Shown piece by piece: positions 1 to 64,000 of a stretch of DNA of 64,000 nt (the first letter of the stretch is position 1; each line of letters starts with the position of its first letter). The notes beneath the pieces were generated by a model. The model was not told the DNA's origin and did not search any database. It worked only from the letters and a program-made list of their open reading frames with translations. Source of the DNA: Reichenbachiella agarivorans (lineage in GTDB: Bacteria > Bacteroidota > Bacteroidia > Cytophagales > Cyclobacteriaceae); assembly GCF_025502585.1 (NCBI RefSeq), contig NZ_CP106679.1, forward strand, positions 2,449,501 to 2,513,500, read 5' to 3'. A program made the position numbers and the translations under genes.

Positions 1-2
1 TT

Positions 3-530
3 AGAAAAAAATCTGCAGAGACGATCGCGTCTTTTGGTCGCGAAGGCAATGCGATAGGAGGCCTATCCGTAGGTGAGCCTGCAGAAATGATGTACGAAAC
101 GACCGACTTGGTCTGCAATATTCTACCTGCGGATAAGCCACGTTACCTGATGGGAGTCGGCACACCAGAGAATATCCTCGAATGTATCGCACTGGGAGTA
201 GATATGTTTGATTGCGTGATGCCTACTCGCAATGCACGACATGGGTTGCTCTATACTTCAGAAGGACTCATCAATATCAAGAATAAGAAATGGGAGAAGG
301 ATTTCTCACCGATAGATCCTAATTTGGGTGGCTATGTTGACATGGCTTACTCCAAAGCATATCTGAGACATTTGGTACATAGCAGCGAATCTTTAGGTGC
401 TCAGATTGCCAGTGTACACAATTTGTCATTTTATTTGTGGTTGGTCAAAGAGGCTAGAAAACACATCAAAGCTGGAGATTTTACAGCTTGGAAAAATGCT
501 ATATTGCCAAAAATTTCATCAAGACTGTAG
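3..530 (+). CDS. tgt: queuine tRNA-ribosyltransferase, C-terminal part (cut by window edge)
   Basis: Tgt exchanges guanine-34 of GUN-anticodon tRNAs for the queuosine precursor preQ1 in the cytoplasm. The reading frame enters the window open at base 3, so only the last 175 residues are present. GGLSVGEP and KPRYLMGVGTPENILE are family signatures, and FDCVMPTRNARHG carries the nucleophilic aspartate of the family. The usual CxCxxC zinc ligands between the DPN and the HNLSFYLWLV block are absent: the stretch reads GGYVDMAYSKAYLRHLV. From memory, Bacteroidota Tgt proteins share this loss, so it is probably lineage-typical rather than a defect. The gene for an LptF/G-type permease begins 6 bases downstream, suggesting co-transcription. 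Confidence 0.95.
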   Translation, partial: RKKSAETIASFGREGNAIGGLSVGEPAEMMYETTDLVCNILPADKPRYLMGVGTPENILECIALGVDMFDCVMPTRNARHGLLYTSEGLINIKNKKWEKDFSPIDPNLGGYVDMAYSKAYLRHLVHSSESLGAQIASVHNLSFYLWLVKEARKHIKAGDFTAWKNAILPKISSRL

Positions 531-536
531 ATACCC

Positions 537-1619
537 GTGGGCATCAAACTGATAGATAAATACATTTTTAAAAAGTTCATTACCACTTTCATCTTTGTGG
601 TGGCGCTACTGGTTGTAGTGATCGTGGTAATTGACTTTACAGAGAAGAATGAAAAGTTCATCAAAAATGAAGTACCTACGGACTTGATCGTGTATTACTA
701 TCTGAGTTTTATGCCTTGGATTGCCAATCTGATTGCTCCCATTACGGTATTTATTTCCACTGTATTGGTCACAGCTGGCATGGCTGGTAAGACAGAGATA
801 GTTGCCATATTAGCAGGTGGTATTAGCTTTCGTAGGATGCTGATGCCTTTTTTGGTGGGTGCTATTTTGATTGCCATGACGACATTTTATGTCAATGGAT
901 GGATGATCCCCAACTCCAATAAGTATCGGATTGCATTTGAGGTAGAATATCTGAAAAAGCCTTTTTACTTCAACGAAAGAGATATTCATTTCAAGATAGG
1001 GGAAGAGGAGTATTTGTATCTCCAGCGCTACAATAACAGATCAGAAGTAGGATACAAAGTCACCTTGGAGCAGATTGTAGGGACAGAAATGAAACAGAAG
1101 TTGACTGCTACGAAGATGACCTGGGATGATTCTTTGGGTCGCTGGCAGTTCAAAGATTGGGAGCTGCGAGAGATAGGAGAATTTGGAGAGAAATATTCTA
1201 AGGGAGATGAAATGGACACCTTGTTGAGTATCACGCCCGAAGATTTTGACAACAAATATCAACTCAATGAGACCATGAATCTCAATGAACTCAATGATCA
1301 TATCGCGATGCTCAAAGATCGTGGTGCCGATGATGTCGAGGTATATGAAATCGAAAAGTACATACGTTATATGTTGCCATTTACAGCAATCATATTGACC
1401 CTGATGGGAGTGTCTGTATCTGCTGAAAAATCTACACGGGGTGGTGCTGGGTTTAAGATAGCACTGGGTTTTTTGATCGCCTTTGTGTTTATCATCCTAT
1501 TCATTTTGGTCAAGGCCATCGCAGAGGCAGGGTCGATGAACCCTATTGTGGCTATATGGATTCCCAACATGATTGGAGCCGTTGTATCTTTGATTTTATA
1601 TCGTTTTGTTCCTAAATAA
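537..1619 (+). CDS. LptF/LptG-family permease (YjgP/YjgQ)
   Basis: This 360-residue inner-membrane protein belongs to the LptF/LptG family, whose members pair with the LptB ATPase to extract lipopolysaccharide and pass it to the periplasmic bridge. It has the family layout: an N-terminal membrane segment (IDKYIFKKFITTFIFVVALL), two more segments up to about residue 120, a large central periplasmic domain (about 130-270), and C-terminal segments ending in LILYRFVPK. The GTG start is chosen because it places the conserved IDKYIFKKF block at the N-terminus, 6 bases after tgt. Its stop overlaps the next ATG by one base. Whether it is LptF or LptG cannot be decided from the sequence alone. Confidence 0.9.
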   Translation: MGIKLIDKYIFKKFITTFIFVVALLVVVIVVIDFTEKNEKFIKNEVPTDLIVYYYLSFMPWIANLIAPITVFISTVLVTAGMAGKTEIVAILAGGISFRRMLMPFLVGAILIAMTTFYVNGWMIPNSNKYRIAFEVEYLKKPFYFNERDIHFKIGEEEYLYLQRYNNRSEVGYKVTLEQIVGTEMKQKLTATKMTWDDSLGRWQFKDWELREIGEFGEKYSKGDEMDTLLSITPEDFDNKYQLNETMNLNELNDHIAMLKDRGADDVEVYEIEKYIRYMLPFTAIILTLMGVSVSAEKSTRGGAGFKIALGFLIAFVFIILFILVKAIAEAGSMNPIVAIWIPNMIGAVVSLILYRFVPK

Positions 1620-2542
1620 TGGAGAATGCTAATTCGCAATTGAAAGCCTACCTACAGCTGCATTTCATTGTATTGATTTGGGGTGCTACAGCTGTTTTGG
1701 GTAAGCTTATTAGTATTCCTCCTTTGGGGGTGGTTTTATACAGAACTTTGATTGCGGCAGGAGGGATATATCTGATTATCCTATTCAAGCAAATCAATTA
1801 CAAACTGCCCAAAGAGGAGTTGATCAAAATCCTTTCCACTGGGATTCTTATTGCACTGCACTGGATTACTTTTTTTCTGGCTGCCAGATTGTCCAATATT
1901 TCGATTTGTTTGGCAGGGATTGCTACCACTTCTTTTTGGACAAGCTTTATTGATCCAATCGTAAACAAGCGTCCAATCAAGTTTTATGAACCACTTTTGG
2001 GTGTTTTGTCATTGGTAGGAATAGTTTTGGTATTCAATGCATCATTTGATCAATTCTTGGGTTTGTCAGTGGCGATCGCGTCAGCAATTTTGGCGTCTTT
2101 ATTCACTGTCATCAATGGTCGATTGATCGCCAGACAAAATCACTACACCATCTCTATGTACGAGATGCTCGGTGCATTTGGGACGACTCTCATGATCATA
2201 CCCCTGGCGAGTTGGATGAGTACAGAGCGCATGGTTGACTATGTATCTATTCAGAACTGGGATTGGGCATTTTTGCTGTTTTTGGGCGTAATATGCACGG
2301 TGTTTGCCTATTCACTGGGGGTCAAGTTGATGAAGCAATTGTCTGCTTTTTCAATCAACTTGACGATCAACTTGGAGCCAGTATACGGCATTATCATGGC
2401 GTTGATTATATTCAAAGATGATGAGCACATGGGTACGGGATTTTATGTAGGTACATCTATCATTATCTTGTCTGTTTTGCTATATCCGTTGGTGAGGAAG
2501 TTGACCAAAGACAGGTACATGAATCCAGAGGTATTGCAATGA
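1619..2542 (+). CDS. EamA/DMT-family transporter
   Basis: A 307-residue integral membrane protein of the drug/metabolite transporter superfamily with two EamA repeats and about ten hydrophobic segments (first around residues 13-30, last around 277-293). The first repeat includes LIWGATAVLGKLISIPPLGV and YRTLIAAGG, typical of the family. The substrate cannot be deduced; relatives export amino acids, nucleosides or other small metabolites. The ATG overlaps the stop of the LptF/G-type gene (TAATG), so translation is probably coupled. A strong hairpin terminator lies about 130 bases downstream and closes the tgt-lpt-eamA unit. Confidence 0.88.
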   Translation: MENANSQLKAYLQLHFIVLIWGATAVLGKLISIPPLGVVLYRTLIAAGGIYLIILFKQINYKLPKEELIKILSTGILIALHWITFFLAARLSNISICLAGIATTSFWTSFIDPIVNKRPIKFYEPLLGVLSLVGIVLVFNASFDQFLGLSVAIASAILASLFTVINGRLIARQNHYTISMYEMLGAFGTTLMIIPLASWMSTERMVDYVSIQNWDWAFLLFLGVICTVFAYSLGVKLMKQLSAFSINLTINLEPVYGIIMALIIFKDDEHMGTGFYVGTSIIILSVLLYPLVRKLTKDRYMNPEVLQ

Positions 2543-2673
2543 ATGTACTCGAAATATACCTATTACTGATCTAAGATTTTGACCAGTTCATCGAAGTAAT
2601 TATTGTTATGTTCCAAAAAAATACGTATTTTGAAACATAATTTCCATAAGCCAGACTGACCTAAATATTGAAG

Positions 2674-2705
2674 AAAGCCATCCACACGGATGGCTTTTCT
2701 TTTTT
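2674..2705 (+). terminator. rho-independent terminator
   Basis: A perfect 10-bp stem AAAGCCATCC / GGATGGCTTT with an ACAC tetraloop, followed by a T-rich tract interrupted by a single C. It ends the rightward tgt-permease-EamA transcription unit. Confidence 0.9.
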
Positions 2706-2790
2706 GCTCAGAATTTATATTCTAACCATACAGTTATGAACCTCACAAATAATGTTGTCATCTAGGGATTAACATTTGTAAAACAAACAA

Positions 2791-2816
2791 CCCTAGTAGC
2801 GCGGAGGCTACCAGGG
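2791..2816. repeat. inverted repeat (hairpin)
   Basis: CCCTAGTAGC and GCTACCAGGG form a 10-bp stem with one mismatch around a 6-base loop. There is no T-tract, so it is not an ordinary terminator. An upstream CTAGGG at 2763-2768 could pair alternatively with the left arm. Confidence 0.5.
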
Positions 2817-2935
2817 AAGTATTGTTAGAATGGTTTGTCTTTGATGTCTTAATTGGGTTAAGTCAGCAAGGCTAAAATCTTGTTAAATGCTTTTTGAAGG
2901 ATATATGAAAACTGTGCTGTCAACCTGATGGTCGG

Positions 2936-2971
2936 CACATATCGTGTGCTTCTCCATGTAGGGTATGGAGA
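2936..2971. repeat. two tandem small hairpins
   Basis: GCACA-TATCG-TGTGC is followed two bases later by CTCCAT-GTAGGGT-ATGGAG. Both stems are perfect. Their proximity in non-coding DNA suggests structured RNA or relic DNA; the function is unknown. Confidence 0.45.
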
Positions 2972-3238
2972 TAGTCGTTCCGTCACTAAGAACTGTGTAA
3001 ATAGAGGTATATGTTTCATTAAAAATTAAAGTTAATTTTCTCGATTGCTGCTTTAATTCTAATGAGGGGCAATTCTAATTCAGAAATTCCTATTGAATTT
3101 CATTTCTTGGATGATTTATACAGTTGTGTGTAAATATTTCCAGAATTGACAAAATTGCCTTGTGAAATTTGTAATTAATTCAAGTAGGTACATGGTTTTT
3201 GAATGACTAAAATCTCATTATTGATGAACTACTACTCA

Positions 3239-5176
3239 TCACTCTTTTGACAGAACGCCAATTTTGATGTACGACGGGTTCGAACCCGATCTGCTCACAG
3301 CATGCTTGGCGACAACAAAATCTTCAGCACTAGCCTCAAAGATGTTGTCAACATAAGTCTGAGGATTGATGTCTATCAACGGAAACCAGGTGCTTTGAAT
3401 TTGCACCATGATACGGTGCCCTTTTTTGAAAGTGTGCAGTACATCTTGAAGTTCTAGTTCTATTTTTTCATCCTGTTTTGGGGTGAAAGGTTCTGGTTTC
3501 TTGTAGCTGTTTCGGAATCTGCCTCGTAGTGCTTCACTTCTGACCATTTGGTGATAGCCGCCTATCATTTTCTCGGGCTGATGTGGGTATGGAGCATGGT
3601 CATTAGGATATACGTCAATGATTTTGACTATCCAATCAGCCGCGCTTTGATTGGTTTTGACTACCAGATTGGCTATGATGGGGCCAGCCACAGTAAGATC
3701 TTCTTCCAGTTGGGCGGTTACGTAATACAGTACATCATCTCTTAAGATCACAAAGCCTTGATCTTCGACCATATACTCTTTAGGGATTTTGAGGTTTGGA
3801 TATTGAGTGAAGGGCACGGGGTTGGCGGGATCACTGACAAACATATCTACCCCAAATTCATTGGCTTGGGGAGGAGTGAAAGACAATTCATTTTTTTTCT
3901 TGAAATACAGTTTTCTGTAGTCAAGGTTTTTGGGTGGCCATTCTTCGAATTTTCTCCACTGGTTGCGACCTGTTTCAAACATGATCGCTTCGGACAAGTC
4001 TGCTTCGCCTTCGCCTTTGAGGTGATAGGTAAAGAAGGGAGTCAAGACTTCATTGTTGAAGAAAGTAGAAGTTTTTTCTCCGAAATGCACATCTCCCAAG
4101 AAATCTCCTGCTGTACGTCTCCATCCTCCATGACTCCAAGGGCCCATTATAATGGTGTTGGTGGTTTTTGGGTTGTTTTTTTCTACTTCCGCATAGATAT
4201 GGAGAGGGCCATAGAGGTCTTCGGCATCATACCAACCTCCTACGGTCAGTACCGCGCAATTCACATTTTTTAGATGAGGAAGGATGTTTTTGGATTGCCA
4301 ATATTCATCATAATTGGGGTGAGCAACCATTTCATTCCAAAATGGAATACTATCGTGCAGATACAACTCATTGGCTTTAGAAAGAGGAGTCATGTTCTTG
4401 TAAAATTCATATCCGTCCTCTGTGCCAAAATTAAAATCAGGAGCCCACTCTGTGGTCAAACTGTCTCTCTCTACGCCAAACGAAGATAAGAAAGCAAAAC
4501 TGTGAGAAGGGAAAAAAGCACCGTGGTGGTGAAAGTCATCAAAGAACCAATCAGCGATTGGGGCCTGAGGAGAAACCGCTTTCAGTGCTGGGTGCGAATC
4601 AATCATACCTGCTGCGGTATAGAATCCAGGGTAGGAAATACCCCACTGCCCTACATTGCCATTGTTTTGCGTATGAGAGAGCAACCAATCAATGGTGTCA
4701 AATGTATCAGTGCTTTCATTGACGTTTCGGCCATTGACGATGCCTTCGTGAGGGGTCATGTTGACGAAATCACCCTCTGACATGAATTTTCCCCTTACGT
4801 CTTGATAGACAAAAATGTATTTGTCTTTGGTTAGGCTCATATTGGGTCCCAAATCCTTTCGGTATTGAGATTTGTCAGTACCATATGGTGCCACAGAATA
4901 GGGTGTGCGGAACAGAATGATCGGGTATGCTTGCCCGTCATTGGGCGTATATATTGAGGTGAATAGCTGGGTGCCATCACGCATGGGTATATACACTTCC
5001 GTTTTGTCATAGTTGTTGACAATGAATAAAGAGTCACTTTCGCTACGCTGTGGTGAGTAGGCCTCTTTGTCCCTATCACAGGAAGCAAAAAGGGAAAGAG
5101 ACACGATTACAGTCAAGATTAGTTTTGAGAGATTCAATGTTGTTTTCATTTTTTGAGTTGATGCGAATTCGTTCAT
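3239..5176 (-). CDS. secreted CocE/NonD-family hydrolase (peptidase S15-like), probable lipoprotein
   Basis: A 645-residue alpha/beta hydrolase related to cocaine esterase, alpha-amino-acid ester hydrolases and glutaryl-7-ACA acylases. The N-terminus has a hydrophobic signal ending in FASC (Cys33), a plausible lipobox, so the mature enzyme would be membrane-anchored outside the cytoplasm. The nucleophile elbow is GISYPG (Ser181); the probable acid and base lie in WYDAEDLYGP and GPWSHGG. The C-terminal third is the jelly-roll domain typical of the family. A second in-frame ATG at residue 10 could be the true start, since the signal peptide begins after it. The substrate (ester or amide) cannot be inferred; it stands alone with no obvious operon partner. 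Confidence 0.88.
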   Translation of the reverse strand: MNEFASTQKMKTTLNLSKLILTVIVSLSLFASCDRDKEAYSPQRSESDSLFIVNNYDKTEVYIPMRDGTQLFTSIYTPNDGQAYPIILFRTPYSVAPYGTDKSQYRKDLGPNMSLTKDKYIFVYQDVRGKFMSEGDFVNMTPHEGIVNGRNVNESTDTFDTIDWLLSHTQNNGNVGQWGISYPGFYTAAGMIDSHPALKAVSPQAPIADWFFDDFHHHGAFFPSHSFAFLSSFGVERDSLTTEWAPDFNFGTEDGYEFYKNMTPLSKANELYLHDSIPFWNEMVAHPNYDEYWQSKNILPHLKNVNCAVLTVGGWYDAEDLYGPLHIYAEVEKNNPKTTNTIIMGPWSHGGWRRTAGDFLGDVHFGEKTSTFFNNEVLTPFFTYHLKGEGEADLSEAIMFETGRNQWRKFEEWPPKNLDYRKLYFKKKNELSFTPPQANEFGVDMFVSDPANPVPFTQYPNLKIPKEYMVEDQGFVILRDDVLYYVTAQLEEDLTVAGPIIANLVVKTNQSAADWIVKIIDVYPNDHAPYPHQPEKMIGGYHQMVRSEALRGRFRNSYKKPEPFTPKQDEKIELELQDVLHTFKKGHRIMVQIQSTWFPLIDINPQTYVDNIFEASAEDFVVAKHAVSRSGSNPSYIKIGVLSKE

Positions 5177-5204
5177 AGTGACGGAAGTGAAAAAACCAAT
5201 GGAA

Positions 5205-5642
5205 TTATGCTTCTATTTTTTTTAACTTTTTCTTCATGTATCTGAGTACTTTGTCAAATTCTGTGTTTTCCTGTTTGCTGAGACCAAATTCTTTTCCGGA
5301 TTTGAGTCTCCATGTGATTTCTTCGTACTTGCCACCCATGGTTTTGATACTACTGTGACTCCATTTTTCTAATTCTTTGGATTCAAATTTGAGTCGTTTG
5401 AATTGGAATGGCATGTTCAACTCAAACTTCTCTTTCGCGATTTTCATGATCTTAACTCCCATGAGGATTTTGAGCAAGACGACGATTCCAATAGGGCCAG
5501 AGGTATATATGAGTAGATACCATCCTATTTTACTCTCAGCATCATTGATATTCAATATACCATATACAAACAGTCCCAAGGCGATGGTAATGAAAACACT
5601 AACTGAAAAGAGTGTTGATATTTTTGGTTTTGATACGATCAT
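5205..5642 (-). CDS. small membrane protein of unknown function
   Basis: A 145-residue protein that I do not recognise. It has two hydrophobic segments near residues 11-32 and 41-60, then a charged cytoplasmic-looking tail rich in Lys and Glu that ends KKKLKKIEA. The stop lies 28 bases before the start of the CocE-type hydrolase. Its start overlaps the stop of the upstream acpH-like gene by four bases (ATGA), so the two are very likely translationally coupled. It shows no signal-peptide cleavage site and no enzymatic motif. Confidence 0.7.
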   Translation of the reverse strand: MIVSKPKISTLFSVSVFITIALGLFVYGILNINDAESKIGWYLLIYTSGPIGIVVLLKILMGVKIMKIAKEKFELNMPFQFKRLKFESKELEKWSHSSIKTMGGKYEEITWRLKSGKEFGLSKQENTEFDKVLRYMKKKLKKIEA

Positions 5643-6229
5643 TCCGCTTGTAATTGAGCGGTAAAATTATGGATATGATTGATAATCTCGCCGAAAAACT
5701 CTTCAAATTCTTTCTCAAGTAAAGGATAGTCGGTCATTAGATTTTCGGTGGCACGCTCCATACCCGACTCGTATGGTGTCCGTTGAGACATGCCTGTCAG
5801 TGCAGATTGCAGACCGTCTACAAACTGGTAGTGATACAGCCAGTCATTTTTGGCCATGTGATAGAGTAAATAATTTGCCTTTTCTGGGATTAACTTTCTG
5901 TTTTTCTCAAAGAGAAGATAATATCGATGAGTGAAGTCGCCTAGCTTTTCATCTGAGTATTGGTGCCAGTTTTTGGCTAAAAAATGATCGTAAAACATAT
6001 CCATGATCACACCAGAGTAGTGTCTGTATTCGGAGAGCCTTCTTTTGCCCTGTCTGACTAGTGGATGATTATCAGTAAAGGAGTCGATTTCCCGATGGAT
6101 CAGAATGCCATTTTTGATCCCAGATTCATATACTTCAAATTTATTTCCCTTGACAAAATCAGCTATGACGTTGCCTATGGCTATTTTTTCTTGGTCAAAA
6201 GAAAGGAAGATATGTGCTAGGTAATTCAT
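5639..6229 (-). CDS. acpH: ACP phosphodiesterase-like protein (AcpH, DUF479)
   Basis: The 196-residue protein starts MNYLAHIFLSFDQEKIAIGN and continues VIADFVKGN, matching the N-terminal signature of AcpH. AcpH hydrolyses the phosphopantetheine arm from holo-acyl carrier protein to give apo-ACP. Further family features are HREIDSFTD and the YSGVIMDMFYDHFLA block, which supply the metal-binding His and Asp residues of the HD-like fold. The length is typical. It is the first gene of a leftward pair with the membrane protein downstream. It is notable in this genome because an ACP-dependent pigment pathway and the opposing enzyme AcpS lie in the same window; no direct link is shown. Confidence 0.82.
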   Translation of the reverse strand: MNYLAHIFLSFDQEKIAIGNVIADFVKGNKFEVYESGIKNGILIHREIDSFTDNHPLVRQGKRRLSEYRHYSGVIMDMFYDHFLAKNWHQYSDEKLGDFTHRYYLLFEKNRKLIPEKANYLLYHMAKNDWLYHYQFVDGLQSALTGMSQRTPYESGMERATENLMTDYPLLEKEFEEFFGEIINHIHNFTAQLQAE

Positions 6230-6265
6230 TTATGGGCATAATATAAAGCTTTTCCTTTGATTGGT

Positions 6266-6273
6266 TATATTTG
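6266..6273 (+). promoter_or_regulatory. Bacteroidota -7 promoter box upstream of the TerB-like gene
   Basis: TATATTTG fits the TAnnTTTG consensus. It lies 23 bases upstream of the ATG at 6297 and inside the longer alternative reading frame, which favours 6297 as the true start. No well-spaced TTG -33 box is evident. Confidence 0.5.
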
Positions 6274-6296
6274 TGAAGAAGCTTAAAAACCAGATC

Positions 6297-6698
6297 ATGT
6301 CTAATATCCATCTTAACATCCTCATTCAGCTCGCTAAAATCGATGGAGTCATCGTTCAACAGGAAATTGATTTGATCAACGAAGTGGGAAAGGCCAATGG
6401 ATTGTCAAATGAAGAAATTAGGGAAGCTTATGAAGAAGCAGTTAGTTTGGATTTGGATAACCTCACAGGGTTGACCGATGATGAAAAGTATGATGTGATC
6501 TACTCAGTGGTACAGCTGATGAAAATCGATGGCAAGCTGTACAATGAGGAAATTAAATACTGCGCCAAAATGGCTTCCAGATTGGGATATGACGAGAATG
6601 TTCTTTTTGAATTGATGCTCAAAATATATGCTGATCCCGATCTTTGTGCAGACAAGGCATCATTGAAAAAACATATTCAGAAGTACCTTATATCTTGA
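6297..6698 (+). CDS. TerB-like small protein
   Basis: A 133-residue, mostly helical protein with the repeated acidic pattern of the TerB/co-chaperone-like family: QLAKIDGVIVQQEIDLINEV near the N-terminus and QLMKIDGKLYNEEIKYC in the middle. The paired D-G-x-(3)-E-E motifs are the conserved metal- or partner-binding features of this fold. The start at 6297 is preferred over an upstream frame start at 6261 because a -7 promoter box sits between them. The 3' end overlaps the convergent comEC-like gene by 11 bases. A second family member lies at 36907. The cellular role is unknown; tellurite resistance should not be assumed. Confidence 0.72.
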   Translation: MSNIHLNILIQLAKIDGVIVQQEIDLINEVGKANGLSNEEIREAYEEAVSLDLDNLTGLTDDEKYDVIYSVVQLMKIDGKLYNEEIKYCAKMASRLGYDENVLFELMLKIYADPDLCADKASLKKHIQKYLIS

Positions 6699-8787
6699 TC
6701 AGGCAGTAGGTATCCTCCATGGAGATAAGTGGGATGTCTTGTGCGATGGCATCTTTACTCATGTCTCTGATATTTCTTTTCTTGTTGGTATGAGTGAGTA
6801 TGATTCTTTTGTAACTGAAATAGTCATTGATTGTTTCTAGACTGTGTACAGCATCATATCCTACTACCAAGTAGTCCGTCCTTAGTTTTAGTTTGATGCT
6901 GTTTGGATCAAATCCCTTTGATAAGAATATAAATCTAGTGCTATGCATCACTAGTGCGTGCATGCCCGTGTCGATTTGGTAAGTTTTTTGATTAATTAGC
7001 ACAGCCTGATCTACTGGGGCTAGGTGTGATTGTAGCCTGTTTGGATTGATTTGATAAGCTAGCAGTTCTTGGTTTTGAATGGAATTCTGCGCGTACAGAT
7101 TGACTTTCAATCCATCTACTCGATCGATGAATTGATTCTCTCTAGTGTGGTACAGAATCACCTCTGTCTTGGTGGATTGTTGATAGATACTCCAGCAGCC
7201 TAGTGTTGTGATCAAAGCAATGCAGATCGTGAAGGGCCATAAGTACCTGAATTTCCTATTGGCGATCATCACAAGTAGGAATATTATTGCTAAATACACC
7301 AAGATAGTTTGCCCACCTGAGAGATAGAGCCATTCTTTGAGGCTACCTGGTAATTGATAGATTTGATTGACTACCCAATTGAGACTCTTGATGCTATACT
7401 CCATCAAAAGACCTGGCCAGATACTAGGAAATATACTGTTGGCGATGAAGAGGAATATGCCCTCGGACATGACTATAAACGCCGCTGGAATGACGAAGAG
7501 GTTCGATCCCAAAAAGTAATTAGGAAATTGATGGAAATAGTAGATGCTAATAGGAGCTGTGGCGATCTGTGCAGCGAGGGATACAGCAGTAATTGTCCAT
7601 ATTTTGTCCCACAGCCATGTGGACGGACTCCACCAAGAATAAATTTTGTCAAATAAGTAAACGATGCCTATCACAGCTAAATAGGATAGTTGGAAACCCA
7701 CTGAAAAAATCTGATTGGGATTGAAAAGTAGTAGGATAAAGGCAGATACAGAGATAGAATTGTAGATATTAGGAGCCCTGTCGAGAGATTGTCCATATAT
7801 CAGCAAACTGAACATGGTAACGGCTCTTAGTATGGAAGGCGAAAACCCTGTCAGCATGGCATAGGTCCAGAGCATAAGGATACTGAGTATGGGTAACAGG
7901 TATTGTTTGAAGAAGGCCAGTTTGAAAGGACGAAACAAAAGTAGGAGCAGATAATGTATCACTCCGACATGTAGTCCAGAGACTGCCAATACGTGCATTG
8001 CGCCCACTGCAGCATAGGCGGATTTGATTTCACCATCTAGACGATCCTTGATTCCCAGTAGCAGAGCCAGCGCAATTCCTTGCTCTTGTGGTGAAGTAAT
8101 ACTACTTATAATTTGATTCTCGAAATGTTGTCTCAGCCTGTAAATGGAGGCCAAGACTGGATTACCTAGATTATGTTTTACTACTTGGATTTGGTCGGGG
8201 GAGATGAATTGCTGGAGGTGGATTTTTTGTAGAGCCATGTAGTTGGCATAATCAAACTCATGAGGATTGCTAGGTGCTGATATCTCGAAAGGAAGCCCTT
8301 GAATTTGTATGAGGTCTCCATATTGGAGCTCAATGGTCTGCGTGCTGTCCGTCTTTATGTACAGCTGGACGAGTTCGGTATGGGCAATGACTGTAGTGTC
8401 TGATTTGATATGGAGGCTTTCTACTTGGTAGATTTTGTAGTGGCCTTTGGTGACAGGATACGATTGGATGATAGCTGTGTAGTAAGAGCCTTTGCTAAAT
8501 GCATTGAACCTAGCCTTAGGGTCGTCAGCATTGTGACCTATGTAGCGATAGGTGCCTGCGAGCCCTATCAGGATCAAAAGCGTGATTCCCATTCCTGTTT
8601 TCGATTTGCCTTTGATCCCAATGGAATACAAAATAACCAAAAGAAATATCAATCCAATACAAACAGGGAGATAGCCCAATTGGGAAACAAGATTGTCAGG
8701 CAATTGATGGGCTGCAAGTATTCCTATGATGAAAACTGCACAAATTCTAACAAAGGGTATCGGTGACCAAGCAAACATTTCGTCCAA
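6688..8787 (-). CDS. ComEC/Rec2-family DNA-uptake channel protein
   Basis: A 699-residue multi-spanning membrane protein. The N-terminus (about residues 10-60) has the first membrane segments, residues about 90-210 form the DUF4131/OB-like region, and residues about 225-500 carry the Competence domain with GIKDRLDGEIKSAYAAVGAM followed by HVLAVSGLHVG. In transformable bacteria ComEC conducts single-stranded DNA across the inner membrane. The C-terminal 150 residues do not show the HxHxDH motif of a metallo-beta-lactamase nuclease domain, so this is the short form without an intact nuclease. No other competence gene is nearby, so actual DNA uptake is not established. It is convergent with the TerB-like gene. 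Confidence 0.88.
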   Translation of the reverse strand: MDEMFAWSPIPFVRICAVFIIGILAAHQLPDNLVSQLGYLPVCIGLIFLLVILYSIGIKGKSKTGMGITLLILIGLAGTYRYIGHNADDPKARFNAFSKGSYYTAIIQSYPVTKGHYKIYQVESLHIKSDTTVIAHTELVQLYIKTDSTQTIELQYGDLIQIQGLPFEISAPSNPHEFDYANYMALQKIHLQQFISPDQIQVVKHNLGNPVLASIYRLRQHFENQIISSITSPQEQGIALALLLGIKDRLDGEIKSAYAAVGAMHVLAVSGLHVGVIHYLLLLLFRPFKLAFFKQYLLPILSILMLWTYAMLTGFSPSILRAVTMFSLLIYGQSLDRAPNIYNSISVSAFILLLFNPNQIFSVGFQLSYLAVIGIVYLFDKIYSWWSPSTWLWDKIWTITAVSLAAQIATAPISIYYFHQFPNYFLGSNLFVIPAAFIVMSEGIFLFIANSIFPSIWPGLLMEYSIKSLNWVVNQIYQLPGSLKEWLYLSGGQTILVYLAIIFLLVMIANRKFRYLWPFTICIALITTLGCWSIYQQSTKTEVILYHTRENQFIDRVDGLKVNLYAQNSIQNQELLAYQINPNRLQSHLAPVDQAVLINQKTYQIDTGMHALVMHSTRFIFLSKGFDPNSIKLKLRTDYLVVGYDAVHSLETINDYFSYKRIILTHTNKKRNIRDMSKDAIAQDIPLISMEDTYCLIKI

Positions 8788-8832
8788 ATTGAAATGCTGC
8801 TGGGTTGAATTTAGCCAAAAGATTTGAAACTG

Positions 8833-9777
8833 CTAATCTTTGGCAGCAGAAATATCATAAGCCTCGATGATGTCTCTCACCAATCTATGTCTCACGACAT
8901 CTTTTCCATCCAATGTCACAAAGCCTATTCCTTTGACATCTCTTAGGATGTGAATGGCCTCACTGAGTCCCGATTTTTGTTTGGTAGGCAGGTCGATTTG
9001 AGACATGTCTCCAGTGATGATGACTTTAGAATCAGGACCCATTCTGGTCAAAAACATTTTGATTTGCATGGGTGTAGTGTTCTGCGCTTCGTCCAACAGA
9101 ATGAAGGCATGATTGAGAGTACGTCCTCGCATGTATGCAAGGGGAGCGATCTCAATGACGCCAGTTTCCATGTAGAATTTGAGCTTTTCGGCGGGCACCA
9201 TATCATGGAGTGCATCGTAGATCGGTCTCAGATAGGGGTCTATTTTTTCCTTTAGGTCACCAGGTAAAAAACCTAGGTTTTCACCTGCTTCTACAGCTGG
9301 TCTGGTAATGATGATTTTTTTAACATCTCGATCTTTGAGTGCTTTGACAGCCATAGCTACAGATATGTAGGTTTTGCCAGTACCTGCTGGACCTACTGCA
9401 AACACTATGTCGTTTTTTCGAGAACTTAAAACCAACTTCTTTTGGTTGTTGGATTTGGCTGCTATTTTGATACCTCTTGTGCCAAAAACCAAGACTTCAC
9501 TTTCATCCTCACCAAATACGTCTTCTTCACTATTAATGTAGGACTTGACGTTGTTTGTGCTGATTTTTCCGAATTTGTGGTAGTGATCTACCAAGGAATT
9601 AAGTACATCATTGATCTTCATGATTTCTGGAGAGGGTCCTTGGATTTTGATCTCGTTACCTCTCGAAACAATCTTTGATTTCGGAAAAGCTGCAGCCAGC
9701 TCATCGATGTTTTCATTCCCAGAGCCGAGGAACTCGACGAGTGGAATGTTCTCCAGAATTATTGTTTTTTCTACCAA
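8833..9777 (-). CDS. phoH: PhoH-family ATPase (YbeZ-like)
   Basis: A 314-residue cytoplasmic P-loop ATPase. The N-terminal 100 residues form the KH-like region seen in YbeZ-type PhoH proteins (SKIVSRGNEIKIQGPSPEI). The ATPase core follows with Walker A GPAGTGKT and Walker B FILLDEAQN, and the family motif GDLKEKIDPYLRPIYDAL lies between them. YbeZ partners with the RNase YbeY and acts in RNA metabolism and ribosome quality control in other bacteria; ybeY is not in this window. The gene lies 45 bases upstream of comEC on the same strand and is divergent from the SAM hydrolase. Confidence 0.93.
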   Translation of the reverse strand: MVEKTIILENIPLVEFLGSGNENIDELAAAFPKSKIVSRGNEIKIQGPSPEIMKINDVLNSLVDHYHKFGKISTNNVKSYINSEEDVFGEDESEVLVFGTRGIKIAAKSNNQKKLVLSSRKNDIVFAVGPAGTGKTYISVAMAVKALKDRDVKKIIITRPAVEAGENLGFLPGDLKEKIDPYLRPIYDALHDMVPAEKLKFYMETGVIEIAPLAYMRGRTLNHAFILLDEAQNTTPMQIKMFLTRMGPDSKVIITGDMSQIDLPTKQKSGLSEAIHILRDVKGIGFVTLDGKDVVRHRLVRDIIEAYDISAAKD

Positions 9778-9850
9778 ATGAAATACCTAATTTGCAGTGA
9801 AATTATTTTTTTGTGTAGCCAAAATAAACAATTTTTCCCCATTAGCTTCT

Positions 9851-10633
9851 ATGGCCATCGTAACTTTTCTTTCTGATTTCGGACTTTCGGATCATTACGT
9901 GGCTGCTGTCAAGGCAAGTATCATCAAAGCGCACCCTCAGACTACTATTGTGGATATTTCACATCAGATCGCAGTGGGTGATGTGGGGCATGCGGCACAT
10001 ATTCTTTCTTCGGTTTTTCGTGATTTTCCAGAGGGGACGGTACATTTGATAGCTGTCTCCAATAGCAATGCTAAAATGACAAAGGCCGTTGCTGTCAAAT
10101 TGGAAGACCACTACTTTGTGGGGGATGATTCTGGGATTTTTTCACTGCTCAGTGAGCAACAACCCACGGAGGCAGTTGATTTGCACAACGAGCAATCGGC
10201 TCACTCTACATTTGTAGCACGGGATGTTTTGGGAGCAGTAGCTGCTAGATTGGCCAATGGACAAGCAATGACAGATATGGGTACAAGTGTAGATGGATTA
10301 AATGAGTTTATGCCTACCCGATCCAAAGCCACCAAGCAGCAGATTGCAGGTAATATTGTGCGAATCGATCACTATGGCAACTTGATTACCAACATCATGC
10401 TGCGTGATTTTGCTGCGATTCAGAAAATCAATGATTATTGTCCTTTTGAGGTGAATTTTAGAAGGGAAAAAATAGACAAGATCAACCAAAGTTTTTTTGA
10501 AGTTGGGCCTGGAGAATGTTTTGTGATATTTGATTCACAGGGTAGGTTGCAGATAGGTGTGTTGCAGGGGAACGGGTCTGAGTTGCTAGGGCTGATGGTA
10601 CACGATCAGGTATTTATAGATTTCAAGATATGA
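9851..10633 (+). CDS. S-adenosylmethionine hydrolase (SAM hydroxide adenosyltransferase, DUF62)
   Basis: A 260-residue enzyme of the family that uses water to split S-adenosylmethionine into adenosine and methionine, related to the fluorinase and chlorinase. The N-terminus MAIVTFLSDFGLSDHYVAAV is the family hallmark, with the Asp residues that bind the ribose. The C-terminal domain contains IVRIDHYGNLITNI. The ATG at 9851 is chosen because the DFG block normally begins within ten residues of the start; an upstream in-frame ATG at 9797 would add 18 unconserved residues. The stop overlaps the next gene by four bases. Confidence 0.9.
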   Translation: MAIVTFLSDFGLSDHYVAAVKASIIKAHPQTTIVDISHQIAVGDVGHAAHILSSVFRDFPEGTVHLIAVSNSNAKMTKAVAVKLEDHYFVGDDSGIFSLLSEQQPTEAVDLHNEQSAHSTFVARDVLGAVAARLANGQAMTDMGTSVDGLNEFMPTRSKATKQQIAGNIVRIDHYGNLITNIMLRDFAAIQKINDYCPFEVNFRREKIDKINQSFFEVGPGECFVIFDSQGRLQIGVLQGNGSELLGLMVHDQVFIDFKI

Positions 10634-10914
10634 TTGTACGTTGGGTCAAGTTAACCATAGATCCCAATAGGGTAGAAGAGTTTGTAGCATTGTTTACAGC
10701 ATATAGGGATGATATTGTTCGGTTTGAGGGTTGTCAGATGGTAGAGTTGCTACAGGATGTGGATGAAGCCAATGTCTTTGTGACGCACAGCCATTGGGAT
10801 TCTGAGGAGGCTCTCAATAAATATAGAAATTCAGAATTGTTTGGTCAGATTTGGCCTGCAACCAAGCTGTTGTTCATAGCAATACCTGAGGTAAGTAGTT
10901 ATTTTCGAAAATAG
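10630..10914 (+). CDS. ABM-domain protein (antibiotic biosynthesis monooxygenase fold)
   Basis: A 94-residue dimeric ferredoxin-like fold protein. The pattern VKLTIDPNRVEEFVALF, then FEGCQMVELLQDVDEANVF and HWDSEEALNKYRNS, matches the ABM/quinol monooxygenase-like family. Members oxidise quinols or simply bind small ligands, so a specific reaction should not be claimed. Its ATG overlaps the stop of the SAM hydrolase gene (ATGA), indicating coupled translation. Two hairpins and the tRNA-Leu gene follow. Confidence 0.78.
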   Translation: MIVRWVKLTIDPNRVEEFVALFTAYRDDIVRFEGCQMVELLQDVDEANVFVTHSHWDSEEALNKYRNSELFGQIWPATKLLFIAIPEVSSYFRK

Positions 10915-10947
10915 TGGAATTATTTTTTTGATTAGGTATTGACTTAG

Positions 10948-10986
10948 ATGCAAACATTAAATATGTTTGCATCCCTTTTGAAAGGG
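10948..10986. repeat. tandem perfect hairpins between the ABM gene and tRNA-Leu
   Basis: ATGCAAACAT-TAAAT-ATGTTTGCAT forms a perfect 10-bp stem, directly followed by CCCTTT-TG-AAAGGG, a perfect 6-bp stem. They may end transcription of the SAM hydrolase pair or mark a protein-binding site. There is no clear downstream T-tract. Confidence 0.55.
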
Positions 10987-11009
10987 ACGATTACCAGAGC
11001 CTAGGTTTT
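10978..11009 (+). promoter_or_regulatory. possible promoter of tRNA-Leu
   Basis: TTG at 10978-10980, 21 bases of spacer and TAGGTTTT at 11002-11009 approximate the TTG/TAnnTTTG promoter. A start near 11016 would leave a short tRNA leader. Confidence 0.35.
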
Positions 11010-11034
11010 AGAAGTAAGATCAGGTTGTATAAAT

Positions 11035-11116
11035 GCCCAGGTGGCGGAACTGGTAGACGCGCTAGACTCAAACTCTAGTGACTTCGGTCGTACCGGTTCG
11101 ATTCCGGTCTTGGGTA
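11035..11116 (+). tRNA. tRNA-Leu (anticodon CAA)
   Basis: The 82-base gene folds as a class II tRNA. The acceptor stem GCCCAGG pairs with CTTGGGT (two G-U pairs), the anticodon stem CTAGA/TCTAG encloses loop CTCAAAC with anticodon CAA, a short variable arm follows (TGACTTCGGTCG), and the T arm has GGTTCGATTCC. The discriminator is A at 11116. The genomic sequence continues CA rather than CCA, so the 3' CCA is added after transcription. It reads UUG codons. A terminator follows directly. Confidence 0.96.
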
Positions 11117-11119
11117 CAA

Positions 11120-11158
11120 AAACCGCTGTTAATCATCTGATTTTCAGCGGTTTTTTTA
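11120..11158 (+). terminator. rho-independent terminator of tRNA-Leu
   Basis: Stem AAACCGCTG / CAGCGGTTT of 9 bp, a 16-base loop and a run of T, beginning four bases after the tRNA. Confidence 0.92.
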
Positions 11159-11246
11159 TTGATTGCAGTTTTGGTGGCAAAACTTCTTTATTTTTATCCA
11201 TTTCTTGGGCAGGCGACAATAACACTATACTAATAATTTTTTTAGT

Positions 11247-11719
11247 TTATAAGACTTTCATTGCCAGGCTTAAAAAGTCATCTGCAGTGATGATAATACT
11301 ATCCTGTAAAGCGAGATCTAATAATTTCTCGCATTCCGTTATTTTTTTAGTCAGTTGTATGTCATCTTGACTTGGGTTGTGTTTCCGCTTGGGTGGTTGT
11401 GAACCAGGAGAATAGATGCAGCATTACAGAGTAACGCGTGTTGAAAGATATTCTTTGGATCAACAGCTGTACCTGCTAACTCACCTGTTGAAATAATACT
11501 ATATCCAATTACTTTCATACTTCGATCAAGATACAAAGCAATCATTGCCTCACGATACTCTATATCAACAGGATAGATAGATCTTATGTAGCCAACAGCT
11601 TGTGAAGACTGTATTATTTTGAAATGTTCAATTTCATTAATGCGATTTAATTTGACCTCTATTTGAAAGATGAATTTGGATTCTTGAAGTGTTGTGACAG
11701 TGTTCCTTTTGATAAAATA
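11247..11719 (-). pseudogene. radC: RadC-like JAB-domain protein, frameshifted remnant
   Basis: Reading leftward, codons from about 11719 give a RadC/JAB (DUF2466) domain: GYSIISTGELAGTAVDPKN, then ILLVHNHPSGN, the metal-binding HxHPSGN motif. Just after it, near 11378-11384, the frame breaks and the original reading hits a stop. Shifting the frame restores the expected family sequence PSQDDIQLTKKITECEKLLD and a C-terminus SIIITADDFLSLAMKVL ending at 11247. No start codon lies upstream before an in-frame stop at 11720. One frameshift plus a missing start make it a pseudogene. RadC-like proteins of this short type are common cargo of plasmids and integrative elements, and the location beside a tRNA fits a decayed island. 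Confidence 0.82.
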
Positions 11720-12255
11720 TTATTAGTGAAACATAATTTTATTTCCTGAACGCTATGGCATTTGAGGGAAGGAGACTTGCGCAAAGTGGATGTTAAAAAA
11801 ATACCCGCAAGGGAGCTTGGGGACTGAGGAAAGATTTTTTGAATCACTTTGCTAGCATGTTCTTTGGGGAACGGTTATGCTTAATTATAGCCTTGCTCTA
11901 AAGTGTTCAGTGCGGGTTTAAGGTTAGAAGCCGTATCAAGGGTAGATCTCCATTTCATCCCCCTCCCCCCGCTAAACAAACGCCCCATGAATGTGGGTGG
12001 AAAGTTTATGTAAAGCCCTGTTCTTATACTTTTATCTTAATCTATTACAGGTAGTGAGCGATTTACTCCTTGCTATTCCAAAAATCAACATTTCTAAAAT
12101 CACATCTTAACAATTCTAGAGAACTAGAACATTCAACACTTTCCACTTTCTCCCACTTTTCTTTTAAGTACCCTCATTTTTGTCGATTTGCCCTAAAAAT
12201 TCACGCTTGTCAGTGGTGGGAATGTGTCGTTTTTGTATCAAAATTTTACTGTTTT
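11720..12255. other. non-coding, probably decayed DNA
   Basis: No frame in this 536-base stretch looks like a protein and no known RNA is recognised. It contains an unusual pyrimidine run (CCCCCTCCCCCC near 11959-11970) and otherwise AT-rich sequence. It is best read as degenerate DNA between the radC remnant and the dcw promoter. Confidence 0.5.
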
Positions 12256-12300
12256 TGAGGTGTTTTGGGAAAAAGTGGAGAAAAGTGGTGTGATGTGGGG
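12256..12300 (+). promoter_or_regulatory. MraZ operator: five phased TGGNN repeats
   Basis: TGAGG, TGGGA, TGGAG, TGGTG and TGGGG begin at 12256, 12266, 12276, 12286 and 12296, exactly 10 bases apart. MraZ in Escherichia coli and mycoplasmas binds TGGG-type direct repeats separated by five bases upstream of its own gene. The last repeat lies where the -33 region of the promoter at 12320 would be, so binding should repress transcription. Confidence 0.85.
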
Positions 12301-12319
12301 AATTTTAGAAAATATGTTT

Positions 12320-12327
12320 TAGGTTTG
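12320..12327 (+). promoter_or_regulatory. dcw promoter -7 box
   Basis: TAGGTTTG matches the Bacteroidota TAnnTTTG box. Its -33 region would coincide with the last MraZ repeat at 12296-12300. Transcription would start near 12334, about 24 bases before mraZ. Confidence 0.55.
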
Positions 12328-12357
12328 TAGTGGTGGTTTATATTTTTCTATAACTCT

Positions 12358-12801
12358 ATGGCTTTTTTTACAAGCGAGTACGAGTGTAAGTTAGATGCTA
12401 AGGGTAGATTGGCCTTACCTGCGAAGATCAAGGCTAATCTACCCGAAGTGTCTAGCAATGAGCTAGTTGTCATGAAGGGGTTTGATCCTAACTTGGTGGT
12501 ATACACCATGCTGGAGTTCAAAAAAATTCAGAGCAAGTTTGCCTCATTAAGTGATTTTGATACCGACCAAAGAAGATTGAAAAGAAACTTTTTCCGCAGT
12601 GTTGCCCCCGTAGAATTAGACAGTGCAGGACGTTTTTTGATACCCAAAGCATGGATCGACCATGCCAAACTGGAGAAGAACGTGATTGTCATTGGTACAG
12701 GTAGTACTGTGGAGATCTGGAACCCTGATCTGTACAACCAATATTTGATTGAAGACAGTGAGGAGTATTCAGATTTGGCTAAAAAATTCCTAGATGAATG
12801 A
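12358..12801 (+). CDS. mraZ: transcriptional regulator MraZ
   Basis: A 147-residue DNA-binding protein with two SpoVT-AbrB-like halves, each carrying the DxxGR signature: LDAKGRLALPAKI near residue 13 and LDSAGRFLIPKAW near residue 84. MraZ forms a ring-shaped oligomer that represses the division and cell-wall cluster by binding direct repeats at the promoter, and a matching repeat array lies 58-102 bases upstream. It is the first gene of the cluster and overlaps rsmH by four bases. Confidence 0.96.
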   Translation: MAFFTSEYECKLDAKGRLALPAKIKANLPEVSSNELVVMKGFDPNLVVYTMLEFKKIQSKFASLSDFDTDQRRLKRNFFRSVAPVELDSAGRFLIPKAWIDHAKLEKNVIVIGTGSTVEIWNPDLYNQYLIEDSEEYSDLAKKFLDE

Positions 12802-13706
12802 GTGAGTATCATAACCCTGTAATGCTGCAAGAGTGTATCGAGGGGTTGGATATTAAACCAGATGGGATTTATGTGGATGTCACTTTCGGTGGCGGTGGAC
12901 ACAGCCAAGAGATTCTTAAACATTTAGATGCAAACGGTAAGCTGTTTGGTTTTGATCAAGATGATGATGCCAGAGCCAATGCCGAAATCATAGAGAATCG
13001 TTCTTTCACATTTGTGCAAGCCAATTTTAGACTCCTCAAAAAATATCTCAAGCTGCATGGTGTGACCAAGGTAGATGGGATTTTGGCAGATCTTGGCGTT
13101 TCATCACATCAGTTCAATACACCGACTCGTGGATTTTCTACTCGTTTTGACGGCCCCTTGGATATGAGGATGAATACAGCTCAAGAGGTTTCAGCCAAAG
13201 AGGTGATCAATGGATATGGAGAGAAAGAGCTTCATAAAATCTTTGGTCAATATGGAGAGGTGAGAAATGCGAAAACTTTGGCTGCCGCCATCGTTGTAGC
13301 TAGGTCTCAGCGATCCATTGATACAATAGGCCAGTTTTTGGAGGTGATCAAGAAGTTTGCACCCAGAGGAAAAGAAAATAAGTACTTCGCTCAGGTTTTT
13401 CAGGGCATCCGAATAGAAGTCAACGAAGAACTAAAAGCTTTAGAGGAGTTTTTGGAGCAGAGTGCCGAAGTATTGAAAGAAAATGGAAGACTGGTCGTAA
13501 TGTCCTACCACTCGCTGGAGGATAGATTGGTCAAAAATTATATTAACAAAGGGAAGTTTTATGGTGAGGTGGAGAAGGACATGTTTGGCAATCAGCTCAA
13601 GCCCCTTCAATCCATCACCAGAAAACCCGTTACAGCAAGTGAAAATGAAATAAACCAGAACAACAGGGCACGCAGTGCCAAATTGAGAATAGCAGAAAAA
13701 ATTTAA
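12798..13706 (+). CDS. rsmH: 16S rRNA (cytosine-1402-N4)-methyltransferase
   Basis: A 302-residue SAM-dependent methyltransferase (MraW) that methylates N4 of C1402 in the ribosomal P site. The SAM-binding motif is DVTFGGGGHSQ at residues 27-37. Other family blocks are ILADLGVSSHQFN and RGFSTRFDGPLDMRM, VFQGIRIEVNEEL and the catalytic-region VMSYHSLEDRLVKN. The ATG overlaps the mraZ stop by four bases (ATGA), as in most dcw clusters. Length and order are ordinary. Confidence 0.97.
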   Translation: MSEYHNPVMLQECIEGLDIKPDGIYVDVTFGGGGHSQEILKHLDANGKLFGFDQDDDARANAEIIENRSFTFVQANFRLLKKYLKLHGVTKVDGILADLGVSSHQFNTPTRGFSTRFDGPLDMRMNTAQEVSAKEVINGYGEKELHKIFGQYGEVRNAKTLAAAIVVARSQRSIDTIGQFLEVIKKFAPRGKENKYFAQVFQGIRIEVNEELKALEEFLEQSAEVLKENGRLVVMSYHSLEDRLVKNYINKGKFYGEVEKDMFGNQLKPLQSITRKPVTASENEINQNNRARSAKLRIAEKI

Positions 13707-13708
13707 TC

Positions 13709-14086
13709 ATGGCATCCAACACCTACCGAAATCCCGACACTACCAGATCCACTGGTAAGAGAAGTTTTTTTTCGCTGCTAGAGAGTTTTATCAATGTAGA
13801 AAAACTCTTTGAAAATGGTCTGCCCATACAATTCTTGATGCCAATTCTCTATGTGACTGTTTTGTGTATTATCTATATCGGCAACCTGCATTTCGCCGAA
13901 AAAAGCATCCGAAAAATCTCTAAGCTACGTGTAGAAGTAGAAGACCTCAGAGCGGACTATACCACCCTCAAGGCGGACTACATGTTTACCAGCAAGCAAT
14001 CAGAAGTCGCCAAAAAAGCCAAGAAATTGGGACTTTATGAAAGCATCGATCCTCCTTACAAAATAATCCTGCATTCAGATGAGTAG
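13709..14086 (+). CDS. ftsL: FtsL-like division protein
   Basis: A 125-residue bitopic membrane protein with a cytoplasmic N-terminus of about 43 residues, one membrane segment near residues 45-63 (LMPILYVTVLCIIYIGN) and a periplasmic coiled coil (RKISKLRVEVEDLRADYTTL). FtsL sequence is poorly conserved, so the assignment rests on topology, size and position between rsmH and ftsI. FtsL joins FtsQ and the synthase FtsW-FtsI in the divisome; a FtsB partner is not in this window. Its end overlaps ftsI by eight bases. Confidence 0.82.
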   Translation: MASNTYRNPDTTRSTGKRSFFSLLESFINVEKLFENGLPIQFLMPILYVTVLCIIYIGNLHFAEKSIRKISKLRVEVEDLRADYTTLKADYMFTSKQSEVAKKAKKLGLYESIDPPYKIILHSDE

Positions 14087-16178
14087 CAATAGGAGAACCA
14101 TATTGCTTAGAGTCAGAGTGGCCTATTTGGCTATTCTGCTATTTTCTTTTGGGGTTTTGTACAAAATCGTGAGAATACAAACCGTCGATGGAGGAAAATG
14201 GAAGAAGAAGGCCGAATCTATCGGTTTGCAATACAGAAATGTAAAAGCAACCCGAGGTAATATCTATTCGGACAACGAAAGTCTGTTGGCTACTTCATTG
14301 CCATTTTATAAACTAGCGATCGACCCGTCCGTGCCTGACGATAAAGTGTATAAAAAGGGCATAGATAGCTTGGCCTATTTGCTGTCTCGGCATTTCAAAG
14401 ATGAATCGGTACTCGACTACAAGCGAAAAATCAACAATGCTAGGATAGAAGGAAGGCGCTACCTGCGTCTCAATCGCCAGAAAATTAATTACCTGGACAA
14501 GAAGGAAATGTCCAAGTGGCCCATCTTCAGAGAGGGTCGTATGCAAGGTGGGGTTTTGTTTGAGAAGGTGGATGAAAGATTTCACCCTTTTTCGTATTTA
14601 GGATATCGTACCATTGGCACGACGGATGAAGAGAATCGTGGTACAGTTGGTTTGGAATATAGCTTCAACAAGTACCTCACGGGCAGGACTGGAAAGGCAC
14701 TTTATCAGAAATTTTCTGGTGGAAACTGGAAACCAGTTTTTGACGGGACAGAAGTGAAGCCTAAGAATGGCTATGACATAGTCTCTACCATCAATGTCGA
14801 TCTGCAAGATGTCGCAGAATCAGCCTTGGCAAGAGCGCTTTATGCCCATGATGCGGATTATGGTTGTGTGGTTGTGATGGAAGTGGAGACCGGAGAGATC
14901 AAAGCAATCTCTAACCTAAGCAAGAACAGTCGAGGAAAATACTGGGAAAGCTACAACTACGCAGTAGGTGATCAGGGATCAAGAGAGCCTGGGTCTACCT
15001 TCAAACTAGCGAGTATGATCGCGCTTTTCGAGGAATCTCGTATCAGCCTGATTGACTCTGTGGAGACAGGTGATGGGGAGATGAAATTTTACGATCAAGT
15101 CATGAAAGACCACAAGCCTGGGGGCTATGGCAAGCTGACTGTACAAGAGATTTTTGAGAAGTCATCCAACATCGGCACTGCCAAGCTGATTGTCAAAGAA
15201 TTTGGAGATGACCCTTCAAAATTTACAGATAGACTCAAGAAAATGGGCTTGACTGAGCCATTAGGTTTTCAGATGGTAGGAGAGGGCAAGCCATATATCA
15301 AAACACCCAAGGACTCTACTTGGTCAGGGGTGTCTCTGCCATGGATGGCACACGGCTATGAGTTGATGATGACACCATTGCATACCCTGACGCTCTACAA
15401 TGCCATCGCTAATAACGGCAAAATGATCCAGCCACTTATTGTCAAAGAGGTAAAGAGCGCAGATCAAGTTGTTGAGCGATTCAAGTCCAAAGTCATCAAT
15501 CCAAAAATCTGTTCGGATGTCACTTTGGTGAAGGTCAAAGAAATGCTGGAGGGTGTAGTACAAAGAGGAACAGCAGCCAATATCAGTGATTCCTATTATC
15601 AAATCGCGGGCAAGACTGGTACCGCCAAGCACGTAGTGAACGGTCGTTATACCAACAAATATTATACTTCTTTCGCAGGGTATTTCCCAGCGGACAAACC
15701 CAAGTACAGTGCCATAGTTGTGATTGATGATCCCAAGGGATATAGAATCTATGGTAGTGATGTGGCAGCTCCTGTGTTCAAGGAGATTGCTGACAGGATA
15801 TACGCTTTGGATATGGAGTTGAACAATCCGTTCCAAGGACAGGATGTGATGGCTGGGATATTTCCAGTAGTGCGTGCTGGCAACCAAGAGGAGTTGAGGA
15901 GGATATGTAATGAATTTGGGATTTCCAATCACATGGATACAGAGTCTACATGGACGAAGGCTAGCATATCAAACAATGCCATCAAGTGGAAATCTCTGGA
16001 TGTGAATGAAAACGTGGTGCCAGATGTCCGAGGGATGACCTTGAAGGATGCCTTGTTTATACTAGAAAACAAGAACATGAAGGTCAAATTTTCGGGACTG
16101 GGGAGAGTTACCGATCAGTCGGTGCTACCAGGTGTTTCTGTCAATAACAACAACAGCATAGAATTAAAACTAGGATAG
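14079..16178 (+). CDS. ftsI: division transpeptidase (class B penicillin-binding protein) with PASTA domain
   Basis: A 699-residue septal peptidoglycan transpeptidase. One N-terminal membrane anchor (about residues 10-30) is followed by the pedestal domain (RGNIYSDN near residue 59) and the transpeptidase domain with all three active-site motifs: SxxK as STFK (Ser306-Lys309), SSN (362-364) and KTG in QIAGKTGTAKH. The last 60 residues form a single PASTA repeat (VVPDVRGMTLKDALFILENK), as in SpoVD-type enzymes. It cross-links septal peptidoglycan together with the glycosyltransferase FtsW encoded downstream. The stop overlaps murE by one base. Confidence 0.96.
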   Translation: MSSNRRTILLRVRVAYLAILLFSFGVLYKIVRIQTVDGGKWKKKAESIGLQYRNVKATRGNIYSDNESLLATSLPFYKLAIDPSVPDDKVYKKGIDSLAYLLSRHFKDESVLDYKRKINNARIEGRRYLRLNRQKINYLDKKEMSKWPIFREGRMQGGVLFEKVDERFHPFSYLGYRTIGTTDEENRGTVGLEYSFNKYLTGRTGKALYQKFSGGNWKPVFDGTEVKPKNGYDIVSTINVDLQDVAESALARALYAHDADYGCVVVMEVETGEIKAISNLSKNSRGKYWESYNYAVGDQGSREPGSTFKLASMIALFEESRISLIDSVETGDGEMKFYDQVMKDHKPGGYGKLTVQEIFEKSSNIGTAKLIVKEFGDDPSKFTDRLKKMGLTEPLGFQMVGEGKPYIKTPKDSTWSGVSLPWMAHGYELMMTPLHTLTLYNAIANNGKMIQPLIVKEVKSADQVVERFKSKVINPKICSDVTLVKVKEMLEGVVQRGTAANISDSYYQIAGKTGTAKHVVNGRYTNKYYTSFAGYFPADKPKYSAIVVIDDPKGYRIYGSDVAAPVFKEIADRIYALDMELNNPFQGQDVMAGIFPVVRAGNQEELRRICNEFGISNHMDTESTWTKASISNNAIKWKSLDVNENVVPDVRGMTLKDALFILENKNMKVKFSGLGRVTDQSVLPGVSVNNNNSIELKLG

Positions 16179-17641
16179 TGAAAATACTAAAGGACATATT
16201 GTACAACGTCAACCTTACCTCGGTGTCTGGCAACATGAACATCGAGATAGCTGACGTGTGCTTTGACTCCAGAGCGGTCAAGGCAGGAAGTCTTTTTGTG
16301 GCTGTCAAGGGTACCCAAGTCGATGGACATGAGTACATCGAAAGGGCGATTGCGAACGGTGCTGTAGCAGTCGTGTGTCAAGAAATGCCGCTGTTGCCAG
16401 ATAGGTCGGTCACTTTTGTTGAGACTGCTGAGACACATAGAGCCTTGGGCTTTATTGCTTCCAATTTCTATGGCAATCCATCCAAAAAATTAAAGCTGGT
16501 AGGAGTAACTGGCACCAATGGCAAGACTACTACAGTCACTTTGCTGTTCAGATTGTTTAGGTCTCTGGGACACAATGTGGGATTGCTCTCCACAGTCAAA
16601 AACCAAATCAATGATCGCACGATCAAGGCCAGTCATACCACACCTGATCAAGTTTCTCTCAATAGGTTGTTGAAAGAGATGGTAGATGAAGGCTGTGAAT
16701 ATGCCTTTATGGAAGTGAGTTCGCATGCCATTGATCAAGGGAGGATCGCAGGATTGGAGTTTGCAGGAGCAGTGTTTATGAATATCAGTCATGATCACTT
16801 GGACTATCATTTGACATTCGACAATTACATCCAAACCAAAAAGAAATTATTTGATTCGCTGCCTGCTACGGCATTTGCCTTGGTCAACCTAGATGACAAG
16901 AGAGGTCAAATCATGACACAAAATACCAAAGCTACACAGTATGCTTTTGGTCTCAAGTTTATGACGGATTACAAAGCCAAAATCATCACCAACAGCTACC
17001 AAGGTTTGGAGCTGGATATCAATGGTCAGAGCGTGTGGTTCAGATTGATTGGCAAGTTCAATGCCTACAATCTGTTGGCGGTATTTGCGGTAGCAGATCT
17101 TTTGGGAGAGGAGCAAAGCGAAGTGTTGATGATGCTCTCAGGGATCGAAACCGCTCCCGGGCGATTCGAAGCAGTGAATACGGACTCATCTGTGCGGGCG
17201 ATTGTGGATTATGCACATACGCCCGATGCGCTGGAGAATGTACTGCAGACGATAGATTCGTTCCGAACAGGGAATGAAAAGGTGATTACAGTGGTAGGAT
17301 GTGGTGGAGATCGCGATCGCGAAAAGCGCCCAGTGATGGCTTCTATTGCTGCCAAGTGGAGTGACAAGGTGATTTTTACCGATGACAATCCACGCAATGA
17401 GAATCCAGACATGATCATCAAAGAAATGATGGGAGGCATAGGGCCGACATTTGTCAAGAAGACCCTGATCATCAGAGACAGGAGAGAGGCGATCAAGACC
17501 GCATGTTCGCTAGCCAGTGACCATGATATTATTTTGGTAGCAGGCAAAGGACACGAAACTTACCAAGAGATCAAGGGCGTGAGACACGACTTTGATGACA
17601 GAGCGATATTAAGAGAAATGTTAGAACTATTTAAGGACTAA
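16178..17641 (+). CDS. murE: UDP-MurNAc-L-Ala-D-Glu:meso-diaminopimelate ligase
   Basis: A 487-residue Mur ligase that adds the third amino acid to the peptidoglycan stem peptide in the cytoplasm. The ATP loop GVTGTNGKTTT lies at residues 109-119. The DNPR motif at residues 403-406 is the signature of enzymes that choose meso-diaminopimelate rather than lysine, so the wall should be of DAP type. The C-terminal domain has AGKGHETYQ. The GTG start overlaps the ftsI stop (TAGTG) and gives the family length. Confidence 0.97.
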   Translation: MKILKDILYNVNLTSVSGNMNIEIADVCFDSRAVKAGSLFVAVKGTQVDGHEYIERAIANGAVAVVCQEMPLLPDRSVTFVETAETHRALGFIASNFYGNPSKKLKLVGVTGTNGKTTTVTLLFRLFRSLGHNVGLLSTVKNQINDRTIKASHTTPDQVSLNRLLKEMVDEGCEYAFMEVSSHAIDQGRIAGLEFAGAVFMNISHDHLDYHLTFDNYIQTKKKLFDSLPATAFALVNLDDKRGQIMTQNTKATQYAFGLKFMTDYKAKIITNSYQGLELDINGQSVWFRLIGKFNAYNLLAVFAVADLLGEEQSEVLMMLSGIETAPGRFEAVNTDSSVRAIVDYAHTPDALENVLQTIDSFRTGNEKVITVVGCGGDRDREKRPVMASIAAKWSDKVIFTDDNPRNENPDMIIKEMMGGIGPTFVKKTLIIRDRREAIKTACSLASDHDIILVAGKGHETYQEIKGVRHDFDDRAILREMLELFKD

Positions 17642-17644
17642 AGA

Positions 17645-18859
17645 ATGCTATACTATCTATTTGATTATCTCGAAAAAGAATTCAATCTGGCAGGCGCTGG
17701 GGTGTTTCAGTACATCTCTTTTCGTGCAGGTCTAGCGATAGCTTTGTCCTTGTTGATTACCATTTTCTTTGGGAAGAAAATTATAGAAATGCTGCAGCGG
17801 CAGCAGATGGGAGAGTCTATCAGAGACCTAGGATTGCAAGGTCAGATGGAAAAGAAAGGAACGCCTACCATGGGAGGCATCATGATTATCGCAGCGATTG
17901 TCATTCCTACTTTGTTGGTGGCTAAATTGGATAACATCTACGTCATTTTGTTGATTGTGACAGCACTTTGGATGGGGGTGATTGGTTTTGTAGATGATTA
18001 TCTCAAAATCAAGAAGAAGAACAAAGATGGTCTATCGGGTCGCTTCAAAATCATCGGCCAGGTGATGATCGGCTTGATCGTAGGGATTACCATGGTCATG
18101 CACAGTGATATAGATGTGAGGAATTTCCCTCATTCAAGAGATACGACACTCAGGTTTGAAGAAAGATTCTCTGATTATGAGGATCAGAAAAGTACAATTA
18201 CTACCATTCCTTTCGTCAAAAACAATGAGTTTGACTATGAGTGGTTATTGCCTGATTTCTTAGATCCATACACCGATGTTTTGTATGTGTTGGTGGTGAT
18301 TTTTATCGTCACGGCGGTGTCTAATGGAGCCAACATCACTGACGGACTGGATGGTTTGGCAGCAGGCACTTCGGCGATCATCGGGATTGCTTTGGCGATA
18401 CTCGCTTATGTATCGGGCAACGTGATCTTCGCGGATTACCTCAACATCATGTACATCCCCGGCTCGGGCGAAACGGTGGTGTTTGCATTGGCATTTGTGG
18501 GTGCTTGCGTTGGTTTCTTGTGGTACAATTCCTATCCCGCGCAGGTTTTTATGGGTGATACAGGGAGTCTCTCTCTTGGTGGTGTGATTGCTGTGATGGC
18601 ATTCCTGATTAGAAAAGAATTATTGATTCCAATACTCTGTGGAATCTTCGTGATCGAAAACCTGTCTGTGATCATACAGGTGAGTTATTTCAGATATACT
18701 AAAAAGAAATACGGTGAAGGGAGAAGGGTCTTTTTGATGGCTCCTCTGCACCACCATTATCAGAAAAAGGGAATACATGAAACCAAAATCGTGACACGAT
18801 TTTGGACGACTGGGATTCTGCTAGCGATTTTGACATTGGTAACATTGAAGTTGAGATAA
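17645..18859 (+). CDS. mraY: phospho-N-acetylmuramoyl-pentapeptide-transferase
   Basis: A 404-residue integral membrane enzyme that transfers phospho-MurNAc-pentapeptide to undecaprenyl phosphate, forming lipid I. Typical blocks are [46 protein letters not shown] with catalytic Asp residues, [13 protein letters not shown] and [11 protein letters not shown]. An insertion of about 40 residues between roughly 155 and 205 is charged and probably periplasmic, as in other Bacteroidota MraY proteins. It lies 3 bases after murE and abuts murD with no gap. Confidence 0.97.
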
Positions 18860-20233
18860 GTGAATACGGGCAGCAAACATAGCATAGCAATATTGGGCAG
18901 CGGCGAAAGCGGCATGGGAGCATTGCGTCTGGCTGTGAAGCAGGGATTGTCTGTGTTCTTGTCAGACGGCGGCTCAATCGCAGAAGCCAAAAAAGCAGAA
19001 ATCACGGCACTTGGAGCAAACTTTGAAGAAGGAGGACATAGCATAGAACTGATCAAAAAGTACCCAGAAGTTGTCAAAAGCCCTGGTATCCCTGAGAAAG
19101 CACAGATCATCAAAGACATCAGAGCAGCAGCGATCCCAGTGATCTCTGAGATAGAATTTGCCAGCAGATACACAAGCGCCAAAATCGTGGGTATCACAGG
19201 ATCTAATGGCAAAACCACGACGACCCTCTTGACTACTCATTTGCTGAAAAGCGGGGGACTCCATGTCGAGTCAGCTGGTAATGTAGGAAACAGTTTCTGT
19301 GACTTGTTGTTGAATGCTACCCCTGACGTGATCGTTTTGGAGTTGAGCAGTTTTCAGTTAGATGATATAGCAGCTTTCAAACCTGATGTGGCTATTCTGC
19401 TCAATGTGACGGCAGATCACTTGGATCGCTACAACTACAAAATGGCCAATTATGCAGCGGCCAAATTCAGAATATTCGAAAACATGACTGAAAACGGTCT
19501 TGCCATCACCAATGCAGATGATGCTTGGGTCTTTGGTCAAGTAGCCAAATTAGCTACTCGCCAAAACTTGTTTTCGGTTCAAAACCGAATCCATGGTGGG
19601 GCATACTTTGATGCGGATCATTTGATTTTTGATACGGAGAAAGACATTGAAATCATCCCAACAGATGAATTGCCCTTGATCGGCAAGCACAATTATTACA
19701 ACCAGATGGCGGCTATTCTGACGGCTATCGAGTTGGGTGTTTCTTTCCATGATATTGTGAAAGGATTGAAGACCTTCGTCAATGCAGCACATCGACTGGA
19801 GAAAGTGGCCGTGATAGAGGAGGTTACTTTCATCAATGACTCCAAAGCCACAAATGTCGATGCGGTGTTTTATGCGCTGGATGCGATGAATGCAGATGTG
19901 ATTTGGATCGCTGGTGGTGTGAATAAAGGAAATGATTACGCGCAAATCAAGTCTTTGGTGCAAACCAAAGTCAAAGGGTTGGTTTGTCTAGGCACAGACA
20001 ATGCACACCTGATCGATGAGTTTTCGACAGATGTCGAAAAAATAGAAGAAGTACAGTCTGCGGAGGCTGCTATTCACTTGGCTTTTGAGTGGGCCAAGTC
20101 TGGAGACATCGTATTGCTCTCTCCAGCCTGCGCGAGTTTTGATTTGTTCAAAAACTACGAAGATCGTGGTGCTCAATTCAAGGCAGCGACATTGAAATTA
20201 AAAGAAAGTCAATCTAAAACATTGCGATCATGA
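18860..20233 (+). CDS. murD: UDP-MurNAc-L-Ala:D-glutamate ligase
   Basis: A 457-residue cytoplasmic Mur ligase that adds D-glutamate to UDP-MurNAc-L-Ala. It begins with a Rossmann-like ILGSGESGMGALRLA, has the ATP loop GITGSNGKTTTT, the family block LELSSFQLDD, and INDSKATNVDAV in the central domain. The GTG start directly follows the mraY stop, and the frame overlaps ftsW by four bases. The length is normal. Confidence 0.97.
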   Translation: MNTGSKHSIAILGSGESGMGALRLAVKQGLSVFLSDGGSIAEAKKAEITALGANFEEGGHSIELIKKYPEVVKSPGIPEKAQIIKDIRAAAIPVISEIEFASRYTSAKIVGITGSNGKTTTTLLTTHLLKSGGLHVESAGNVGNSFCDLLLNATPDVIVLELSSFQLDDIAAFKPDVAILLNVTADHLDRYNYKMANYAAAKFRIFENMTENGLAITNADDAWVFGQVAKLATRQNLFSVQNRIHGGAYFDADHLIFDTEKDIEIIPTDELPLIGKHNYYNQMAAILTAIELGVSFHDIVKGLKTFVNAAHRLEKVAVIEEVTFINDSKATNVDAVFYALDAMNADVIWIAGGVNKGNDYAQIKSLVQTKVKGLVCLGTDNAHLIDEFSTDVEKIEEVQSAEAAIHLAFEWAKSGDIVLLSPACASFDLFKNYEDRGAQFKAATLKLKESQSKTLRS

Positions 20234-21396
20234 TCAAAGAATGGACTGACAAGCATATCAAAGGAGACCCAGTGATTTGGTTCATTGTGATCACCCTGTC
20301 TGTGCTCAGTATCTTGGTGGTGTATAGCGCGACGGGTACTTTGGCCTACAACAGGATGGAAGGCAATACCGAGCATTACCTGATCAAACACTCTATGCTG
20401 GTAGGGTTGAGCTGGTTTGCGATGTGGGTCGCGCATAAGATTGACTATAGATATTATTCCAAATTGTCAAGAATGGCACTATGGCTTTCGGTACCCCTGT
20501 TGTTTATCACGTGGAAATTCGGGGTAAATATCAACGAAGCATCTAGGTGGATCACTGTACCATTCATCAATCAGGCATTTCAACCATCGGATTTGGCACA
20601 ATTCGCACTGATAGTGACTTTGGCATCCATGCTCGCCAAGCGTCAGGACAATATTGATGACATCAAAGAATCATTGATTCCGATGTTGCTATGGATTGGG
20701 TTGATCTGTGGATTGATTGCCATGACAAACCTGTCCACTGCTGCCTTGATTTTTGCCACTTGTATGTTGGTGATGTTCATTGGTCGAGTACCGATCAAAT
20801 ATTTGGCTTTGCTGCTTTTGATTGGTGGGCTGGCAGGAGCTACTGCGATGGCGATTGGTCAGAGAGGTGGGACGGCAGTGCACAGGATAGAATCATTCCT
20901 CTCAGAGGACGACCTTCCTTTCCAGGCAGAGCAGTCTTACATCGCGATTGCCAATGGCGGATTGATCCGATTCGCTCCAGGCAAAAGCCAACAAAAGAAT
21001 TTTTTGCCTCATCCCTATTCGGATTTTATCTATGCGATCATCATCGAGGAATATGGGATGCTAGGTGGAGCAGTGGTGCTGTTTCTGTATTTGGCATTGC
21101 TCTATCGAGGCATGCGCATGGTGTCTACGAGTGAAAAGACTTATGGAGGGTTGCTAGCAGCTGGGCTGAGCTTCGCGCTGGTTTTGCAAGCGCTCGTCAA
21201 CATGGCCGTAGCTGTGGGATTGGTGCCGATTACTGGATTGACACTGCCTTTGGTCAGCATGGGAGGTACATCGCAGCTTTTCGTGGGCGTGGCGATTGGT
21301 ATCATCTTGAGCGTGAGCAGAGGAGAGTTGGAGGATATCGGGAGTACACCTGTGACAGAAAATAGAGTAAGGAAAGAAAAATTGGGCGTAGCATAA
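20230..21396 (+). CDS. ftsW: septal peptidoglycan glycosyltransferase FtsW (SEDS)
   Basis: A 388-residue SEDS-family polytopic protein with about ten membrane segments. Recognisable features are VVYSATGTLAY in the first segment, NEASRWITV, FQPSDLAQFALIVTLA and, near the end, GLVPITGLTLPLVSMGGTS, the conserved SEDS C-terminal block. FtsW polymerises lipid II in partnership with the class B PBP FtsI. The ATG overlaps the murD stop, and the stop overlaps murG by one base. Confidence 0.96.
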   Translation: MIKEWTDKHIKGDPVIWFIVITLSVLSILVVYSATGTLAYNRMEGNTEHYLIKHSMLVGLSWFAMWVAHKIDYRYYSKLSRMALWLSVPLLFITWKFGVNINEASRWITVPFINQAFQPSDLAQFALIVTLASMLAKRQDNIDDIKESLIPMLLWIGLICGLIAMTNLSTAALIFATCMLVMFIGRVPIKYLALLLLIGGLAGATAMAIGQRGGTAVHRIESFLSEDDLPFQAEQSYIAIANGGLIRFAPGKSQQKNFLPHPYSDFIYAIIIEEYGMLGGAVVLFLYLALLYRGMRMVSTSEKTYGGLLAAGLSFALVLQALVNMAVAVGLVPITGLTLPLVSMGGTSQLFVGVAIGIILSVSRGELEDIGSTPVTENRVRKEKLGVA

Positions 21397-22508
21397 TGTC
21401 AGGAGATAGAACATATCGCATCATGATCAGTGGAGGAGGTACAGGGGGACATATCTATCCTGCGATTTCTATTGCTAATGCTTTGAAGGAAAATTATCCA
21501 TCGACAGAGTTTTTATTCGTAGGAGCAAAGGGAAGGATGGAGATGGAAAAAGTGCCTGAGGCAGGTTATAAGATCGTAGGCCTGTGGATCAGCGGCTTGC
21601 AGAGAAGCTTGAAACTGAGCAACCTGATGTTTCCTCTGAAAGTCGTTGTGAGCATTTTGAAGTCTTTCTATTTGTTGAGGAAATTTAGACCTGATGTGGT
21701 CGTGGGAGTTGGCGGATATGCCAGTGGTCCCATGCTTTTTGCTGCTACGAAGAGAGGGATTCCTACTTTGATCCAAGAGCAAAATGGCTATGCAGGATTG
21801 ACTAATAAATTGCTGGCAAAACGGGTCGACAAGATCTGTGTGGCCTATGATGGCATGTCTCGTTTCTTTCCCAAAGACAGAATCATCTCTACAGGAAATC
21901 CTGTGAGAAATGACTTGCTGAATGTGGATGAAAAGAAGGCGCAAGGCTTGGCTCACTTTGGGTTTGACAGTGGCAAAAAGACCCTGTTGGTGATCGGTGG
22001 TAGCCTAGGCGCACGCACGATCAACAATGCATTGGCCGAAGGCGTGGAGAGGTTGCTTGCGCAGGGATTTCAAGTGCTATGGCAGACTGGCAAAATCTAT
22101 ATAGATGAGATGTTGGAGCGAACTGCTGCTTTGACCAGCCCATCACTGAAAGTGCTGCCTTTTATCAAAGAAATGGATTTGGCTTATGCCGCGGCAGATG
22201 TGATCATTTCAAGAGCAGGCGCTTCGTCGATCTCAGAACTGTGTTTGGTAGGCAAGCCGGTTATTTTTGTGCCATCTCCTAATGTGGCCGAAGATCATCA
22301 GACTAAAAACGCCCTTGCCATGGTGTCCAAAGAAGCCGCCGAACATGTGTCAGATCAGGTAGCCGGACAGCACTTGGTCAACGAGTCGATCTTGTTATTG
22401 ATGGACGAAGACAGGCAGCATTTGCTGATTAACAACATGAAAAAACTAGGCAAACCAAACGCCGCTAAAGATATCGCAAGAGAAATCATACAATTGGTAA
22501 AAGCATGA
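21396..22508 (+). CDS. murG: UDP-GlcNAc:lipid I GlcNAc transferase
   Basis: A 370-residue GT28 glycosyltransferase on the inner face of the membrane that converts lipid I to lipid II. The N-terminal glycine-rich loop is ISGGGTGGHIYPAISIA, the acceptor-side motif is GVGGYASGPML, the UDP-sugar site has IGGSLGARTIN, and ISRAGASSISELCLVGKPVI carries the donor-binding residues. Start and stop overlap its neighbours in the usual dcw manner. Confidence 0.97.
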   Translation: MSGDRTYRIMISGGGTGGHIYPAISIANALKENYPSTEFLFVGAKGRMEMEKVPEAGYKIVGLWISGLQRSLKLSNLMFPLKVVVSILKSFYLLRKFRPDVVVGVGGYASGPMLFAATKRGIPTLIQEQNGYAGLTNKLLAKRVDKICVAYDGMSRFFPKDRIISTGNPVRNDLLNVDEKKAQGLAHFGFDSGKKTLLVIGGSLGARTINNALAEGVERLLAQGFQVLWQTGKIYIDEMLERTAALTSPSLKVLPFIKEMDLAYAAADVIISRAGASSISELCLVGKPVIFVPSPNVAEDHQTKNALAMVSKEAAEHVSDQVAGQHLVNESILLLMDEDRQHLLINNMKKLGKPNAAKDIAREIIQLVKA

Positions 22509-23887
22509 AGCTAGAGGAAGTACATAGCGTTTATTTTTTAGGGATCGGAGGGATCGGGATGAGTGCCATCGCAAGATGGTTTCATGCCAATGGTTACTTC
22601 GTGTCTGGCTATGACAAGACTTCAACCGTGCTGACCAAGCAATTGGAAACCGAAGGGATCGTGATTCACTATACAGACGATGTGTCTTTGATTTCGGATA
22701 AAATCAAATCAGACAAGGTCGGTAGCTTGATCATATTTACGCCTGCTGTACCCAAGGATTTGAAAGAACTGGCCTACTTCAGAGCAGAAGGTTTTGAGGT
22801 ATTCAAGCGCTCGCAGGTGTTGGGGATGCTCACTCAGTCCAAGTTCACGATTGCAGTAGCGGGCACACATGGCAAGACAACCACTTCGTCTATGGTGGCG
22901 CATTTGCTCAAATCTATCGGAGTGGATTGTTCGGCCTTCATCGGTGGTATCATGACCAATTACAACTCTAACCTGCTGATCGGGACCAATGACGAGGTGA
23001 TGGTGGTAGAGGCGGACGAGTTTGATCGATCATTCTTGACTTTGCATCCAGACATTGCCATTATCACGGCGACTGATGCGGATCACTTGGATATCTATGG
23101 GGATAGAAATGCGCTGAAGGATTCCTTTAAGGATTTCATCAAAAACATCAAAGCCAATGGGACTTTGTTCTTGGAAGAAAAGGTAGCCAAGGATTTGGAT
23201 ATCCATAGCTTGGAAAATGTGTCTGTCGTGACCTATGGATTGAAAGAAGGGCAAATCAAGTCGACAAACTTGACGATTGACAATGGGGACTTTTATTTCG
23301 ATTGGGTATCTGCCAATCGCGAAATCAAAAACTTGAAACTGGCCATGCCAGGCTTCCACAATGTCTCCAATGCCTTGGCAGCTCTGTCTGCAGTGTCAGG
23401 CTTTGAGGACAGTGACGAAAAGATAAAAGCAGGATTGGCGAGTTACAAAGGGGTCAAGAGACGCTTTGAGTACATCATCAAGTCTGCAGATTGTGTATTC
23501 ATAGATGATTATGCACATCATCCTGAGGAGATCAGAGCCTTACTGGAGTCAGTCAGAGCGATCTATCCCGACAGAGAAATAACAGTGGTTTTTCAGCCAC
23601 ATTTGTTCAGCCGTACCCGAGATTTTATGGACGGTTTTGCAGAGAGCTTGTCGCTGGCGGATCACGTGGTTTTGTTGGATATCTATCCAGCCAGAGAGCT
23701 GCCGATTGAGGGGATTACCTCTGATGTGATCAAAGAGAAAATCAACACAAAATCTGTTCATTCCTATGTCAAGGATGATGTCCTAGATTATTTCGAGGCA
23801 CATCAGCCTGATTTGGTATTGACAGTGGGAGCAGGAGATATAGATACTTTGGTATTGCCTATCAAACAAAAACTAGAGAAGAAATGA
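22505..23887 (+). CDS. murC: UDP-MurNAc:L-alanine ligase
   Basis: A 460-residue Mur ligase that adds the first amino acid of the stem peptide. The nucleotide-sugar domain starts YFLGIGGIGMSAIARWF, the ATP loop is AGTHGKTTTSSM, and VVEADEFDRSFL and IDDYAHHPEEI are conserved catalytic-region blocks. The C-terminal domain has FQPHLFSRTRDFMDGFAES. It overlaps murG and ftsQ by four bases each. Confidence 0.97.
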   Translation: MKLEEVHSVYFLGIGGIGMSAIARWFHANGYFVSGYDKTSTVLTKQLETEGIVIHYTDDVSLISDKIKSDKVGSLIIFTPAVPKDLKELAYFRAEGFEVFKRSQVLGMLTQSKFTIAVAGTHGKTTTSSMVAHLLKSIGVDCSAFIGGIMTNYNSNLLIGTNDEVMVVEADEFDRSFLTLHPDIAIITATDADHLDIYGDRNALKDSFKDFIKNIKANGTLFLEEKVAKDLDIHSLENVSVVTYGLKEGQIKSTNLTIDNGDFYFDWVSANREIKNLKLAMPGFHNVSNALAALSAVSGFEDSDEKIKAGLASYKGVKRRFEYIIKSADCVFIDDYAHHPEEIRALLESVRAIYPDREITVVFQPHLFSRTRDFMDGFAESLSLADHVVLLDIYPARELPIEGITSDVIKEKINTKSVHSYVKDDVLDYFEAHQPDLVLTVGAGDIDTLVLPIKQKLEKK

Positions 23888-24651
23888 ATACACTACTAAA
23901 AATATGGAAGTCATTTCAGTTTGGCCTTGTCTTGCTTGGTTTGGTGATCATCATTGGGTTTACCAATGCGAGACATCATGATCGCTATGTCCGTGATGTG
24001 GTTGTCTCCATTGACAATCAATACAAGAACTACTTCATCGATCAGCAGGATGTGTTGAATCTGATTAATCAAGAGGGAAAAAACTACCTATTGACTAGTG
24101 ACATTGGCGCGTTGAATCTCAAAGAGTTGGAGCAGCGCATAGAGAGTCACCAGTTTGTGGAAGATGCTCAGGCCTACATGGATTTGAGTGGCAATCTCTC
24201 AGTAGATGTGAAGCAGAATAGACCTATCGCGCGCGTGATTACTCGAAAGGGAGAAGACTACTACATCGGTACCAAAGGAGACATTCTGCCAGAGTCCGCT
24301 CACTACACTGCTCGCGTGTTGTTGATCGAACTGGAAAACGAGTTTTGGCTCTCGGAGTTCAATATCAAGGATTCCAAAGGAGGAGAAGAAGTGTTTGAGT
24401 TGCTGGACTTCTTGGTGCATGACAAATTTTGGAACACACAGATCGCAGCGATGCGCATCGAAAAGGACATGGATATCCTATTGTATCCACAGGTCACCAA
24501 GCAGATCATCGAGTTTGGAAAGGCCGAAGAATTGGAAAGTAAATTCAGGAGACTGAAGACATTTTATAAAGAAATTTTGCCTTACAAAGGCTGGAACACT
24601 TACAACGCAGTGAACCTTAAATACAAAGATCAAATAGTCTGTAAACAATAA
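23884..24651 (+). CDS. ftsQ: division protein FtsQ
   Basis: A 255-residue bitopic membrane protein: a short cytoplasmic N-terminus, one membrane segment near residues 13-27 (GLVLLGLVIIIGFT), a POTRA-like region to about residue 110 and the beta domain after it. The POTRA-region pattern IDQQDVLNLINQEG and LEQRIESHQFVEDAQAYMD supports the family. It recruits later divisome proteins through FtsL. Position between murC and ftsA is canonical. Confidence 0.92.
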   Translation: MNTLLKIWKSFQFGLVLLGLVIIIGFTNARHHDRYVRDVVVSIDNQYKNYFIDQQDVLNLINQEGKNYLLTSDIGALNLKELEQRIESHQFVEDAQAYMDLSGNLSVDVKQNRPIARVITRKGEDYYIGTKGDILPESAHYTARVLLIELENEFWLSEFNIKDSKGGEEVFELLDFLVHDKFWNTQIAAMRIEKDMDILLYPQVTKQIIEFGKAEELESKFRRLKTFYKEILPYKGWNTYNAVNLKYKDQIVCKQ

Positions 24652-24656
24652 ATGGT

Positions 24657-25964
24657 ATGGAAAACAACGACATTATCGTAGGTCTGGACATAGGTACAAC
24701 AAAGATTTGTGCTATCGTCGGTAGAAAAAATGAGTTCGGAAAACTTGAAGTCTTGGGCATGGGCAAGGCGGTGTCTGATGGGGTCATCAGAGGCATCGTG
24801 ACCAACATCGACAAGACCATCAATGCCATCCGCAAGGCTGTGGCTGATGCAGAGGAGCAATCAGGAATCGATATCCGTGTGGTCAATGTAGGTATAGCAG
24901 GCCAGCACATCCGCAGCTCTGTGCATCATGGATCGATCATCAGACACTCGTCTGACGATGAGATCACCATAGAGGATGTGAAGAGACTCACCAACGACAT
25001 GCACAAGATCGTCATCCCTCCAGGGAGTGAGATTATCCATGTGATGCCACAGGACTACATCGTAGACTATGAAGAAGGAATCAAAGATCCCGTGGGGATG
25101 TCAGGCGTGAGATTGGAAGCAGATTTCCACATCATCACAGCACAAACCAACGCGATCCAAAACATCAACAAGTGTGTGCGTCGCGCAGGCTTGGAGATAG
25201 AAAATTTGATCTTGGAGCCATTGGCATCCAGCCTTTCGGTCCTCAGTGATGAGGAGAAGGAAGCAGGCGTGTGTTTGGTAGACATTGGAGGCGGTACCAC
25301 AGACATCGCTATTTTCCATGAGAGCATCATTCGACACACCTCTGTGATACCATTCGGAGGCAACATCATCACTTCAGACATCAAAGATGGCTGCAATGTG
25401 TTGAATCATCAGGCTGAAATATTGAAGACCAAGTTTGGACAGGCACTCTCTGAGATGGCCAATGATAACGAGGTAGTATCTATACCAGGATTGAAAAACC
25501 GTGATCCAAAAGAAATATCAGTGAAGAATTTGGCTCGTATCATCGAAGCGAGGATGGAAGAAATCATCGAGATGGTACACACCAAAGTCATCACCAGTGG
25601 ATATGAAAACAAACTGGCAGGCGGTATTGTAATCACAGGTGGAGGCTCGCAATTGGTATCTATCAAGCAGCTGTTTGAATACATGACAGGTTTGGATGCC
25701 AGAATTGGATTCCCTAACGAACATCTCGGCAAGAGCAAGGTAGACAGCATCAAGAGTCCCATGTATGCAACCTCAGTAGGGTTGGTACTATGTGGCTTCA
25801 AGGCGCTAGATGACAGAGACAACAACAGGTTCTTTGTTGACAATGCAGCGGTCAAGAGTTATGACAAGAGAAAACAAACTGATGCAGGATCGGATAGTAT
25901 TTTCAAGAAGATCTTGGAAAAAACGAAAGGAATCCTGATAGACGATTTTGAAGAAAGAAAATAA
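24657..25964 (+). CDS. ftsA: cell division actin-like ATPase FtsA
   Basis: A 435-residue actin-fold protein that tethers FtsZ to the membrane. The phosphate-1 loop is IIVGLDIGTTKICAIVG, the 1C domain lies around residues 85-165, and the second phosphate motif is LVDIGGGTTDIAIF with an adenosine motif ITGGGSQL. The C-terminal stretch after residue 385 is charged and ends KILEKTKGILIDDFEERK, containing the short amphipathic helix expected for membrane attachment. It follows ftsQ by five bases; a 111-base gap separates it from ftsZ. Confidence 0.96.
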   Translation: MENNDIIVGLDIGTTKICAIVGRKNEFGKLEVLGMGKAVSDGVIRGIVTNIDKTINAIRKAVADAEEQSGIDIRVVNVGIAGQHIRSSVHHGSIIRHSSDDEITIEDVKRLTNDMHKIVIPPGSEIIHVMPQDYIVDYEEGIKDPVGMSGVRLEADFHIITAQTNAIQNINKCVRRAGLEIENLILEPLASSLSVLSDEEKEAGVCLVDIGGGTTDIAIFHESIIRHTSVIPFGGNIITSDIKDGCNVLNHQAEILKTKFGQALSEMANDNEVVSIPGLKNRDPKEISVKNLARIIEARMEEIIEMVHTKVITSGYENKLAGGIVITGGGSQLVSIKQLFEYMTGLDARIGFPNEHLGKSKVDSIKSPMYATSVGLVLCGFKALDDRDNNRFFVDNAAVKSYDKRKQTDAGSDSIFKKILEKTKGILIDDFEERK

Positions 25965-26075
25965 TAGCTCATTCACCGAGAGGTGAGGGTGGTACTATGA
26001 GGCTCAACAGATTAGATCCACTTAAAACAGCTATTGAATAAACAATAATTAAGACAGAATTAAACTAAAACAGAC
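25965..26075 (+). promoter_or_regulatory. ftsA-ftsZ spacer with small hairpin
   Basis: It is by far the largest gap in the dcw cluster. TCACC-GAGA-GGTGA at 25973-25986 is a 5-bp stem with a GNRA-type loop. The spacer could hold a separate ftsZ promoter or tune translation; no clear TAnnTTTG box is visible. Confidence 0.35.
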
Positions 26076-27737
26076 ATGACAGAAGGTAGTTTTAAATTTG
26101 ATTTGCCTACTCACCACAAATCGATCATCAAAGTGATCGGAGTAGGCGGAGGCGGTAGCAATGCCGTCAATCACATGCACAGCCAAGGCATCACGGGTGT
26201 AGAATTCGTAGTATGCAACACAGACTCTCAAGCGCTCAACGGGAGTCCAATTCCTAACAAGCTTCAGATTGGAATGAATCTGACCGAAGGTCTCGGGGCA
26301 GGGGCAAATCCTGAAAAAGGAAAGCACGCAGCGCTAGAGAACAAAGAAGAAATTAGAAACATGCTCAATGCCGATACCCGCATGGTGTTCATCACTGCAG
26401 GTATGGGAGGCGGTACGGGTACAGGAGCTGCTCCAGTCATCGCTCAGGTCTCCAAAGAATTGGGGATTTTGACAGTAGGTATCGTGACTGTCCCATTCAA
26501 ATTTGAAGGGAAGAAAAAAATGCGTCAGGCCATGGCAGGTGTTGCAGCACTCAAGGCCAACTGCGATACCGTATTGGTCATTCTCAATGACAAACTGTTG
26601 GAGACATTCGGTAACCTGTCGTTGAACCAAGCATTTGCCCAAGCAGACAATGTATTGACCACTGCCGCCAAAGGTATCGCAGAGATCATCACCGTCCCAG
26701 GCTATGTCAACGTGGATTTTGAAGATGTAAAAACGGTCATGAAGGACAGTGGAGGTGCCGTCATGGGGTCTGCTCAAACTTCTGGAGAGAATAGAGCGAT
26801 TCGTGCCATCGAGGAGGCAATCAACTCGCCATTGCTCAACAACCAAAATATCCAAGGTGCAGACAAGATTTTGCTATCGATCATATCAGGCGACAAGGCC
26901 GAATTGAAGATGGACGAATTGACAGAAATCACCGATTTCATGCAAGACATCGCAGGAGATGAGGCAGAGGTGATCTTTGGTCACGGTGTGGATGCCGAGC
27001 TAGGTGACAGCATCAGAGTGACCATCATTGCGACAGGTTTTGAACAAAACGATGATATAGAGTCTGTACTGCAAGAGAGACAGCAGGCACCAGTAGCTAC
27101 TGCGACAGTGACACCTGAGATAGCAGCTACTCCGCCTGTGGTGGAAACCCCAATGGCAGCACCAGAGCCTAAAAAAGAGAGAAAAGTGTATGAACTAGAA
27201 AAAGGGTCGCAAGCACAAATCGAACTTTTTGCTAGAGAGGCACAGAAGCAAAATAGAGAAGACCGATTCGAAGAAGAGTTCAGATTGAAAATGAAGTCTT
27301 TTCAGTTTGAGAAACCTGAAAGACGTCAAGAACCAGAAATTTTTCACAGATCTTTTAAGCCAGCAGCAGAAGACGAGAATCAAGATCAGTTTGAATCCGA
27401 AATGCGTGAACTCTATCTAGAATCTCAAAGAAGGCAACCAGAGCCATTGGACGAACCATTGGAAGAGCTGGATGGCATGGCACATCCTCCATCAAGGAAA
27501 ATCACCCTCATGGAGCAATCAGAGGAGAGAAGACGCAAACTCAATGGCTTGAATAATCATTCTGAGCAGGGCGATGCTTCTTCATTCAAAGAGAAATTTG
27601 AAGTGCCAGCTTACCAGCGCAAGAAAGTGGATCTGAAAAATGTACCCCTTTCTTCTGAGAGCTTTGTGTCCAAATACAACCTCAATGAGGAACATCAACT
27701 GGGTAGCAACAAATTTTTGCATGACAATGTCGATTAA
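26076..27737 (+). CDS. ftsZ: cell division GTPase FtsZ with long C-terminal linker
   Basis: A tubulin-like GTPase that forms the division ring. GVGGGGSNAVNHM starts the GTP-binding domain, the tubulin signature is GMGGGTGTGAAPVIA, and the T7-type catalytic loop lies in the second domain. The globular part ends near residue 330. At 553 residues the protein is longer than the ~380-400 of many bacteria because of a charged, Glu/Arg-rich, probably disordered linker (about 335-520). The C-terminus NKFLHDNVD resembles the tail of other Bacteroidota FtsZ proteins. It closes the cluster. Confidence 0.97.
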   Translation: MTEGSFKFDLPTHHKSIIKVIGVGGGGSNAVNHMHSQGITGVEFVVCNTDSQALNGSPIPNKLQIGMNLTEGLGAGANPEKGKHAALENKEEIRNMLNADTRMVFITAGMGGGTGTGAAPVIAQVSKELGILTVGIVTVPFKFEGKKKMRQAMAGVAALKANCDTVLVILNDKLLETFGNLSLNQAFAQADNVLTTAAKGIAEIITVPGYVNVDFEDVKTVMKDSGGAVMGSAQTSGENRAIRAIEEAINSPLLNNQNIQGADKILLSIISGDKAELKMDELTEITDFMQDIAGDEAEVIFGHGVDAELGDSIRVTIIATGFEQNDDIESVLQERQQAPVATATVTPEIAATPPVVETPMAAPEPKKERKVYELEKGSQAQIELFAREAQKQNREDRFEEEFRLKMKSFQFEKPERRQEPEIFHRSFKPAAEDENQDQFESEMRELYLESQRRQPEPLDEPLEELDGMAHPPSRKITLMEQSEERRRKLNGLNNHSEQGDASSFKEKFEVPAYQRKKVDLKNVPLSSESFVSKYNLNEEHQLGSNKFLHDNVD

Positions 27738-28127
27738 TTAGTACATCAAGAAATAAAGCGAAAAGAAGGACTGTCATGAATCAGGAGCTCAATCTAGAAC
27801 CTGATACAGGACAGCTGTCTTTGAACTTTAAACTTAAAACTTCGGTAATCGACCAGCTTGCTCATCAGGCAAGTGATGGTAGAGGTCTGAAAGTTTATTT
27901 TCTGTCAAGTTTTCTTCTATGCGGGATCGTTTGGGCTTTTGAGCGAGCACATACGTCCCGTCATAGTTGATTTGAGGAAGCTAGCCGTGCCCTTTCATCC
28001 ATCACAGATTCATTTCTTTTTTGCCTGATTTACATTTGCAAAGCGATTTATGATGATTGAGCTCTATCCCAATGATCCGATTCCAGATTTCCACTTTTAA
28101 AACTACTTTTACGCAAACAACATAGTC
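27738..28127. other. 390-base gap, no convincing gene
   Basis: A 64-codon frame (27776-27970, rightward) is present but has no recognisable motif. TACATTTG at 28031-28038 fits the -7 box and would start transcription about 80 bases before the MOSC gene. No terminator for the dcw operon is obvious. Confidence 0.4.
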
Positions 28128-28763
28128 ATGAAAGTAGTTTCGACCAACATCGCCCAGCCAAGAGAGATTATCTGGAACGGCAAGCCAGAGATCACAGGAA
28201 TATTCAAAGAATCAACGTCTCTACCCATACAGTTGGGTACTACAGATGTGGTCGGTGATGCGGTGATAGATCGACGCTACCACGGTGGAGTGGACAAGGC
28301 CTGCTACCTCTATGCTGCGGATCACTATGACTACTGGCGTGCCCAGTATCCTGACAAGGAATTGCCCTACGGGATGTTTGGTGAGAATCTCACGGTGGAG
28401 GGACTAGATGAGACCAAGATGATAATAGGAGATGTCTATCAATTGGGGACTGCCAAAGTCCAAGTATCTGAACCGAGACAGCCTTGCTACAAGCTGGGCA
28501 TTCGGTTCGATGACCAGGGGATACTCAAGAAGTTTGTAAACTCGACCTTCTCAGGAGTATATGTCAGGGTCTTGGAAGTGGGAGAGGTAAGCGTAGGAGA
28601 TACTTTTGAATTGATCGAATCCGTAGAACAGGGACTTTCGATAGCAGAAATCTATGGACTGATCTATGCCAAAACCGCCGAACCAGAGACCATGAGAACC
28701 TTGCTGTCCGATCAGTATCTCCCAACGTATCTTAAGCTCAAATTGCTAGATAAACTAAGTTAA
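28128..28763 (+). CDS. MOSC-domain protein (YiiM-like)
   Basis: A 211-residue protein of the MOSC family, whose members bind the molybdenum cofactor sulfur. The family blocks are DRRYHGGVDKACYLY, YGMFGENLTVEGL, and EPRQPCYKLGIRF with the conserved Cys120. YiiM reduces N-hydroxylated compounds in E. coli, but the substrate here is not inferable. It is monocistronic, lying between the dcw cluster and the pigment locus, and is convergent with the esterase gene at 28847. Confidence 0.88.
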   Translation: MKVVSTNIAQPREIIWNGKPEITGIFKESTSLPIQLGTTDVVGDAVIDRRYHGGVDKACYLYAADHYDYWRAQYPDKELPYGMFGENLTVEGLDETKMIIGDVYQLGTAKVQVSEPRQPCYKLGIRFDDQGILKKFVNSTFSGVYVRVLEVGEVSVGDTFELIESVEQGLSIAEIYGLIYAKTAEPETMRTLLSDQYLPTYLKLKLLDKLS

Positions 28764-28807
28764 TTGCCTCGGCTTGATTCATAATATATCAGCATGTCAG
28801 TGATAGT

Positions 28808-28839
28808 GATTTCTTTGTCATTGCGACAGAGGAGAAATC
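28808..28839. terminator. possible hairpin between convergent genes
   Basis: GATTTCTTTGTC pairs imperfectly with GACAGAGGAGAAATC around a 5-base loop, including bulged bases. It sits between the convergent MOSC and esterase genes and may stop transcription from either side. Confidence 0.35.
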
Positions 28840-28846
28840 AAAGCCA

Positions 28847-29857
28847 TCATCGTTTAGCATCTTTCTTAAAAATTCTCTTGGTTTTCTGCCAGATTGATTC
28901 TGGTTTTTTGTTGAGGAAGTCGCTCAGAATCTTACCCATTTCTGGTGTCCTCATGTAACCGAATGACTTGTGGGCGTTTTCTGTGATCCAATCTTTGTAA
29001 TCGTTGTGGACGAGCTGGTCTATAGGGCCGACTCCTTTGGAATTGGGAGCAAAAAACTCTGCCAAACAGTGGTACACTGCAAAATGGTCGTCCTTGTCAG
29101 AGAGATTGTGCCAGTTGTCGATAGACTCTGGAGTTGGCAGCATGTCACCATCTTCGTAGGTGAGACCATGTTCTTTGGCGATGTTTTCTCTCAAGATCGG
29201 CAAGCCCAGTGGTGAGCCCATCGAAACAAAGGTGTCTATATTGTAGTTGCTTGTCAATCTGTGCAGCACGTCATAGCTAATCAATGACCCCATCGAGTGT
29301 GCCACGATCATGATCCGCTTGTGGCGATTTGTATAGATTTTTTTACTGAGTCGGGCACGAAGCAGGTTTTTGACAGGGATATGGTCGAGGAGCTGCTCAT
29401 CGGTTTTATCGTCATCGTAGTAGGCAGCTAGATCTTTGAATGAGTTTCGGATTACCAAATCAAAAGGAAGCCTGTAGTTGGCCAGTCCGTTTTTGCTCAA
29501 GAATATCACCTCTTTGACCCTTTCTATGCTATGTTTGACAATGTGCCAAATGTTGTTTTTTACCTTGGGTGCTTGTATGGGCTCAGGCATGTAAGGTTCA
29601 TCGATGAACAGTTCGTTGTCCGAATCTTTGACATTGGGATTGAGTGGTTGCGGATACATGATGTCCGCCCAATACACCATGGCAAAGTTGAAGTTGCTAG
29701 GTGCGCCTTCGGTTTTTTTGAGTCCTTCGAGGAGTGATTTTTTCCACCATAGTTTGATTAAGGAATGAGCGGGTTTGTTACCCAAACCATGGATGCCTAT
29801 CACCAGTGTCTTTGGCTCTTTGCTTTTTCGGATATTAAAAAAACCTTTTGTTGACAT
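28847..29857 (-). CDS. alpha/beta-hydrolase fold protein
   Basis: A 336-residue protein with an oxyanion-hole type start TLVIGIHGLGNKP and a nucleophile elbow AHSMGS, consistent with a serine esterase or lipase-like enzyme. No signal peptide is seen, so it is probably cytoplasmic. It lies 12 bases downstream of the CrtI-like gene and is the last member of the leftward pigment-associated operon. It might hydrolyse an ester in the pathway, but this is only suggested by position; the exact family and substrate are unknown to me. Confidence 0.72.
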   Translation of the reverse strand: MSTKGFFNIRKSKEPKTLVIGIHGLGNKPAHSLIKLWWKKSLLEGLKKTEGAPSNFNFAMVYWADIMYPQPLNPNVKDSDNELFIDEPYMPEPIQAPKVKNNIWHIVKHSIERVKEVIFLSKNGLANYRLPFDLVIRNSFKDLAAYYDDDKTDEQLLDHIPVKNLLRARLSKKIYTNRHKRIMIVAHSMGSLISYDVLHRLTSNYNIDTFVSMGSPLGLPILRENIAKEHGLTYEDGDMLPTPESIDNWHNLSDKDDHFAVYHCLAEFFAPNSKGVGPIDQLVHNDYKDWITENAHKSFGYMRTPEMGKILSDFLNKKPESIWQKTKRIFKKDAKR

Positions 29858-29869
29858 GTCGATGCAGTC

Positions 29870-31396
29870 TTAAAGCTTGGCTTTGATTTTGTTCAATAGG
29901 TACTCGCGACCCAAAATCTCCGTGCAAGTCACCACAGCACTGATGGTCGCTCCGAGTACACCATGCAATATGATGTTTTGTCCTGTAAAGAACATGTTTT
30001 TCATTTTGGTCTTGGTGTTGATCTGAGATTTGAGAGGAAAATTATGGTCACGAGAGATACCATACAGCGAACCTTCTGTTGTATTGAGGTAATCCCTCTG
30101 CGTCAGAGGGGTAGAGGTTGAGTAGCTCTTGATGTGGCGCTTGATCCCAGGCATGAACCCTTCCATTTTTTCCAACAAAAACTGTGCTTTTATTTCCTTG
30201 AAGTTTTGGTAGCTTTCGTCACGGTCACTTACCTGCGTGGTGGTGTTGAAGGTATTGATCCATGGCGTCATTTCTTCCATCTTCATGTAGGCCATCACTG
30301 TGATGACACTGGTGTATTCTGGATTTTTGTTGTCAGGCAGGAAGAACACGGCAAAGTCCTTGCCCCAGTCTTCCAATTTGTAATCAGTGAGTCCCCAAAC
30401 TTTGTCTTCTCTGAAGTTGTAAAAATTGGAATTGATATATTTCACCGTTTTGGGTTTCATTACCAAATACAGTGTGAATACCGATACGGTGTTTTCCAGG
30501 CCTGAGATTCTGCTTGTATAAGATTTCCGCATCAGACTTTGATCCATCAGTTTGATGGTTTCGGTAGGGTGCACGTTGGAGATGAAGATGTCTCCTTTGA
30601 TTTGGCGACCGTCTTGTAGGGTGACACTCTCTACCGATGTGTCGTTGTGATTGATGGAGGTGACTTCTGCATTGCGGACGATGGTACCACCCAGATCTTT
30701 GATTGAATAGTTGAGTGATCGACTGATCTGACTGCCCCCATGCTGAAATTTGTATGCACTCATCATATAGGAGTTGATGATCAATGCATGGACATAAAAG
30801 GGCGTCTTGTTTTCCTCACCTGCGTAGAGGAGATTAGAGCCAGCCAGTACCTGCTGTAGTTTCGGATTAGAGGTGTATTGATTGATGCGCTGGGTGGCGC
30901 CATCATACATGTACTCTAGTTCATTGACTTTTTCGGGTAGGTCATAGACGTTGTAAAGGGCAAATTTTTTGCAGAGCGCTTTGATGTCGTGGATGTACCT
31001 GTCTAGGTTGGCTTCTTCGTCAGGAAAGAATTTGAGCAATTGGTTTTTGAAGTTTTCATACCCCTGTGCATGGGGATACTGGTTATCATCCCCGCCGAAT
31101 GTGATGATGTCGTAGGCATTTTCGTCCAGTTTCATGACATCTATGTCCTTGTAGATGTCCATGTATTTGAAGTATGGATAAAGAGGCTGTCCTTCATCGA
31201 GTCCACCCACATAGTGTACTCCAGTGTCAAACTTGCCACCATCTCGTTTGAAGGTTTGAAGTGTACCACCTATCTGTGCATTTTTTTCTAGGATGCAGAC
31301 GGATTTTCCTTCCATGGCGAGCATCATGCCACAGGACAAACCGCCCATACCAGAACCAATGATGACTACATCGTATTTGTCTTTTATCTTTTTCAA
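29870..31396 (-). CDS. CrtI/RetSat-like FAD-dependent oxidoreductase
   Basis: A 508-residue flavoprotein. The N-terminal dinucleotide fold is VVIIGSGMGGLSCGMMLA followed by CILEKNAQIGGTLQTF, typical of phytoene desaturase and retinol saturase relatives; the C-terminal FAD contact is MFFTGQNIILHGVLGA. These enzymes desaturate, saturate or isomerise polyenes. No carotenoid genes such as crtB or crtY are nearby, and it sits in an operon with an aryl-acid ligase, so action on the aryl polyene chain is the likeliest role. The start overlaps the ligase stop by four bases. Confidence 0.8.
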   Translation of the reverse strand: MKKIKDKYDVVIIGSGMGGLSCGMMLAMEGKSVCILEKNAQIGGTLQTFKRDGGKFDTGVHYVGGLDEGQPLYPYFKYMDIYKDIDVMKLDENAYDIITFGGDDNQYPHAQGYENFKNQLLKFFPDEEANLDRYIHDIKALCKKFALYNVYDLPEKVNELEYMYDGATQRINQYTSNPKLQQVLAGSNLLYAGEENKTPFYVHALIINSYMMSAYKFQHGGSQISRSLNYSIKDLGGTIVRNAEVTSINHNDTSVESVTLQDGRQIKGDIFISNVHPTETIKLMDQSLMRKSYTSRISGLENTVSVFTLYLVMKPKTVKYINSNFYNFREDKVWGLTDYKLEDWGKDFAVFFLPDNKNPEYTSVITVMAYMKMEEMTPWINTFNTTTQVSDRDESYQNFKEIKAQFLLEKMEGFMPGIKRHIKSYSTSTPLTQRDYLNTTEGSLYGISRDHNFPLKSQINTKTKMKNMFFTGQNIILHGVLGATISAVVTCTEILGREYLLNKIKAKL

Positions 31397-32694
31397 TGTA
31401 CCAATTCCCTTTTGTCTACAAATCTTCTTGGTTTTCTACTGCCTTTAGGCAATATCTCACTGGAAATATATGCCTGGGTATTTTGTTCCAGAATAGGATT
31501 GACGCGCAATCGCTGCTGAAGCAACCTTTGAGTATGTGCCACCACGGCAGTATCTAGTGTGTCGGGCAAGATCACTTTGAGTTTGTCCATTCCTAGTTCG
31601 TCCAGTGACAACTCTATGATGTAGCTGTCGATCTCTGTGATCTGATTGATTACATTCTCGATCTGCTGAGGAAAAAGTGTCGTGCCTTTGAGTTTGATCA
31701 TTTGACCTTTTCGCCCTTCGATAGGTCCTAGCCTTGGGGTTGTTCTACCACAGGCACAAGTGTCATTGTGCAACCTTGCTAGGTCTCCTGTTTTGTAACG
31801 CAGCAGAGGCATGCCTTCTATGTCAAAGGGGGTTACGGTGATTTCTCCCACTTCACCATGTGCAACAGGCTGATTGTTCTCATCCAGGATCTCTACATAC
31901 ATCAGCTCTGGCAGCAAGTGACCACCTTGCCCCGCGCTACATTCTGTAAAGGCAGTCGCCATTTCTGTACTGGCATAGGTGGAGTACAATTCCACATCCC
32001 AAACCTCTTTTAGTTTTTGGTGGAGTGTATTGGCTTTGAAACTAGCATCTTTGATAGGTTCACCGATACACACTATTTTTTTGACGGATGTCTTTTTCGG
32101 GTCAATTCCTTTGGACAGCAAATAAGTTCCGAATTTGTATGCAAAAGAAGGTACCGCGATCAATACCGTCGGTTCAAAGCGTTTGATGTTGTCCCATTGA
32201 AAATCTGGATCTCCAATCCCAGAGCGAATCACGGTAGCTCCCAAAGCAGTCGCTCCCAAATAGTAGGCCATTCCTGCCATGAATCGCTTGTCAAGCGTCG
32301 TAGTGATCTGAATGATGTCGTCCGACGTGATACCACAGAGATCCAATGACCTGCATTCGTTGAGCGCCAGTCTGGCTTGGTCTTTTTGTGTCAGGGCTAT
32401 GGTAATCGGGTCTCCAAGCGTCCCTGAGGTAGTGACATATTCGATGATTCGTTTTTTGTCCACTGCTAGGAAATCTGGATTACTCTTTTCTAGTTCTTCT
32501 TTGGTCGTGACAGGAATTTTGTGAATATCGTCTAGGCTTTTGATTTCGCTAAAGTCTAGTCCCAGTGTTTCAAACTTTTCCTGATAATACTTGGATTGGC
32601 GCTGGATGACTGTCAAATGGGATAGAAAATGCTTGTTTTGCAGAGAAAGAATGCTGTCTGCTGATGAAAAATCGTACGTTGTATCTATCTCCAC
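31393..32694 (-). CDS. adenylate-forming aryl/acyl ligase (phenylacetate-CoA ligase-like)
   Basis: An ANL-superfamily enzyme of about 433 residues. The phosphate loop is VTTSGTLGDP, the central adenylation motif is LYSTYASTEMATAFTEC, and LLRYKTGDLARL is followed by a zinc-type CACGRTTPRLGP as in phenylacetate-CoA ligases. It probably activates the hydroxycinnamic acid made by the ammonia-lyase at 42554 for loading on ACP or CoA. A GTG at 32694 is preferred as start because it follows the acpS stop by 7 bases; an ATG at 32733 would overlap acpS by 32 bases. The substrate is inferred from context only. Confidence 0.82.
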   Translation of the reverse strand: MEIDTTYDFSSADSILSLQNKHFLSHLTVIQRQSKYYQEKFETLGLDFSEIKSLDDIHKIPVTTKEELEKSNPDFLAVDKKRIIEYVTTSGTLGDPITIALTQKDQARLALNECRSLDLCGITSDDIIQITTTLDKRFMAGMAYYLGATALGATVIRSGIGDPDFQWDNIKRFEPTVLIAVPSFAYKFGTYLLSKGIDPKKTSVKKIVCIGEPIKDASFKANTLHQKLKEVWDVELYSTYASTEMATAFTECSAGQGGHLLPELMYVEILDENNQPVAHGEVGEITVTPFDIEGMPLLRYKTGDLARLHNDTCACGRTTPRLGPIEGRKGQMIKLKGTTLFPQQIENVINQITEIDSYIIELSLDELGMDKLKVILPDTLDTAVVAHTQRLLQQRLRVNPILEQNTQAYISSEILPKGSRKPRRFVDKRELVH

Positions 32695-32701
32695 GATGTG
32701 C

Positions 32702-33073
32702 CTACTTAGTAATAATGATGTACGCCACAGCATATTCTGCGGTGTGGCTTATGGATACAAAGATGTCTTTCAGTTCTGATTTATCAAAATATCTTTTGCT
32801 TCCACCCAGCAGGGTGATGCTGGGCACTCCCTCGGTGCTGTTTTGGATTTCAATCTCCTTAAAATCAGCACCCTCAACCCACCCAGTACCTAGTGCCTTC
32901 ATGTAGGCTTCTTTGGCAGCAAACCTGGCTGCAAAGTGCTGCTCAGGGTGGGCTTTGCGCTGGCAATAGTCCATTTCTAATGGGGTAAAGACCGTCTCTA
33001 GAAATTTGGTATTGTCAAGTTTCTTTTTGAATCGCAGCGTCTCGGCTATGTCCGTCCCTATTCCGTAGATCAT
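32702..33073 (-). CDS. acpS: holo-ACP synthase (4'-phosphopantetheinyl transferase)
   Basis: A 123-residue AcpS-type enzyme that installs phosphopantetheine on the serine of acyl carrier proteins. IYGIGTDIAE contains the first magnesium-binding Asp and FAARFAAKEAYMKALGTGW is the second signature. Its place in the pigment operon, between the ligase and the C45 hydrolase, suggests it activates the two ACPs at 46027 and 49855, though it may also be the cell's general AcpS. It overlaps the upstream gene by four bases. Confidence 0.92.
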   Translation of the reverse strand: MIYGIGTDIAETLRFKKKLDNTKFLETVFTPLEMDYCQRKAHPEQHFAARFAAKEAYMKALGTGWVEGADFKEIEIQNSTEGVPSITLLGGSKRYFDKSELKDIFVSISHTAEYAVAYIIITK

Positions 33074-34725
33074 TCGCTGAGTTCTTTGATTTGCTTGTTG
33101 ATGAACTGTCGGTCCTCCAAGTAGGCAATGTCTTTTTCCAGTGCTAGGTAATAGCTGTCGATGGCTTTTTGTTTCTCTCCCAAAGCAGCATAGTAGTTGC
33201 CGACCAATCGGTGTGTCTCATAGTATTCTGGGTTGGATTGGATGAATTGCCTCACCTCCAGACTATCCATTTTGGACCTCTCTTGTGTGTAGTAGGTGAT
33301 TTGCGATTTCAAGACTTTGAATTGCTTGAATTGCTGAAACGCCTCGCTGGTATAGAAAGGGTCAGCTTCTATCGAGAGAGAATCAATGGTGACAACTGTG
33401 TCTTTCAAGTCTGACCATTTGCCAAAATCATCCAGATCATAGGCATCAAATACATTCTCCTGAAAAGGATAATTGGACACCCAAACGCATTTTTCTACAT
33501 TGTCAAAGATCACTGCATGATGTGCGAGTAGTTGATTGATGGCCTTTGGGTTTCCCATCCCTAGGTCTTTGCCAGCGATCCCTGCTTGGTTTCTCAATAT
33601 GTCCACGATAGTATTTGGGGTGACCTCTTGGAGTCGGTTGGTCAACTCTCGTGTACGTGTCATGCGATCTACTGATTCGGAGCTGTTCATGTGCTCGGTG
33701 TTGATAGGGAGGTCTTTGAGTTCGGGACTTTGGTAGTGGTTGGTCACAATCAGCGTGTCGCTGCTAGGGTAGTAGATACCTGTGTAGGTAGGTGCTTTTT
33801 CTATCACGGCCATTTTCTGGTCTTTGAGAGATGAAATGGTGAATAGTTCGGAGACAAAGCTCTCATATTGGTTGGCAATAGATTGGGCTTCTTCTAAGGT
33901 AGAGGCATATTGCAAGATATCTCTGGCGATGATTGATACAGGGGTGCCTGACTCGGTTGGGATCTCAGATTTGGCGGAGTTGAGGGTGATGCTCAGACCG
34001 TGTTCGTTCATGCCTGATACCACTCCACAGAATCCACCCCAGGTCACAGATAGGTATTTGTATCCTTCAGTAGGGTTGCACAGCAAGACGATCTTGTTTT
34101 TGGCAAACTCATCCCCGAAATAAAAGTCAAAATTGCGACCAGACAGCATTTGCTTTGTTGAGTCGTCAAAGTTCCACACACCAAGGGATGTACAGCCCAC
34201 AAGGTGCATGTTTTGTACCGCATGACCTATGTCATGTGCTGCATGGTAATTGATGATGCGGTTGTATTTTGGGCCTATGAAGTCGTACTCATCTGCAAAG
34301 AACTCTGATACGCCATAGATCTCTTGTCTGTATTCATCTGGGATATACTGATCCAAATCTCTATTGAACCATGAAATGCCCAGCATGAGGAATTTTCTCA
34401 AAAACCATGAAGGTACATGGGCATTGATTTCGTCGACGAAGACTTCCTCTTGATCTTGGATCAGCTGACGATGCAGTATTCCTATCGTCCTGCCACGGTC
34501 GTATGCGCTGCCTTCGATGTAGCTCTCCCAGTTGCCATACTTGTTTCTTTTGAGCCAGCTATTACCCAAGCGGAAGTGAGAATCGCTGATAACCACTAGC
34601 TGATCACTGTTGATTGTAGATACAGGTGTATCTGGCGCGTCATAGATGACACGAGATACAAAATACCATGAGCCTGCTAGGATGAGGATTAGGAGTATAG
34701 CTGCAACGAGATAGCGTTTTTTCAA
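33070..34725 (-). CDS. C45-family hydrolase/acyltransferase with membrane anchor
   Basis: A 551-residue protein with an N-terminal membrane segment (about residues 4-23) and an Ntn-hydrolase domain of the C45/acyl-CoA:6-APA acyltransferase type. The expected nucleophile is Cys178 in HLVGCTSLGVW, and Gly-Cys is the usual self-cleavage site; SVTWGGFCGVVSGMNEHGLS is another family block. The last 80 residues (LVGNYYAALGEKQKAIDSYY) look like one or two TPR units. Similar genes accompany flexirubin loci, as far as I recall, so a late acyl-transfer step in the periplasm is possible. It is the first gene of the leftward operon. Confidence 0.78.
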   Translation of the reverse strand: MKKRYLVAAILLILILAGSWYFVSRVIYDAPDTPVSTINSDQLVVISDSHFRLGNSWLKRNKYGNWESYIEGSAYDRGRTIGILHRQLIQDQEEVFVDEINAHVPSWFLRKFLMLGISWFNRDLDQYIPDEYRQEIYGVSEFFADEYDFIGPKYNRIINYHAAHDIGHAVQNMHLVGCTSLGVWNFDDSTKQMLSGRNFDFYFGDEFAKNKIVLLCNPTEGYKYLSVTWGGFCGVVSGMNEHGLSITLNSAKSEIPTESGTPVSIIARDILQYASTLEEAQSIANQYESFVSELFTISSLKDQKMAVIEKAPTYTGIYYPSSDTLIVTNHYQSPELKDLPINTEHMNSSESVDRMTRTRELTNRLQEVTPNTIVDILRNQAGIAGKDLGMGNPKAINQLLAHHAVIFDNVEKCVWVSNYPFQENVFDAYDLDDFGKWSDLKDTVVTIDSLSIEADPFYTSEAFQQFKQFKVLKSQITYYTQERSKMDSLEVRQFIQSNPEYYETHRLVGNYYAALGEKQKAIDSYYLALEKDIAYLEDRQFINKQIKELSE

Positions 34726-34895
34726 TTCTATTTTTTTAATTTTGAACCTTCAAAGAGACGAAATAATGTTTTATGTCTTTAATCAGGATACAATTTTAGT
34801 GATTAATGATGTAATGAGTAGAATCTCAAAGGATGAATGAGTAGAATCCTAAGAGATTATGCAGCGATAGGTCTCAAGACGTAATCAACAAAAAA
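34726..34895. promoter_or_regulatory. divergent promoter region of the pigment locus
   Basis: This 170-base spacer must drive the leftward C45-acpS-ligase operon and the rightward halogenase-like gene. It contains a 13-base direct repeat, AATGAGTAGAATC, at 34813-34825 and 34836-34848 (period 23), a candidate regulator site. Confidence 0.5.
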
Positions 34896-36131
34896 ATGAA
34901 GGATGTATTGGTAATAGGGGCAGGGCCTGCTGGCAGTGTAGCAGCTGCATATTTGGTAAATCAGGGGTACAGTGTCACAGTGGTGGAAAAATCTAAGTTC
35001 CCGAGATTCACGATTGGGGAGAGTTTGTTGCCGCTCAGTATGGAGCATTTCGAAGAGGTCGGTATGCTAGATGCCATCAAAGCAGCCAATTTTGAGGTCA
35101 AGTCTGGCGCACTTTTTATCCGAAAGGATGATGAAATTGACATCTCTTTTGATGAAAATTTCACACCAGGATGGACTTGGACCTGGCAGGTTCCCAGAGA
35201 TGAGTTTGACCACATCCTGATCAAAGAAGCAGAAAAGAAAGGTGCAGAGGTCAAGTTTGAGGCTACAATAGCGAAAATTGATTTTCAAGCAGACAAGGTA
35301 GTCGCAGAGATTGAAGAAAATGGCACGAAAGCCATACATGAGTTTAAGTATGTTCTCGACTCTAGCGGAAATGCCGGAGTACTTTCCAAAATGCTCAATT
35401 TTGATATAAAGTATGCAGAGACGGGTCGTAGGTCATTGTTTACACAGGTCAAAGAGACCAACAGAGAGCGATTCAAGCGCCCTATGAGAATTACATTTGA
35501 AGTGTTGGAGCAGGATCTATGGTATTGGGTGATTCCATTTTCTAATGGCAACACATCCTTAGGTTTTGTGGGTAACAAAAAGTGGTTTGACATCCCAGCA
35601 GCTGATCAAAACGAGCTGTTCAGGAAGATGATGGAAAAGTCAGATCACTTCATCGAACGCTTCGAAGGCAAAGAGTTTCTCTACGATGTACGAGGTGCCA
35701 ATGACTATACCAATAGCTCTAGTCAGTTGTATGGTCATCGTTTTGTCTTGGCGGGTAACACCACGGGGTTCATTGATCCTGTGTTCTCTTCGGGAGTGGC
35801 AATAGCTACCGAGTCTGCGATCAAAAGCGCCAAGTTGATCGAGAAGGAATTAAAAGGAGAGAAACCAGACTGGGACAAAGAGTATGTGCAACACATGAAA
35901 CAAGCTACAGAGGTGTTTCATGCTGTAGTGGATACATGGTACAATGGAGAACTCCAGAGGATATTCTTTCACTCAGATATCAAGATGGAGATCAAAAAGC
36001 AATTGACCTCCATCTTGGCGGGGTATGTTTGGGATGTAACTAATCCTTTTGTCAAGAGAAATAGAAAACTAATCAAAACAGTGGCTCATGTAATAGGTAT
36101 GGAAGAAGCTGCCGCAGAGGCTGCTAAATAA
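34896..36131 (+). CDS. flavin-dependent halogenase/monooxygenase-like protein
   Basis: A 411-residue flavoprotein. The FAD fold VLVIGAGPAGSVAAAYLV is followed by FPRFTIGESLLP, typical of flavin-dependent halogenases and geranylgeranyl-reductase relatives. A KSG triplet (residues about 69-71) occupies the place of the KxG motif with the essential lysine in phenolic halogenases, and WYWVIPF resembles the WxWxIP block. Some flexirubins carry chlorine on the aromatic ring, so halogenation of the aryl head is a reasonable idea; hydroxylation or reduction cannot be excluded. It is transcribed alone and ends at a strong terminator. Confidence 0.75.
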   Translation: MKDVLVIGAGPAGSVAAAYLVNQGYSVTVVEKSKFPRFTIGESLLPLSMEHFEEVGMLDAIKAANFEVKSGALFIRKDDEIDISFDENFTPGWTWTWQVPRDEFDHILIKEAEKKGAEVKFEATIAKIDFQADKVVAEIEENGTKAIHEFKYVLDSSGNAGVLSKMLNFDIKYAETGRRSLFTQVKETNRERFKRPMRITFEVLEQDLWYWVIPFSNGNTSLGFVGNKKWFDIPAADQNELFRKMMEKSDHFIERFEGKEFLYDVRGANDYTNSSSQLYGHRFVLAGNTTGFIDPVFSSGVAIATESAIKSAKLIEKELKGEKPDWDKEYVQHMKQATEVFHAVVDTWYNGELQRIFFHSDIKMEIKKQLTSILAGYVWDVTNPFVKRNRKLIKTVAHVIGMEEAAAEAAK

Positions 36132-36153
36132 CTTCCTAGAAAGTTCTGAAAGC

Positions 36154-36188
36154 AAGGGTTGTTGGTCGTAGGCTGACAACTCTTTTTT
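36154..36188 (+). terminator. rho-independent terminator
   Basis: GGGTTGTTGG pairs with CTGACAACTC allowing G-U pairs, followed by six T. It ends the halogenase-like gene. Confidence 0.8.
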
Positions 36189-36268
36189 GTTTTCTACACT
36201 CAATAAATCTCAAACTCTGCCGTTGTGACAAAGCGTTCTTAAATTTACTATACCAAAACCTAATTACT

Positions 36269-36616
36269 ATGAATGTATTAACTAAGTCCAGACTATTGTG
36301 TGCCATATTATTGAGTGCTGTATTTGCATCTTGCAACGTCGAAGACAAGCTGGAGGATAAGATAATTGGCTGTGATGCGGATGATTATGATTTTACTGAA
36401 TTGTCGACTAAGATCAACGAAACGCAAAAGGCGTACCTAGATGATCCCACTCCTGCAACTTGTTCTGCCTACGTAGATGCCATGTATGCCTATGTAGATG
36501 GAGTCGATGATGCCTGGGATTGCGTCCCCAAACCTTTGAGGATCGGATTAGAATCGAGTTTGGATGCCTATGATGAGATCATCAAGGAGACAGAAGATGA
36601 CTGTGATGAATTGTAG
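36269..36616 (+). CDS. small acidic lipoprotein of unknown function
   Basis: A 115-residue protein with a lipoprotein signal: basic start, hydrophobic segment, and lipobox VFASC with Cys21. The mature part is strongly acidic (many Asp and Glu) and contains four further cysteines (in IIGCDAD, ATCSAY, DCVPK and DDCDEL), which could form two disulfides. I do not recognise the family. It has its own flanking terminators at 36154-36188 and 36636-36674, so it is an independent unit inserted inside the pigment locus. Confidence 0.72.
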   Translation: MNVLTKSRLLCAILLSAVFASCNVEDKLEDKIIGCDADDYDFTELSTKINETQKAYLDDPTPATCSAYVDAMYAYVDGVDDAWDCVPKPLRIGLESSLDAYDEIIKETEDDCDEL

Positions 36617-36635
36617 CTAACATGGTCGTGAAAAC

Positions 36636-36674
36636 AAAAAAGGGAGTCTTTCTTTACAAAAGACTCCCTTTTTT
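36636..36674. terminator. strong bidirectional terminator
   Basis: GGGAGTCTTT / AAAGACTCCC, a perfect 10-bp stem, flanked by six A and six T, works on either strand. It ends the small lipoprotein gene. Confidence 0.92.
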
Positions 36675-36906
36675 GTTACCCAACGGTTTTATTCTTCGTA
36701 GCTAAGGGTAACGTTTGAATAAATCTATTTATTTCAAATAGTTAATTGTGGAGAAATACCCTATATTTAAGAAGGGTATAGGTTGAAGCAATCAACCATC
36801 TCATCTGTAGCATATGTGCATTTCTGTTTTTAGAAATGAATTTGTCAGACCTGTCTGATTTTGGTGACAACACTTTTGCAACCTCAAACATTGAATTCTA
36901 AATACT

Positions 36907-37290
36907 ATGAATCCCCAAGCAATGAAAGACCCGGATGAAATTACACTTGATGTATTTGGTAAAATCCTGTATGCCTTGGCTATGGCAGATGGAGCCATCC
37001 AAGAGCAAGAAATTAAAGAATTGGAAAAAATTGTCGAACAAGACAAATGGGCACATCGAATCAAATTGTCTTTTGATCGTGCCATGCGCTTAGAAATGGA
37101 TCCCAAAATTGTGTTTTTCAAGAACATGAGAATTCTACAAACACTCAAGTATGATCAACACATGCCATATTTTGTCAATCTGATGGAAAGAATGGCAAGT
37201 GCCTACAATGGTATCATACCTGCAGAACGAGACATGATTTCAAGATTTCAAGATCACTTTAGAGAAAATGCACGGTTGGCATATTTATAA
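36907..37290 (+). CDS. TerB-like small protein
   Basis: A 127-residue helical protein with the acidic TerB-type pattern ALAMADGAIQEQEIKELEKI and a later PAERDMISRF block. It is a distant relative of the protein encoded at 6297. No signal peptide or membrane segment is seen, so it should be cytoplasmic. It stands alone between the small lipoprotein gene and a convergent methyltransferase gene. The role is unknown. Confidence 0.7.
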   Translation: MNPQAMKDPDEITLDVFGKILYALAMADGAIQEQEIKELEKIVEQDKWAHRIKLSFDRAMRLEMDPKIVFFKNMRILQTLKYDQHMPYFVNLMERMASAYNGIIPAERDMISRFQDHFRENARLAYL

Positions 37291-37310
37291 GCCTGCACTT
37301 GACAATCACA

Positions 37311-37353
37311 ATCCACGGTTGACAGTCGTCCATGATGACTGCCAACCGTGGAT
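37311..37353. terminator. long hairpin between convergent genes
   Basis: ATCCACGGTTG and CAACCGTGGAT form a perfect 11-bp outer stem, extended after a mismatch by CAGTC/GACTG and further pairing around CATG. It fills the gap between the convergent TerB-like and methyltransferase genes, so it probably blocks read-through both ways although it lacks a T-tract. Confidence 0.7.
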
Positions 37354-37358
37354 ATAAA

Positions 37359-38408
37359 TCACTTCAGTTTACATTTCAAGATGGTGTGGTAGCTGTCTCC
37401 GATCAGTGGGAACTCCTCGACTACCTGCAATCCAGCCTTGTCAATCAATTCTTTGAACACTTCGCATTTGTACATTTTGCTGTTGCCATTGGCAATACAG
37501 GTAAAGTACAAAGATGTAGCAACCAACGAATAAGTAGCAGCAGCATATGGCTGGTTATCTATGAAAGGCTCCATGATGAAAATGGTGGTGTCATCGCTTG
37601 CAGCTTGTACACAATTTTCGAGAATGGCCAAAATCTCTTCTTCTGAGAAGCAATCAAGAAATTGACTCATCCAAATGACATCTGCACCTTGTGGTACTTT
37701 TTGAGTTTCATCCAAAAGGTTGATCGGGTGGAACTCGATTCTGTCTTCAAGATTGTTTGCAGCGATGTTTTTCTTGGCCATTTCTATCTGACCTGGTAGG
37801 TCTAGAATTTTGATGTTGACCTCAGAATTATATCCACAGCATTTGATAGACCATTTTCCTGTATTTCCTCCGATATCAAAAAGTTTTTTGGGCTTGTCTT
37901 GAAATACAATATCCAATGCAGAATCAAAAGCATCTTGAGAATAGAAATGATCAAACTCTAACCAAGATTTGCGAACATTTGGTTCCAGTTTGGAGAGACC
38001 TTCATAGACAGTGTCCCACTCACCAAATACTTTCAATCCTGCGGGTCTGCTCTCAGCCAAAGACTCTTCGAGGTATTTTGAGCCTTCGTAGCATACATCG
38101 TTGACAAAATTCATGTTGACTTTGGTCAATTCGTCTCTGAGCAAGAAGAATCCAATCTTGGAAAGTGTGATTTTACCTTCTTCGATGGTCACGATATTCA
38201 TCACCTCAGCTGTTTCTAACATGACCTCAATGGCATATTTGGATAAACCCAACTCTGCAATAAGGGATTCTTTGGTAGCAGCACCTCTGTTTTTGTAGAT
38301 GCTTTCCATTACGCCAAGATTTTTCATGGCTTGGATGGCTTGAAAGGTAATGGGAGCAAATGCTATTTTTTGTGCTTCGAACTTAGCGTCTATGGCCGAT
38401 ATTTTCAT
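37359..38408 (-). CDS. SAM-dependent O-methyltransferase-like protein
   Basis: A 349-residue enzyme with an N-terminal winged-helix dimerisation region (about 15-90) and a class I methyltransferase domain. The SAM motif is LFDIGGNTGKWSIKC, with later acidic motif ILDLPGQIEMAKKN and MSQFLDCFSEEEI. This is the architecture of small-molecule O-methyltransferases. In this locus it probably methylates the aromatic head or a ring hydroxyl of the pigment. It is transcribed leftward and separated by 176 bases from the transporter fusion gene. Confidence 0.82.
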   Translation of the reverse strand: MKISAIDAKFEAQKIAFAPITFQAIQAMKNLGVMESIYKNRGAATKESLIAELGLSKYAIEVMLETAEVMNIVTIEEGKITLSKIGFFLLRDELTKVNMNFVNDVCYEGSKYLEESLAESRPAGLKVFGEWDTVYEGLSKLEPNVRKSWLEFDHFYSQDAFDSALDIVFQDKPKKLFDIGGNTGKWSIKCCGYNSEVNIKILDLPGQIEMAKKNIAANNLEDRIEFHPINLLDETQKVPQGADVIWMSQFLDCFSEEEILAILENCVQAASDDTTIFIMEPFIDNQPYAAATYSLVATSLYFTCIANGNSKMYKCEVFKELIDKAGLQVVEEFPLIGDSYHTILKCKLK

Positions 38409-38584
38409 GTGAACTGTTGTGGGTGTTACAAATATTTTAGTGGTTTCTGAATCTTTAATATTTTCAGATTTATGGTCTTAGCTTATCATATTATTACCTC
38501 AAGACATATAATCGCTCAATGATAATTAATTCAATGTTAAGAACCATATCTTGAATAGAGGTTGATTGGTTTCATATTCTTATT

Positions 38585-41500
38585 TTATAATGAGTCTGAT
38601 TTACGCAATACAAATAGCATGTTGGAAGACTTGTCTGATTGTAGGTCAGTTTCTATTTCATAGTTGTGCTGCTTTGCCCAGTTTTCGATGTATGCTTGCG
38701 TAAAGAAATGCAACTGGCCTATGGTTTTATTGAATTTGATAAGTTGCGTAGACCATTTTTCTGATTTTTCTGTCCATTTGTGTTTTTTCTGTTGATCTGC
38801 TATGCCGTCACGTAGGAGGATGATGCCTCCTGGTTTGAGTCCTGAATCACAATTGTTGAGTGTCCTCGTTTGGGCTTCTGGACTCAAATAGTGCAATACG
38901 TCTGCGAGTACAATGGCGTCTGCATTTTCGATGACTACCTCCTCTATTTTTGCTTGTTGAAAATTGATCTGCTCATTTTTTAAATAGCTGTTTTGCGAGA
39001 GAGATATTTTTTCCTCATCATAGTCATAGCCCAATATGCTGCGTTCGTTGTTTCTCAACCACAGGAAATAACTCAAATACCCATACCCACAACCAAGATC
39101 ATATATCTTCTTCGCTCCACTGCCGATCAATTGATGGTAGTTTTCATAGTTTCTTTTCTCAAAAGCCCATTTGATTCGGAAGTACCACGGTAGTATGGGG
39201 CTTTTGTAGTAGAAACTAAACATCAAAGGAGAATAGGCAGTGTCACGACATATCTCACTCTCTTCATATGACTTGTATGCTGCTTTGAAATAGGCCGAAA
39301 TTTGCTTGGTTCTGGTTTTGTATCCAGAGCCATACTGTGGGTCGTCCCAGGTGATCCTAGGCAGTACGACTGTGTCACAATAGGAGTCCTTTAGGTAATA
39401 TTCATTTTTGGGCATCACATACCCATGCCCGTGTAAGAAAACGGGAGTGATATCTAGCTGTAACTCCTCAGCCAACCAAAAAGCACCTTTGTGGAAACGA
39501 CCCATCTTGCCGTCTTCCGAACGGCGCCCTTCTGGATAGATGGCAATGCTAAACCCCTGGGCGACCAATTCCTTGATTTTTGGGAGTTGGTCTTCCATGT
39601 TTTTGAACGAAGGAATGTAGTCTGCATAACGGATCGCCGGACCAAACAAGGGGGAATTGTAGACCCATTGATTGACCACCAAAACCAATTTGGGATGTAG
39701 TCGCACCAGTGCCAATATGTCGAAAAAGGAGGTGTGATTGGCGATGATGATCGACGGTTTGGAAAAATCTAGGTTTTCCATTCCAAAGTATCTTTTCTTG
39801 GCTTTCCAAAGTATGTCTAGTTGAAAACCAGCAATAATTTGTAAGATACGGCGCGTACCGTGTTTTTTGAATCCGCTGGATAGTGGTAGTATGCGCAACA
39901 TGTATGAAGATGCTACACTAAATAGACTGCCAGCTATGAAGATCGAGTAACCGAAAAAGCTGAAAATGATGTTGAATATAGAGTATGGTGGTTTGCCTTT
40001 GTCTGTACGGTTGCTGATTAGCAATTTGAACAGGACTGGTTGGATAAAAAAGGTGATCGGTACAATGATCAATATGCCTATGACACTGAGCAGCGCGATG
40101 GATTGTAGTGCTGGGTGCTTGGCAAAAATCAATACTCCTGTCCCGATAATGGTAGAGATAGAAGAGAGAATAATGCCTGTTTTGTATTGACCAAGGACTT
40201 CTTTTTTGTACTTGTATCGATGGATGAGCCCATCAGTCACAAATATGCTAAAATCATCCCCCAGTCCAAAAATGAAGGTAGTCAGGATGATATTGATGAA
40301 GTTGAATTTGATCCCTAGCAAGGCTGCCATTCCCAATACCCAGATCCAACTCAGCGCCATAGGAATAAACGAGATCAGTGTCAATTCGATGTTGCCGTAT
40401 ATGAACAAAAAAGCGACAAATACGGCCAGTGCGGCATAGACAAGCAAAAAATTAAAGTCGTTTTTGACACTTTCTACGATTTTGGACATCACACTTGCAC
40501 CGTCTATGAGGATGGTGCCAGGGATTTGTGACAGTGAGTTTTTGAGTTGTTCTGCGTCATCTTTGCTACAGATGAGAGTGGTGATGATTTCTTTGCCTGT
40601 CTCGTTGTTGAGAGTAAGATCGCTCAGGTTGCTGCAGCTCGCTATGAAGTTGCTTAAATCTATCGAGTCATATTCTTTTTGCACCAGCTCGTAGAATCCA
40701 TCAAAGTATTGAGGCTTCCAATTGGCTTGGATTGCTGTGGATCGGAATTCGGAAATGAAATTTTCTCTTTTCCCATTCCAGAATTCATTCCAACGTTGGA
40801 TTCTGATGGCTTGCTCTTCAGTAGATATCATGATAGGAGCCAGCGAGAAAAATGATTTGACATCCCCGTCTTGTTGTAAATCACGGAGCTGATCAAATAG
40901 CAGTTGGTTATTCCATTCAGTACTATGATCGATAGTATTTTTGGATAGGATAGTTATTCTTTGCTCTGTTTCTGGATTGATGTTTTGTAAGGCTACTTCT
41001 CTCTTTTGTAACTCCGCTGGGTAGTAGTTGATTTTTCGCAGGTCATCTTCAAACTGCACATCCATGCCGAAATACAACATAACTCCAGTGAGTAGAAGGA
41101 AAGCTGCCATGCTTTTGAAGCTAGGAATAGATTGGCCAATTTTGATTTTGTCCACCCATTTGTCCAATTGATTGATGGGAGGGAATTGAATTTTCTTCTC
41201 AAAAGGTCTTAAAATCAAAGGCAAACCAGTCAAGATAAAAAAGAGTGTGCCCATAAGACTCAAAGAGGTAAATAACCCAAAATCTTGCAATGCTTTGGAG
41301 TCAGCAAATAGCAGGGACATGAAGGCAACTATGGTCGTACCACCACTGATGAGTAGCGGAAACATGATGTCATTTCGACTGCCTATGGAGTCTTTCTTTT
41401 CCTTGAAGTGTGTGAAAAAATGAAAGGAATAATCTGCGACTATGCCGAATACAATGGCGCTGGCTGCCAGTGCCAAGCCAGAAATCTGCCCTTGTAGGAT

Positions 41501-42391
41501 GTAAATTGCAGCTGCGGCACTCAAGATGCCGAATATCCCTGGCACAAGGAATAGGATCAGAATTACCAATTTACGGTAATAATAGATGAGCAGTAGAATA
41601 ATCGCTATCACTGCGATAAGCACAGTTGTATGTACATCTTGCTCAATCTGCGATGCGTTGACATCCGCGACTAGGAAGGTGCCAAAGTAGTCAACACGGT
41701 TTTGCGGGTGATGTTGGTCCCAGTTGGTGACGAGCATGTCGAGTTTTTCTGCTGCATCGCGGTTGAGTTTGCTACTTGAAATGTCAAAGTTGAGACGACC
41801 TTTGAAGAGTAAATTGCTGCGATCTTGAGAGAAAAAATATCCTCCGTTTTCGATGATTTCATCAGCTATTTGCATTTTGCTAAAGGAGTCAAAGGCCAAA
41901 GCACTGAATCCAAGTGGGTCATTGAGGATTCTTTTTCGCTGGCCGATGCCTTCTGGAGAGAGCAGGGTTCTTTTGTTTTCTTCCAGTCGGAGTTGGATTT
42001 GTATAGGATCCAAAAGCTCTTCGATTTTAGCATAGTCTTGGGCTTCTAGGTAGATGGGCAGGTTGTCAGTGATCAGCGAGACAAAGGATTCTGGATCGAT
42101 ATCATTTTTGTATTGCACATCATCTATCAGCCCTGATTCGATAATCAGATTGGCCAGTGAGTCAGCTATAGGATCAATCTCATCCATATGACCCAGTTTT
42201 TCACTTAGATCTAAGGAGAATACGATTATGTTTTTTTGTTTGTCCATCCAATGCTGGATAGTCAAAAATTCTTCTTGGTTGGGCAAGGTTTCATCGAGAT
42301 TCTCACTTATGTCGAGATGGGTTATGCTGTAAACTCCTCCAAATGAGGTGATTAGGATAAAGATAAAAATCAGGATGTGAGGAAAGCGCAT
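38585..42391 (-). CDS. MMPL/RND exporter fused to PlsC acyltransferase and methyltransferase
   Basis: A 1268-residue three-part protein. Residues 1 to about 800 form an MMPL-type exporter: a first membrane segment, a periplasmic loop, two bundles of segments (about 250-420 and 650-790) and a second periplasmic loop. Residues about 830-1060 are a PlsC-type acyltransferase with the HX4D motif NHTSFFD (His886, Asp891) and YPEGRRSEDG. Residues about 1090-1268 are a class I methyltransferase with DLGCGYGYL from residue 1098 and VLADVLHYLSPEA. The frame is uninterrupted, so the fusion is real in this sequence. It could move, acylate and methylate a lipid-like pigment in one assembly at the inner membrane. 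It is divergent from the ammonia-lyase gene. Confidence 0.88.
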   Translation of the reverse strand: MRFPHILIFIFILITSFGGVYSITHLDISENLDETLPNQEEFLTIQHWMDKQKNIIVFSLDLSEKLGHMDEIDPIADSLANLIIESGLIDDVQYKNDIDPESFVSLITDNLPIYLEAQDYAKIEELLDPIQIQLRLEENKRTLLSPEGIGQRKRILNDPLGFSALAFDSFSKMQIADEIIENGGYFFSQDRSNLLFKGRLNFDISSSKLNRDAAEKLDMLVTNWDQHHPQNRVDYFGTFLVADVNASQIEQDVHTTVLIAVIAIILLLIYYYRKLVILILFLVPGIFGILSAAAAIYILQGQISGLALAASAIVFGIVADYSFHFFTHFKEKKDSIGSRNDIMFPLLISGGTTIVAFMSLLFADSKALQDFGLFTSLSLMGTLFFILTGLPLILRPFEKKIQFPPINQLDKWVDKIKIGQSIPSFKSMAAFLLLTGVMLYFGMDVQFEDDLRKINYYPAELQKREVALQNINPETEQRITILSKNTIDHSTEWNNQLLFDQLRDLQQDGDVKSFFSLAPIMISTEEQAIRIQRWNEFWNGKRENFISEFRSTAIQANWKPQYFDGFYELVQKEYDSIDLSNFIASCSNLSDLTLNNETGKEIITTLICSKDDAEQLKNSLSQIPGTILIDGASVMSKIVESVKNDFNFLLVYAALAVFVAFLFIYGNIELTLISFIPMALSWIWVLGMAALLGIKFNFINIILTTFIFGLGDDFSIFVTDGLIHRYKYKKEVLGQYKTGIILSSISTIIGTGVLIFAKHPALQSIALLSVIGILIIVPITFFIQPVLFKLLISNRTDKGKPPYSIFNIIFSFFGYSIFIAGSLFSVASSYMLRILPLSSGFKKHGTRRILQIIAGFQLDILWKAKKRYFGMENLDFSKPSIIIANHTSFFDILALVRLHPKLVLVVNQWVYNSPLFGPAIRYADYIPSFKNMEDQLPKIKELVAQGFSIAIYPEGRRSEDGKMGRFHKGAFWLAEELQLDITPVFLHGHGYVMPKNEYYLKDSYCDTVVLPRITWDDPQYGSGYKTRTKQISAYFKAAYKSYEESEICRDTAYSPLMFSFYYKSPILPWYFRIKWAFEKRNYENYHQLIGSGAKKIYDLGCGYGYLSYFLWLRNNERSILGYDYDEEKISLSQNSYLKNEQINFQQAKIEEVVIENADAIVLADVLHYLSPEAQTRTLNNCDSGLKPGGIILLRDGIADQQKKHKWTEKSEKWSTQLIKFNKTIGQLHFFTQAYIENWAKQHNYEIETDLQSDKSSNMLFVLRKSDSL

Positions 42392-42477
42392 GAAGTATGG
42401 TAAATCAAAATGAATGATTGATGTGCAATATTAAAGTATAGTCGTTGAAATTGATCAAATTGAGAGGGCTAAACTAG

Positions 42478-42504
42478 TTGCTGCGAATTAATTAATTAGA
42501 TTTG
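42478..42504 (+). promoter_or_regulatory. promoter of the main pigment operon
   Basis: TTG at 42478-42480, a 16-base spacer and TAGATTTG at 42497-42504 fit the Bacteroidota promoter. The 14 bases from 42496, TTAGATTTGCGATT, recur exactly before the helicase gene at 56027. Confidence 0.6.
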
Positions 42505-42553
42505 CGATTTAGTGAAAATTGAAATTAGAACCTAAGAGTAAAACTTACGATCG

Positions 42554-44083
42554 TTGGGAAGGCTTACAATAGAAAAAATAGAGGAGATCTTCGAAAAAAA
42601 GGGAAAGTACCTGTTCGAAGCAGATCAAAAGTCTAAGGTTGAGAAATCTTATGAATTTTTGAAGGAATTTTCCAAAGACAAAGTGATATACGGAATCAAC
42701 ACTGGATTTGGCCCTATGGCACAATACAGGATTCCTGAGGATAAATTGGAAGAACTCCAATACAATCTAATCTACAGTCATAGTAATGGTGCGGGAGAAT
42801 ATATTGGTGAAGAATATGCCAAAATAGTCATGGTTTGCCGTCTCAATACTTTGGCTTTGGGTTTCTCAGGCGTGAGTCTTCAGTATCTAGAGACTTTGGA
42901 GCAATTCATACAGCATGATGTGATCTCGTGCATCCCCAAGCACGGAGGAGTAGGAGCGAGTGGTGACTTGGTGCAGCTGGCACATGTCGCTCATACGCTG
43001 ATAGGACATGGCAAGGTGTATTATAAAGGGGAAATAGTAGACACAGCAGTTGCCCTCAAAGCAACGGGGATTTCTCCAGCCAAATTGATGCTAAGAGATG
43101 GTTTGGGTGCTATCAACGGTACCTCTTGCATGTCTGGTATCGCTGCGGTCAATTTGATCAAAGCAAAGAAATTGATAGGATGGGCGATTCATGCTTCCTC
43201 TATCATGAACGAATTGACTTCATCATATGATGATTCATTTTCGTCAGAACTGAATGCTTCTAAACTGCACAAAGGGCAGCAAAAAGTAGCGAGTATCATG
43301 CGTGACCTTCTCAAGGATGGTAACGTGCTGAAAGAGCGAAATGCTCACCTTTTCAATCAAGAACACATCAAAGACCAGGAATATTTTTCTGAAAAGGTGC
43401 AGGAGTATTATTCACTGAGGTGCGTACCCCAAATCATCGGGCCTATCTTGGAGACATGGCAATATTGTAAGGAAATCGTGGAGGATGAGGTGAATTCGGC
43501 CAATGACAACCCTATTATCTGCATGGATACCAAGAATGTGTATCATGGAGGTAACTTCCACGGTGACTACATCGCACTGGAGATGGATAAACTGAAAATC
43601 GCTGTGACCAAACTCAGTATGTTGATGGAGCGTCAGTTGAACTTCCTAATGAACTCAAAATTGAACCAGATTTTCCCTCCATTCTTGAATATGGAAAAGT
43701 TGGGATTCAACTTTGGTTTGCAAGGGATGCAGTTTACAGCAGTATCTACCACGGCTGAAAATCAAACACTGTCTAACCCGATGTATGTCCATAGTATACC
43801 AAACAATGGTGACAATCAAGACATTGTCAGCATGGGAACGAATGCAGCGATCATGACACAAAAAGTGATTGATAACTCTTTTGAGGTGTTGACTATATTG
43901 ATGATTGCCATTTCTCAAGCGTTAGACTTGACCAACAAGATCGATTTGAAGTCTTCGGAGACAAGAAAATTTTATGATTTTGTAAGAGAGAAAGTCCCTA
44001 CTTTGAGAGAAGACATAGCATTGTGTGAGCATCAAAGGGAGCTTAAGAAAAAATTGTTGAATACAGAAAAGAACTTGTTTTGA
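42554..44083 (+). CDS. aromatic amino acid ammonia-lyase (probable tyrosine ammonia-lyase)
   Basis: A 509-residue lyase of the HAL/PAL/TAL family. The MIO cofactor forms from Ala135-Ser136-Gly137 in GGVGASGDLVQLAHVAH, and YGINTGFGPMAQ holds the catalytic tyrosine loop. Position 75-76 reads SH, which resembles HAL and also the characterised TAL of Flavobacterium johnsoniae. No histidine-utilisation genes are nearby, while ACP, KAS and ligase genes are, so production of 4-hydroxycinnamate as pigment starter is the best reading. The start is a TTG at 42554, about 50 bases after the promoter; no ATG fits the conserved N-terminus. It is the first gene of the main operon. Confidence 0.87.
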   Translation: MGRLTIEKIEEIFEKKGKYLFEADQKSKVEKSYEFLKEFSKDKVIYGINTGFGPMAQYRIPEDKLEELQYNLIYSHSNGAGEYIGEEYAKIVMVCRLNTLALGFSGVSLQYLETLEQFIQHDVISCIPKHGGVGASGDLVQLAHVAHTLIGHGKVYYKGEIVDTAVALKATGISPAKLMLRDGLGAINGTSCMSGIAAVNLIKAKKLIGWAIHASSIMNELTSSYDDSFSSELNASKLHKGQQKVASIMRDLLKDGNVLKERNAHLFNQEHIKDQEYFSEKVQEYYSLRCVPQIIGPILETWQYCKEIVEDEVNSANDNPIICMDTKNVYHGGNFHGDYIALEMDKLKIAVTKLSMLMERQLNFLMNSKLNQIFPPFLNMEKLGFNFGLQGMQFTAVSTTAENQTLSNPMYVHSIPNNGDNQDIVSMGTNAAIMTQKVIDNSFEVLTILMIAISQALDLTNKIDLKSSETRKFYDFVREKVPTLREDIALCEHQRELKKKLLNTEKNLF

Positions 44084-44814
44084 GGAAATGTGCATTGGTG
44101 ACCGGAGGGTCTAGAGGTATAGGCAGAGCTGTTGCTGTGACATTGGCGGCTGATTTGGGTGTACACGTTGTGATCAACTATGCTTCCAACGATGACGCTG
44201 CAAATGAAACCAAACGTTTGATCGAAGAAAATGGAGGTACTGCTGAGCTTTTGAAATTTCAGGTTCAAAACCATGATGAAGTTCAAAGCAAATTGACAGC
44301 ATGGTTGGATGCCAACAAGGAATCAAAGATTGAAATCTTGGTCAACAACGCAGGTATCACCAGAGACAATCTGATGGTGTTTATGGAAGAAAGGGATTTT
44401 GATGATGTCGTCAATACAAGTCTAAAAGGCATGTACAACGTTACCAGACATTTGTTGCAGCATTTTGTAAGAAATAGATATGGTAGAATTGTCAATGTAG
44501 CGTCGCTTTCGGGATTGAAAGGAGTGCCAGGACAGGTCAATTATTCTGCCGCAAAGGGTGGGATGATAGCCGCTACAAAGGCTCTGTCTCAAGAGATAGC
44601 CAAAAGAAAAATTACGGTAAATGCAGTCGCTCCTGGATTTATCACCAGCGACATGACGCAAGATTTAAATGAGGATGAGTTGAAAAGAATGGTTCCGATG
44701 AATCGTTTTGGTAATCCTCAAGAAGTAGCCGATTTGGTGTCGTTTTTGGCATCAGACAAAGCAGCCTATATCACAGGTGAAGTAATTAATATAAATGGGG
44801 GATTGTATTCCTAG
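44080..44814 (+). CDS. FabG-like 3-oxoacyl-ACP reductase
   Basis: A 244-residue short-chain dehydrogenase. The NADP-binding motif is VTGGSRGIGRAVAV, then NNAG, the catalytic Ser in NVASLSG and the YSAAK motif. The C-terminal ITGEVININGG is typical of FabG. It should reduce the beta-keto group after each condensation on ACP during polyene assembly. The start is a TTG overlapping the lyase stop by four bases, making two successive genes with TTG starts. Confidence 0.9.
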   Translation: MRKCALVTGGSRGIGRAVAVTLAADLGVHVVINYASNDDAANETKRLIEENGGTAELLKFQVQNHDEVQSKLTAWLDANKESKIEILVNNAGITRDNLMVFMEERDFDDVVNTSLKGMYNVTRHLLQHFVRNRYGRIVNVASLSGLKGVPGQVNYSAAKGGMIAATKALSQEIAKRKITVNAVAPGFITSDMTQDLNEDELKRMVPMNRFGNPQEVADLVSFLASDKAAYITGEVININGGLYS

Positions 44815-44819
44815 TTAGA

Positions 44820-46034
44820 ATGAGAGTTGTTATTACAGGTTATGGGGTTTACTCCTGCATTGGTAAGAATGTAGAGGAAGTTACAGATTCATTGCGTCAG
44901 GGTCGTAGTGGTATTGGTATTGCCGAAGACAGACGTCCATTTGGATACCGTTCTTGTTTGACAGGAATCCTCGAAGAACCTGATTTGAAAAAGGATTTGT
45001 CCAGACGTGAACGTTTGGGCATGTCCGAAGAGGCCAAATATGCCTATGTTTCTACCAAAGAAGCCTTGGATATGGCAGGTATTACACAAGATTATTTGGA
45101 TCAAAACAGAGCTGGAATCTTGTTTGGCAATGATTCTACTGCTGGTGCTGTCATCGAAGCTGTAGATACAATCAGAGAAAAGAAAGACACCATGTTGGTC
45201 GGTTCGGGATCTATTTTTCAGTCCATGAACTCCACGGTCAACATGAACCTTGCTACTATATTCAGATTGAGAGGAATCAATTTTACCATCAGCGCAGCAT
45301 GTGCCTCTGGATCTCACGCCATTGGTGTAGGTTTTCACATGATCAAGTCTGGATTGGAAGACATGATTATTTGTGGTGGTGCGCAAGAGGTAAATATGTA
45401 TGCTTTTGGGAGTTTTGATGGCTTGGGTGTTTTTTCTATGAGAGAGGATAATCCAGCACAGTCATCACGACCATTTGATAAGGACAGAGATGGTTTGGTC
45501 ACAAGTGGTGGAGCCGCAACTGTAGTCATAGAATCACTAGAGTCAGCACAACGCAGGGGAGCGACCATCCTTGGCGAGCTTACTGGATATGGCTTTTCCT
45601 CCAATGGAGACCATATTTCCAACCCAGATACTGGAGGGCAAATAGATTCCATCACAAGGGCTCTAAAAATGGCAGGAATCAAACCTGATCAAGTGGACTA
45701 TGTCAATGCACACGCTACATCTACTCCGAAAGGAGATATGTATGAAGCCCAAGCAATTTTGGATGTTTTTGGAGGGAAAACTCCAGTGAGTTCAACCAAA
45801 TCTATGACAGGTCATGAGTGCTGGATGGCAGGTGCAAGTGAGATTGTTTATAGTATGATTATGATGCGCAACGGTTTTATTGCTCCGAATATCAATTTTG
45901 AGAATCCTGATGAAGTTTCCCGAAATCTTAATATTATTGCAGAAGCAACTAAATGTAACTTAGATACAATAGCCTCTAATTCTTTCGGTTTTGGAGGTAC
46001 GAATTCAACCCTTATTGTTAAGAAGTATGAGTAG
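44820..46034 (+). CDS. FabF-like beta-ketoacyl-ACP synthase
   Basis: A 404-residue condensing enzyme of the KAS I/II type. The nucleophile is Cys161 in ISAACASGSHAIG, and the two histidines lie in NAHATSTPKGD and SMTGHECWMAGA, so the Cys-His-His triad is complete. It should extend the aryl-polyene chain with malonyl-ACP. It follows the reductase by five bases and overlaps the next ACP gene. It is one of three complete KAS enzymes in the operon. Confidence 0.9.
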   Translation: MRVVITGYGVYSCIGKNVEEVTDSLRQGRSGIGIAEDRRPFGYRSCLTGILEEPDLKKDLSRRERLGMSEEAKYAYVSTKEALDMAGITQDYLDQNRAGILFGNDSTAGAVIEAVDTIREKKDTMLVGSGSIFQSMNSTVNMNLATIFRLRGINFTISAACASGSHAIGVGFHMIKSGLEDMIICGGAQEVNMYAFGSFDGLGVFSMREDNPAQSSRPFDKDRDGLVTSGGAATVVIESLESAQRRGATILGELTGYGFSSNGDHISNPDTGGQIDSITRALKMAGIKPDQVDYVNAHATSTPKGDMYEAQAILDVFGGKTPVSSTKSMTGHECWMAGASEIVYSMIMMRNGFIAPNINFENPDEVSRNLNIIAEATKCNLDTIASNSFGFGGTNSTLIVKKYE

Positions 46035-46275
46035 AGAAGAAGTAGTAGAAACTGTAAATGGTTTTTTAGCGGAGGAGTTTGAAGTAGAAGTGGAATCTCT
46101 TGATCCTAATGGAATACTTCATGAAACATTAGATTTGGACAGCTTGGATTATGTAGATCTGGTTGTGGTGATCGAAAGCCACTTTGGTTTCAAGGTGACA
46201 GGTGAAGATTTTAAATCAATTTCTACACTCAACGATTTTTACGATTTTATCGTCAGTAAGTTTGAACATGCCTAA
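46027..46275 (+). CDS. acyl carrier protein
   Basis: An 82-residue acidic ACP. The phosphopantetheine serine is Ser39 in LDLDSLDYVDL. The ATG at 46027 is chosen because it gives a standard ACP length; a frame start at 45991 lies inside the KAS gene. It overlaps the KAS stop by eight bases and the acyltransferase start by one. It probably carries the growing polyene and is a target of AcpS at 32702. Confidence 0.9.
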   Translation: MSREEVVETVNGFLAEEFEVEVESLDPNGILHETLDLDSLDYVDLVVVIESHFGFKVTGEDFKSISTLNDFYDFIVSKFEHA

Positions 46276-47141
46276 TGTCAAAATGGACAGGACGTACCAA
46301 GGGTAGCCTACTAGGCTACCGCATTATTGTATGGACTCTTAAAATTGTCAATATTCATGCAGCCTACCTGCTGCTAAGGGTAGTTTCCTACTATTATTTT
46401 TTGTTTTCTTCGGCTCCTAGAGAGGCTTTGGAGGATTTTTATGCGAAAACGTTGAAACTGTCTCGCAAGGAATCCAAACCTATTATCAGACGCAACTTTT
46501 ACGAGCTGGCACAATCACTTTTAGACCGAATTGCCTTTAATGTGGGCAAGAAGGACTTATATTCTTACACCAAGGAAGGTGAAGATGATATTTTGGCAAT
46601 GGCGGATCAAGGACAAGGATTGATTTTGATCTCCGGACACTATGGTAATTGGGACATAGCCGGTCAGTTGCTCAGACGCTTTGATCGCAAAATCAATGTA
46701 CTGATGTACGACAATGAGCACGAAAAGATCAAGGAATACCTGTCCAGCCAAGGAGTGCAAAGCTACGAAATCATCACACAGAAAAATGACCTAGCGCATC
46801 TGATCAAAATCTACAATGCCCTGAAAAACCAAGAAATCCTCTGTTTGCATGCAGATCGTTTTTTGCCAGGTGCGCCTACATTTGATTTGGATTTTTTTGA
46901 TCAAAAAGCATTATTCCCTGTTGGGCCGTTTCAGTTGGTGTCCAAATTAAAAGCACCTTATGCTTTTGTGTTTGCCAACAAGGTAAGTAAGTTTAAGTAT
47001 CATTTTACGGCCGAAGTGCCAGAGGTAGATAGAAAGGATACACAGGCCATTGCGCAGTGTTTCGCAGATGCGTTGGCTGCCAAAGTGAGGAAAAATCCTG
47101 ATCATTGGTTTAACTATTACAATTTTTTTCATCACGAATGA
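46275..47141 (+). CDS. LpxL/HtrB-like lipid acyltransferase
   Basis: A 288-residue membrane-associated acyltransferase. One hydrophobic segment lies near residues 28-45, and the catalytic HX4D motif is GHYGNWD (His122, Asp127), followed by ADRFLPGAPTFDLDFF. The family moves acyl groups from ACP to lipid A precursors. Its place among KAS and ACP genes suggests transfer of the finished aryl-polyene acyl chain to a lipid acceptor rather than lipid A synthesis. The start overlaps the ACP stop, and the end overlaps the dehydratase-like gene. Confidence 0.83.
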   Translation: MSKWTGRTKGSLLGYRIIVWTLKIVNIHAAYLLLRVVSYYYFLFSSAPREALEDFYAKTLKLSRKESKPIIRRNFYELAQSLLDRIAFNVGKKDLYSYTKEGEDDILAMADQGQGLILISGHYGNWDIAGQLLRRFDRKINVLMYDNEHEKIKEYLSSQGVQSYEIITQKNDLAHLIKIYNALKNQEILCLHADRFLPGAPTFDLDFFDQKALFPVGPFQLVSKLKAPYAFVFANKVSKFKYHFTAEVPEVDRKDTQAIAQCFADALAAKVRKNPDHWFNYYNFFHHE

Positions 47142-47566
47142 AAGCGCTAGTCAGTCAAGAGAATATTACCGATTACATTCCACAGCGAGCACCAATTGTC
47201 ATGATTGATGAGTTGATAGAATGTACGGATAGACTTGTTGTTTCTCAATTAAAAGTGAGAGAAGACAATATTTTTGTACTGGATGGGCAATTGACCGAAT
47301 CTGGATTGATTGAAAATATAGCACAAACTGCTGCGGCCAAAGTGGGCTATGAATGCCACCTGAGGAAAATTCCAGTTCCTTTGGGATTCATTGGTGGTGT
47401 AAGTAAAGTGATAGTGAGTAATTTACCAATCGTTGGGTCGCTGATTAGTACGACAGTTCAGATAAAAAATGAAGTCATGGGAGTGACTATTATCTCAGGT
47501 ACAAGTGAGGCTGCAGGTCAACCATTGGCTACTTGCGAAATGAAAATAATGATTCAGGCCGAATAA
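47138..47566 (+). CDS. hotdog-fold dehydratase-like protein (ApeP/FabZ-related)
   Basis: A 142-residue single hotdog domain. IPQRAPIVMIDELIEC is the N-terminal signature of the ApeP/FabZ-like dehydratases found in aryl polyene loci, and TESGLIENIAQTAAAKVGYE carries the expected acidic residue on the central helix. It should dehydrate 3-hydroxyacyl-ACP to the enoyl form, keeping double bonds in the chain. It ends the first tight block of the operon; a 188-base gap follows. Confidence 0.82.
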   Translation: MKALVSQENITDYIPQRAPIVMIDELIECTDRLVVSQLKVREDNIFVLDGQLTESGLIENIAQTAAAKVGYECHLRKIPVPLGFIGGVSKVIVSNLPIVGSLISTTVQIKNEVMGVTIISGTSEAAGQPLATCEMKIMIQAE

Positions 47567-47730
47567 AGTTAGGGCCATATTTGAAATAAACTGAAGATGG
47601 TTATCGGTTATAAGTTTGGTTGAAATGTAGTACTACTGTGTACTTAATTTCAACCTGTGGGGATTGGTAGTATGATGAAATTTCAAGCCAGTATATCACC
47701 TAGATACTTTTAATCTTTATACTTTTAACT

Positions 47731-47750
47731 CCTGAATCGAATGATTCGGG
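47731..47750 (+). promoter_or_regulatory. hairpin just upstream of the thioesterase start
   Basis: CCTGAATC-GAAT-GATTCGGG forms an 8-bp stem with one G-U pair, ending four bases before the ATG at 47755. It would cover the ribosome-binding region of that start, so it may reduce translation or favour the second ATG at 47764. Confidence 0.45.
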
Positions 47751-47754
47751 TTCA

Positions 47755-48192
47755 ATGAGATTGATGGAATATATAGAAGAAAGTATTTTGGTGAGGGCGA
47801 GATTTTCAGAGGTAGATGCCATGGGCGTCGTCTGGCATGGCAATTACTTGAAATACTTTGAAGATGGACGTGAAAACTTGGGAGAGAAATTTGGTATGTC
47901 CTATATGGAAATTGCCAACAATGGTTTTTTTGTTCCGATCGTCCATGCTGACATCAAATACAAGTCTCCCATTACCTTTGGCGAAAGTATCAAAATCACC
48001 TGTAGGTTGATAAAAACCCGAGCAGCCAAGCTGATACATGAATATGAGGTGCTCAATCTGGAAAGTGGCGCGATCAGCTGCCTAGGCAGGACAGAGCAAG
48101 TTTTTCTCAATTCTCAAACCAGAGAATTGGAGTTGGGTTATCCTGATTTTTATACCCAATGGATAGCCAATATTGAGTGGAAGGAAGGATGA
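47755..48192 (+). CDS. YbgC/4-hydroxybenzoyl-CoA thioesterase-like protein
   Basis: A 145-residue hotdog thioesterase. The active-site motif is VDAMGVVWHGNYLKYFEDGRE, shortened here as DAMGVVWHGNYLKYFE, with the catalytic Asp. It hydrolyses acyl-CoA or acyl-ACP and may edit or release chains in the pathway. A second ATG at 47764 is an alternative start. A hairpin occupies the stretch before the first ATG. Its stop overlaps the next KAS gene by four bases. Confidence 0.85.
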   Translation: MRLMEYIEESILVRARFSEVDAMGVVWHGNYLKYFEDGRENLGEKFGMSYMEIANNGFFVPIVHADIKYKSPITFGESIKITCRLIKTRAAKLIHEYEVLNLESGAISCLGRTEQVFLNSQTRELELGYPDFYTQWIANIEWKEG

Positions 48193-49289
48193 GTTTTATA
48201 GGTGCTGAAAATATTATTTCCCCATTGGGAGAGACTGTGGAAGCAAACTTTTCGCAGGCAATGAAAGGAATGTCAGGTCTCAAAAGGCACCATGCTCTAC
48301 CTAATACTCCAACCGCTATTCCATTTGGGATCATTGAGCATGTGAGGATGCAAGAGGGACTCAGCAAGATCGAGTCATTGTCTTTGCAAACCTGTCAAGC
48401 CAGCCTAGAGAAAGTGAAAAATACAGACGGTCGCTGGTTGTTGATTTTGTGTACGACCAAAGGTGACATTGATCGTTTGGCAGATGGTTTGAATACTGAA
48501 GTCAGACCACAGCACCTGGCTCAGGTGGTGGTAGATCGTCTTGCTGTCCAGATGGATATTGAGGTAGTTTCTAATGCTTGCATATCAGGGCTGTTGGGTG
48601 TCGTGATGGCACACGACTATGTGGAGACGGACACCTATGATCATGTGTTGGTTTTGGGTGCAGATGTGTTTTCTGATTTTACGTGCAAGGGTTTTGAGTC
48701 ATTTATGGCACTAAGTGCAGATACTTGCAAGCCATTTGATGCCAACCGAACAGGACTTTCTTTGGGAGAGGCAGTAGTCAGTGCGGTAGTTTCCAAAGAT
48801 GAAATGCTTTTCAATCAGCAACCCAAGATGGTTTTAGGAGGAGCTACTGCCAATGACGCCAACCATATTTCGGGGCCTTCCAGAACTGGGGAGGGACTAT
48901 ACAGAGCGATACAGAAGAGTCTGGCACAAGCAGGTCTACAATCACAAGATATTGATGCGATTTCTGCACATGGGACAGCTACACGATACAATGACGACAT
49001 GGAGTCTATAGCTTTTCACCGAAGCAACTTGGCACAAAAACCAGTCAATAGCATGAAGGGATATTTTGGGCACACTTTGGGAGCAGCGGGCTTACTCGAA
49101 TTGATTATGTCTATGAAGTCCATGGAAGAAGGGGTGATGTTGAAAAGTTTGGGCTGTGATCAGCCAGGTACAACCGAATCGATACAGGTGGTGTTGGAAA
49201 ATACAGAGATGTCTATCCATACTTTGCTCAAAACTACCTCAGGTTTTGGTGGGTGCAATGCTGCTGCTATCATAGCTAAAATCAAATGA
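48189..49289 (+). CDS. beta-ketoacyl synthase (second KAS)
   Basis: A 366-residue condensing enzyme, slightly short for the FabF type. The triad appears complete: Cys131 in VVSNACISGLLGVV, His in SAHGTATRYND and His in KGYFGHTLGAAG. The N-terminus MSFIGAENIISPLG is typical. The ATG at 48189 overlaps the thioesterase stop (ATGA) and is preferred over a GTG four codons earlier. Divergence from the other KAS enzymes suggests a special step, such as priming or chain-length control. Confidence 0.86.
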   Translation: MSFIGAENIISPLGETVEANFSQAMKGMSGLKRHHALPNTPTAIPFGIIEHVRMQEGLSKIESLSLQTCQASLEKVKNTDGRWLLILCTTKGDIDRLADGLNTEVRPQHLAQVVVDRLAVQMDIEVVSNACISGLLGVVMAHDYVETDTYDHVLVLGADVFSDFTCKGFESFMALSADTCKPFDANRTGLSLGEAVVSAVVSKDEMLFNQQPKMVLGGATANDANHISGPSRTGEGLYRAIQKSLAQAGLQSQDIDAISAHGTATRYNDDMESIAFHRSNLAQKPVNSMKGYFGHTLGAAGLLELIMSMKSMEEGVMLKSLGCDQPGTTESIQVVLENTEMSIHTLLKTTSGFGGCNAAAIIAKIK

Positions 49290-49840
49290 GTAAAGTCAAG
49301 CATCATATCATCCTCAACAAATCACAGATTCAGGTCGATGGCACAAACCTAGATGTGAAGCATTCCTTTGATGGATTAAAGAGTTTTTTATCCTTTTTGT
49401 ACAAGTATTTGAATCTGGACTACCCCAAGTATCACAAAATGGACAATCTGTCCAAATTGGGCTTTATTGGAGTGGAGTTTTTAAAATCCAAAATTGATCT
49501 CAGTACTTACAAGGATGATGAGATTGCCATGCATTTTCAAAATGCCTCAGCAAGTCTGGATACAGACAGATTGCACCAGCAAAATATCAACGAAGGAAAG
49601 GCAGCCAGCCCCGCCAATTTTGTGTACACTTTGCCTAATATTGTGCTTGGAGAAATTGCCATTAGAAACAAGTGGTATGGGGAAAACCTCTTTCTACTCA
49701 AAGATGCGTTTGATTACAACCAATGGATGAAAACCAATGAGGTTTTGTTCCGAAGAAATAAGGCCAATTTGGTGATTGGTGGTTGGGTAGAGGTGTTAGA
49801 AGAAGATTTTGAATTACAATTGTATTTGATAGAGAAGTAG
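49286..49840 (+). CDS. short KAS-like protein without catalytic residues
   Basis: A 184-residue protein whose middle section, SPANFVYTLPNIVLGEIAIR, resembles the nucleophile-helix region of beta-ketoacyl synthases but has no cysteine there. The C-terminal His motifs of KAS enzymes are absent, so it corresponds to only half a thiolase fold. It lies between a complete KAS and an ACP with four-base overlap upstream, hence is certainly co-expressed. It may be a structural partner or chain-length factor; no enzymatic activity should be assumed. Confidence 0.7.
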   Translation: MSKVKHHIILNKSQIQVDGTNLDVKHSFDGLKSFLSFLYKYLNLDYPKYHKMDNLSKLGFIGVEFLKSKIDLSTYKDDEIAMHFQNASASLDTDRLHQQNINEGKAASPANFVYTLPNIVLGEIAIRNKWYGENLFLLKDAFDYNQWMKTNEVLFRRNKANLVIGGWVEVLEEDFELQLYLIEK

Positions 49841-49854
49841 TAAAACTTAGAATA

Positions 49855-50106
49855 ATGGATTTAAAACAAGAACTGAAGGAGAGTTTAATAGCGCAGTTGA
49901 ATTTGGAGGAGGTCACTCCAGAGGACATCAAGGACGATGCACCTTTGTTTGGAGAGGGATTGGGATTGGACTCAATTGATGCCTTGGAGATTATTGTACT
50001 TTTGGACAATAATTACAAGTTGAAAATCGGCAATCCAGAGGAAGCCAAAGATATCTTTTATTCTATCAACACCTTGGCCAAATACATCGAGGAAAATAGA
50101 GCTTAA
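49855..50106 (+). CDS. acyl carrier protein (second)
   Basis: An 83-residue ACP with the phosphopantetheine serine at Ser40 in GLGLDSIDALEIIVLL. It is clearly different in sequence from the ACP at 46027, suggesting separate roles such as starter loading and chain extension. The ATG is 14 bases after the previous stop, and its stop overlaps the next KAS ATG by one base. Confidence 0.92.
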   Translation: MDLKQELKESLIAQLNLEEVTPEDIKDDAPLFGEGLGLDSIDALEIIVLLDNNYKLKIGNPEEAKDIFYSINTLAKYIEENRA

Positions 50107-51290
50107 TGAGTAGTAGCGTATATGTGACTGGTATTGGGGTGGTTTCTGCACTGGGTATAGGTGTAGATCAAAACTGGAGCGCCTTGAAAGAAGGGCGAAC
50201 AGGAATCGTCAGTTGCGATACGAGAAAGGGTTCGGTCTTGAGAGGGAGTCTTGCTCATTCGGATGAGGATCTCAAGCAAATGTTGGGTTTGACTGCTGAT
50301 CAGCAAATACCTAGGACAGCCCTGATTGCCATGTTGGCCGCAAAGGAAGCCTTAGGAAATACGACTGTAGACAGTACTTTTCGTATGGGCTTTATCAATG
50401 GCACGACTACAGGAGGGATGGATGTGTGTGAGCGATATTTTCAGGATTTGTATCTGCATAAAGACGCATCCAATATTCGATACATGTTGACACATGATTT
50501 AGGTACGGTTACTTTGCTCATCAATAGAATGTTTGGCATCAAGGATTATGTCAATACGATCTCTACGGCATGTTCCTCAGCTGCCAACGCCATCATGATG
50601 GGGTCAAGAATGATCAAGGCAGGTTTGTTAGACCGGGTTTTGGTTGGAGGGACAGATGCTTTGACTGATTTCACAGTAGATGGTTTTGGATCACTCATGA
50701 TCTATGATACCGATCCTTGTAGACCTTTTGACGAAGGAAGAGTAGGACTCAATCTAGGTGAAGGAGCGGGTTTTTTACTGCTGGAGAGTGAACAAAGCGT
50801 AGAGCAATCAGGAAATAAAATACTAGGTAAGTGTGTAGGCTGGGCCAATACCAACGACGCTTACCACCAGACGGGCACCTCGCCTGAAGGCAATGGAGCT
50901 TGTTTGGCGATGAAGGAATCCTTGGCTTTGGCAGGAATGAGCCCAGCCGATATAGATTATCTCAATGCACACGGCACAGCCACCAAAAACAATGACAACT
51001 CAGAGATGAGTGCTATAGATACAGTTTTCGAGGGGCATGAATTGGATTTTAGTTCTACCAAGTCTTACACAGGGCATACACTGGCAGCAGCGGGTGGGGT
51101 AGAAGCGGTGTACTCAATTTTGAGCATCGTGAATAATTGTCTGCTCCCTAACCTCAACTGGGCGAACCAAATGGCCACTACGGATAGAAAACCTGTACTG
51201 AAGTGGAGAGAAAAAGAAATTAATGCCGTCATGTCCAACTCGTTTGGTTTCGGAGGCAATAGTACTTCATTGATATTTTCAAAAGTATGA
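50106..51290 (+). CDS. FabF-like beta-ketoacyl-ACP synthase (third KAS)
   Basis: A 394-residue condensing enzyme with a complete triad: Cys156 in ISTACSSAANAIM, His in NAHGTATKNND and His in KSYTGHTLAAAGG. The end NSFGFGGNSTSL is the usual KAS terminus. It is followed with four-base overlap by a KAS-like protein lacking the cysteine, an arrangement like the KAS/chain-length-factor pairs of type II polyketide and aryl polyene pathways. The two probably form a heterodimer that builds the polyene. Confidence 0.92.
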   Translation: MSSSVYVTGIGVVSALGIGVDQNWSALKEGRTGIVSCDTRKGSVLRGSLAHSDEDLKQMLGLTADQQIPRTALIAMLAAKEALGNTTVDSTFRMGFINGTTTGGMDVCERYFQDLYLHKDASNIRYMLTHDLGTVTLLINRMFGIKDYVNTISTACSSAANAIMMGSRMIKAGLLDRVLVGGTDALTDFTVDGFGSLMIYDTDPCRPFDEGRVGLNLGEGAGFLLLESEQSVEQSGNKILGKCVGWANTNDAYHQTGTSPEGNGACLAMKESLALAGMSPADIDYLNAHGTATKNNDNSEMSAIDTVFEGHELDFSSTKSYTGHTLAAAGGVEAVYSILSIVNNCLLPNLNWANQMATTDRKPVLKWREKEINAVMSNSFGFGGNSTSLIFSKV

Positions 51291-52228
51291 GAAAGGTATT
51301 TGTCAAGTCGGCGGTTTCTATCACGTGTCTGGATACTTTTCTGAAGGAAAATTTAGAAGAAGTAAAGAAATCGGTCTTTGTTGAGAAAAAACTGGTAGAG
51401 CCTAATTATAAGGACTATATAGCTCCAGCAATGATTCGTCGCTCATCCAAGGTGATGAAAATGTCACTGGCATCTAGTCAGGCCTGCATGGAAGGGACTG
51501 ATGCGGAAGATTTGGGAGCGATCATCGTTGGTTCTGGATTGGGATGTTTGATGGATACAGAAAAATTTCTTCATTCGTCTATTACAGCAGAATCCGATAG
51601 TCTTATTCCTCCCTTGGCTTTTATCCAGTCGGGTCACAATGCCGTCTCTGGTCAGATAGCCTTGCAGCTCAAAAATCAACAATACAACATGACCCACGTG
51701 CAGAAGGGCTTGTCGTTTGAGTACTCACTGTTGGATGCAGTGTTGCGGATCAAAGAAGGAAACAAAGCAGTCATGTTGGGCGCAGTGGACGAGTACATTG
51801 TTCATCTGGATGAATTGGCACAGCGTATGGCATGGCCTGATGAGCTGCGTGAGCAATTGTCCGAAGGCTGTTCTTTTTTCGTCTTGAGCGAGGAGGAGAC
51901 AGATGCTGCCATAGAAGTGCTGGAGGTTAAAACTGTTCAGACACAAAATTTGATTGATGAGCTGGATACATTGTTGGCAGGTCATTCTTTGACTTTTGAG
52001 TCTAGTTTGTCCAATTTCGTGGGTTTCAATGAACTGCCAGTTGTAGACCTGGAGTTTCCTCACCAAGTCTATACAGAGTGGGTAGGCAGGTATTTTACGA
52101 GTTCGGCTTTTGGCTTTCACTTGGCTTATGACACTTTGAAAAATCGTGGGAAGTCTGGGGATTTTTGTACCGTACTAAATTTTAGTGACGCACAATTTAG
52201 CAGCATTGTTGTCCTCCGTCGTGTCTAG
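51287..52228 (+). CDS. KAS-like chain-length-factor-type protein
   Basis: A 313-residue thiolase-fold protein. AIIVGSGLGCLMDTEKFL and PLAFIQSGHNAVSGQIALQL match the KAS N-terminal half, but at the nucleophile position the sequence reads HVQKGLSFEYSLLDA with no cysteine, and the C-terminal half is shortened. It follows a complete KAS with a four-base overlap, so a heterodimer in which this subunit sets chain length or stabilises the active partner is the best inference. Confidence 0.78.
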   Translation: MRKVFVKSAVSITCLDTFLKENLEEVKKSVFVEKKLVEPNYKDYIAPAMIRRSSKVMKMSLASSQACMEGTDAEDLGAIIVGSGLGCLMDTEKFLHSSITAESDSLIPPLAFIQSGHNAVSGQIALQLKNQQYNMTHVQKGLSFEYSLLDAVLRIKEGNKAVMLGAVDEYIVHLDELAQRMAWPDELREQLSEGCSFFVLSEEETDAAIEVLEVKTVQTQNLIDELDTLLAGHSLTFESSLSNFVGFNELPVVDLEFPHQVYTEWVGRYFTSSAFGFHLAYDTLKNRGKSGDFCTVLNFSDAQFSSIVVLRRV

Positions 52229-52979
52229 GTTTTACATCACACTCATCCTATTTCTTTCCTTCCAATTTACTTTTCTTTTTTGGGTTGATCCAGAGCATTT
52301 TTTGGCATACATCATTCTTTCGGTCCTTGTTTTCATGATATTGGTTTTTGTGATGTCTTTGCTCATACGTACCAATTTCTTTCTTCAGGCACAGCACAAG
52401 TTGGATTCTGATCACGTGATGTTGACCTTTGATGATGGCCCACATCCAATCAATACGCACCGAACCTTGGATATTTTGAAAGAAAAGGGTGTGAAGGCGA
52501 TGTTCTTTTTGATAGGCAAAAATGTAGAACAATATCCCGATGTTGTGGAGAGAATAGTGCAAGAAGGCCACCTTGTAGGTGGGCACAGTTATTCGCATCA
52601 ATTCTCTTTTGGATTCATAATGGGTAGAGAATTGAATAGGGAAATTTTGAGGACGCAAAAAATCCTGTCTGAGATCACAGGCCAGGAAGAAAAATATTTC
52701 AGACCGCCATTTGGTGTGACCAATGCGCACATAGCCTATGTGGTCAAAGCACACGCATTGAAGACGATCGGTTGGTCACTCCGGACCTATGATACAGCGA
52801 CAGATTTTACATCAAAAAAAATCAATCAAATCATTCAAAAGACGCGACGTGGATCTATTGTCCTGTTGCATGAGCGCATGGATAGCACTTGCGATGCATT
52901 GCCACTATTGATCGATGGGATTAGAAATAAGGGTATGGAATTTGGATTGTTAACCCCCAGAAACGAAACAGCAAAATGA
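52221..52979 (+). CDS. polysaccharide deacetylase-family protein (NodB domain)
   Basis: A 252-residue protein with two N-terminal hydrophobic segments and a NodB domain. The metal-binding motifs are TFDDGPHP (Asp71, Asp72) and HSYSH (His122, His126), plus FRPPFG, so a metal-dependent deacetylase is expected. The GTG at 52221 is preferred because it overlaps the previous stop by eight bases; an upstream GTG at 52185 would overlap by 44. A function in removing an acetyl or similar group from a pigment or glycan intermediate is inferred from its place in the operon only. Confidence 0.83.
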   Translation: MSRFYITLILFLSFQFTFLFWVDPEHFLAYIILSVLVFMILVFVMSLLIRTNFFLQAQHKLDSDHVMLTFDDGPHPINTHRTLDILKEKGVKAMFFLIGKNVEQYPDVVERIVQEGHLVGGHSYSHQFSFGFIMGRELNREILRTQKILSEITGQEEKYFRPPFGVTNAHIAYVVKAHALKTIGWSLRTYDTATDFTSKKINQIIQKTRRGSIVLLHERMDSTCDALPLLIDGIRNKGMEFGLLTPRNETAK

Positions 52980-53590
52980 TGATTAGAATATTTTTAATAG
53001 GTATGGTGCTTTTGCTATCAGCTCAATTGATCGCTCAACGCACGGATGAAGTGGATTTTTTGAAGAGACTAGAAGAAGTCAATAAAACCACACAATCGAT
53101 AGTGAGTGACTTTAGGCAGGTTCAGGAGTTTTCGTTTTTGGATGAAAAAATGGAGTCGACGGGTAAGTTTTACTTTATGAAACCTGGAGTGATGAAATGG
53201 GATCAAACCGAACCAGAAAAGTATTCATTTGTAATCAAATCGGATGAAGCCTACAAGACTGATAGCCATGGTACTAAGAAAATTCCTTTAAACAGTCCTC
53301 AAATTATTGGCTTTCGCAAATTTATCCTAGAGACGATGGATGGATCCATTCTGACGAGTCCAGACTATGATAGCGAAGTTGTCCTCAATGCCAAGACAGC
53401 GACCATCAATCTGATCCCAAAGCAAAAGACAGTTAGGAAGATGTTTGGCAAAGTAGTATTGGTTTTTGATCAGCAATCTTTGATGTTGAGAGAATTGAGT
53501 CTCTATGAGACCGAAGATGATTACAGAACGATGTATTTTAGCAATCACAAACTCAATACCCTGACAGATCAGGCACAGTTTACCAAATAA
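52976..53590 (+). CDS. LolA-like outer-membrane lipoprotein carrier-related protein
   Basis: A 204-residue secreted protein with signal peptide (about residues 1-20, cleaved near AQR). The pattern SIVSDFRQVQEFSFLDEKMES, GKFYFMKPGVMKWDQTEPEKY is the LolA-type half-barrel signature. Such proteins carry hydrophobic molecules through the periplasm. With the MMPL exporter at 38585 it could take the lipophilic pigment across to the outer membrane. It overlaps the deacetylase gene by four bases. Confidence 0.85.
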   Translation: MMIRIFLIGMVLLLSAQLIAQRTDEVDFLKRLEEVNKTTQSIVSDFRQVQEFSFLDEKMESTGKFYFMKPGVMKWDQTEPEKYSFVIKSDEAYKTDSHGTKKIPLNSPQIIGFRKFILETMDGSILTSPDYDSEVVLNAKTATINLIPKQKTVRKMFGKVVLVFDQQSLMLRELSLYETEDDYRTMYFSNHKLNTLTDQAQFTK

Positions 53591-53593
53591 ACC

Positions 53594-53974
53594 ATGAATA
53601 CGACTTCTTTCGATCAACTCATCAAATTTGGAGCCTTGCAACAAGATGAGGCAGGATACGAACTTCCTTTCTCCATCAATCCTTTGCATGAAATTTTCAA
53701 GGGACATTTTCCACAGCAGCCTGTATTGCCTGGCGTGGCTACCATGGAGATTTTGCGTAGAGCGCTGGAACTAGCAACTGCGAAGAGAATGCAATTGAAA
53801 CAAGCAGCCAATATCAAGTTTCTTGGGATGGTAGATCCTGTTGCTACCCCTGATTTGACATTGAGTTTCAACATCGCAGAAACAGACGAGGGACTCAAAG
53901 TAAGAGCCAGTATCAAGGTGACAGGTTCGGAGGATGTTTTGTACAAGCAACAAGCGACTTTTCATGCCGATTGA
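53594..53974 (+). CDS. FabZ/FabA-like 3-hydroxyacyl-ACP dehydratase
   Basis: A 126-residue hotdog protein. The active-site pattern IFKGHFPQQPVLPGVATME with His38 is the FabZ signature; the acidic partner of the second motif is less clear. It is the second dehydratase-like protein of the operon, so it may serve a different chain length or act as ApeI does in aryl polyene pathways. It begins 3 bases after the LolA-like gene and overlaps the glycosyltransferase by 11 bases. Confidence 0.85.
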   Translation: MNTTSFDQLIKFGALQQDEAGYELPFSINPLHEIFKGHFPQQPVLPGVATMEILRRALELATAKRMQLKQAANIKFLGMVDPVATPDLTLSFNIAETDEGLKVRASIKVTGSEDVLYKQQATFHAD

Positions 53975-55112
53975 GACAGAGATCAATTATTGTGTACTGA
54001 TCCCGACTTATAACAATGCGTCGAAGATCAGACCTGTATTGGAAAAGGTAGGTTTGTATGCCAGCAACGTCATTGTGATCAATGATGGTGCGACGGACAG
54101 TACCGCAGAGATCCTTGCTGATTTTCCTCAATATGATGTTATCATACATGAAGTCAATCAAGGTAAAGGAGTCGCACTGCGGCATGGCTTTGAGCGGGCG
54201 ATCACATTGGGTTATGATTATGCGATTACCATCGATTCGGACGGGCAGCATGATGCCGCTGATATCCCCAAGATCATCGCAGCGATAGAGCAAAATCCAG
54301 GGGCGGTGGTCATGGGATCACGCAACATGGAGCAAGCGGGTGTGCCTGGCAAGAGTAGTTTTGGAAATAAATTTTCCAATTTTTGGTTTTGGGCAGAGAC
54401 GGGTATCTCCCTGCCAGATACACAGACTGGGTTTAGAGCATATCCCTTGCATCCCATCAGTAAGAAGAAATGGATTACCTCCAAGTTTGAGTTTGAAATC
54501 GAGGTGATTGTACGTTTGGCTTGGTCCAATATTCCTTTTGTATCAGTGCCAATTCATGTGACATACGAGGAAGATCGCATCACACATTTTAGAATGTTTC
54601 GTGATTTTGCAAGAATCAGCGTATTGAACACCTTTTTAGTAACCTTGGCACTTTTATTTTTTTTGCCACGGTTGTTGATTATGCGTTTTTCCTTTCAGAA
54701 ATCATGGGAGAAATTGAAAGTGGAGTTTGGTAAGAACAAGGATAATCCAGGTAAAATGGCTTTTTCTGTTGGTTTAGGATTGTTTTTTGGGATATTTCCT
54801 GTGTGGGGATTTCAAATGCTGATCGCCTTTGGTGTTGCGAGTGTATTCAAATTGAATCGTTTGGTGGTATTGTTTTTTTCCAACATCAGCATTCCTCCTT
54901 TTTTGCCCATCCTGATTTTTGTCAGTTTCTTATGCGGAGCGCCTTTTGTGGCAGATCCTGTCCAGTTTTCAGATTTTACCCATCTTACTTTGGACTCTGT
55001 GTATGATCAAGTCGTACAATATGCGATCGGATCAGTTTTGTTTTCGGTTGCAGCGGGCTTGATTGGGACACTTGTCGCATATATTCTGTTGAAATGGGCT
55101 AAGGCCAAGTAA
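53964..55112 (+). CDS. family 2 glycosyltransferase fused to DUF2062 membrane domain
   Basis: A 382-residue protein. The GT2 domain (1 to about 215) has YCVLIPTYNNASKI, VINDGATDST and IDSDGQHD, where the DxD-like motif binds metal and nucleotide sugar. Residues about 220-245 and 270-375 form membrane segments; GLGLFFGIFPVWGFQMLIAF is the DUF2062 signature. The ATG at 53964 is preferred over an upstream one at 53934 inside the dehydratase gene. It probably transfers a sugar, or a polyprenyl-linked one, in the last pigment step. It is the final gene of the operon. Confidence 0.87.
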   Translation: MPIETEINYCVLIPTYNNASKIRPVLEKVGLYASNVIVINDGATDSTAEILADFPQYDVIIHEVNQGKGVALRHGFERAITLGYDYAITIDSDGQHDAADIPKIIAAIEQNPGAVVMGSRNMEQAGVPGKSSFGNKFSNFWFWAETGISLPDTQTGFRAYPLHPISKKKWITSKFEFEIEVIVRLAWSNIPFVSVPIHVTYEEDRITHFRMFRDFARISVLNTFLVTLALLFFLPRLLIMRFSFQKSWEKLKVEFGKNKDNPGKMAFSVGLGLFFGIFPVWGFQMLIAFGVASVFKLNRLVVLFFSNISIPPFLPILIFVSFLCGAPFVADPVQFSDFTHLTLDSVYDQVVQYAIGSVLFSVAAGLIGTLVAYILLKWAKAK

Positions 55113-55413
55113 AAATTGACCAATAGGAGGTTATAGGTACAGAATTTGCTAGAAAGTCGGAATTGATATTCTGACCAAACAATCTTGTCATAAATTGTCT
55201 GGTTCTAAATATTAAAGAGATTAATGCATTAATTTTGAATATGGGTTGTGCGAGTGCATGATCCATAGTTGATAGAAAATATGCGACTAGCTAATGGACA
55301 GTAGGGAGTAGATACAGACTGAATCTATGAACTATGGCATCTCAATATAATATCCATTGCATGCTGCTATTGACTATTGACTGAAGTACAGTTATCAATA
55401 AAAACCAGTAGAA
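55113..55413. other. 301-base gap, no gene seen
   Basis: AT-rich spacer with a hairpin GTCGGAAT-TGAT-ATTCTGAC at 55156-55175 shortly after the glycosyltransferase stop, possibly a weak terminator for the pigment operon. Nothing else is recognisable. Confidence 0.45.
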
Positions 55414-55998
55414 ATGATTAGAATTATTGCCATTGCAGGATTGTTGTTTTGTGTCACACACACTTCCAGTTTCGCCCAAGAAACTATAGACGAACAGTTT
55501 CAGGAATTTTATGATAACAATACCTCCTCATGGCAAGAATACAAACTGATCAAGAGACCCTTGCTCAAGCAGTTTTGGGATGTGGTCAGTGATACAGTCA
55601 AAGTCAAGAACGACGAAATCGTGAAGTTGAAGGGTGAAATTAAGGAATTAGATAAGCAAATTTCTGTACTGAAAGGTCAATTGTCTAAAACGGAAAAGGA
55701 ATTGACCGAAAGCAATGCCGTCAATCAAAGCATTTTGTTTTTGGGCATAGAGATGAACAAAGTCAGCTACAATATCATGGTTTGGTTGATTATACTGGGG
55801 TTGGTCATTGCGGTCTTGATCATTTATTTCATGTATATACGAAGCAATAAAGTCACCACAGACTCTAGGAAATTGCACAGTCAAATAGAAGAAGAATTGC
55901 GTGACCACAAAGAGAAGGCCCGTGAAGCACAGATGAAATTGAAGCGTGAACTTCAAACCGCCCTGAATACAATTCATGAGAATCGACTGAACCACTAG
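55414..55998 (+). CDS. secreted/membrane coiled-coil protein of unknown function
   Basis: A 194-residue protein with an N-terminal signal peptide (about residues 1-21, ending SFAQE), a periplasmic part with a coiled coil (IVKLKGEIKELDKQISVLKG), one membrane segment near residues 123-143 (MVWLIILGLVIAVLIIYFMY) and a charged cytoplasmic tail that is also helical. I recognise no family beyond this general architecture. It stands between the pigment operon and the helicase gene and has its own leader. The topology suggests an envelope scaffold or sensor part. Confidence 0.75.
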   Translation: MIRIIAIAGLLFCVTHTSSFAQETIDEQFQEFYDNNTSSWQEYKLIKRPLLKQFWDVVSDTVKVKNDEIVKLKGEIKELDKQISVLKGQLSKTEKELTESNAVNQSILFLGIEMNKVSYNIMVWLIILGLVIAVLIIYFMYIRSNKVTTDSRKLHSQIEEELRDHKEKAREAQMKLKRELQTALNTIHENRLNH

Positions 55999-56027
55999 TC
56001 GGACAACGAATACTGCTACTTAATCCT

Positions 56028-56035
56028 TAGATTTG
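56028..56035 (+). promoter_or_regulatory. -7 promoter box of the helicase gene
   Basis: TAGATTTG fits TAnnTTTG. The surrounding 14 bases TTAGATTTGCGATT are identical to those of the main pigment operon promoter. A start near 56042 would give a leader of about 16 bases. Confidence 0.6.
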
Positions 56036-56057
56036 CGATTCGATAGATAGAGATACG

Positions 56058-57299
56058 ATGAAATTTGAGGATTATAGGATATCAGATGAAATTAAGGAGA
56101 ACTTAGAAAAGATGGGCTTGAAGCGCCCAACTGATATTCAGTTCAAATCTATTCCTGCGATTATGAAGGGAGAGGATGTGTTGGCTATAGCACAGACTGG
56201 GACGGGCAAGACTGCTGCGTTTGCCATTCCGATAGTCGAGCAACTCTCTATCGCTCGTCAGAGCAGTACTCGTGCAGATGGTATCAAGTGTGTGGTCATG
56301 GTACCAACCCGCGAATTGGCCATTCAGATTGCTCAGTCGTTTGAGCGCATAGCTAAAGGAACCAAGGTCAAGATATTTAGTTTGTTTGGTGGGGTAGAGC
56401 AGGATGCACAAATCGCTAAGTTGTCCAAGCAAGTAGACGTGTTGGTTTCTACACCAGGTAGGATGTTTGATCTAGCAAGCCAAGGTTACATCAAGTTCAA
56501 CAGAGTGCAAACCTTGGTGCTGGACGAGGCAGATCACATGCTGGCCTTAGGTTTTATCAAGGATATCCAAGACTTAATCCGTTTGCTGCCAAAGAAAAGA
56601 CAGACCTTGTTCTTTTCAGCTACGATTGATGAAGAGATAAAGAAAGTAGCGTATTCTTTGGTCAATAAACCAATTCGAATTCAGATTTCTCCAAAAGACC
56701 CAGTAGCTAAGAGTGTGGATCACGCGGTGGCGTTTGTTCAGATGGATGACAAACGTTTCTTTCTAGAAAGATTGATTGGTGAAAATCCTGATAAAAAAAT
56801 TCTCGTATTTGTACGGACAAAAGTGAGAGCAGAGAGAGTCATGGCTGCTATGCAGCGCGTAAACATTCATTCGGAGACAATACACAGTGGCAAAGAGCAG
56901 CAAGATCGCAATGCTGTGATGTCAGCTTTCCGATCTGGAAAAAACAATCTACTGATTGCTACAGATGTATCTGCTCGTGGAATAGATATTCCTAATGTAG
57001 ATTTTGTTGTCAATTATGATTTGCCAGACGATCCCGAGTTTTATGTACACCGAGTAGGTAGAACAGGCAGAGGTAATCAGAAGGGAAACGCAATTTCTTT
57101 TTGTAGTGATGAAGAAAAGGAACTTCTCAAAGAGATAGAAACGTATGTGTCCAAACCGATCAAGGTACTATCGATTGATCGATATGATTATGAAGATACC
57201 ATTGATTTGAGTGCTGACAAAGTGCAAGATTGGAAAAAACTGATGTCCAAAGCAGAAGAGGAACAAAAAGCCCCCCGCAGAAAGAAAAAAAAGAAGTAG
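56058..57299 (+). CDS. DEAD-box ATP-dependent RNA helicase (RhlE-like)
   Basis: A 413-residue RNA helicase with the complete set of motifs: the Q motif region RPTDIQFKSIPAI, motif I AQTGTGKT, Ia VPTRELAIQ, II DEAD, III SAT, V ATDVSARGID and VI HRVGRTGR. The short C-terminus ends in a basic run PRRKKKKK that probably binds RNA. It acts in RNA unwinding, ribosome assembly or mRNA turnover, often important in the cold. It is monocistronic and convergent with the sensor kinase gene. Confidence 0.95.
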   Translation: MKFEDYRISDEIKENLEKMGLKRPTDIQFKSIPAIMKGEDVLAIAQTGTGKTAAFAIPIVEQLSIARQSSTRADGIKCVVMVPTRELAIQIAQSFERIAKGTKVKIFSLFGGVEQDAQIAKLSKQVDVLVSTPGRMFDLASQGYIKFNRVQTLVLDEADHMLALGFIKDIQDLIRLLPKKRQTLFFSATIDEEIKKVAYSLVNKPIRIQISPKDPVAKSVDHAVAFVQMDDKRFFLERLIGENPDKKILVFVRTKVRAERVMAAMQRVNIHSETIHSGKEQQDRNAVMSAFRSGKNNLLIATDVSARGIDIPNVDFVVNYDLPDDPEFYVHRVGRTGRGNQKGNAISFCSDEEKELLKEIETYVSKPIKVLSIDRYDYEDTIDLSADKVQDWKKLMSKAEEEQKAPRRKKKKK

Positions 57300-57346
57300 T
57301 CTGGTTGTCAGTGATCTATTGATGCATGCGTGACGCTGATGATCTC

Positions 57347-60300
57347 TTAATCTTCAGGTCTTTTGGGTAGCTGGATGAGAAATTCGGTGCCTTGACCTAG
57401 CTGGCTATTGACAATGATTTTGCCTTTTAGTTTTTCTACCAGTGCTTTGACGATAGACAGCCCTAAACCACTAGAGCTTTCGCCAGCAGTAGGCTTGGCT
57501 GATAGTTTTTGAAACATCTCAAACATTTTTTTCTGATCTTGTTCGCTGATGCCAGGTCCCTCATCTCGGATAGATATGCTGACAGTATTTCCTTGATTTT
57601 CACAAGTCAGGTGTACTGAGGATCCCGCCTCCGAAAATTTCATGGCATTGGTGAATATATTGTCCAATACCCTTCTGAGTACCTCCTTGTCAGTGGATAC
57701 AAAAAGTTCTGCTTTCGGCAAGGTTAATACTAGCTGTTGGTTCTTTTTATCCAGATTGGTTTGATAGTTGTCCAACCAAGAGTTGATATACTCTACTAGA
57801 TCAAATTCTTCGTTTTTGATTTTGATGTCAAATTGTTTCATGCCATTGACATAGAGCAAATCACTGATTAGTAAATCTCCTTGATTGATTAGTCGATTGA
57901 TGAGCTGGAGATACCTAGATTGTTCCTCATTGAGTTCTCCAGATTTGGTTATCAGGTTGGCTAGGCCTTTTATGTTGTTGAGAGGGGCTCGGAGATCATG
58001 TGCTACGATCCCAATCATCCCATCTTTTTCTCTGTGTAGGTCTTCGAGTAGATTGTTTTTGGTCAAAATATCCTTGTTGTAATCTGTCAACAGTTGCGCC
58101 TGCAACTCTAGTTCTTCTTTCTGACGTACTACTTCGATGGTTCTATTTCGTACCTCTTCTTCCAGCGCTCTTTTTTGATTATAGATAATTTTCATTCTGA
58201 CTTGATAGGAGAAATAGATGAATGCTAAAAAGCTCACAAATAGCAGTAATCTAAACCACCAAGTCATCCACCAAGGAGGTCTGATGATGATACGCACTTG
58301 AGTAATGGAGTCCATCCATTTTCCCTCGGTATTAGTCGCTTTGATACTCAAAAGGTACGTTCCTGGAGGGATGTTGGTGTAGGTTACAAACCTGCGATCA
58401 GCGGAGGTCTGAACCCATTCCTTCTCAAAATTATAGAGCTTATACGCATATTTGATTTGATCTGGATCGATATAGTTGAGAGATGAAAACTCAAAACTAA
58501 ATACAGATTGTTGGTGATTGAGTACGATGGTAGTGATGCTGTCTTCACTGGGGATTTCTACAGTAGACAGCAGGGCAGGTTTGTTGAAGATTTGGAAGCT
58601 GGTGATCCTCGTATGATTGTTTTGAACCAGTGGTTTGATGCTGTCAGGGTGAAACATATTGAAGCCATAGATACCTCCAAATAGCATTCTGCCATCCTTC
58701 ATTTTGAGGCATGACTCTAGGTTGAATTGGTTGTTTTGAAATCCTGTAACAAAATTTCTGATCTCAAATGTGATCAAATTCAACTTACTTAGCCCATGGT
58801 TGGTACTTACCCAAAGGTTGCTATGATCGTCTTCCAAAATGCTGGAGACGTTGTTGTTGGCCAGCCCGTCTTTTTCTTGTATAGTCCTAAAGGAATTTTT
58901 TTCACGGTTATAGATATTTAGTCCACCGCCTTGGGTTCCTATCCATATTTGGTTTTGACTGTCTTGAAAAATGGTTTGAATCTTGTTGTTAGAGATAGAA
59001 GTGGTGTCATTGGGTGAGTATAGATACCTTCTGAATTGCATGGTTTTTCGATCCAATACATTGAGTCCCCAGCTCGTACCCAACCATACCAAGCTATCCC
59101 CATCGAGTAGAATGCTCCATACATTGTCATTGCTCAAAGCAGAAGAATCTTGGCTGTTCCAACCAAAATTTAAGAATTGATCATGGTTTCTGCTGTACAT
59201 ATTGAGTCCTCCACCTATAGTTCCAATCCACAGATTGGCATCTTGATCCTCTTTGATTGTCCAGATGTTGCCGTTGTTTAATTGACCCGTCTCATTGGGG
59301 TTTGCGTAATAGTGAGTGAATTTTTTGGTGGCTGGATTATAGCGGTTGAGTCCATCGTTGTAGGTGCCGATCCAGAGCAGACCTTGGGTATCTTGGTAAA
59401 CCTCCATGACCGAGTTGCCGCTCAAACTATTTTGATCATCACTATTGTAGCTGAAATGTGTGTAGATGTTTTTTTCAACATCAAAGTAATCCACACCCGA
59501 ATGATCCAATCCTATCCAAATGTTGTTTTTTTCATCTTCACAAAATGAGGTGACATTGTTACCATGTATGCCTTCTTCTACTAGAGGGTTGTAGATGGTG
59601 TGCCCAAAGGAGGAATAGCTGGGGTGAAAATAGTTCAAACCGCCACCGTAGGTGCCTATCCAAATCGTGCCATTGTTGTCTTCGTATGCACACCATGCTT
59701 CATCAGAACTGATGGACCAGTCATCAAATTCGTTGTGAAGAAAATGATTGAATGTGTCATTTTTTTTATCGTATAGATTGAGTCCGTTTTGGGTACCTAT
59801 CCATAAGTTGCCTTTGGAATCGTGTAGTATGGCTCTAATATGTCCTTCTCCCACACTGGAACTGTTCTTTTCGTCGTTGGTGTAGTTTACGATTTCTTTG
59901 GTTTTGGTATTTAATCTGCTCAAGCCTGTTTCCGTACCGAACCACAATTCATCGCCATCGCCAGGTTCTATTTGCCATACGTTGCTATTGACTTGACCCT
60001 CATCTATGAGTCGGATGCGCTCAAATTTGCTTTCATTAGGTTTCAATTTGTTGACGTATTCTCCTACAGTAGCGACCCAGATATTGCCTTTTTTGTCTTG
60101 ATACAAATCCATGACCCAATCTTGGGTTAAACTTGTTGGATTCATGGGTTCGTTGACGAAGCGGGTGATTTTTACATTGGGGAAGTCTCCGGTATTTTCT
60201 ATTTTATTAAGCCCACCTCCAAAAGTACCTGCCCAGATATTGCCGTCGCTATCCTCCATAAGCGACCAAACAGAGTTGTGACTGAGTGAGTTTTGGTCTG

Positions 60301-60694
60301 TACCGCTGCTCATTAGTCGATCAAATTGTTCTGTTTTCTTATCAAATCTGCAAAGCCCATATGTGGTGGCTATCCACAAATAACCACGGCGATCTTCGAT
60401 TATCTTGGTGATGAAATTGGAAGAAAGTGTTTTTGACTTTTTGAAATCATTTTGATAGAGCGTGAATTTATGTCCGTCGTATTTGTTGAGCCCATCAAAG
60501 GTGCCAATCCAGATGTAACCCTCACTGTCTTGAAGAATAGTGTTGATGTTGGAGTGAGATAGTCCGTCCTTGACGGATAGGTGTTTGAAGCCTAAGTCGG
60601 TGTAACTGGAACTAGCCCACGCCATACTTATTTGGATTAGAAACAATCCGATGATAAGTAAAATGGCCTTTATGTTAGATTGACTAATGTTCAT
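57347..60694 (-). CDS. sensor histidine kinase with Reg_prop beta-propeller domains
   Basis: A 1115-residue membrane sensor kinase. A signal/anchor at residues about 10-28 precedes some fourteen Reg_prop repeats of the WIGT-x-GGLN-x-Y type to about residue 690, a Y_Y_Y domain (about 710-795), a membrane segment near 805-825, a coiled coil, HisKA with the phospho-acceptor His899 in VAHDLRAPLNN, and HATPase (NAMKFSEAG, DEGPGIS, GLGLSIVKALV). Unlike the hybrid systems of Bacteroides it stops after HATPase, with no receiver or DNA-binding domain, so a separate response regulator is needed and none is nearby. The ligand is unknown; glycans are typical for the family. Confidence 0.92.
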   Translation of the reverse strand: MNISQSNIKAILLIIGLFLIQISMAWASSSYTDLGFKHLSVKDGLSHSNINTILQDSEGYIWIGTFDGLNKYDGHKFTLYQNDFKKSKTLSSNFITKIIEDRRGYLWIATTYGLCRFDKKTEQFDRLMSSGTDQNSLSHNSVWSLMEDSDGNIWAGTFGGGLNKIENTGDFPNVKITRFVNEPMNPTSLTQDWVMDLYQDKKGNIWVATVGEYVNKLKPNESKFERIRLIDEGQVNSNVWQIEPGDGDELWFGTETGLSRLNTKTKEIVNYTNDEKNSSSVGEGHIRAILHDSKGNLWIGTQNGLNLYDKKNDTFNHFLHNEFDDWSISSDEAWCAYEDNNGTIWIGTYGGGLNYFHPSYSSFGHTIYNPLVEEGIHGNNVTSFCEDEKNNIWIGLDHSGVDYFDVEKNIYTHFSYNSDDQNSLSGNSVMEVYQDTQGLLWIGTYNDGLNRYNPATKKFTHYYANPNETGQLNNGNIWTIKEDQDANLWIGTIGGGLNMYSRNHDQFLNFGWNSQDSSALSNDNVWSILLDGDSLVWLGTSWGLNVLDRKTMQFRRYLYSPNDTTSISNNKIQTIFQDSQNQIWIGTQGGGLNIYNREKNSFRTIQEKDGLANNNVSSILEDDHSNLWVSTNHGLSKLNLITFEIRNFVTGFQNNQFNLESCLKMKDGRMLFGGIYGFNMFHPDSIKPLVQNNHTRITSFQIFNKPALLSTVEIPSEDSITTIVLNHQQSVFSFEFSSLNYIDPDQIKYAYKLYNFEKEWVQTSADRRFVTYTNIPPGTYLLSIKATNTEGKWMDSITQVRIIIRPPWWMTWWFRLLLFVSFLAFIYFSYQVRMKIIYNQKRALEEEVRNRTIEVVRQKEELELQAQLLTDYNKDILTKNNLLEDLHREKDGMIGIVAHDLRAPLNNIKGLANLITKSGELNEEQSRYLQLINRLINQGDLLISDLLYVNGMKQFDIKIKNEEFDLVEYINSWLDNYQTNLDKKNQQLVLTLPKAELFVSTDKEVLRRVLDNIFTNAMKFSEAGSSVHLTCENQGNTVSISIRDEGPGISEQDQKKMFEMFQKLSAKPTAGESSSGLGLSIVKALVEKLKGKIIVNSQLGQGTEFLIQLPKRPED

Positions 60695-61109
60695 CTCATT
60701 TTATGACCTACAGAGGCTCACATCCATTGGAGGATTGAAACCACATTGGGTCGTGTTAATAAGATAATACAGTGGGACATAGCTTTTGAATTACTCTAAG
60801 ATAATCAAAAACTACAAATGGGATGATGTAAATATAAGGTACTTCTTATATTAATATTCTTATTTGGGATGGTATTATTTTATTATAGATTATGTAGGTT
60901 GTATTTTCTATACTTTATATGATGGACACAGTAGAAGCTATACAAGCCTCTAAACAATTTTTGGAATGTATTTCTGATTTTTTTGGATAGGTTAGTTTGA
61001 TCTTCCCATTTTTTTCACTGTTCTTAAAAGTATTCAACTAGCTTCTATTTGTTTCTTTATGCAAAAGTAGAATTTGATTCGGTGTCTTTGCCCTAGTGAG
61101 AAATCAAAA
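60695..61109. other. 415-base gap with promoter region of the sensor kinase
   Basis: No gene is seen. AATATAAG-GTACTT-CTTATATT at 60831-60852 is a perfect 8-bp inverted repeat; read leftward its end gives TATATTTA, a near match to the -7 box of the sensor kinase promoter. The rest is AT-rich without further signals. Confidence 0.45.
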
Positions 61110-62330
61110 TCAAATTGGCCAATTATCTTCAAACTCACTACCAGCAGCCATAGTAGTCTCCTCCAATTCATTGACCAGACATTTTTTTAATGCGCCTGCA
61201 ATGGCTTCTTTATCCAAATCTTGTCCAATGATGACGAGTTCATTCATGCGATCACCCCATTTCTTATCCCACTTTTTCATTATATCCTGTTGGTTTTCCA
61301 TGTAGGCTTCATTAAGTGCTCGTTCTTTCAAAGGAACTGCTGCCCACCAGCGACCATAAGGCTCGGCTTTGAGTGATCCACCTGCCTGACTCCACATCAA
61401 GGCTTTGTCAGGTCGAGAAGCAATCCAAAACAATCCTTTACTACGAATAATAGTAGTAGGCCATTCATGCTGCACGTATTGCCAAAATCGCTCTGGATGA
61501 AAGGGTCTTCTCTCACGGAATACGAAGGAGGAAATTCCATATTCCTCTGTCTCTGGAGTGTGCTCGTTGTTTAGTTCTTTGATCCAACCTGCTGCCTGCT
61601 CTGCCTTGTCATAGTCAAAAAGTCCAGTGTTCAAAATTTCCCTTGGATCGATTTTGCTATGGTCTGTCCTTATGATTTTGGCTTCTGGATTGAGTTTTTT
61701 CAACGTACCTTCCAAAAGTCCCAAATGCTCCTTGGTTACCAAGTCAGTCTTATTGAGTAGGATGACGTTAGCAAATTCTACTTGATCGGTGAGCAGATTG
61801 ACAATGCTACGTTGGTCTTCTTCATCGTCAGTCATACTTCTGTCCAGAATGGTATCCGAACTACCAAAATCATTGAAGAAATTGAGCGCATCTACGACAG
61901 TAACCATCGTATCCAGCCGACTGAACTTGGTGAGGTCATAGAGTTCATCCCCAGTAGCAAAAGAGAACGTTTGTGCGACAGGAATAGGCTCTGAAATACC
62001 TGTACTTTCTATCAGCAGGTAGTCAAATTTTTTCATTTTGGCCAGCCTTTCTACCTCTATCATCAAATCTTCACGCAAGGTACAACAGATGCAGCCGTTG
62101 CTCATTTCCACAAGCTTTTCGTCCGTACGGGAAAGTTTGATTTCGTTTTGCACCAACTGACTATCTACATTTACTTCGCTCATGTCATTGACGATCACGG
62201 CTACTTTCAGTCCTTGTCTGTTGTGCAGTACATGGTTGAGAAGGGTGGTTTTTCCAGCTCCTAGAAACCCGCTCAGTACCGTAACAGGTAATTTTTTTGT
62301 TCCAAACATTTTATTTTGAAGTATTTTCAT
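61110..62330 (-). CDS. COG0523 (CobW/ZigA-like) GTP-dependent metallochaperone
   Basis: A 407-residue GTPase of the G3E family. Walker A is [12 protein letters not shown], the metal-binding motif is GCICC, and the base-recognition motif is LLNKTDL. The C-terminal CobW_C domain follows from about residue 270 ([12 protein letters not shown]). Members of this family deliver metal, mostly zinc, to client proteins under metal starvation. The start at 62330 is chosen because an ATG at 62357 would overlap the MerC-like gene by 26 bases; one at 62309 is also possible. A palindromic operator upstream of the operon supports metal regulation. Confidence 0.88.
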
Positions 62331-62331
62331 A

Positions 62332-62751
62332 TTATTGACAATCGGGAAACTCCACATTGGATTGTTTTATCTGAGTCCAGTTGACAAGGTGAGCAATCGC
62401 GACTACTGCCGCCCCACAAGATGTTAGTATGATTTCGTACCATTCGACCTGCAACCAGTGACCAAGACCAATGAGAGCAAACCCTGCTACAACAATGACC
62501 AATGCCATTGGTTTTTGATGATGCCTGAGATAACCATGGATCAATGCATAAGAAGCAATAAAACCACTCACAAGGATGATGGTGTATTCAATCCATGGAT
62601 TATTGAGAAACTGAAGGCCAGTTAAGGAGGCTAGACTGAGTAAGAACGGAAGTGCCACACAATGCAGGGCACAAAGCAACGAAGCACTGAAACCGACAAA
62701 ATCCAAATGAGATCCAATAAACTGATTTTTCATATTTTTCGTTAATAGCAA
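62332..62751 (-). CDS. MerC-domain membrane protein
   Basis: A 139-residue protein with four hydrophobic segments (from about residues 15, 44, 70 and 100). [18 protein letters not shown] is the MerC signature with its cysteine pair. MerC carries mercury ions in resistance operons, but similar proteins occur next to zinc-regulated COG0523 genes without other mer genes, as here. A role in metal movement across the inner membrane is inferred. It is the first gene of the leftward operon, starting right after the shared palindrome, one base from the GTPase gene. Confidence 0.82.
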
Positions 62752-62759
62752 CAGAGTTG

Positions 62760-62789
62760 CAAATATAACATCTAAATCAATAAATGCAA
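62760..62789 (-). promoter_or_regulatory. leftward promoter of the MerC-COG0523 operon
   Basis: Read leftward: TTG at 62789-62787, 19 bases, then TATATTTG at 62767-62760, a full Bacteroidota promoter. Its -33 box is inside the left arm of the palindrome. Confidence 0.75.
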
Positions 62790-62810
62790 TATTGTTGCGT
62801 TTATTGATTT
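62774..62810. promoter_or_regulatory. palindromic operator, possible Zur-type site
   Basis: Arms AAATCAATAAATGCAA (62774-62789) and TTGCGTTTATTGATTT (62795-62810) match at 15 of 16 positions around TATTG. The core TGCAATA-T-TGTTGCG (62785-62799) has the 7-1-7 layout used by Fur-family regulators. It contains the -33 boxes of both divergent promoters, so one bound regulator could shut off both operons. Zinc and Zur are inferred from the genes it controls. Confidence 0.7.
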
Positions 62811-62825
62811 CACTTGATAGGTTTG
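62795..62825 (+). promoter_or_regulatory. rightward promoter of the ABC transporter operon
   Basis: TTG at 62795-62797, a 20-base spacer and TAGGTTTG at 62818-62825. The -33 box lies in the right arm of the palindrome. Transcription would start about 10 bases before the ATG at 62842. Confidence 0.7.
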
Positions 62826-62841
62826 CGATAAAAGAGAGAAA

Positions 62842-63468
62842 ATGTTTAAGACTCAGTCGCTATTTTTTACTTATAACAACTCTGTCGATTTTAGCTTCCC
62901 AGACATAGAGCTAGATGCAGGTGAGAATCTATTAATCCTTGGTGAATCTGGCATTGGCAAAACCACTCTGCTACATTTGATCGCTGGGTTGCTACGTCCA
63001 GTATCTGGGAGTGTAGAACTGCTCGGGACCTCAATTCATCAACTATCTTCTACCCAGCTGGATAGTTTTAGAGGTCAACATATCGGACTTGTGTTTCAAC
63101 GTCCGCATTTTATTCATTCTCTTTCATTATATGAAAACCTAGCATTGGTACAATATTTAGCTGGAGAAAACCCGAATCAAAACAGGATAAATAATGTCCT
63201 TGCTAGTTTGGGGATTAGGCGTAAGCAAGGCGAAAAACCTCACCGATTGAGTCAAGGTGAACAACAGCGGGCAGCAATCGCCTTGGCGATGGTTAATAAT
63301 CCTCAGCTTATTCTGGCAGATAAACCCACCTCTAGTCTGGATGATAGAAACTGCATGAAAGTAGCAATTCTATTGAAAGAACAAGCCTTAGAAACAGGGG
63401 CAAGACTTATTATCATTACCCATGATCAGCGACTAAAGAATCATTTTTCACATACAATGCAGCTATGA
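62842..63468 (+). CDS. ABC transporter ATP-binding protein (LolD/MacB-like)
   Basis: A 208-residue ATPase. Walker A is GESGIGKTTL, the Q-loop is in VFQRPHFIHSLS, the signature is LSQGEQQRAAIA and the switch histidine is in IIITHDQ. In Walker B, LILADKPTSSLDD, the catalytic glutamate after Asp160 is replaced by Lys161 (codon AAA at 63322-63324). That change normally cripples ATP hydrolysis, so this domain could be slow or rely on a partner. The gene overlaps the permease by four bases. It shares its operator with the COG0523 operon; a zinc-uptake role similar to ZrgB of Vibrio cholerae is possible but inferred. Confidence 0.85.
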   Translation: MFKTQSLFFTYNNSVDFSFPDIELDAGENLLILGESGIGKTTLLHLIAGLLRPVSGSVELLGTSIHQLSSTQLDSFRGQHIGLVFQRPHFIHSLSLYENLALVQYLAGENPNQNRINNVLASLGIRRKQGEKPHRLSQGEQQRAAIALAMVNNPQLILADKPTSSLDDRNCMKVAILLKEQALETGARLIIITHDQRLKNHFSHTMQL

Positions 63469-64000
63469 ATATTTTTAAGTTGAGCTATCGAAACATGATA
63501 AGTCGTCCGCTGAGCACGACACTCTGTCTGGTACTCCTGACTTTAGGTGTAGGAATGATTTCTTTGCTTTTGCAAGTCAACCACCACATAGAGCAGCAAA
63601 TGGGAAATAACGTGCGAGGCATTGATATGGTGGTTGGAGCAAAAGGTAGTCCGCTACAATTGATCCTTTCGGCGGTCTATCACATAGATGCTCCTACCGG
63701 TAATATTTCTATGAAGGAAGCAGAAAAGCTTAAAAGGAACCGACTGGTGGCTGCCGGCATCCCTCTTTCTTATGGTGATAGTTACAAGGGGTATAGAATT
63801 GTAGGCACGAGTTTCGACTATCCAAAGCTATATGAAGGTTCATTAGCCAGTGGCAGATTATGGCAGAAACCTAACGAAGTGACCATTGGAGCTATGGTAG
63901 CCAAAAACCTAGGGCTGAAGTTGGGCGATGCATTTGTTGGTTCTCACGGTCTCGCCGAAGGCGGTGAGGTTCACGATGAGCAGCGCTATGAGGTAGTTGG
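63465..64000 (+). CDS. FtsX/MacB-type ABC transporter permease, N-terminal part (cut by window edge)
   Basis: The frame starts at an ATG overlapping the ATPase stop and stays open to the window end (178 codons). It has one N-terminal membrane segment (LCLVLLTLGVGMISLLLQVN) and then the start of a MacB-type periplasmic domain (GIDMVVGAKGSPLQLILSAV). The membrane bundle expected at the C-terminus is beyond the window. Together with the ATPase it forms a LolCDE/MacB-like exporter or lipid/protein extractor under the shared operator. Confidence 0.85.
   Translation, partial: MNIFKLSYRNMISRPLSTTLCLVLLTLGVGMISLLLQVNHHIEQQMGNNVRGIDMVVGAKGSPLQLILSAVYHIDAPTGNISMKEAEKLKRNRLVAAGIPLSYGDSYKGYRIVGTSFDYPKLYEGSLASGRLWQKPNEVTIGAMVAKNLGLKLGDAFVGSHGLAEGGEVHDEQRYEVV

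Follow-up and report, generated by a model that had tools for sequence, protein, structure and literature searches.

In Reichenbachiella agarivorans, the region between two divergent operons, one for a MerC-domain membrane protein and a COG0523 GTPase and the other for an ABC transporter, is probably a bidirectional Zur-type control region, in which one zinc-loaded repressor would control both operons. Judging from the sequence, we put the probability of this reading at roughly 80%. The original prediction placed a palindrome with 16-bp arms at 62792 of the window (the whole stretch of 64,000 nucleotides that was analyzed) and both -33 boxes within it. This was exact: both TTG triplets lie in the inner 15 bp, or box A, and the promoters proposed for it, TTG-N19 leftward and TTG-N20 rightward, both match at the positions in Table 1. 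To these observations we add a second, weaker box (box B), and we find that the ABC operon extends past the end of the window, with the rest of the permease gene, a DUF3299-like gene, and a Fur-family gene.

Table 1. Features of the divergent locus, numbered from the first nucleotide of the window
Feature	Position	Strand	Details
COG0523 GTPase, ZigA-type	61110-62309	-	PF02492 1.4e-57, PF07683 1.8e-28; alternative ORF start 62357
MerC-domain membrane protein	62332-62733	-	PF03203 86.8 bits vs cut-off 27.6; ATG 62733
Box B, weaker Zur-type box (predicted)	62747-62761	.	AGCAACAGAGTTGCA; overlaps leftward -7 element
Leftward -7 element	62760-62767	-	TATATTTG; TAnnTTTG consensus quoted from PMC7366714
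Full palindrome	62776-62808	.	ATCAATAAATGCAATA-T-TGTTGCGTTTATTGAT; 16-bp arms, 2 mismatches, centre 62792
Box A, core Zur-type box (predicted)	62785-62799	.	TGCAATATTGTTGCG; contains both -33 TTG triplets
Leftward -33 TTG	62787-62789	-	within box A; N19 to -7 element
Rightward -33 TTG	62795-62797	+	within box A; N20 to -7 element
Rightward -7 element	62818-62825	+	TAGGTTTG
ABC ATPase, LolD-like (ZrgC-like)	62842-63468	+	PF00005 2.5e-30
FtsX/MacB-type permease (ZrgB-like)	63465-64000 in window (first 178 residues)	+	gene extends to 64712
DUF3299-like gene	64705-65139, past window end	+	next in ABC operon after permease
Fur-family gene	65201 or 65234 to 65671, past window end	+	ABC operon end

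Three palindromes this good, with a gap of 0-2, occur in the 64-kb window (the other two begin at 36639 and 11120), compared with a simulated background of 0.1 per 64 kb (2 in total across 20 first-order Markov runs). The boxes also recur in pairs. In a set of 71 strict boxes, each in a different context, 29 tandem pairs occur, and 23 of them are spaced 35-40 bp apart, a pattern that recurs across genera; 0.2 second boxes per set were expected from shuffled flanks. Fifteen of these 23 pairs have the -33 element in one box and the -7 element on the other, compared with a mean of 1.6 and a maximum of 10 in shuffles (15 was reached in 0 of 2000); because the relatives are not independent, the P values of these tandem and flank statistics are too strong. 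Together, the Markov simulations, the spacing of the pairs, and the -33/-7 geometry relative to shuffles rule out a chance palindrome.

Box B lies 38 bp from box A, with one mismatch to YGCAAYNNNRTTGCR and two to YGCAAYANTRTTGCR. Its position is retained in an alignment of 10 regions, and the complement of the rightward -7 element (CAAAnnTA) is mostly retained. Box pairs are present at the MerC//ABC locus in the window and at five others (L031, L066, L070, L076, and L200); at L060, the pair is 1.1 kb from MerC, and at L078, the second box has more than two mismatches. Box B and the fixed spacing could be a by-product of AT-rich promoter sequence, with no second operator, as box B in the window carries one core mismatch and a -7 element of the form TAnnTTTG (the consensus quoted in PMC7366714) can partly give rise to TTTGCAA. 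We consider this highly improbable, given the spacing shared by most pairs, the few second boxes in shuffled flanks, and the conservation of the letters of the box and the -7 element across the 10 aligned regions.

The R. agarivorans genome contains three strict boxes, compared with 0 for the reversed control: one in the window, one upstream of an ABC/TonB/COG0523 operon, and one upstream of a Fur-family gene, 9 bp ahead of the first ATG. (A TonB receptor gene follows this Fur gene.) Strict boxes were found in 17 of 23 genomes of R. agarivorans and its relatives (56 sites, versus 1 in the reversed control) and in 34 of 99 genomes of a class sample, again including R. agarivorans (63 sites, versus 6). 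Weaker matches in its own genome (131 versus 40 in the control at two mismatches; 218 versus 64 at three, with another pattern) were too numerous to interpret, so these scans were not used.

Is the palindrome retained where relatives have the same genes, as the original prediction would have it? Across the 70 of 80 loci with a usable ATPase start, the core box precedes the ABC gene in 6 of the 8 loci where MerC or COG0523 adjoins the ABC genes, but in just 4 of the 62 without such a neighbor. The exact core is missing from the other 58, and 11 of the 62 have the core box if one mismatch is allowed. So the box follows the gene combination, not the transporter as such. We rejected the idea that the box is universal to this ABC family, since most homologues without MerC or COG0523, such as the Dyadobacter loci, lack the exact core.

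The genes adjacent to the boxes, in this genome or in relatives, include a HisI paralogue, DUF1826, ZigA-type COG0523, and Zrg-like genes. For instance, the box at L182 is followed by a HisI paralogue and a ZigA-type gene, and the box at L194 by MerC, an unknown gene, DUF1826, a HisI paralogue, and COG0523, in that order. Zur-regulated COG0523 clusters include HisI and DUF1826 by name (PMC2770081). The boxed genes fit the target set of a Zur regulon, namely, zinc uptake and zinc sparing. The HisI-paralogue, DUF1826, and ZigA-type genes after boxes in relatives support the proposed Bacteroidota zinc-scarcity system. The idea that one zinc regulator (Zur) serves both operons also gains support from sequence comparisons, as the box precedes the organism's own Fur-family gene too. 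Many boxes have no recognized zinc gene next to them: with a zinc-type gene set of our own choosing, the next gene at strict boxes in relatives was zinc type in 19 of 51 cases, a flavoprotein of unknown role in 6, and something else in 26, and the corresponding numbers for the class regions were 6, 3, and 14 of 23.

The core consensus agrees with the Zur box of Desulfovibrio, ATGCAACnnnGTTGCAT, which is predicted rather than proven (PMC545781), and not with the Gram-positive type, quoted in the same paper as TAAATCGTAATNATTACGATTTA. Box A itself differs from the Desulfovibrio consensus at 2 of 12 fixed letters. Both systems link zinc genes with a Fur-family gene, but the Desulfovibrio box is upstream of znuABC-zur, whereas the boxes here precede ZrgBC-like, MerC, and COG0523 genes, often as tandem pairs (PMC545781). 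The Proteobacterial Zur regulons with COG0523 (YciC), a HisI paralogue, and DUF1826 similarly have a palindrome upstream of the COG0523 and HisI-paralogue genes and a Fur-family gene; they differ from the system described here, with its core of TGCAAC-NNN-GTTGCA, a MerC member, operators merged with the -33 and -7 elements, and one box for two divergent operons (PMC2770081).

The box might instead be recognized by a Fur-family protein that responds to manganese, iron, or cobalt, and the operons would then handle that metal. Some COG0523 proteins serve cobalt, the ligand sets of Fur-family proteins are alike, and the scores of the PerR or Fur models come close to that of the Zur model. A neighboring boxed operon contains a siderophore-type TonB receptor (TIGR01783, 291.2 bits versus a cut-off of 223.5). 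The receptor called ZnuD-like scores equally well with a heme/transferrin-receptor model (73.4 and 74.3 bits for the two models), and both scores are far below the cut-off. The original prediction suggested a search for the palindrome upstream of znuA, which came up empty: just one ZnuA-family gene was found, and no box with three or fewer mismatches is present in the 1.5 kb retrieved from either flank. The HisI-paralogue, DUF1826, and ZigA-type genes at the boxes nevertheless fit zinc starvation (PMC2770081), the core matches a predicted Zur box (PMC545781), and the ABC module is homologous to the zinc-induced zrgBC, so another metal seems unlikely.

We identified two candidates for the zinc-responsive repressor: the Fur-family protein encoded at G000:C1:3319677, which sits behind its own box, and its paralogue, whose gene closes the ABC operon. 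Both keep six ligand positions known from E. coli Zur, namely, His77, Cys88, Cys103, Cys106, Cys143, and Cys146. Of the two, only the L026 protein also keeps His96; the L025 protein has Asp there, flanked on both sides by a His at a distance of two residues, and Glu111 is ambiguous in the alignment. The Fur/PerR-like protein of L027 is missing the cysteines. The candidates score 37.6 and 42.4 bits against the curated Zur model (PRK11639), far below its cut-off of 167, and the box-linked Fur-family proteins of two relatives score best with the PerR model. Because the Fur-family tree lacked resolution (12 of 19 inner branches are open), the correspondence among these proteins rests on gene context.

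On the left side, the genes are COG0523 and MerC-like, as originally described: PF02492 and PF07683 (the COG0523/CobW domain family) are both above cut-off in the GTPase, and PF03203 matches the membrane protein. The best NCBIfam model for the GTPase is ZigA (NF038288), at 570.7 bits, which is under the cut-off of 600; the next model scores 173 bits. The MerC-domain protein is a repeated member of the predicted regulon. In seven aligned MerC proteins, C22, H25, C26, H72, H73, and H116 (numbered by the first row) are invariant, and the structure model has four helices (mean pLDDT, 70.8). The Pfam domain, the four helices, and the conserved Cys and His residues are shared with MerC of mercury operons, but the gene context here is zinc type, and no mercury gene was recognized among the neighbors. 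An alternative TTG start for MerC, at 62751, is approximately at the expected transcription start.

On the right side, the pair had been described as LolD/FtsX-type and as resembling ZrgB/ZrgC, and both descriptions hold by sequence. The ATPase belongs to PF00005, and the FtsX/MacB-type permease is homologous to permeases adjacent to ZrgA in Aeromonas (29.3% identity over 91%, E = 2e-28) and Phaeobacter (26.0%, E = 3e-29). The cut-offs of the LolCDE equivalogs were not reached (159.7 versus 307.75 bits for LolD and 47.3 versus 362.45 for LolCE). The permease bears its own inserted His/Glu-rich loop. Loops were counted in 80 named loci, L031, and the window permease, with no row left out, for 10 box-associated permeases versus the other 72; because the box-associated group was listed by hand, the weaker-box loci L065, L084, L124, and L125 are among the 72.

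ZrgA (PF10986) was found in none of the 118 genomes searched from the order, including that of R. agarivorans, while both positive-control records matched (2/2). No ZrgD was seen by inspection among the ORFs of the ABC operon. ZrgE (DUF3299, PF11736) matches three of five homologues (best E = 7.3e-4) and does not match the R. agarivorans copy, which gave a BLASTP E value of 0.49 with the Phaeobacter DUF3299 protein. Searching PDB sequences with this protein alone gave no match, and an alignment gave a weak top match (4hsp, E = 0.17). As in Vibrio ZrgABCDE (PMC9820375, PMC9817125), one operon encodes an ATPase, a MacB-like permease, and a DUF3299-type protein (putative here) under zinc-type control (predicted here); the differences are that ZrgA was not found, the permease has a His/Glu-rich loop, and the operon is linked to MerC and COG0523. 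We did not classify the system as ZrgABCDE because ZrgA was looked for and not found.

Zinc control could be correct and the ABC module still not be an importer: it may work in the manner of LolCDE or MacB, transporting a lipoprotein or remodeling the envelope in zinc scarcity. A profile search with the permease found structures of LolE, LolF, MacB, YtrF, and FtsX, and a 74%-identical homologue is modeled with four long helices of membrane type and a domain of periplasmic type. ABC proteins of this architecture are usually not importers, and the negative search for ZrgA points the same way. But the permease's His/Glu-rich loop indicates metal handling, and V. cholerae requires the zrg operon along with znu to grow normally when zinc is lacking (PMC9820375). 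We view this alternative as possible but somewhat doubtful.

If the locus is a bidirectional zinc switch, then a Fur-family repressor, most likely the product of G000:C1:3319677 or alternatively the ABC-operon paralogue, would bind box A when loaded with zinc and so cover both -33 elements simultaneously. It may also bind box B, covering the -7 element on the MerC-COG0523 side. A drop in zinc would release the repressor, and both operons would start; the singly covered ABC promoter may open before the doubly covered MerC-COG0523 promoter. The leftward products would be a MerC-domain protein that brings zinc through the inner membrane and a ZigA-type GTPase that delivers zinc to client proteins. 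The rightward operon would yield a Zrg-type ABC transporter that lacks ZrgA and has a His/Glu-rich loop within the permease itself. It would also yield a secreted DUF3299-like protein and a Fur-family protein for feedback.

More speculatively, this may be a Bacteroidota MacB/LolE-type zinc importer that works without a solute-binding protein, the permease's His/Glu-rich loop doing the job of ZrgA. MerC might then be a second entry for zinc at the inner membrane, and the Zur operators might have fused, letter for letter, with the two promoter elements recognized by the sigma factor particular to this phylum, with one site shutting two operons and a second ordering their release. No Bacteroidota zinc regulon or Zur box is described in the titles or abstract starts of the open-licence PMC papers among the matches listed, and the string "Bacteroid" is absent from a review of Zur regulons (PMC6103462). 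If the proposed control is correct, the Bacteroidota would have a testable Zur box, and MerC-domain proteins could be named as likely zinc-starvation proteins. The MacB-like zinc transporters are puzzling, and the locus would also provide a naturally occurring version without ZrgA, allowing import versus export to be tested directly.

The original prediction that a long palindrome centered at 62792 holds both −33 elements of two diverging promoters held up: the palindrome has 16-bp arms, one central base, and two mismatches, and the TTG triplets of the leftward (MerC-COG0523) and rightward (ABC transporter) promoters both lie within its inner 15 bp. The two start codons are 108 bp apart.

Features of the locus and of the regions fetched for comparison
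Feature	Location	Remark
Window	G000:C1:2449501-2513500	Own genome, 4.47 Mb, single contig
Palindrome	window 62776-62808	Between the two operons
Box A	window 62785-62799	Core box inside the palindrome
Box B	window 62747-62761	Weaker box
MerC ATG	window 62733	Leftward operon
ABC ATPase ATG	window 62842	Rightward operon
Other palindromes	window 36639 and 11120	16-bp arms, two mismatches each
1115-aa ORF	window 57347-60694	Neighbor of the locus; its translation shows propeller-like repeats and, at the C-terminus, a part resembling a histidine kinase
Outward promoter match	L169:3979-4009	Kept on the side of the window's ABC operon, though that operon is missing there
Fur-family protein	L195:9570-9995	In the ABC operon of G126; Ser where E. 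coli Zur has the ligand Cys88
Loop of the L060 permease model	residues 206-237	Very low confidence

We searched for a strict box pattern, YGCAAYANTRTTGCR, with the reversed pattern as the control, and for its exact core, YGCAAYNNNRTTGCR. The strict pattern has 3 sites in the R. agarivorans genome (control, 0), 56 sites in 17 of 23 genomes (control, 1), and 63 sites in 34 of the 99 genomes of a class sample (control, 6); both samples include R. agarivorans, and the genomes are kin, so these counts are not independent. With at most one mismatch, the pattern occurs in 11 of 70 regions upstream of the ABC genes, a number that none of 300 permuted palindromes reached (the highest, at 9, was a near-copy). 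The exact core lies upstream of the ABC genes at 6 of the 8 loci with a MerC or COG0523 neighbor, versus 4 of the 62 without (Fisher's P = 4e-5). Allowing one mismatch, the proportions are 6/8 versus 11/62 for the core and 5/8 versus 6/62 for the strict pattern. The two such loci that lack the core upstream of the ABC genes (L123 and L138) carry boxes at other positions of the fetched cluster. Judging by these sequence comparisons, the box is a regulatory site.

Boxes often come in pairs. Around 71 strict boxes, we looked for a second box (up to two mismatches) within 60 bp and found 29 pairs, 23 of them spaced by 35 to 40 bp. A spacing of 38 bp arises because a promoter of the form TTG-N19-TAnnTTTG has its TTG in one box, while the last letters of its TTTG open the other. 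When the spacer was allowed to be N16-21 and the −7 TTT to contain one C, this fused form was present in 15 of the 23 pairs and absent from 8; shuffles gave a mean of 1.6 and a maximum of 10, and none of 2,000 reached 15. Nine of the 23 pairs have an outward promoter whose −33 element comes from a box, and 7 have both features (shuffle mean, 0.06). In an alignment of 10 regions, which were picked for this arrangement and include two without an ABC operon beside the boxes (L169 and L180), the two boxes and the TATATTTGCAAC junction are conserved, as is most of the −7 element of the ABC promoter.

Past the end of the window, the ABC operon continues with the permease, a 144-aa secreted-type protein, and a Fur-family gene. 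The next operon, on the opposite strand, has two boxes 36 bp apart upstream and encodes an ABC ATPase, a siderophore-type TonB receptor, two DUF3526 permeases, and a second COG0523 protein. The genome's third strict box ends 9 bp ahead of the first ATG of another Fur-family gene, which has a second ATG within a few codons and is followed by a TonB receptor gene. This receptor may be weakly ZnuD-like by sequence: it scores 73.4 bits against the ZnuD model (cutoff, 950) and 74.3 bits against a heme/transferrin-receptor model.

These two Fur-family proteins are candidate repressors. By alignment, six of the eight positions that serve as ligands in E. coli Zur (PMC4219657) are conserved in both; His96 is kept in one of the two, and the alignment is ambiguous at Glu111. 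A Fur/PerR-like protein (L027) is without the cysteines, and there is a third Zur-like protein at another locus (L028).

Gene context bears on the signal. In another member of the genus (L182), a box stands about 240 bp ahead of two genes, a HisI paralogue and one of ZigA type. In a member of the same family (L194), the genes after a box are MerC, an unknown gene, DUF1826, a HisI paralogue, and a COG0523 gene closely similar to that of the window. Zur-controlled COG0523 clusters include HisI paralogues and DUF1826 (PMC2770081). In class regions, a box stands between a Fur-family gene on one side and, on the other, a COG0523 gene (L227), MerC (L228), or a small ORF with the flavoprotein (L240); at L238, the distance from a box to an ABC-permease-ZrgE-like set downstream is 436 bp. 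At L195, a box separates the ABC operon from a GTP cyclohydrolase I gene; because it is nearer the ABC gene, control of the cyclohydrolase gene is uncertain. By our own definition of a zinc-type gene set, the next gene at 51 strict boxes in relatives is of this set in 19 cases, the flavoprotein in 6, and neither in 26, which counts against zinc; the 26 include a TonB receptor (by Pfam; L168), peptidases, and an NYN-domain protein. At 23 class-region boxes, the numbers are 6, 3, and 14. The Zur box predicted for Desulfovibrio, ATGCAACnnnGTTGCAT (PMC545781), has the same core consensus as the box here, and box A differs from it at 2 of 12 fixed letters. From gene context, the box core, and the repressor ligands, we infer that zinc is the likely signal.

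The flavoprotein, which is thioredoxin-reductase-like and about 300 aa, recurs at the same box in relatives (L166, L171, L176, L178, L186, L223, L230, L240, and L241), once in line with COG0523 (L241). Three that we tested score 82 to 97 bits against a thioredoxin reductase cutoff of 343. It is possibly a new member of the predicted regulon.

The window's permease has homologues near ZrgA in Aeromonas, Phaeobacter, and a Pseudomonas record. In Phaeobacter, the gene order of the operon is Fur-family, ZrgA, ATPase, permease, DUF3299. In Vibrio parahaemolyticus, where zrgE is the DUF3299 gene, expression of the zrg genes increases 76- to 206-fold when zinc is lacking (PMC9817125). We did not find ZrgA in 118 genomes of the order (control records matched, 2/2); the permease is present in 48 of a sample of 118. 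Bacteroidota permeases carry a His/Asp/Glu-rich loop toward the end of their periplasmic-type domain, with 5 to 21 histidines in 10 box-associated permeases and a median of 4 (range, 0 to 20) in 72 others. ZrgA-linked permeases have 0 or 1 in all three cases on which the contrast with them is based. A ZrgA-less Ruegeria permease has 13, and five alkaline-phosphatase-linked permeases have 0 to 7. The loop is thus not confined to box-associated permeases. The model of a homologous permease (L060; 74% identity; mean pLDDT, 80.3) shows one long helix followed by a mixed domain, then the loop and three more long helices, a predicted layout that fits ZrgB as described in PMC9820375.

The Ruegeria operon, on a plasmid of R. 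conchae (L218), comprises genes for a biotin/lipoyl-binding protein, the ATPase, the 13-His-loop permease, and DUF3299; the annotation shows no DUF2796 gene next to the operon. Plasmids of Deinococcus, Thermus, Shinella, Rhizobium, and Qingshengfaniella (L216, L217, L219, L221, and L222) carry Zrg-like ATPase and permease genes preceded by genes for an alkaline phosphatase and a small unknown protein.

The MerC protein matches PF03203 at 86.8 bits, and Cys22, His25, Cys26, His72, His73, and His116 are common to seven aligned MerC proteins. Among the matches listed for MerC, Zur, and zinc, no title has MerC in zinc uptake as its subject. One repressor dimer would cover both −33 elements, and a second would cover the left −7 element. 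Such coverage would be compatible with joint repression of the two operons, MerC-COG0523 being held shut more firmly. In Bacillus subtilis, Zur targets are known to be released step by step (PMC5007448), and by analogy the same may apply to this locus.
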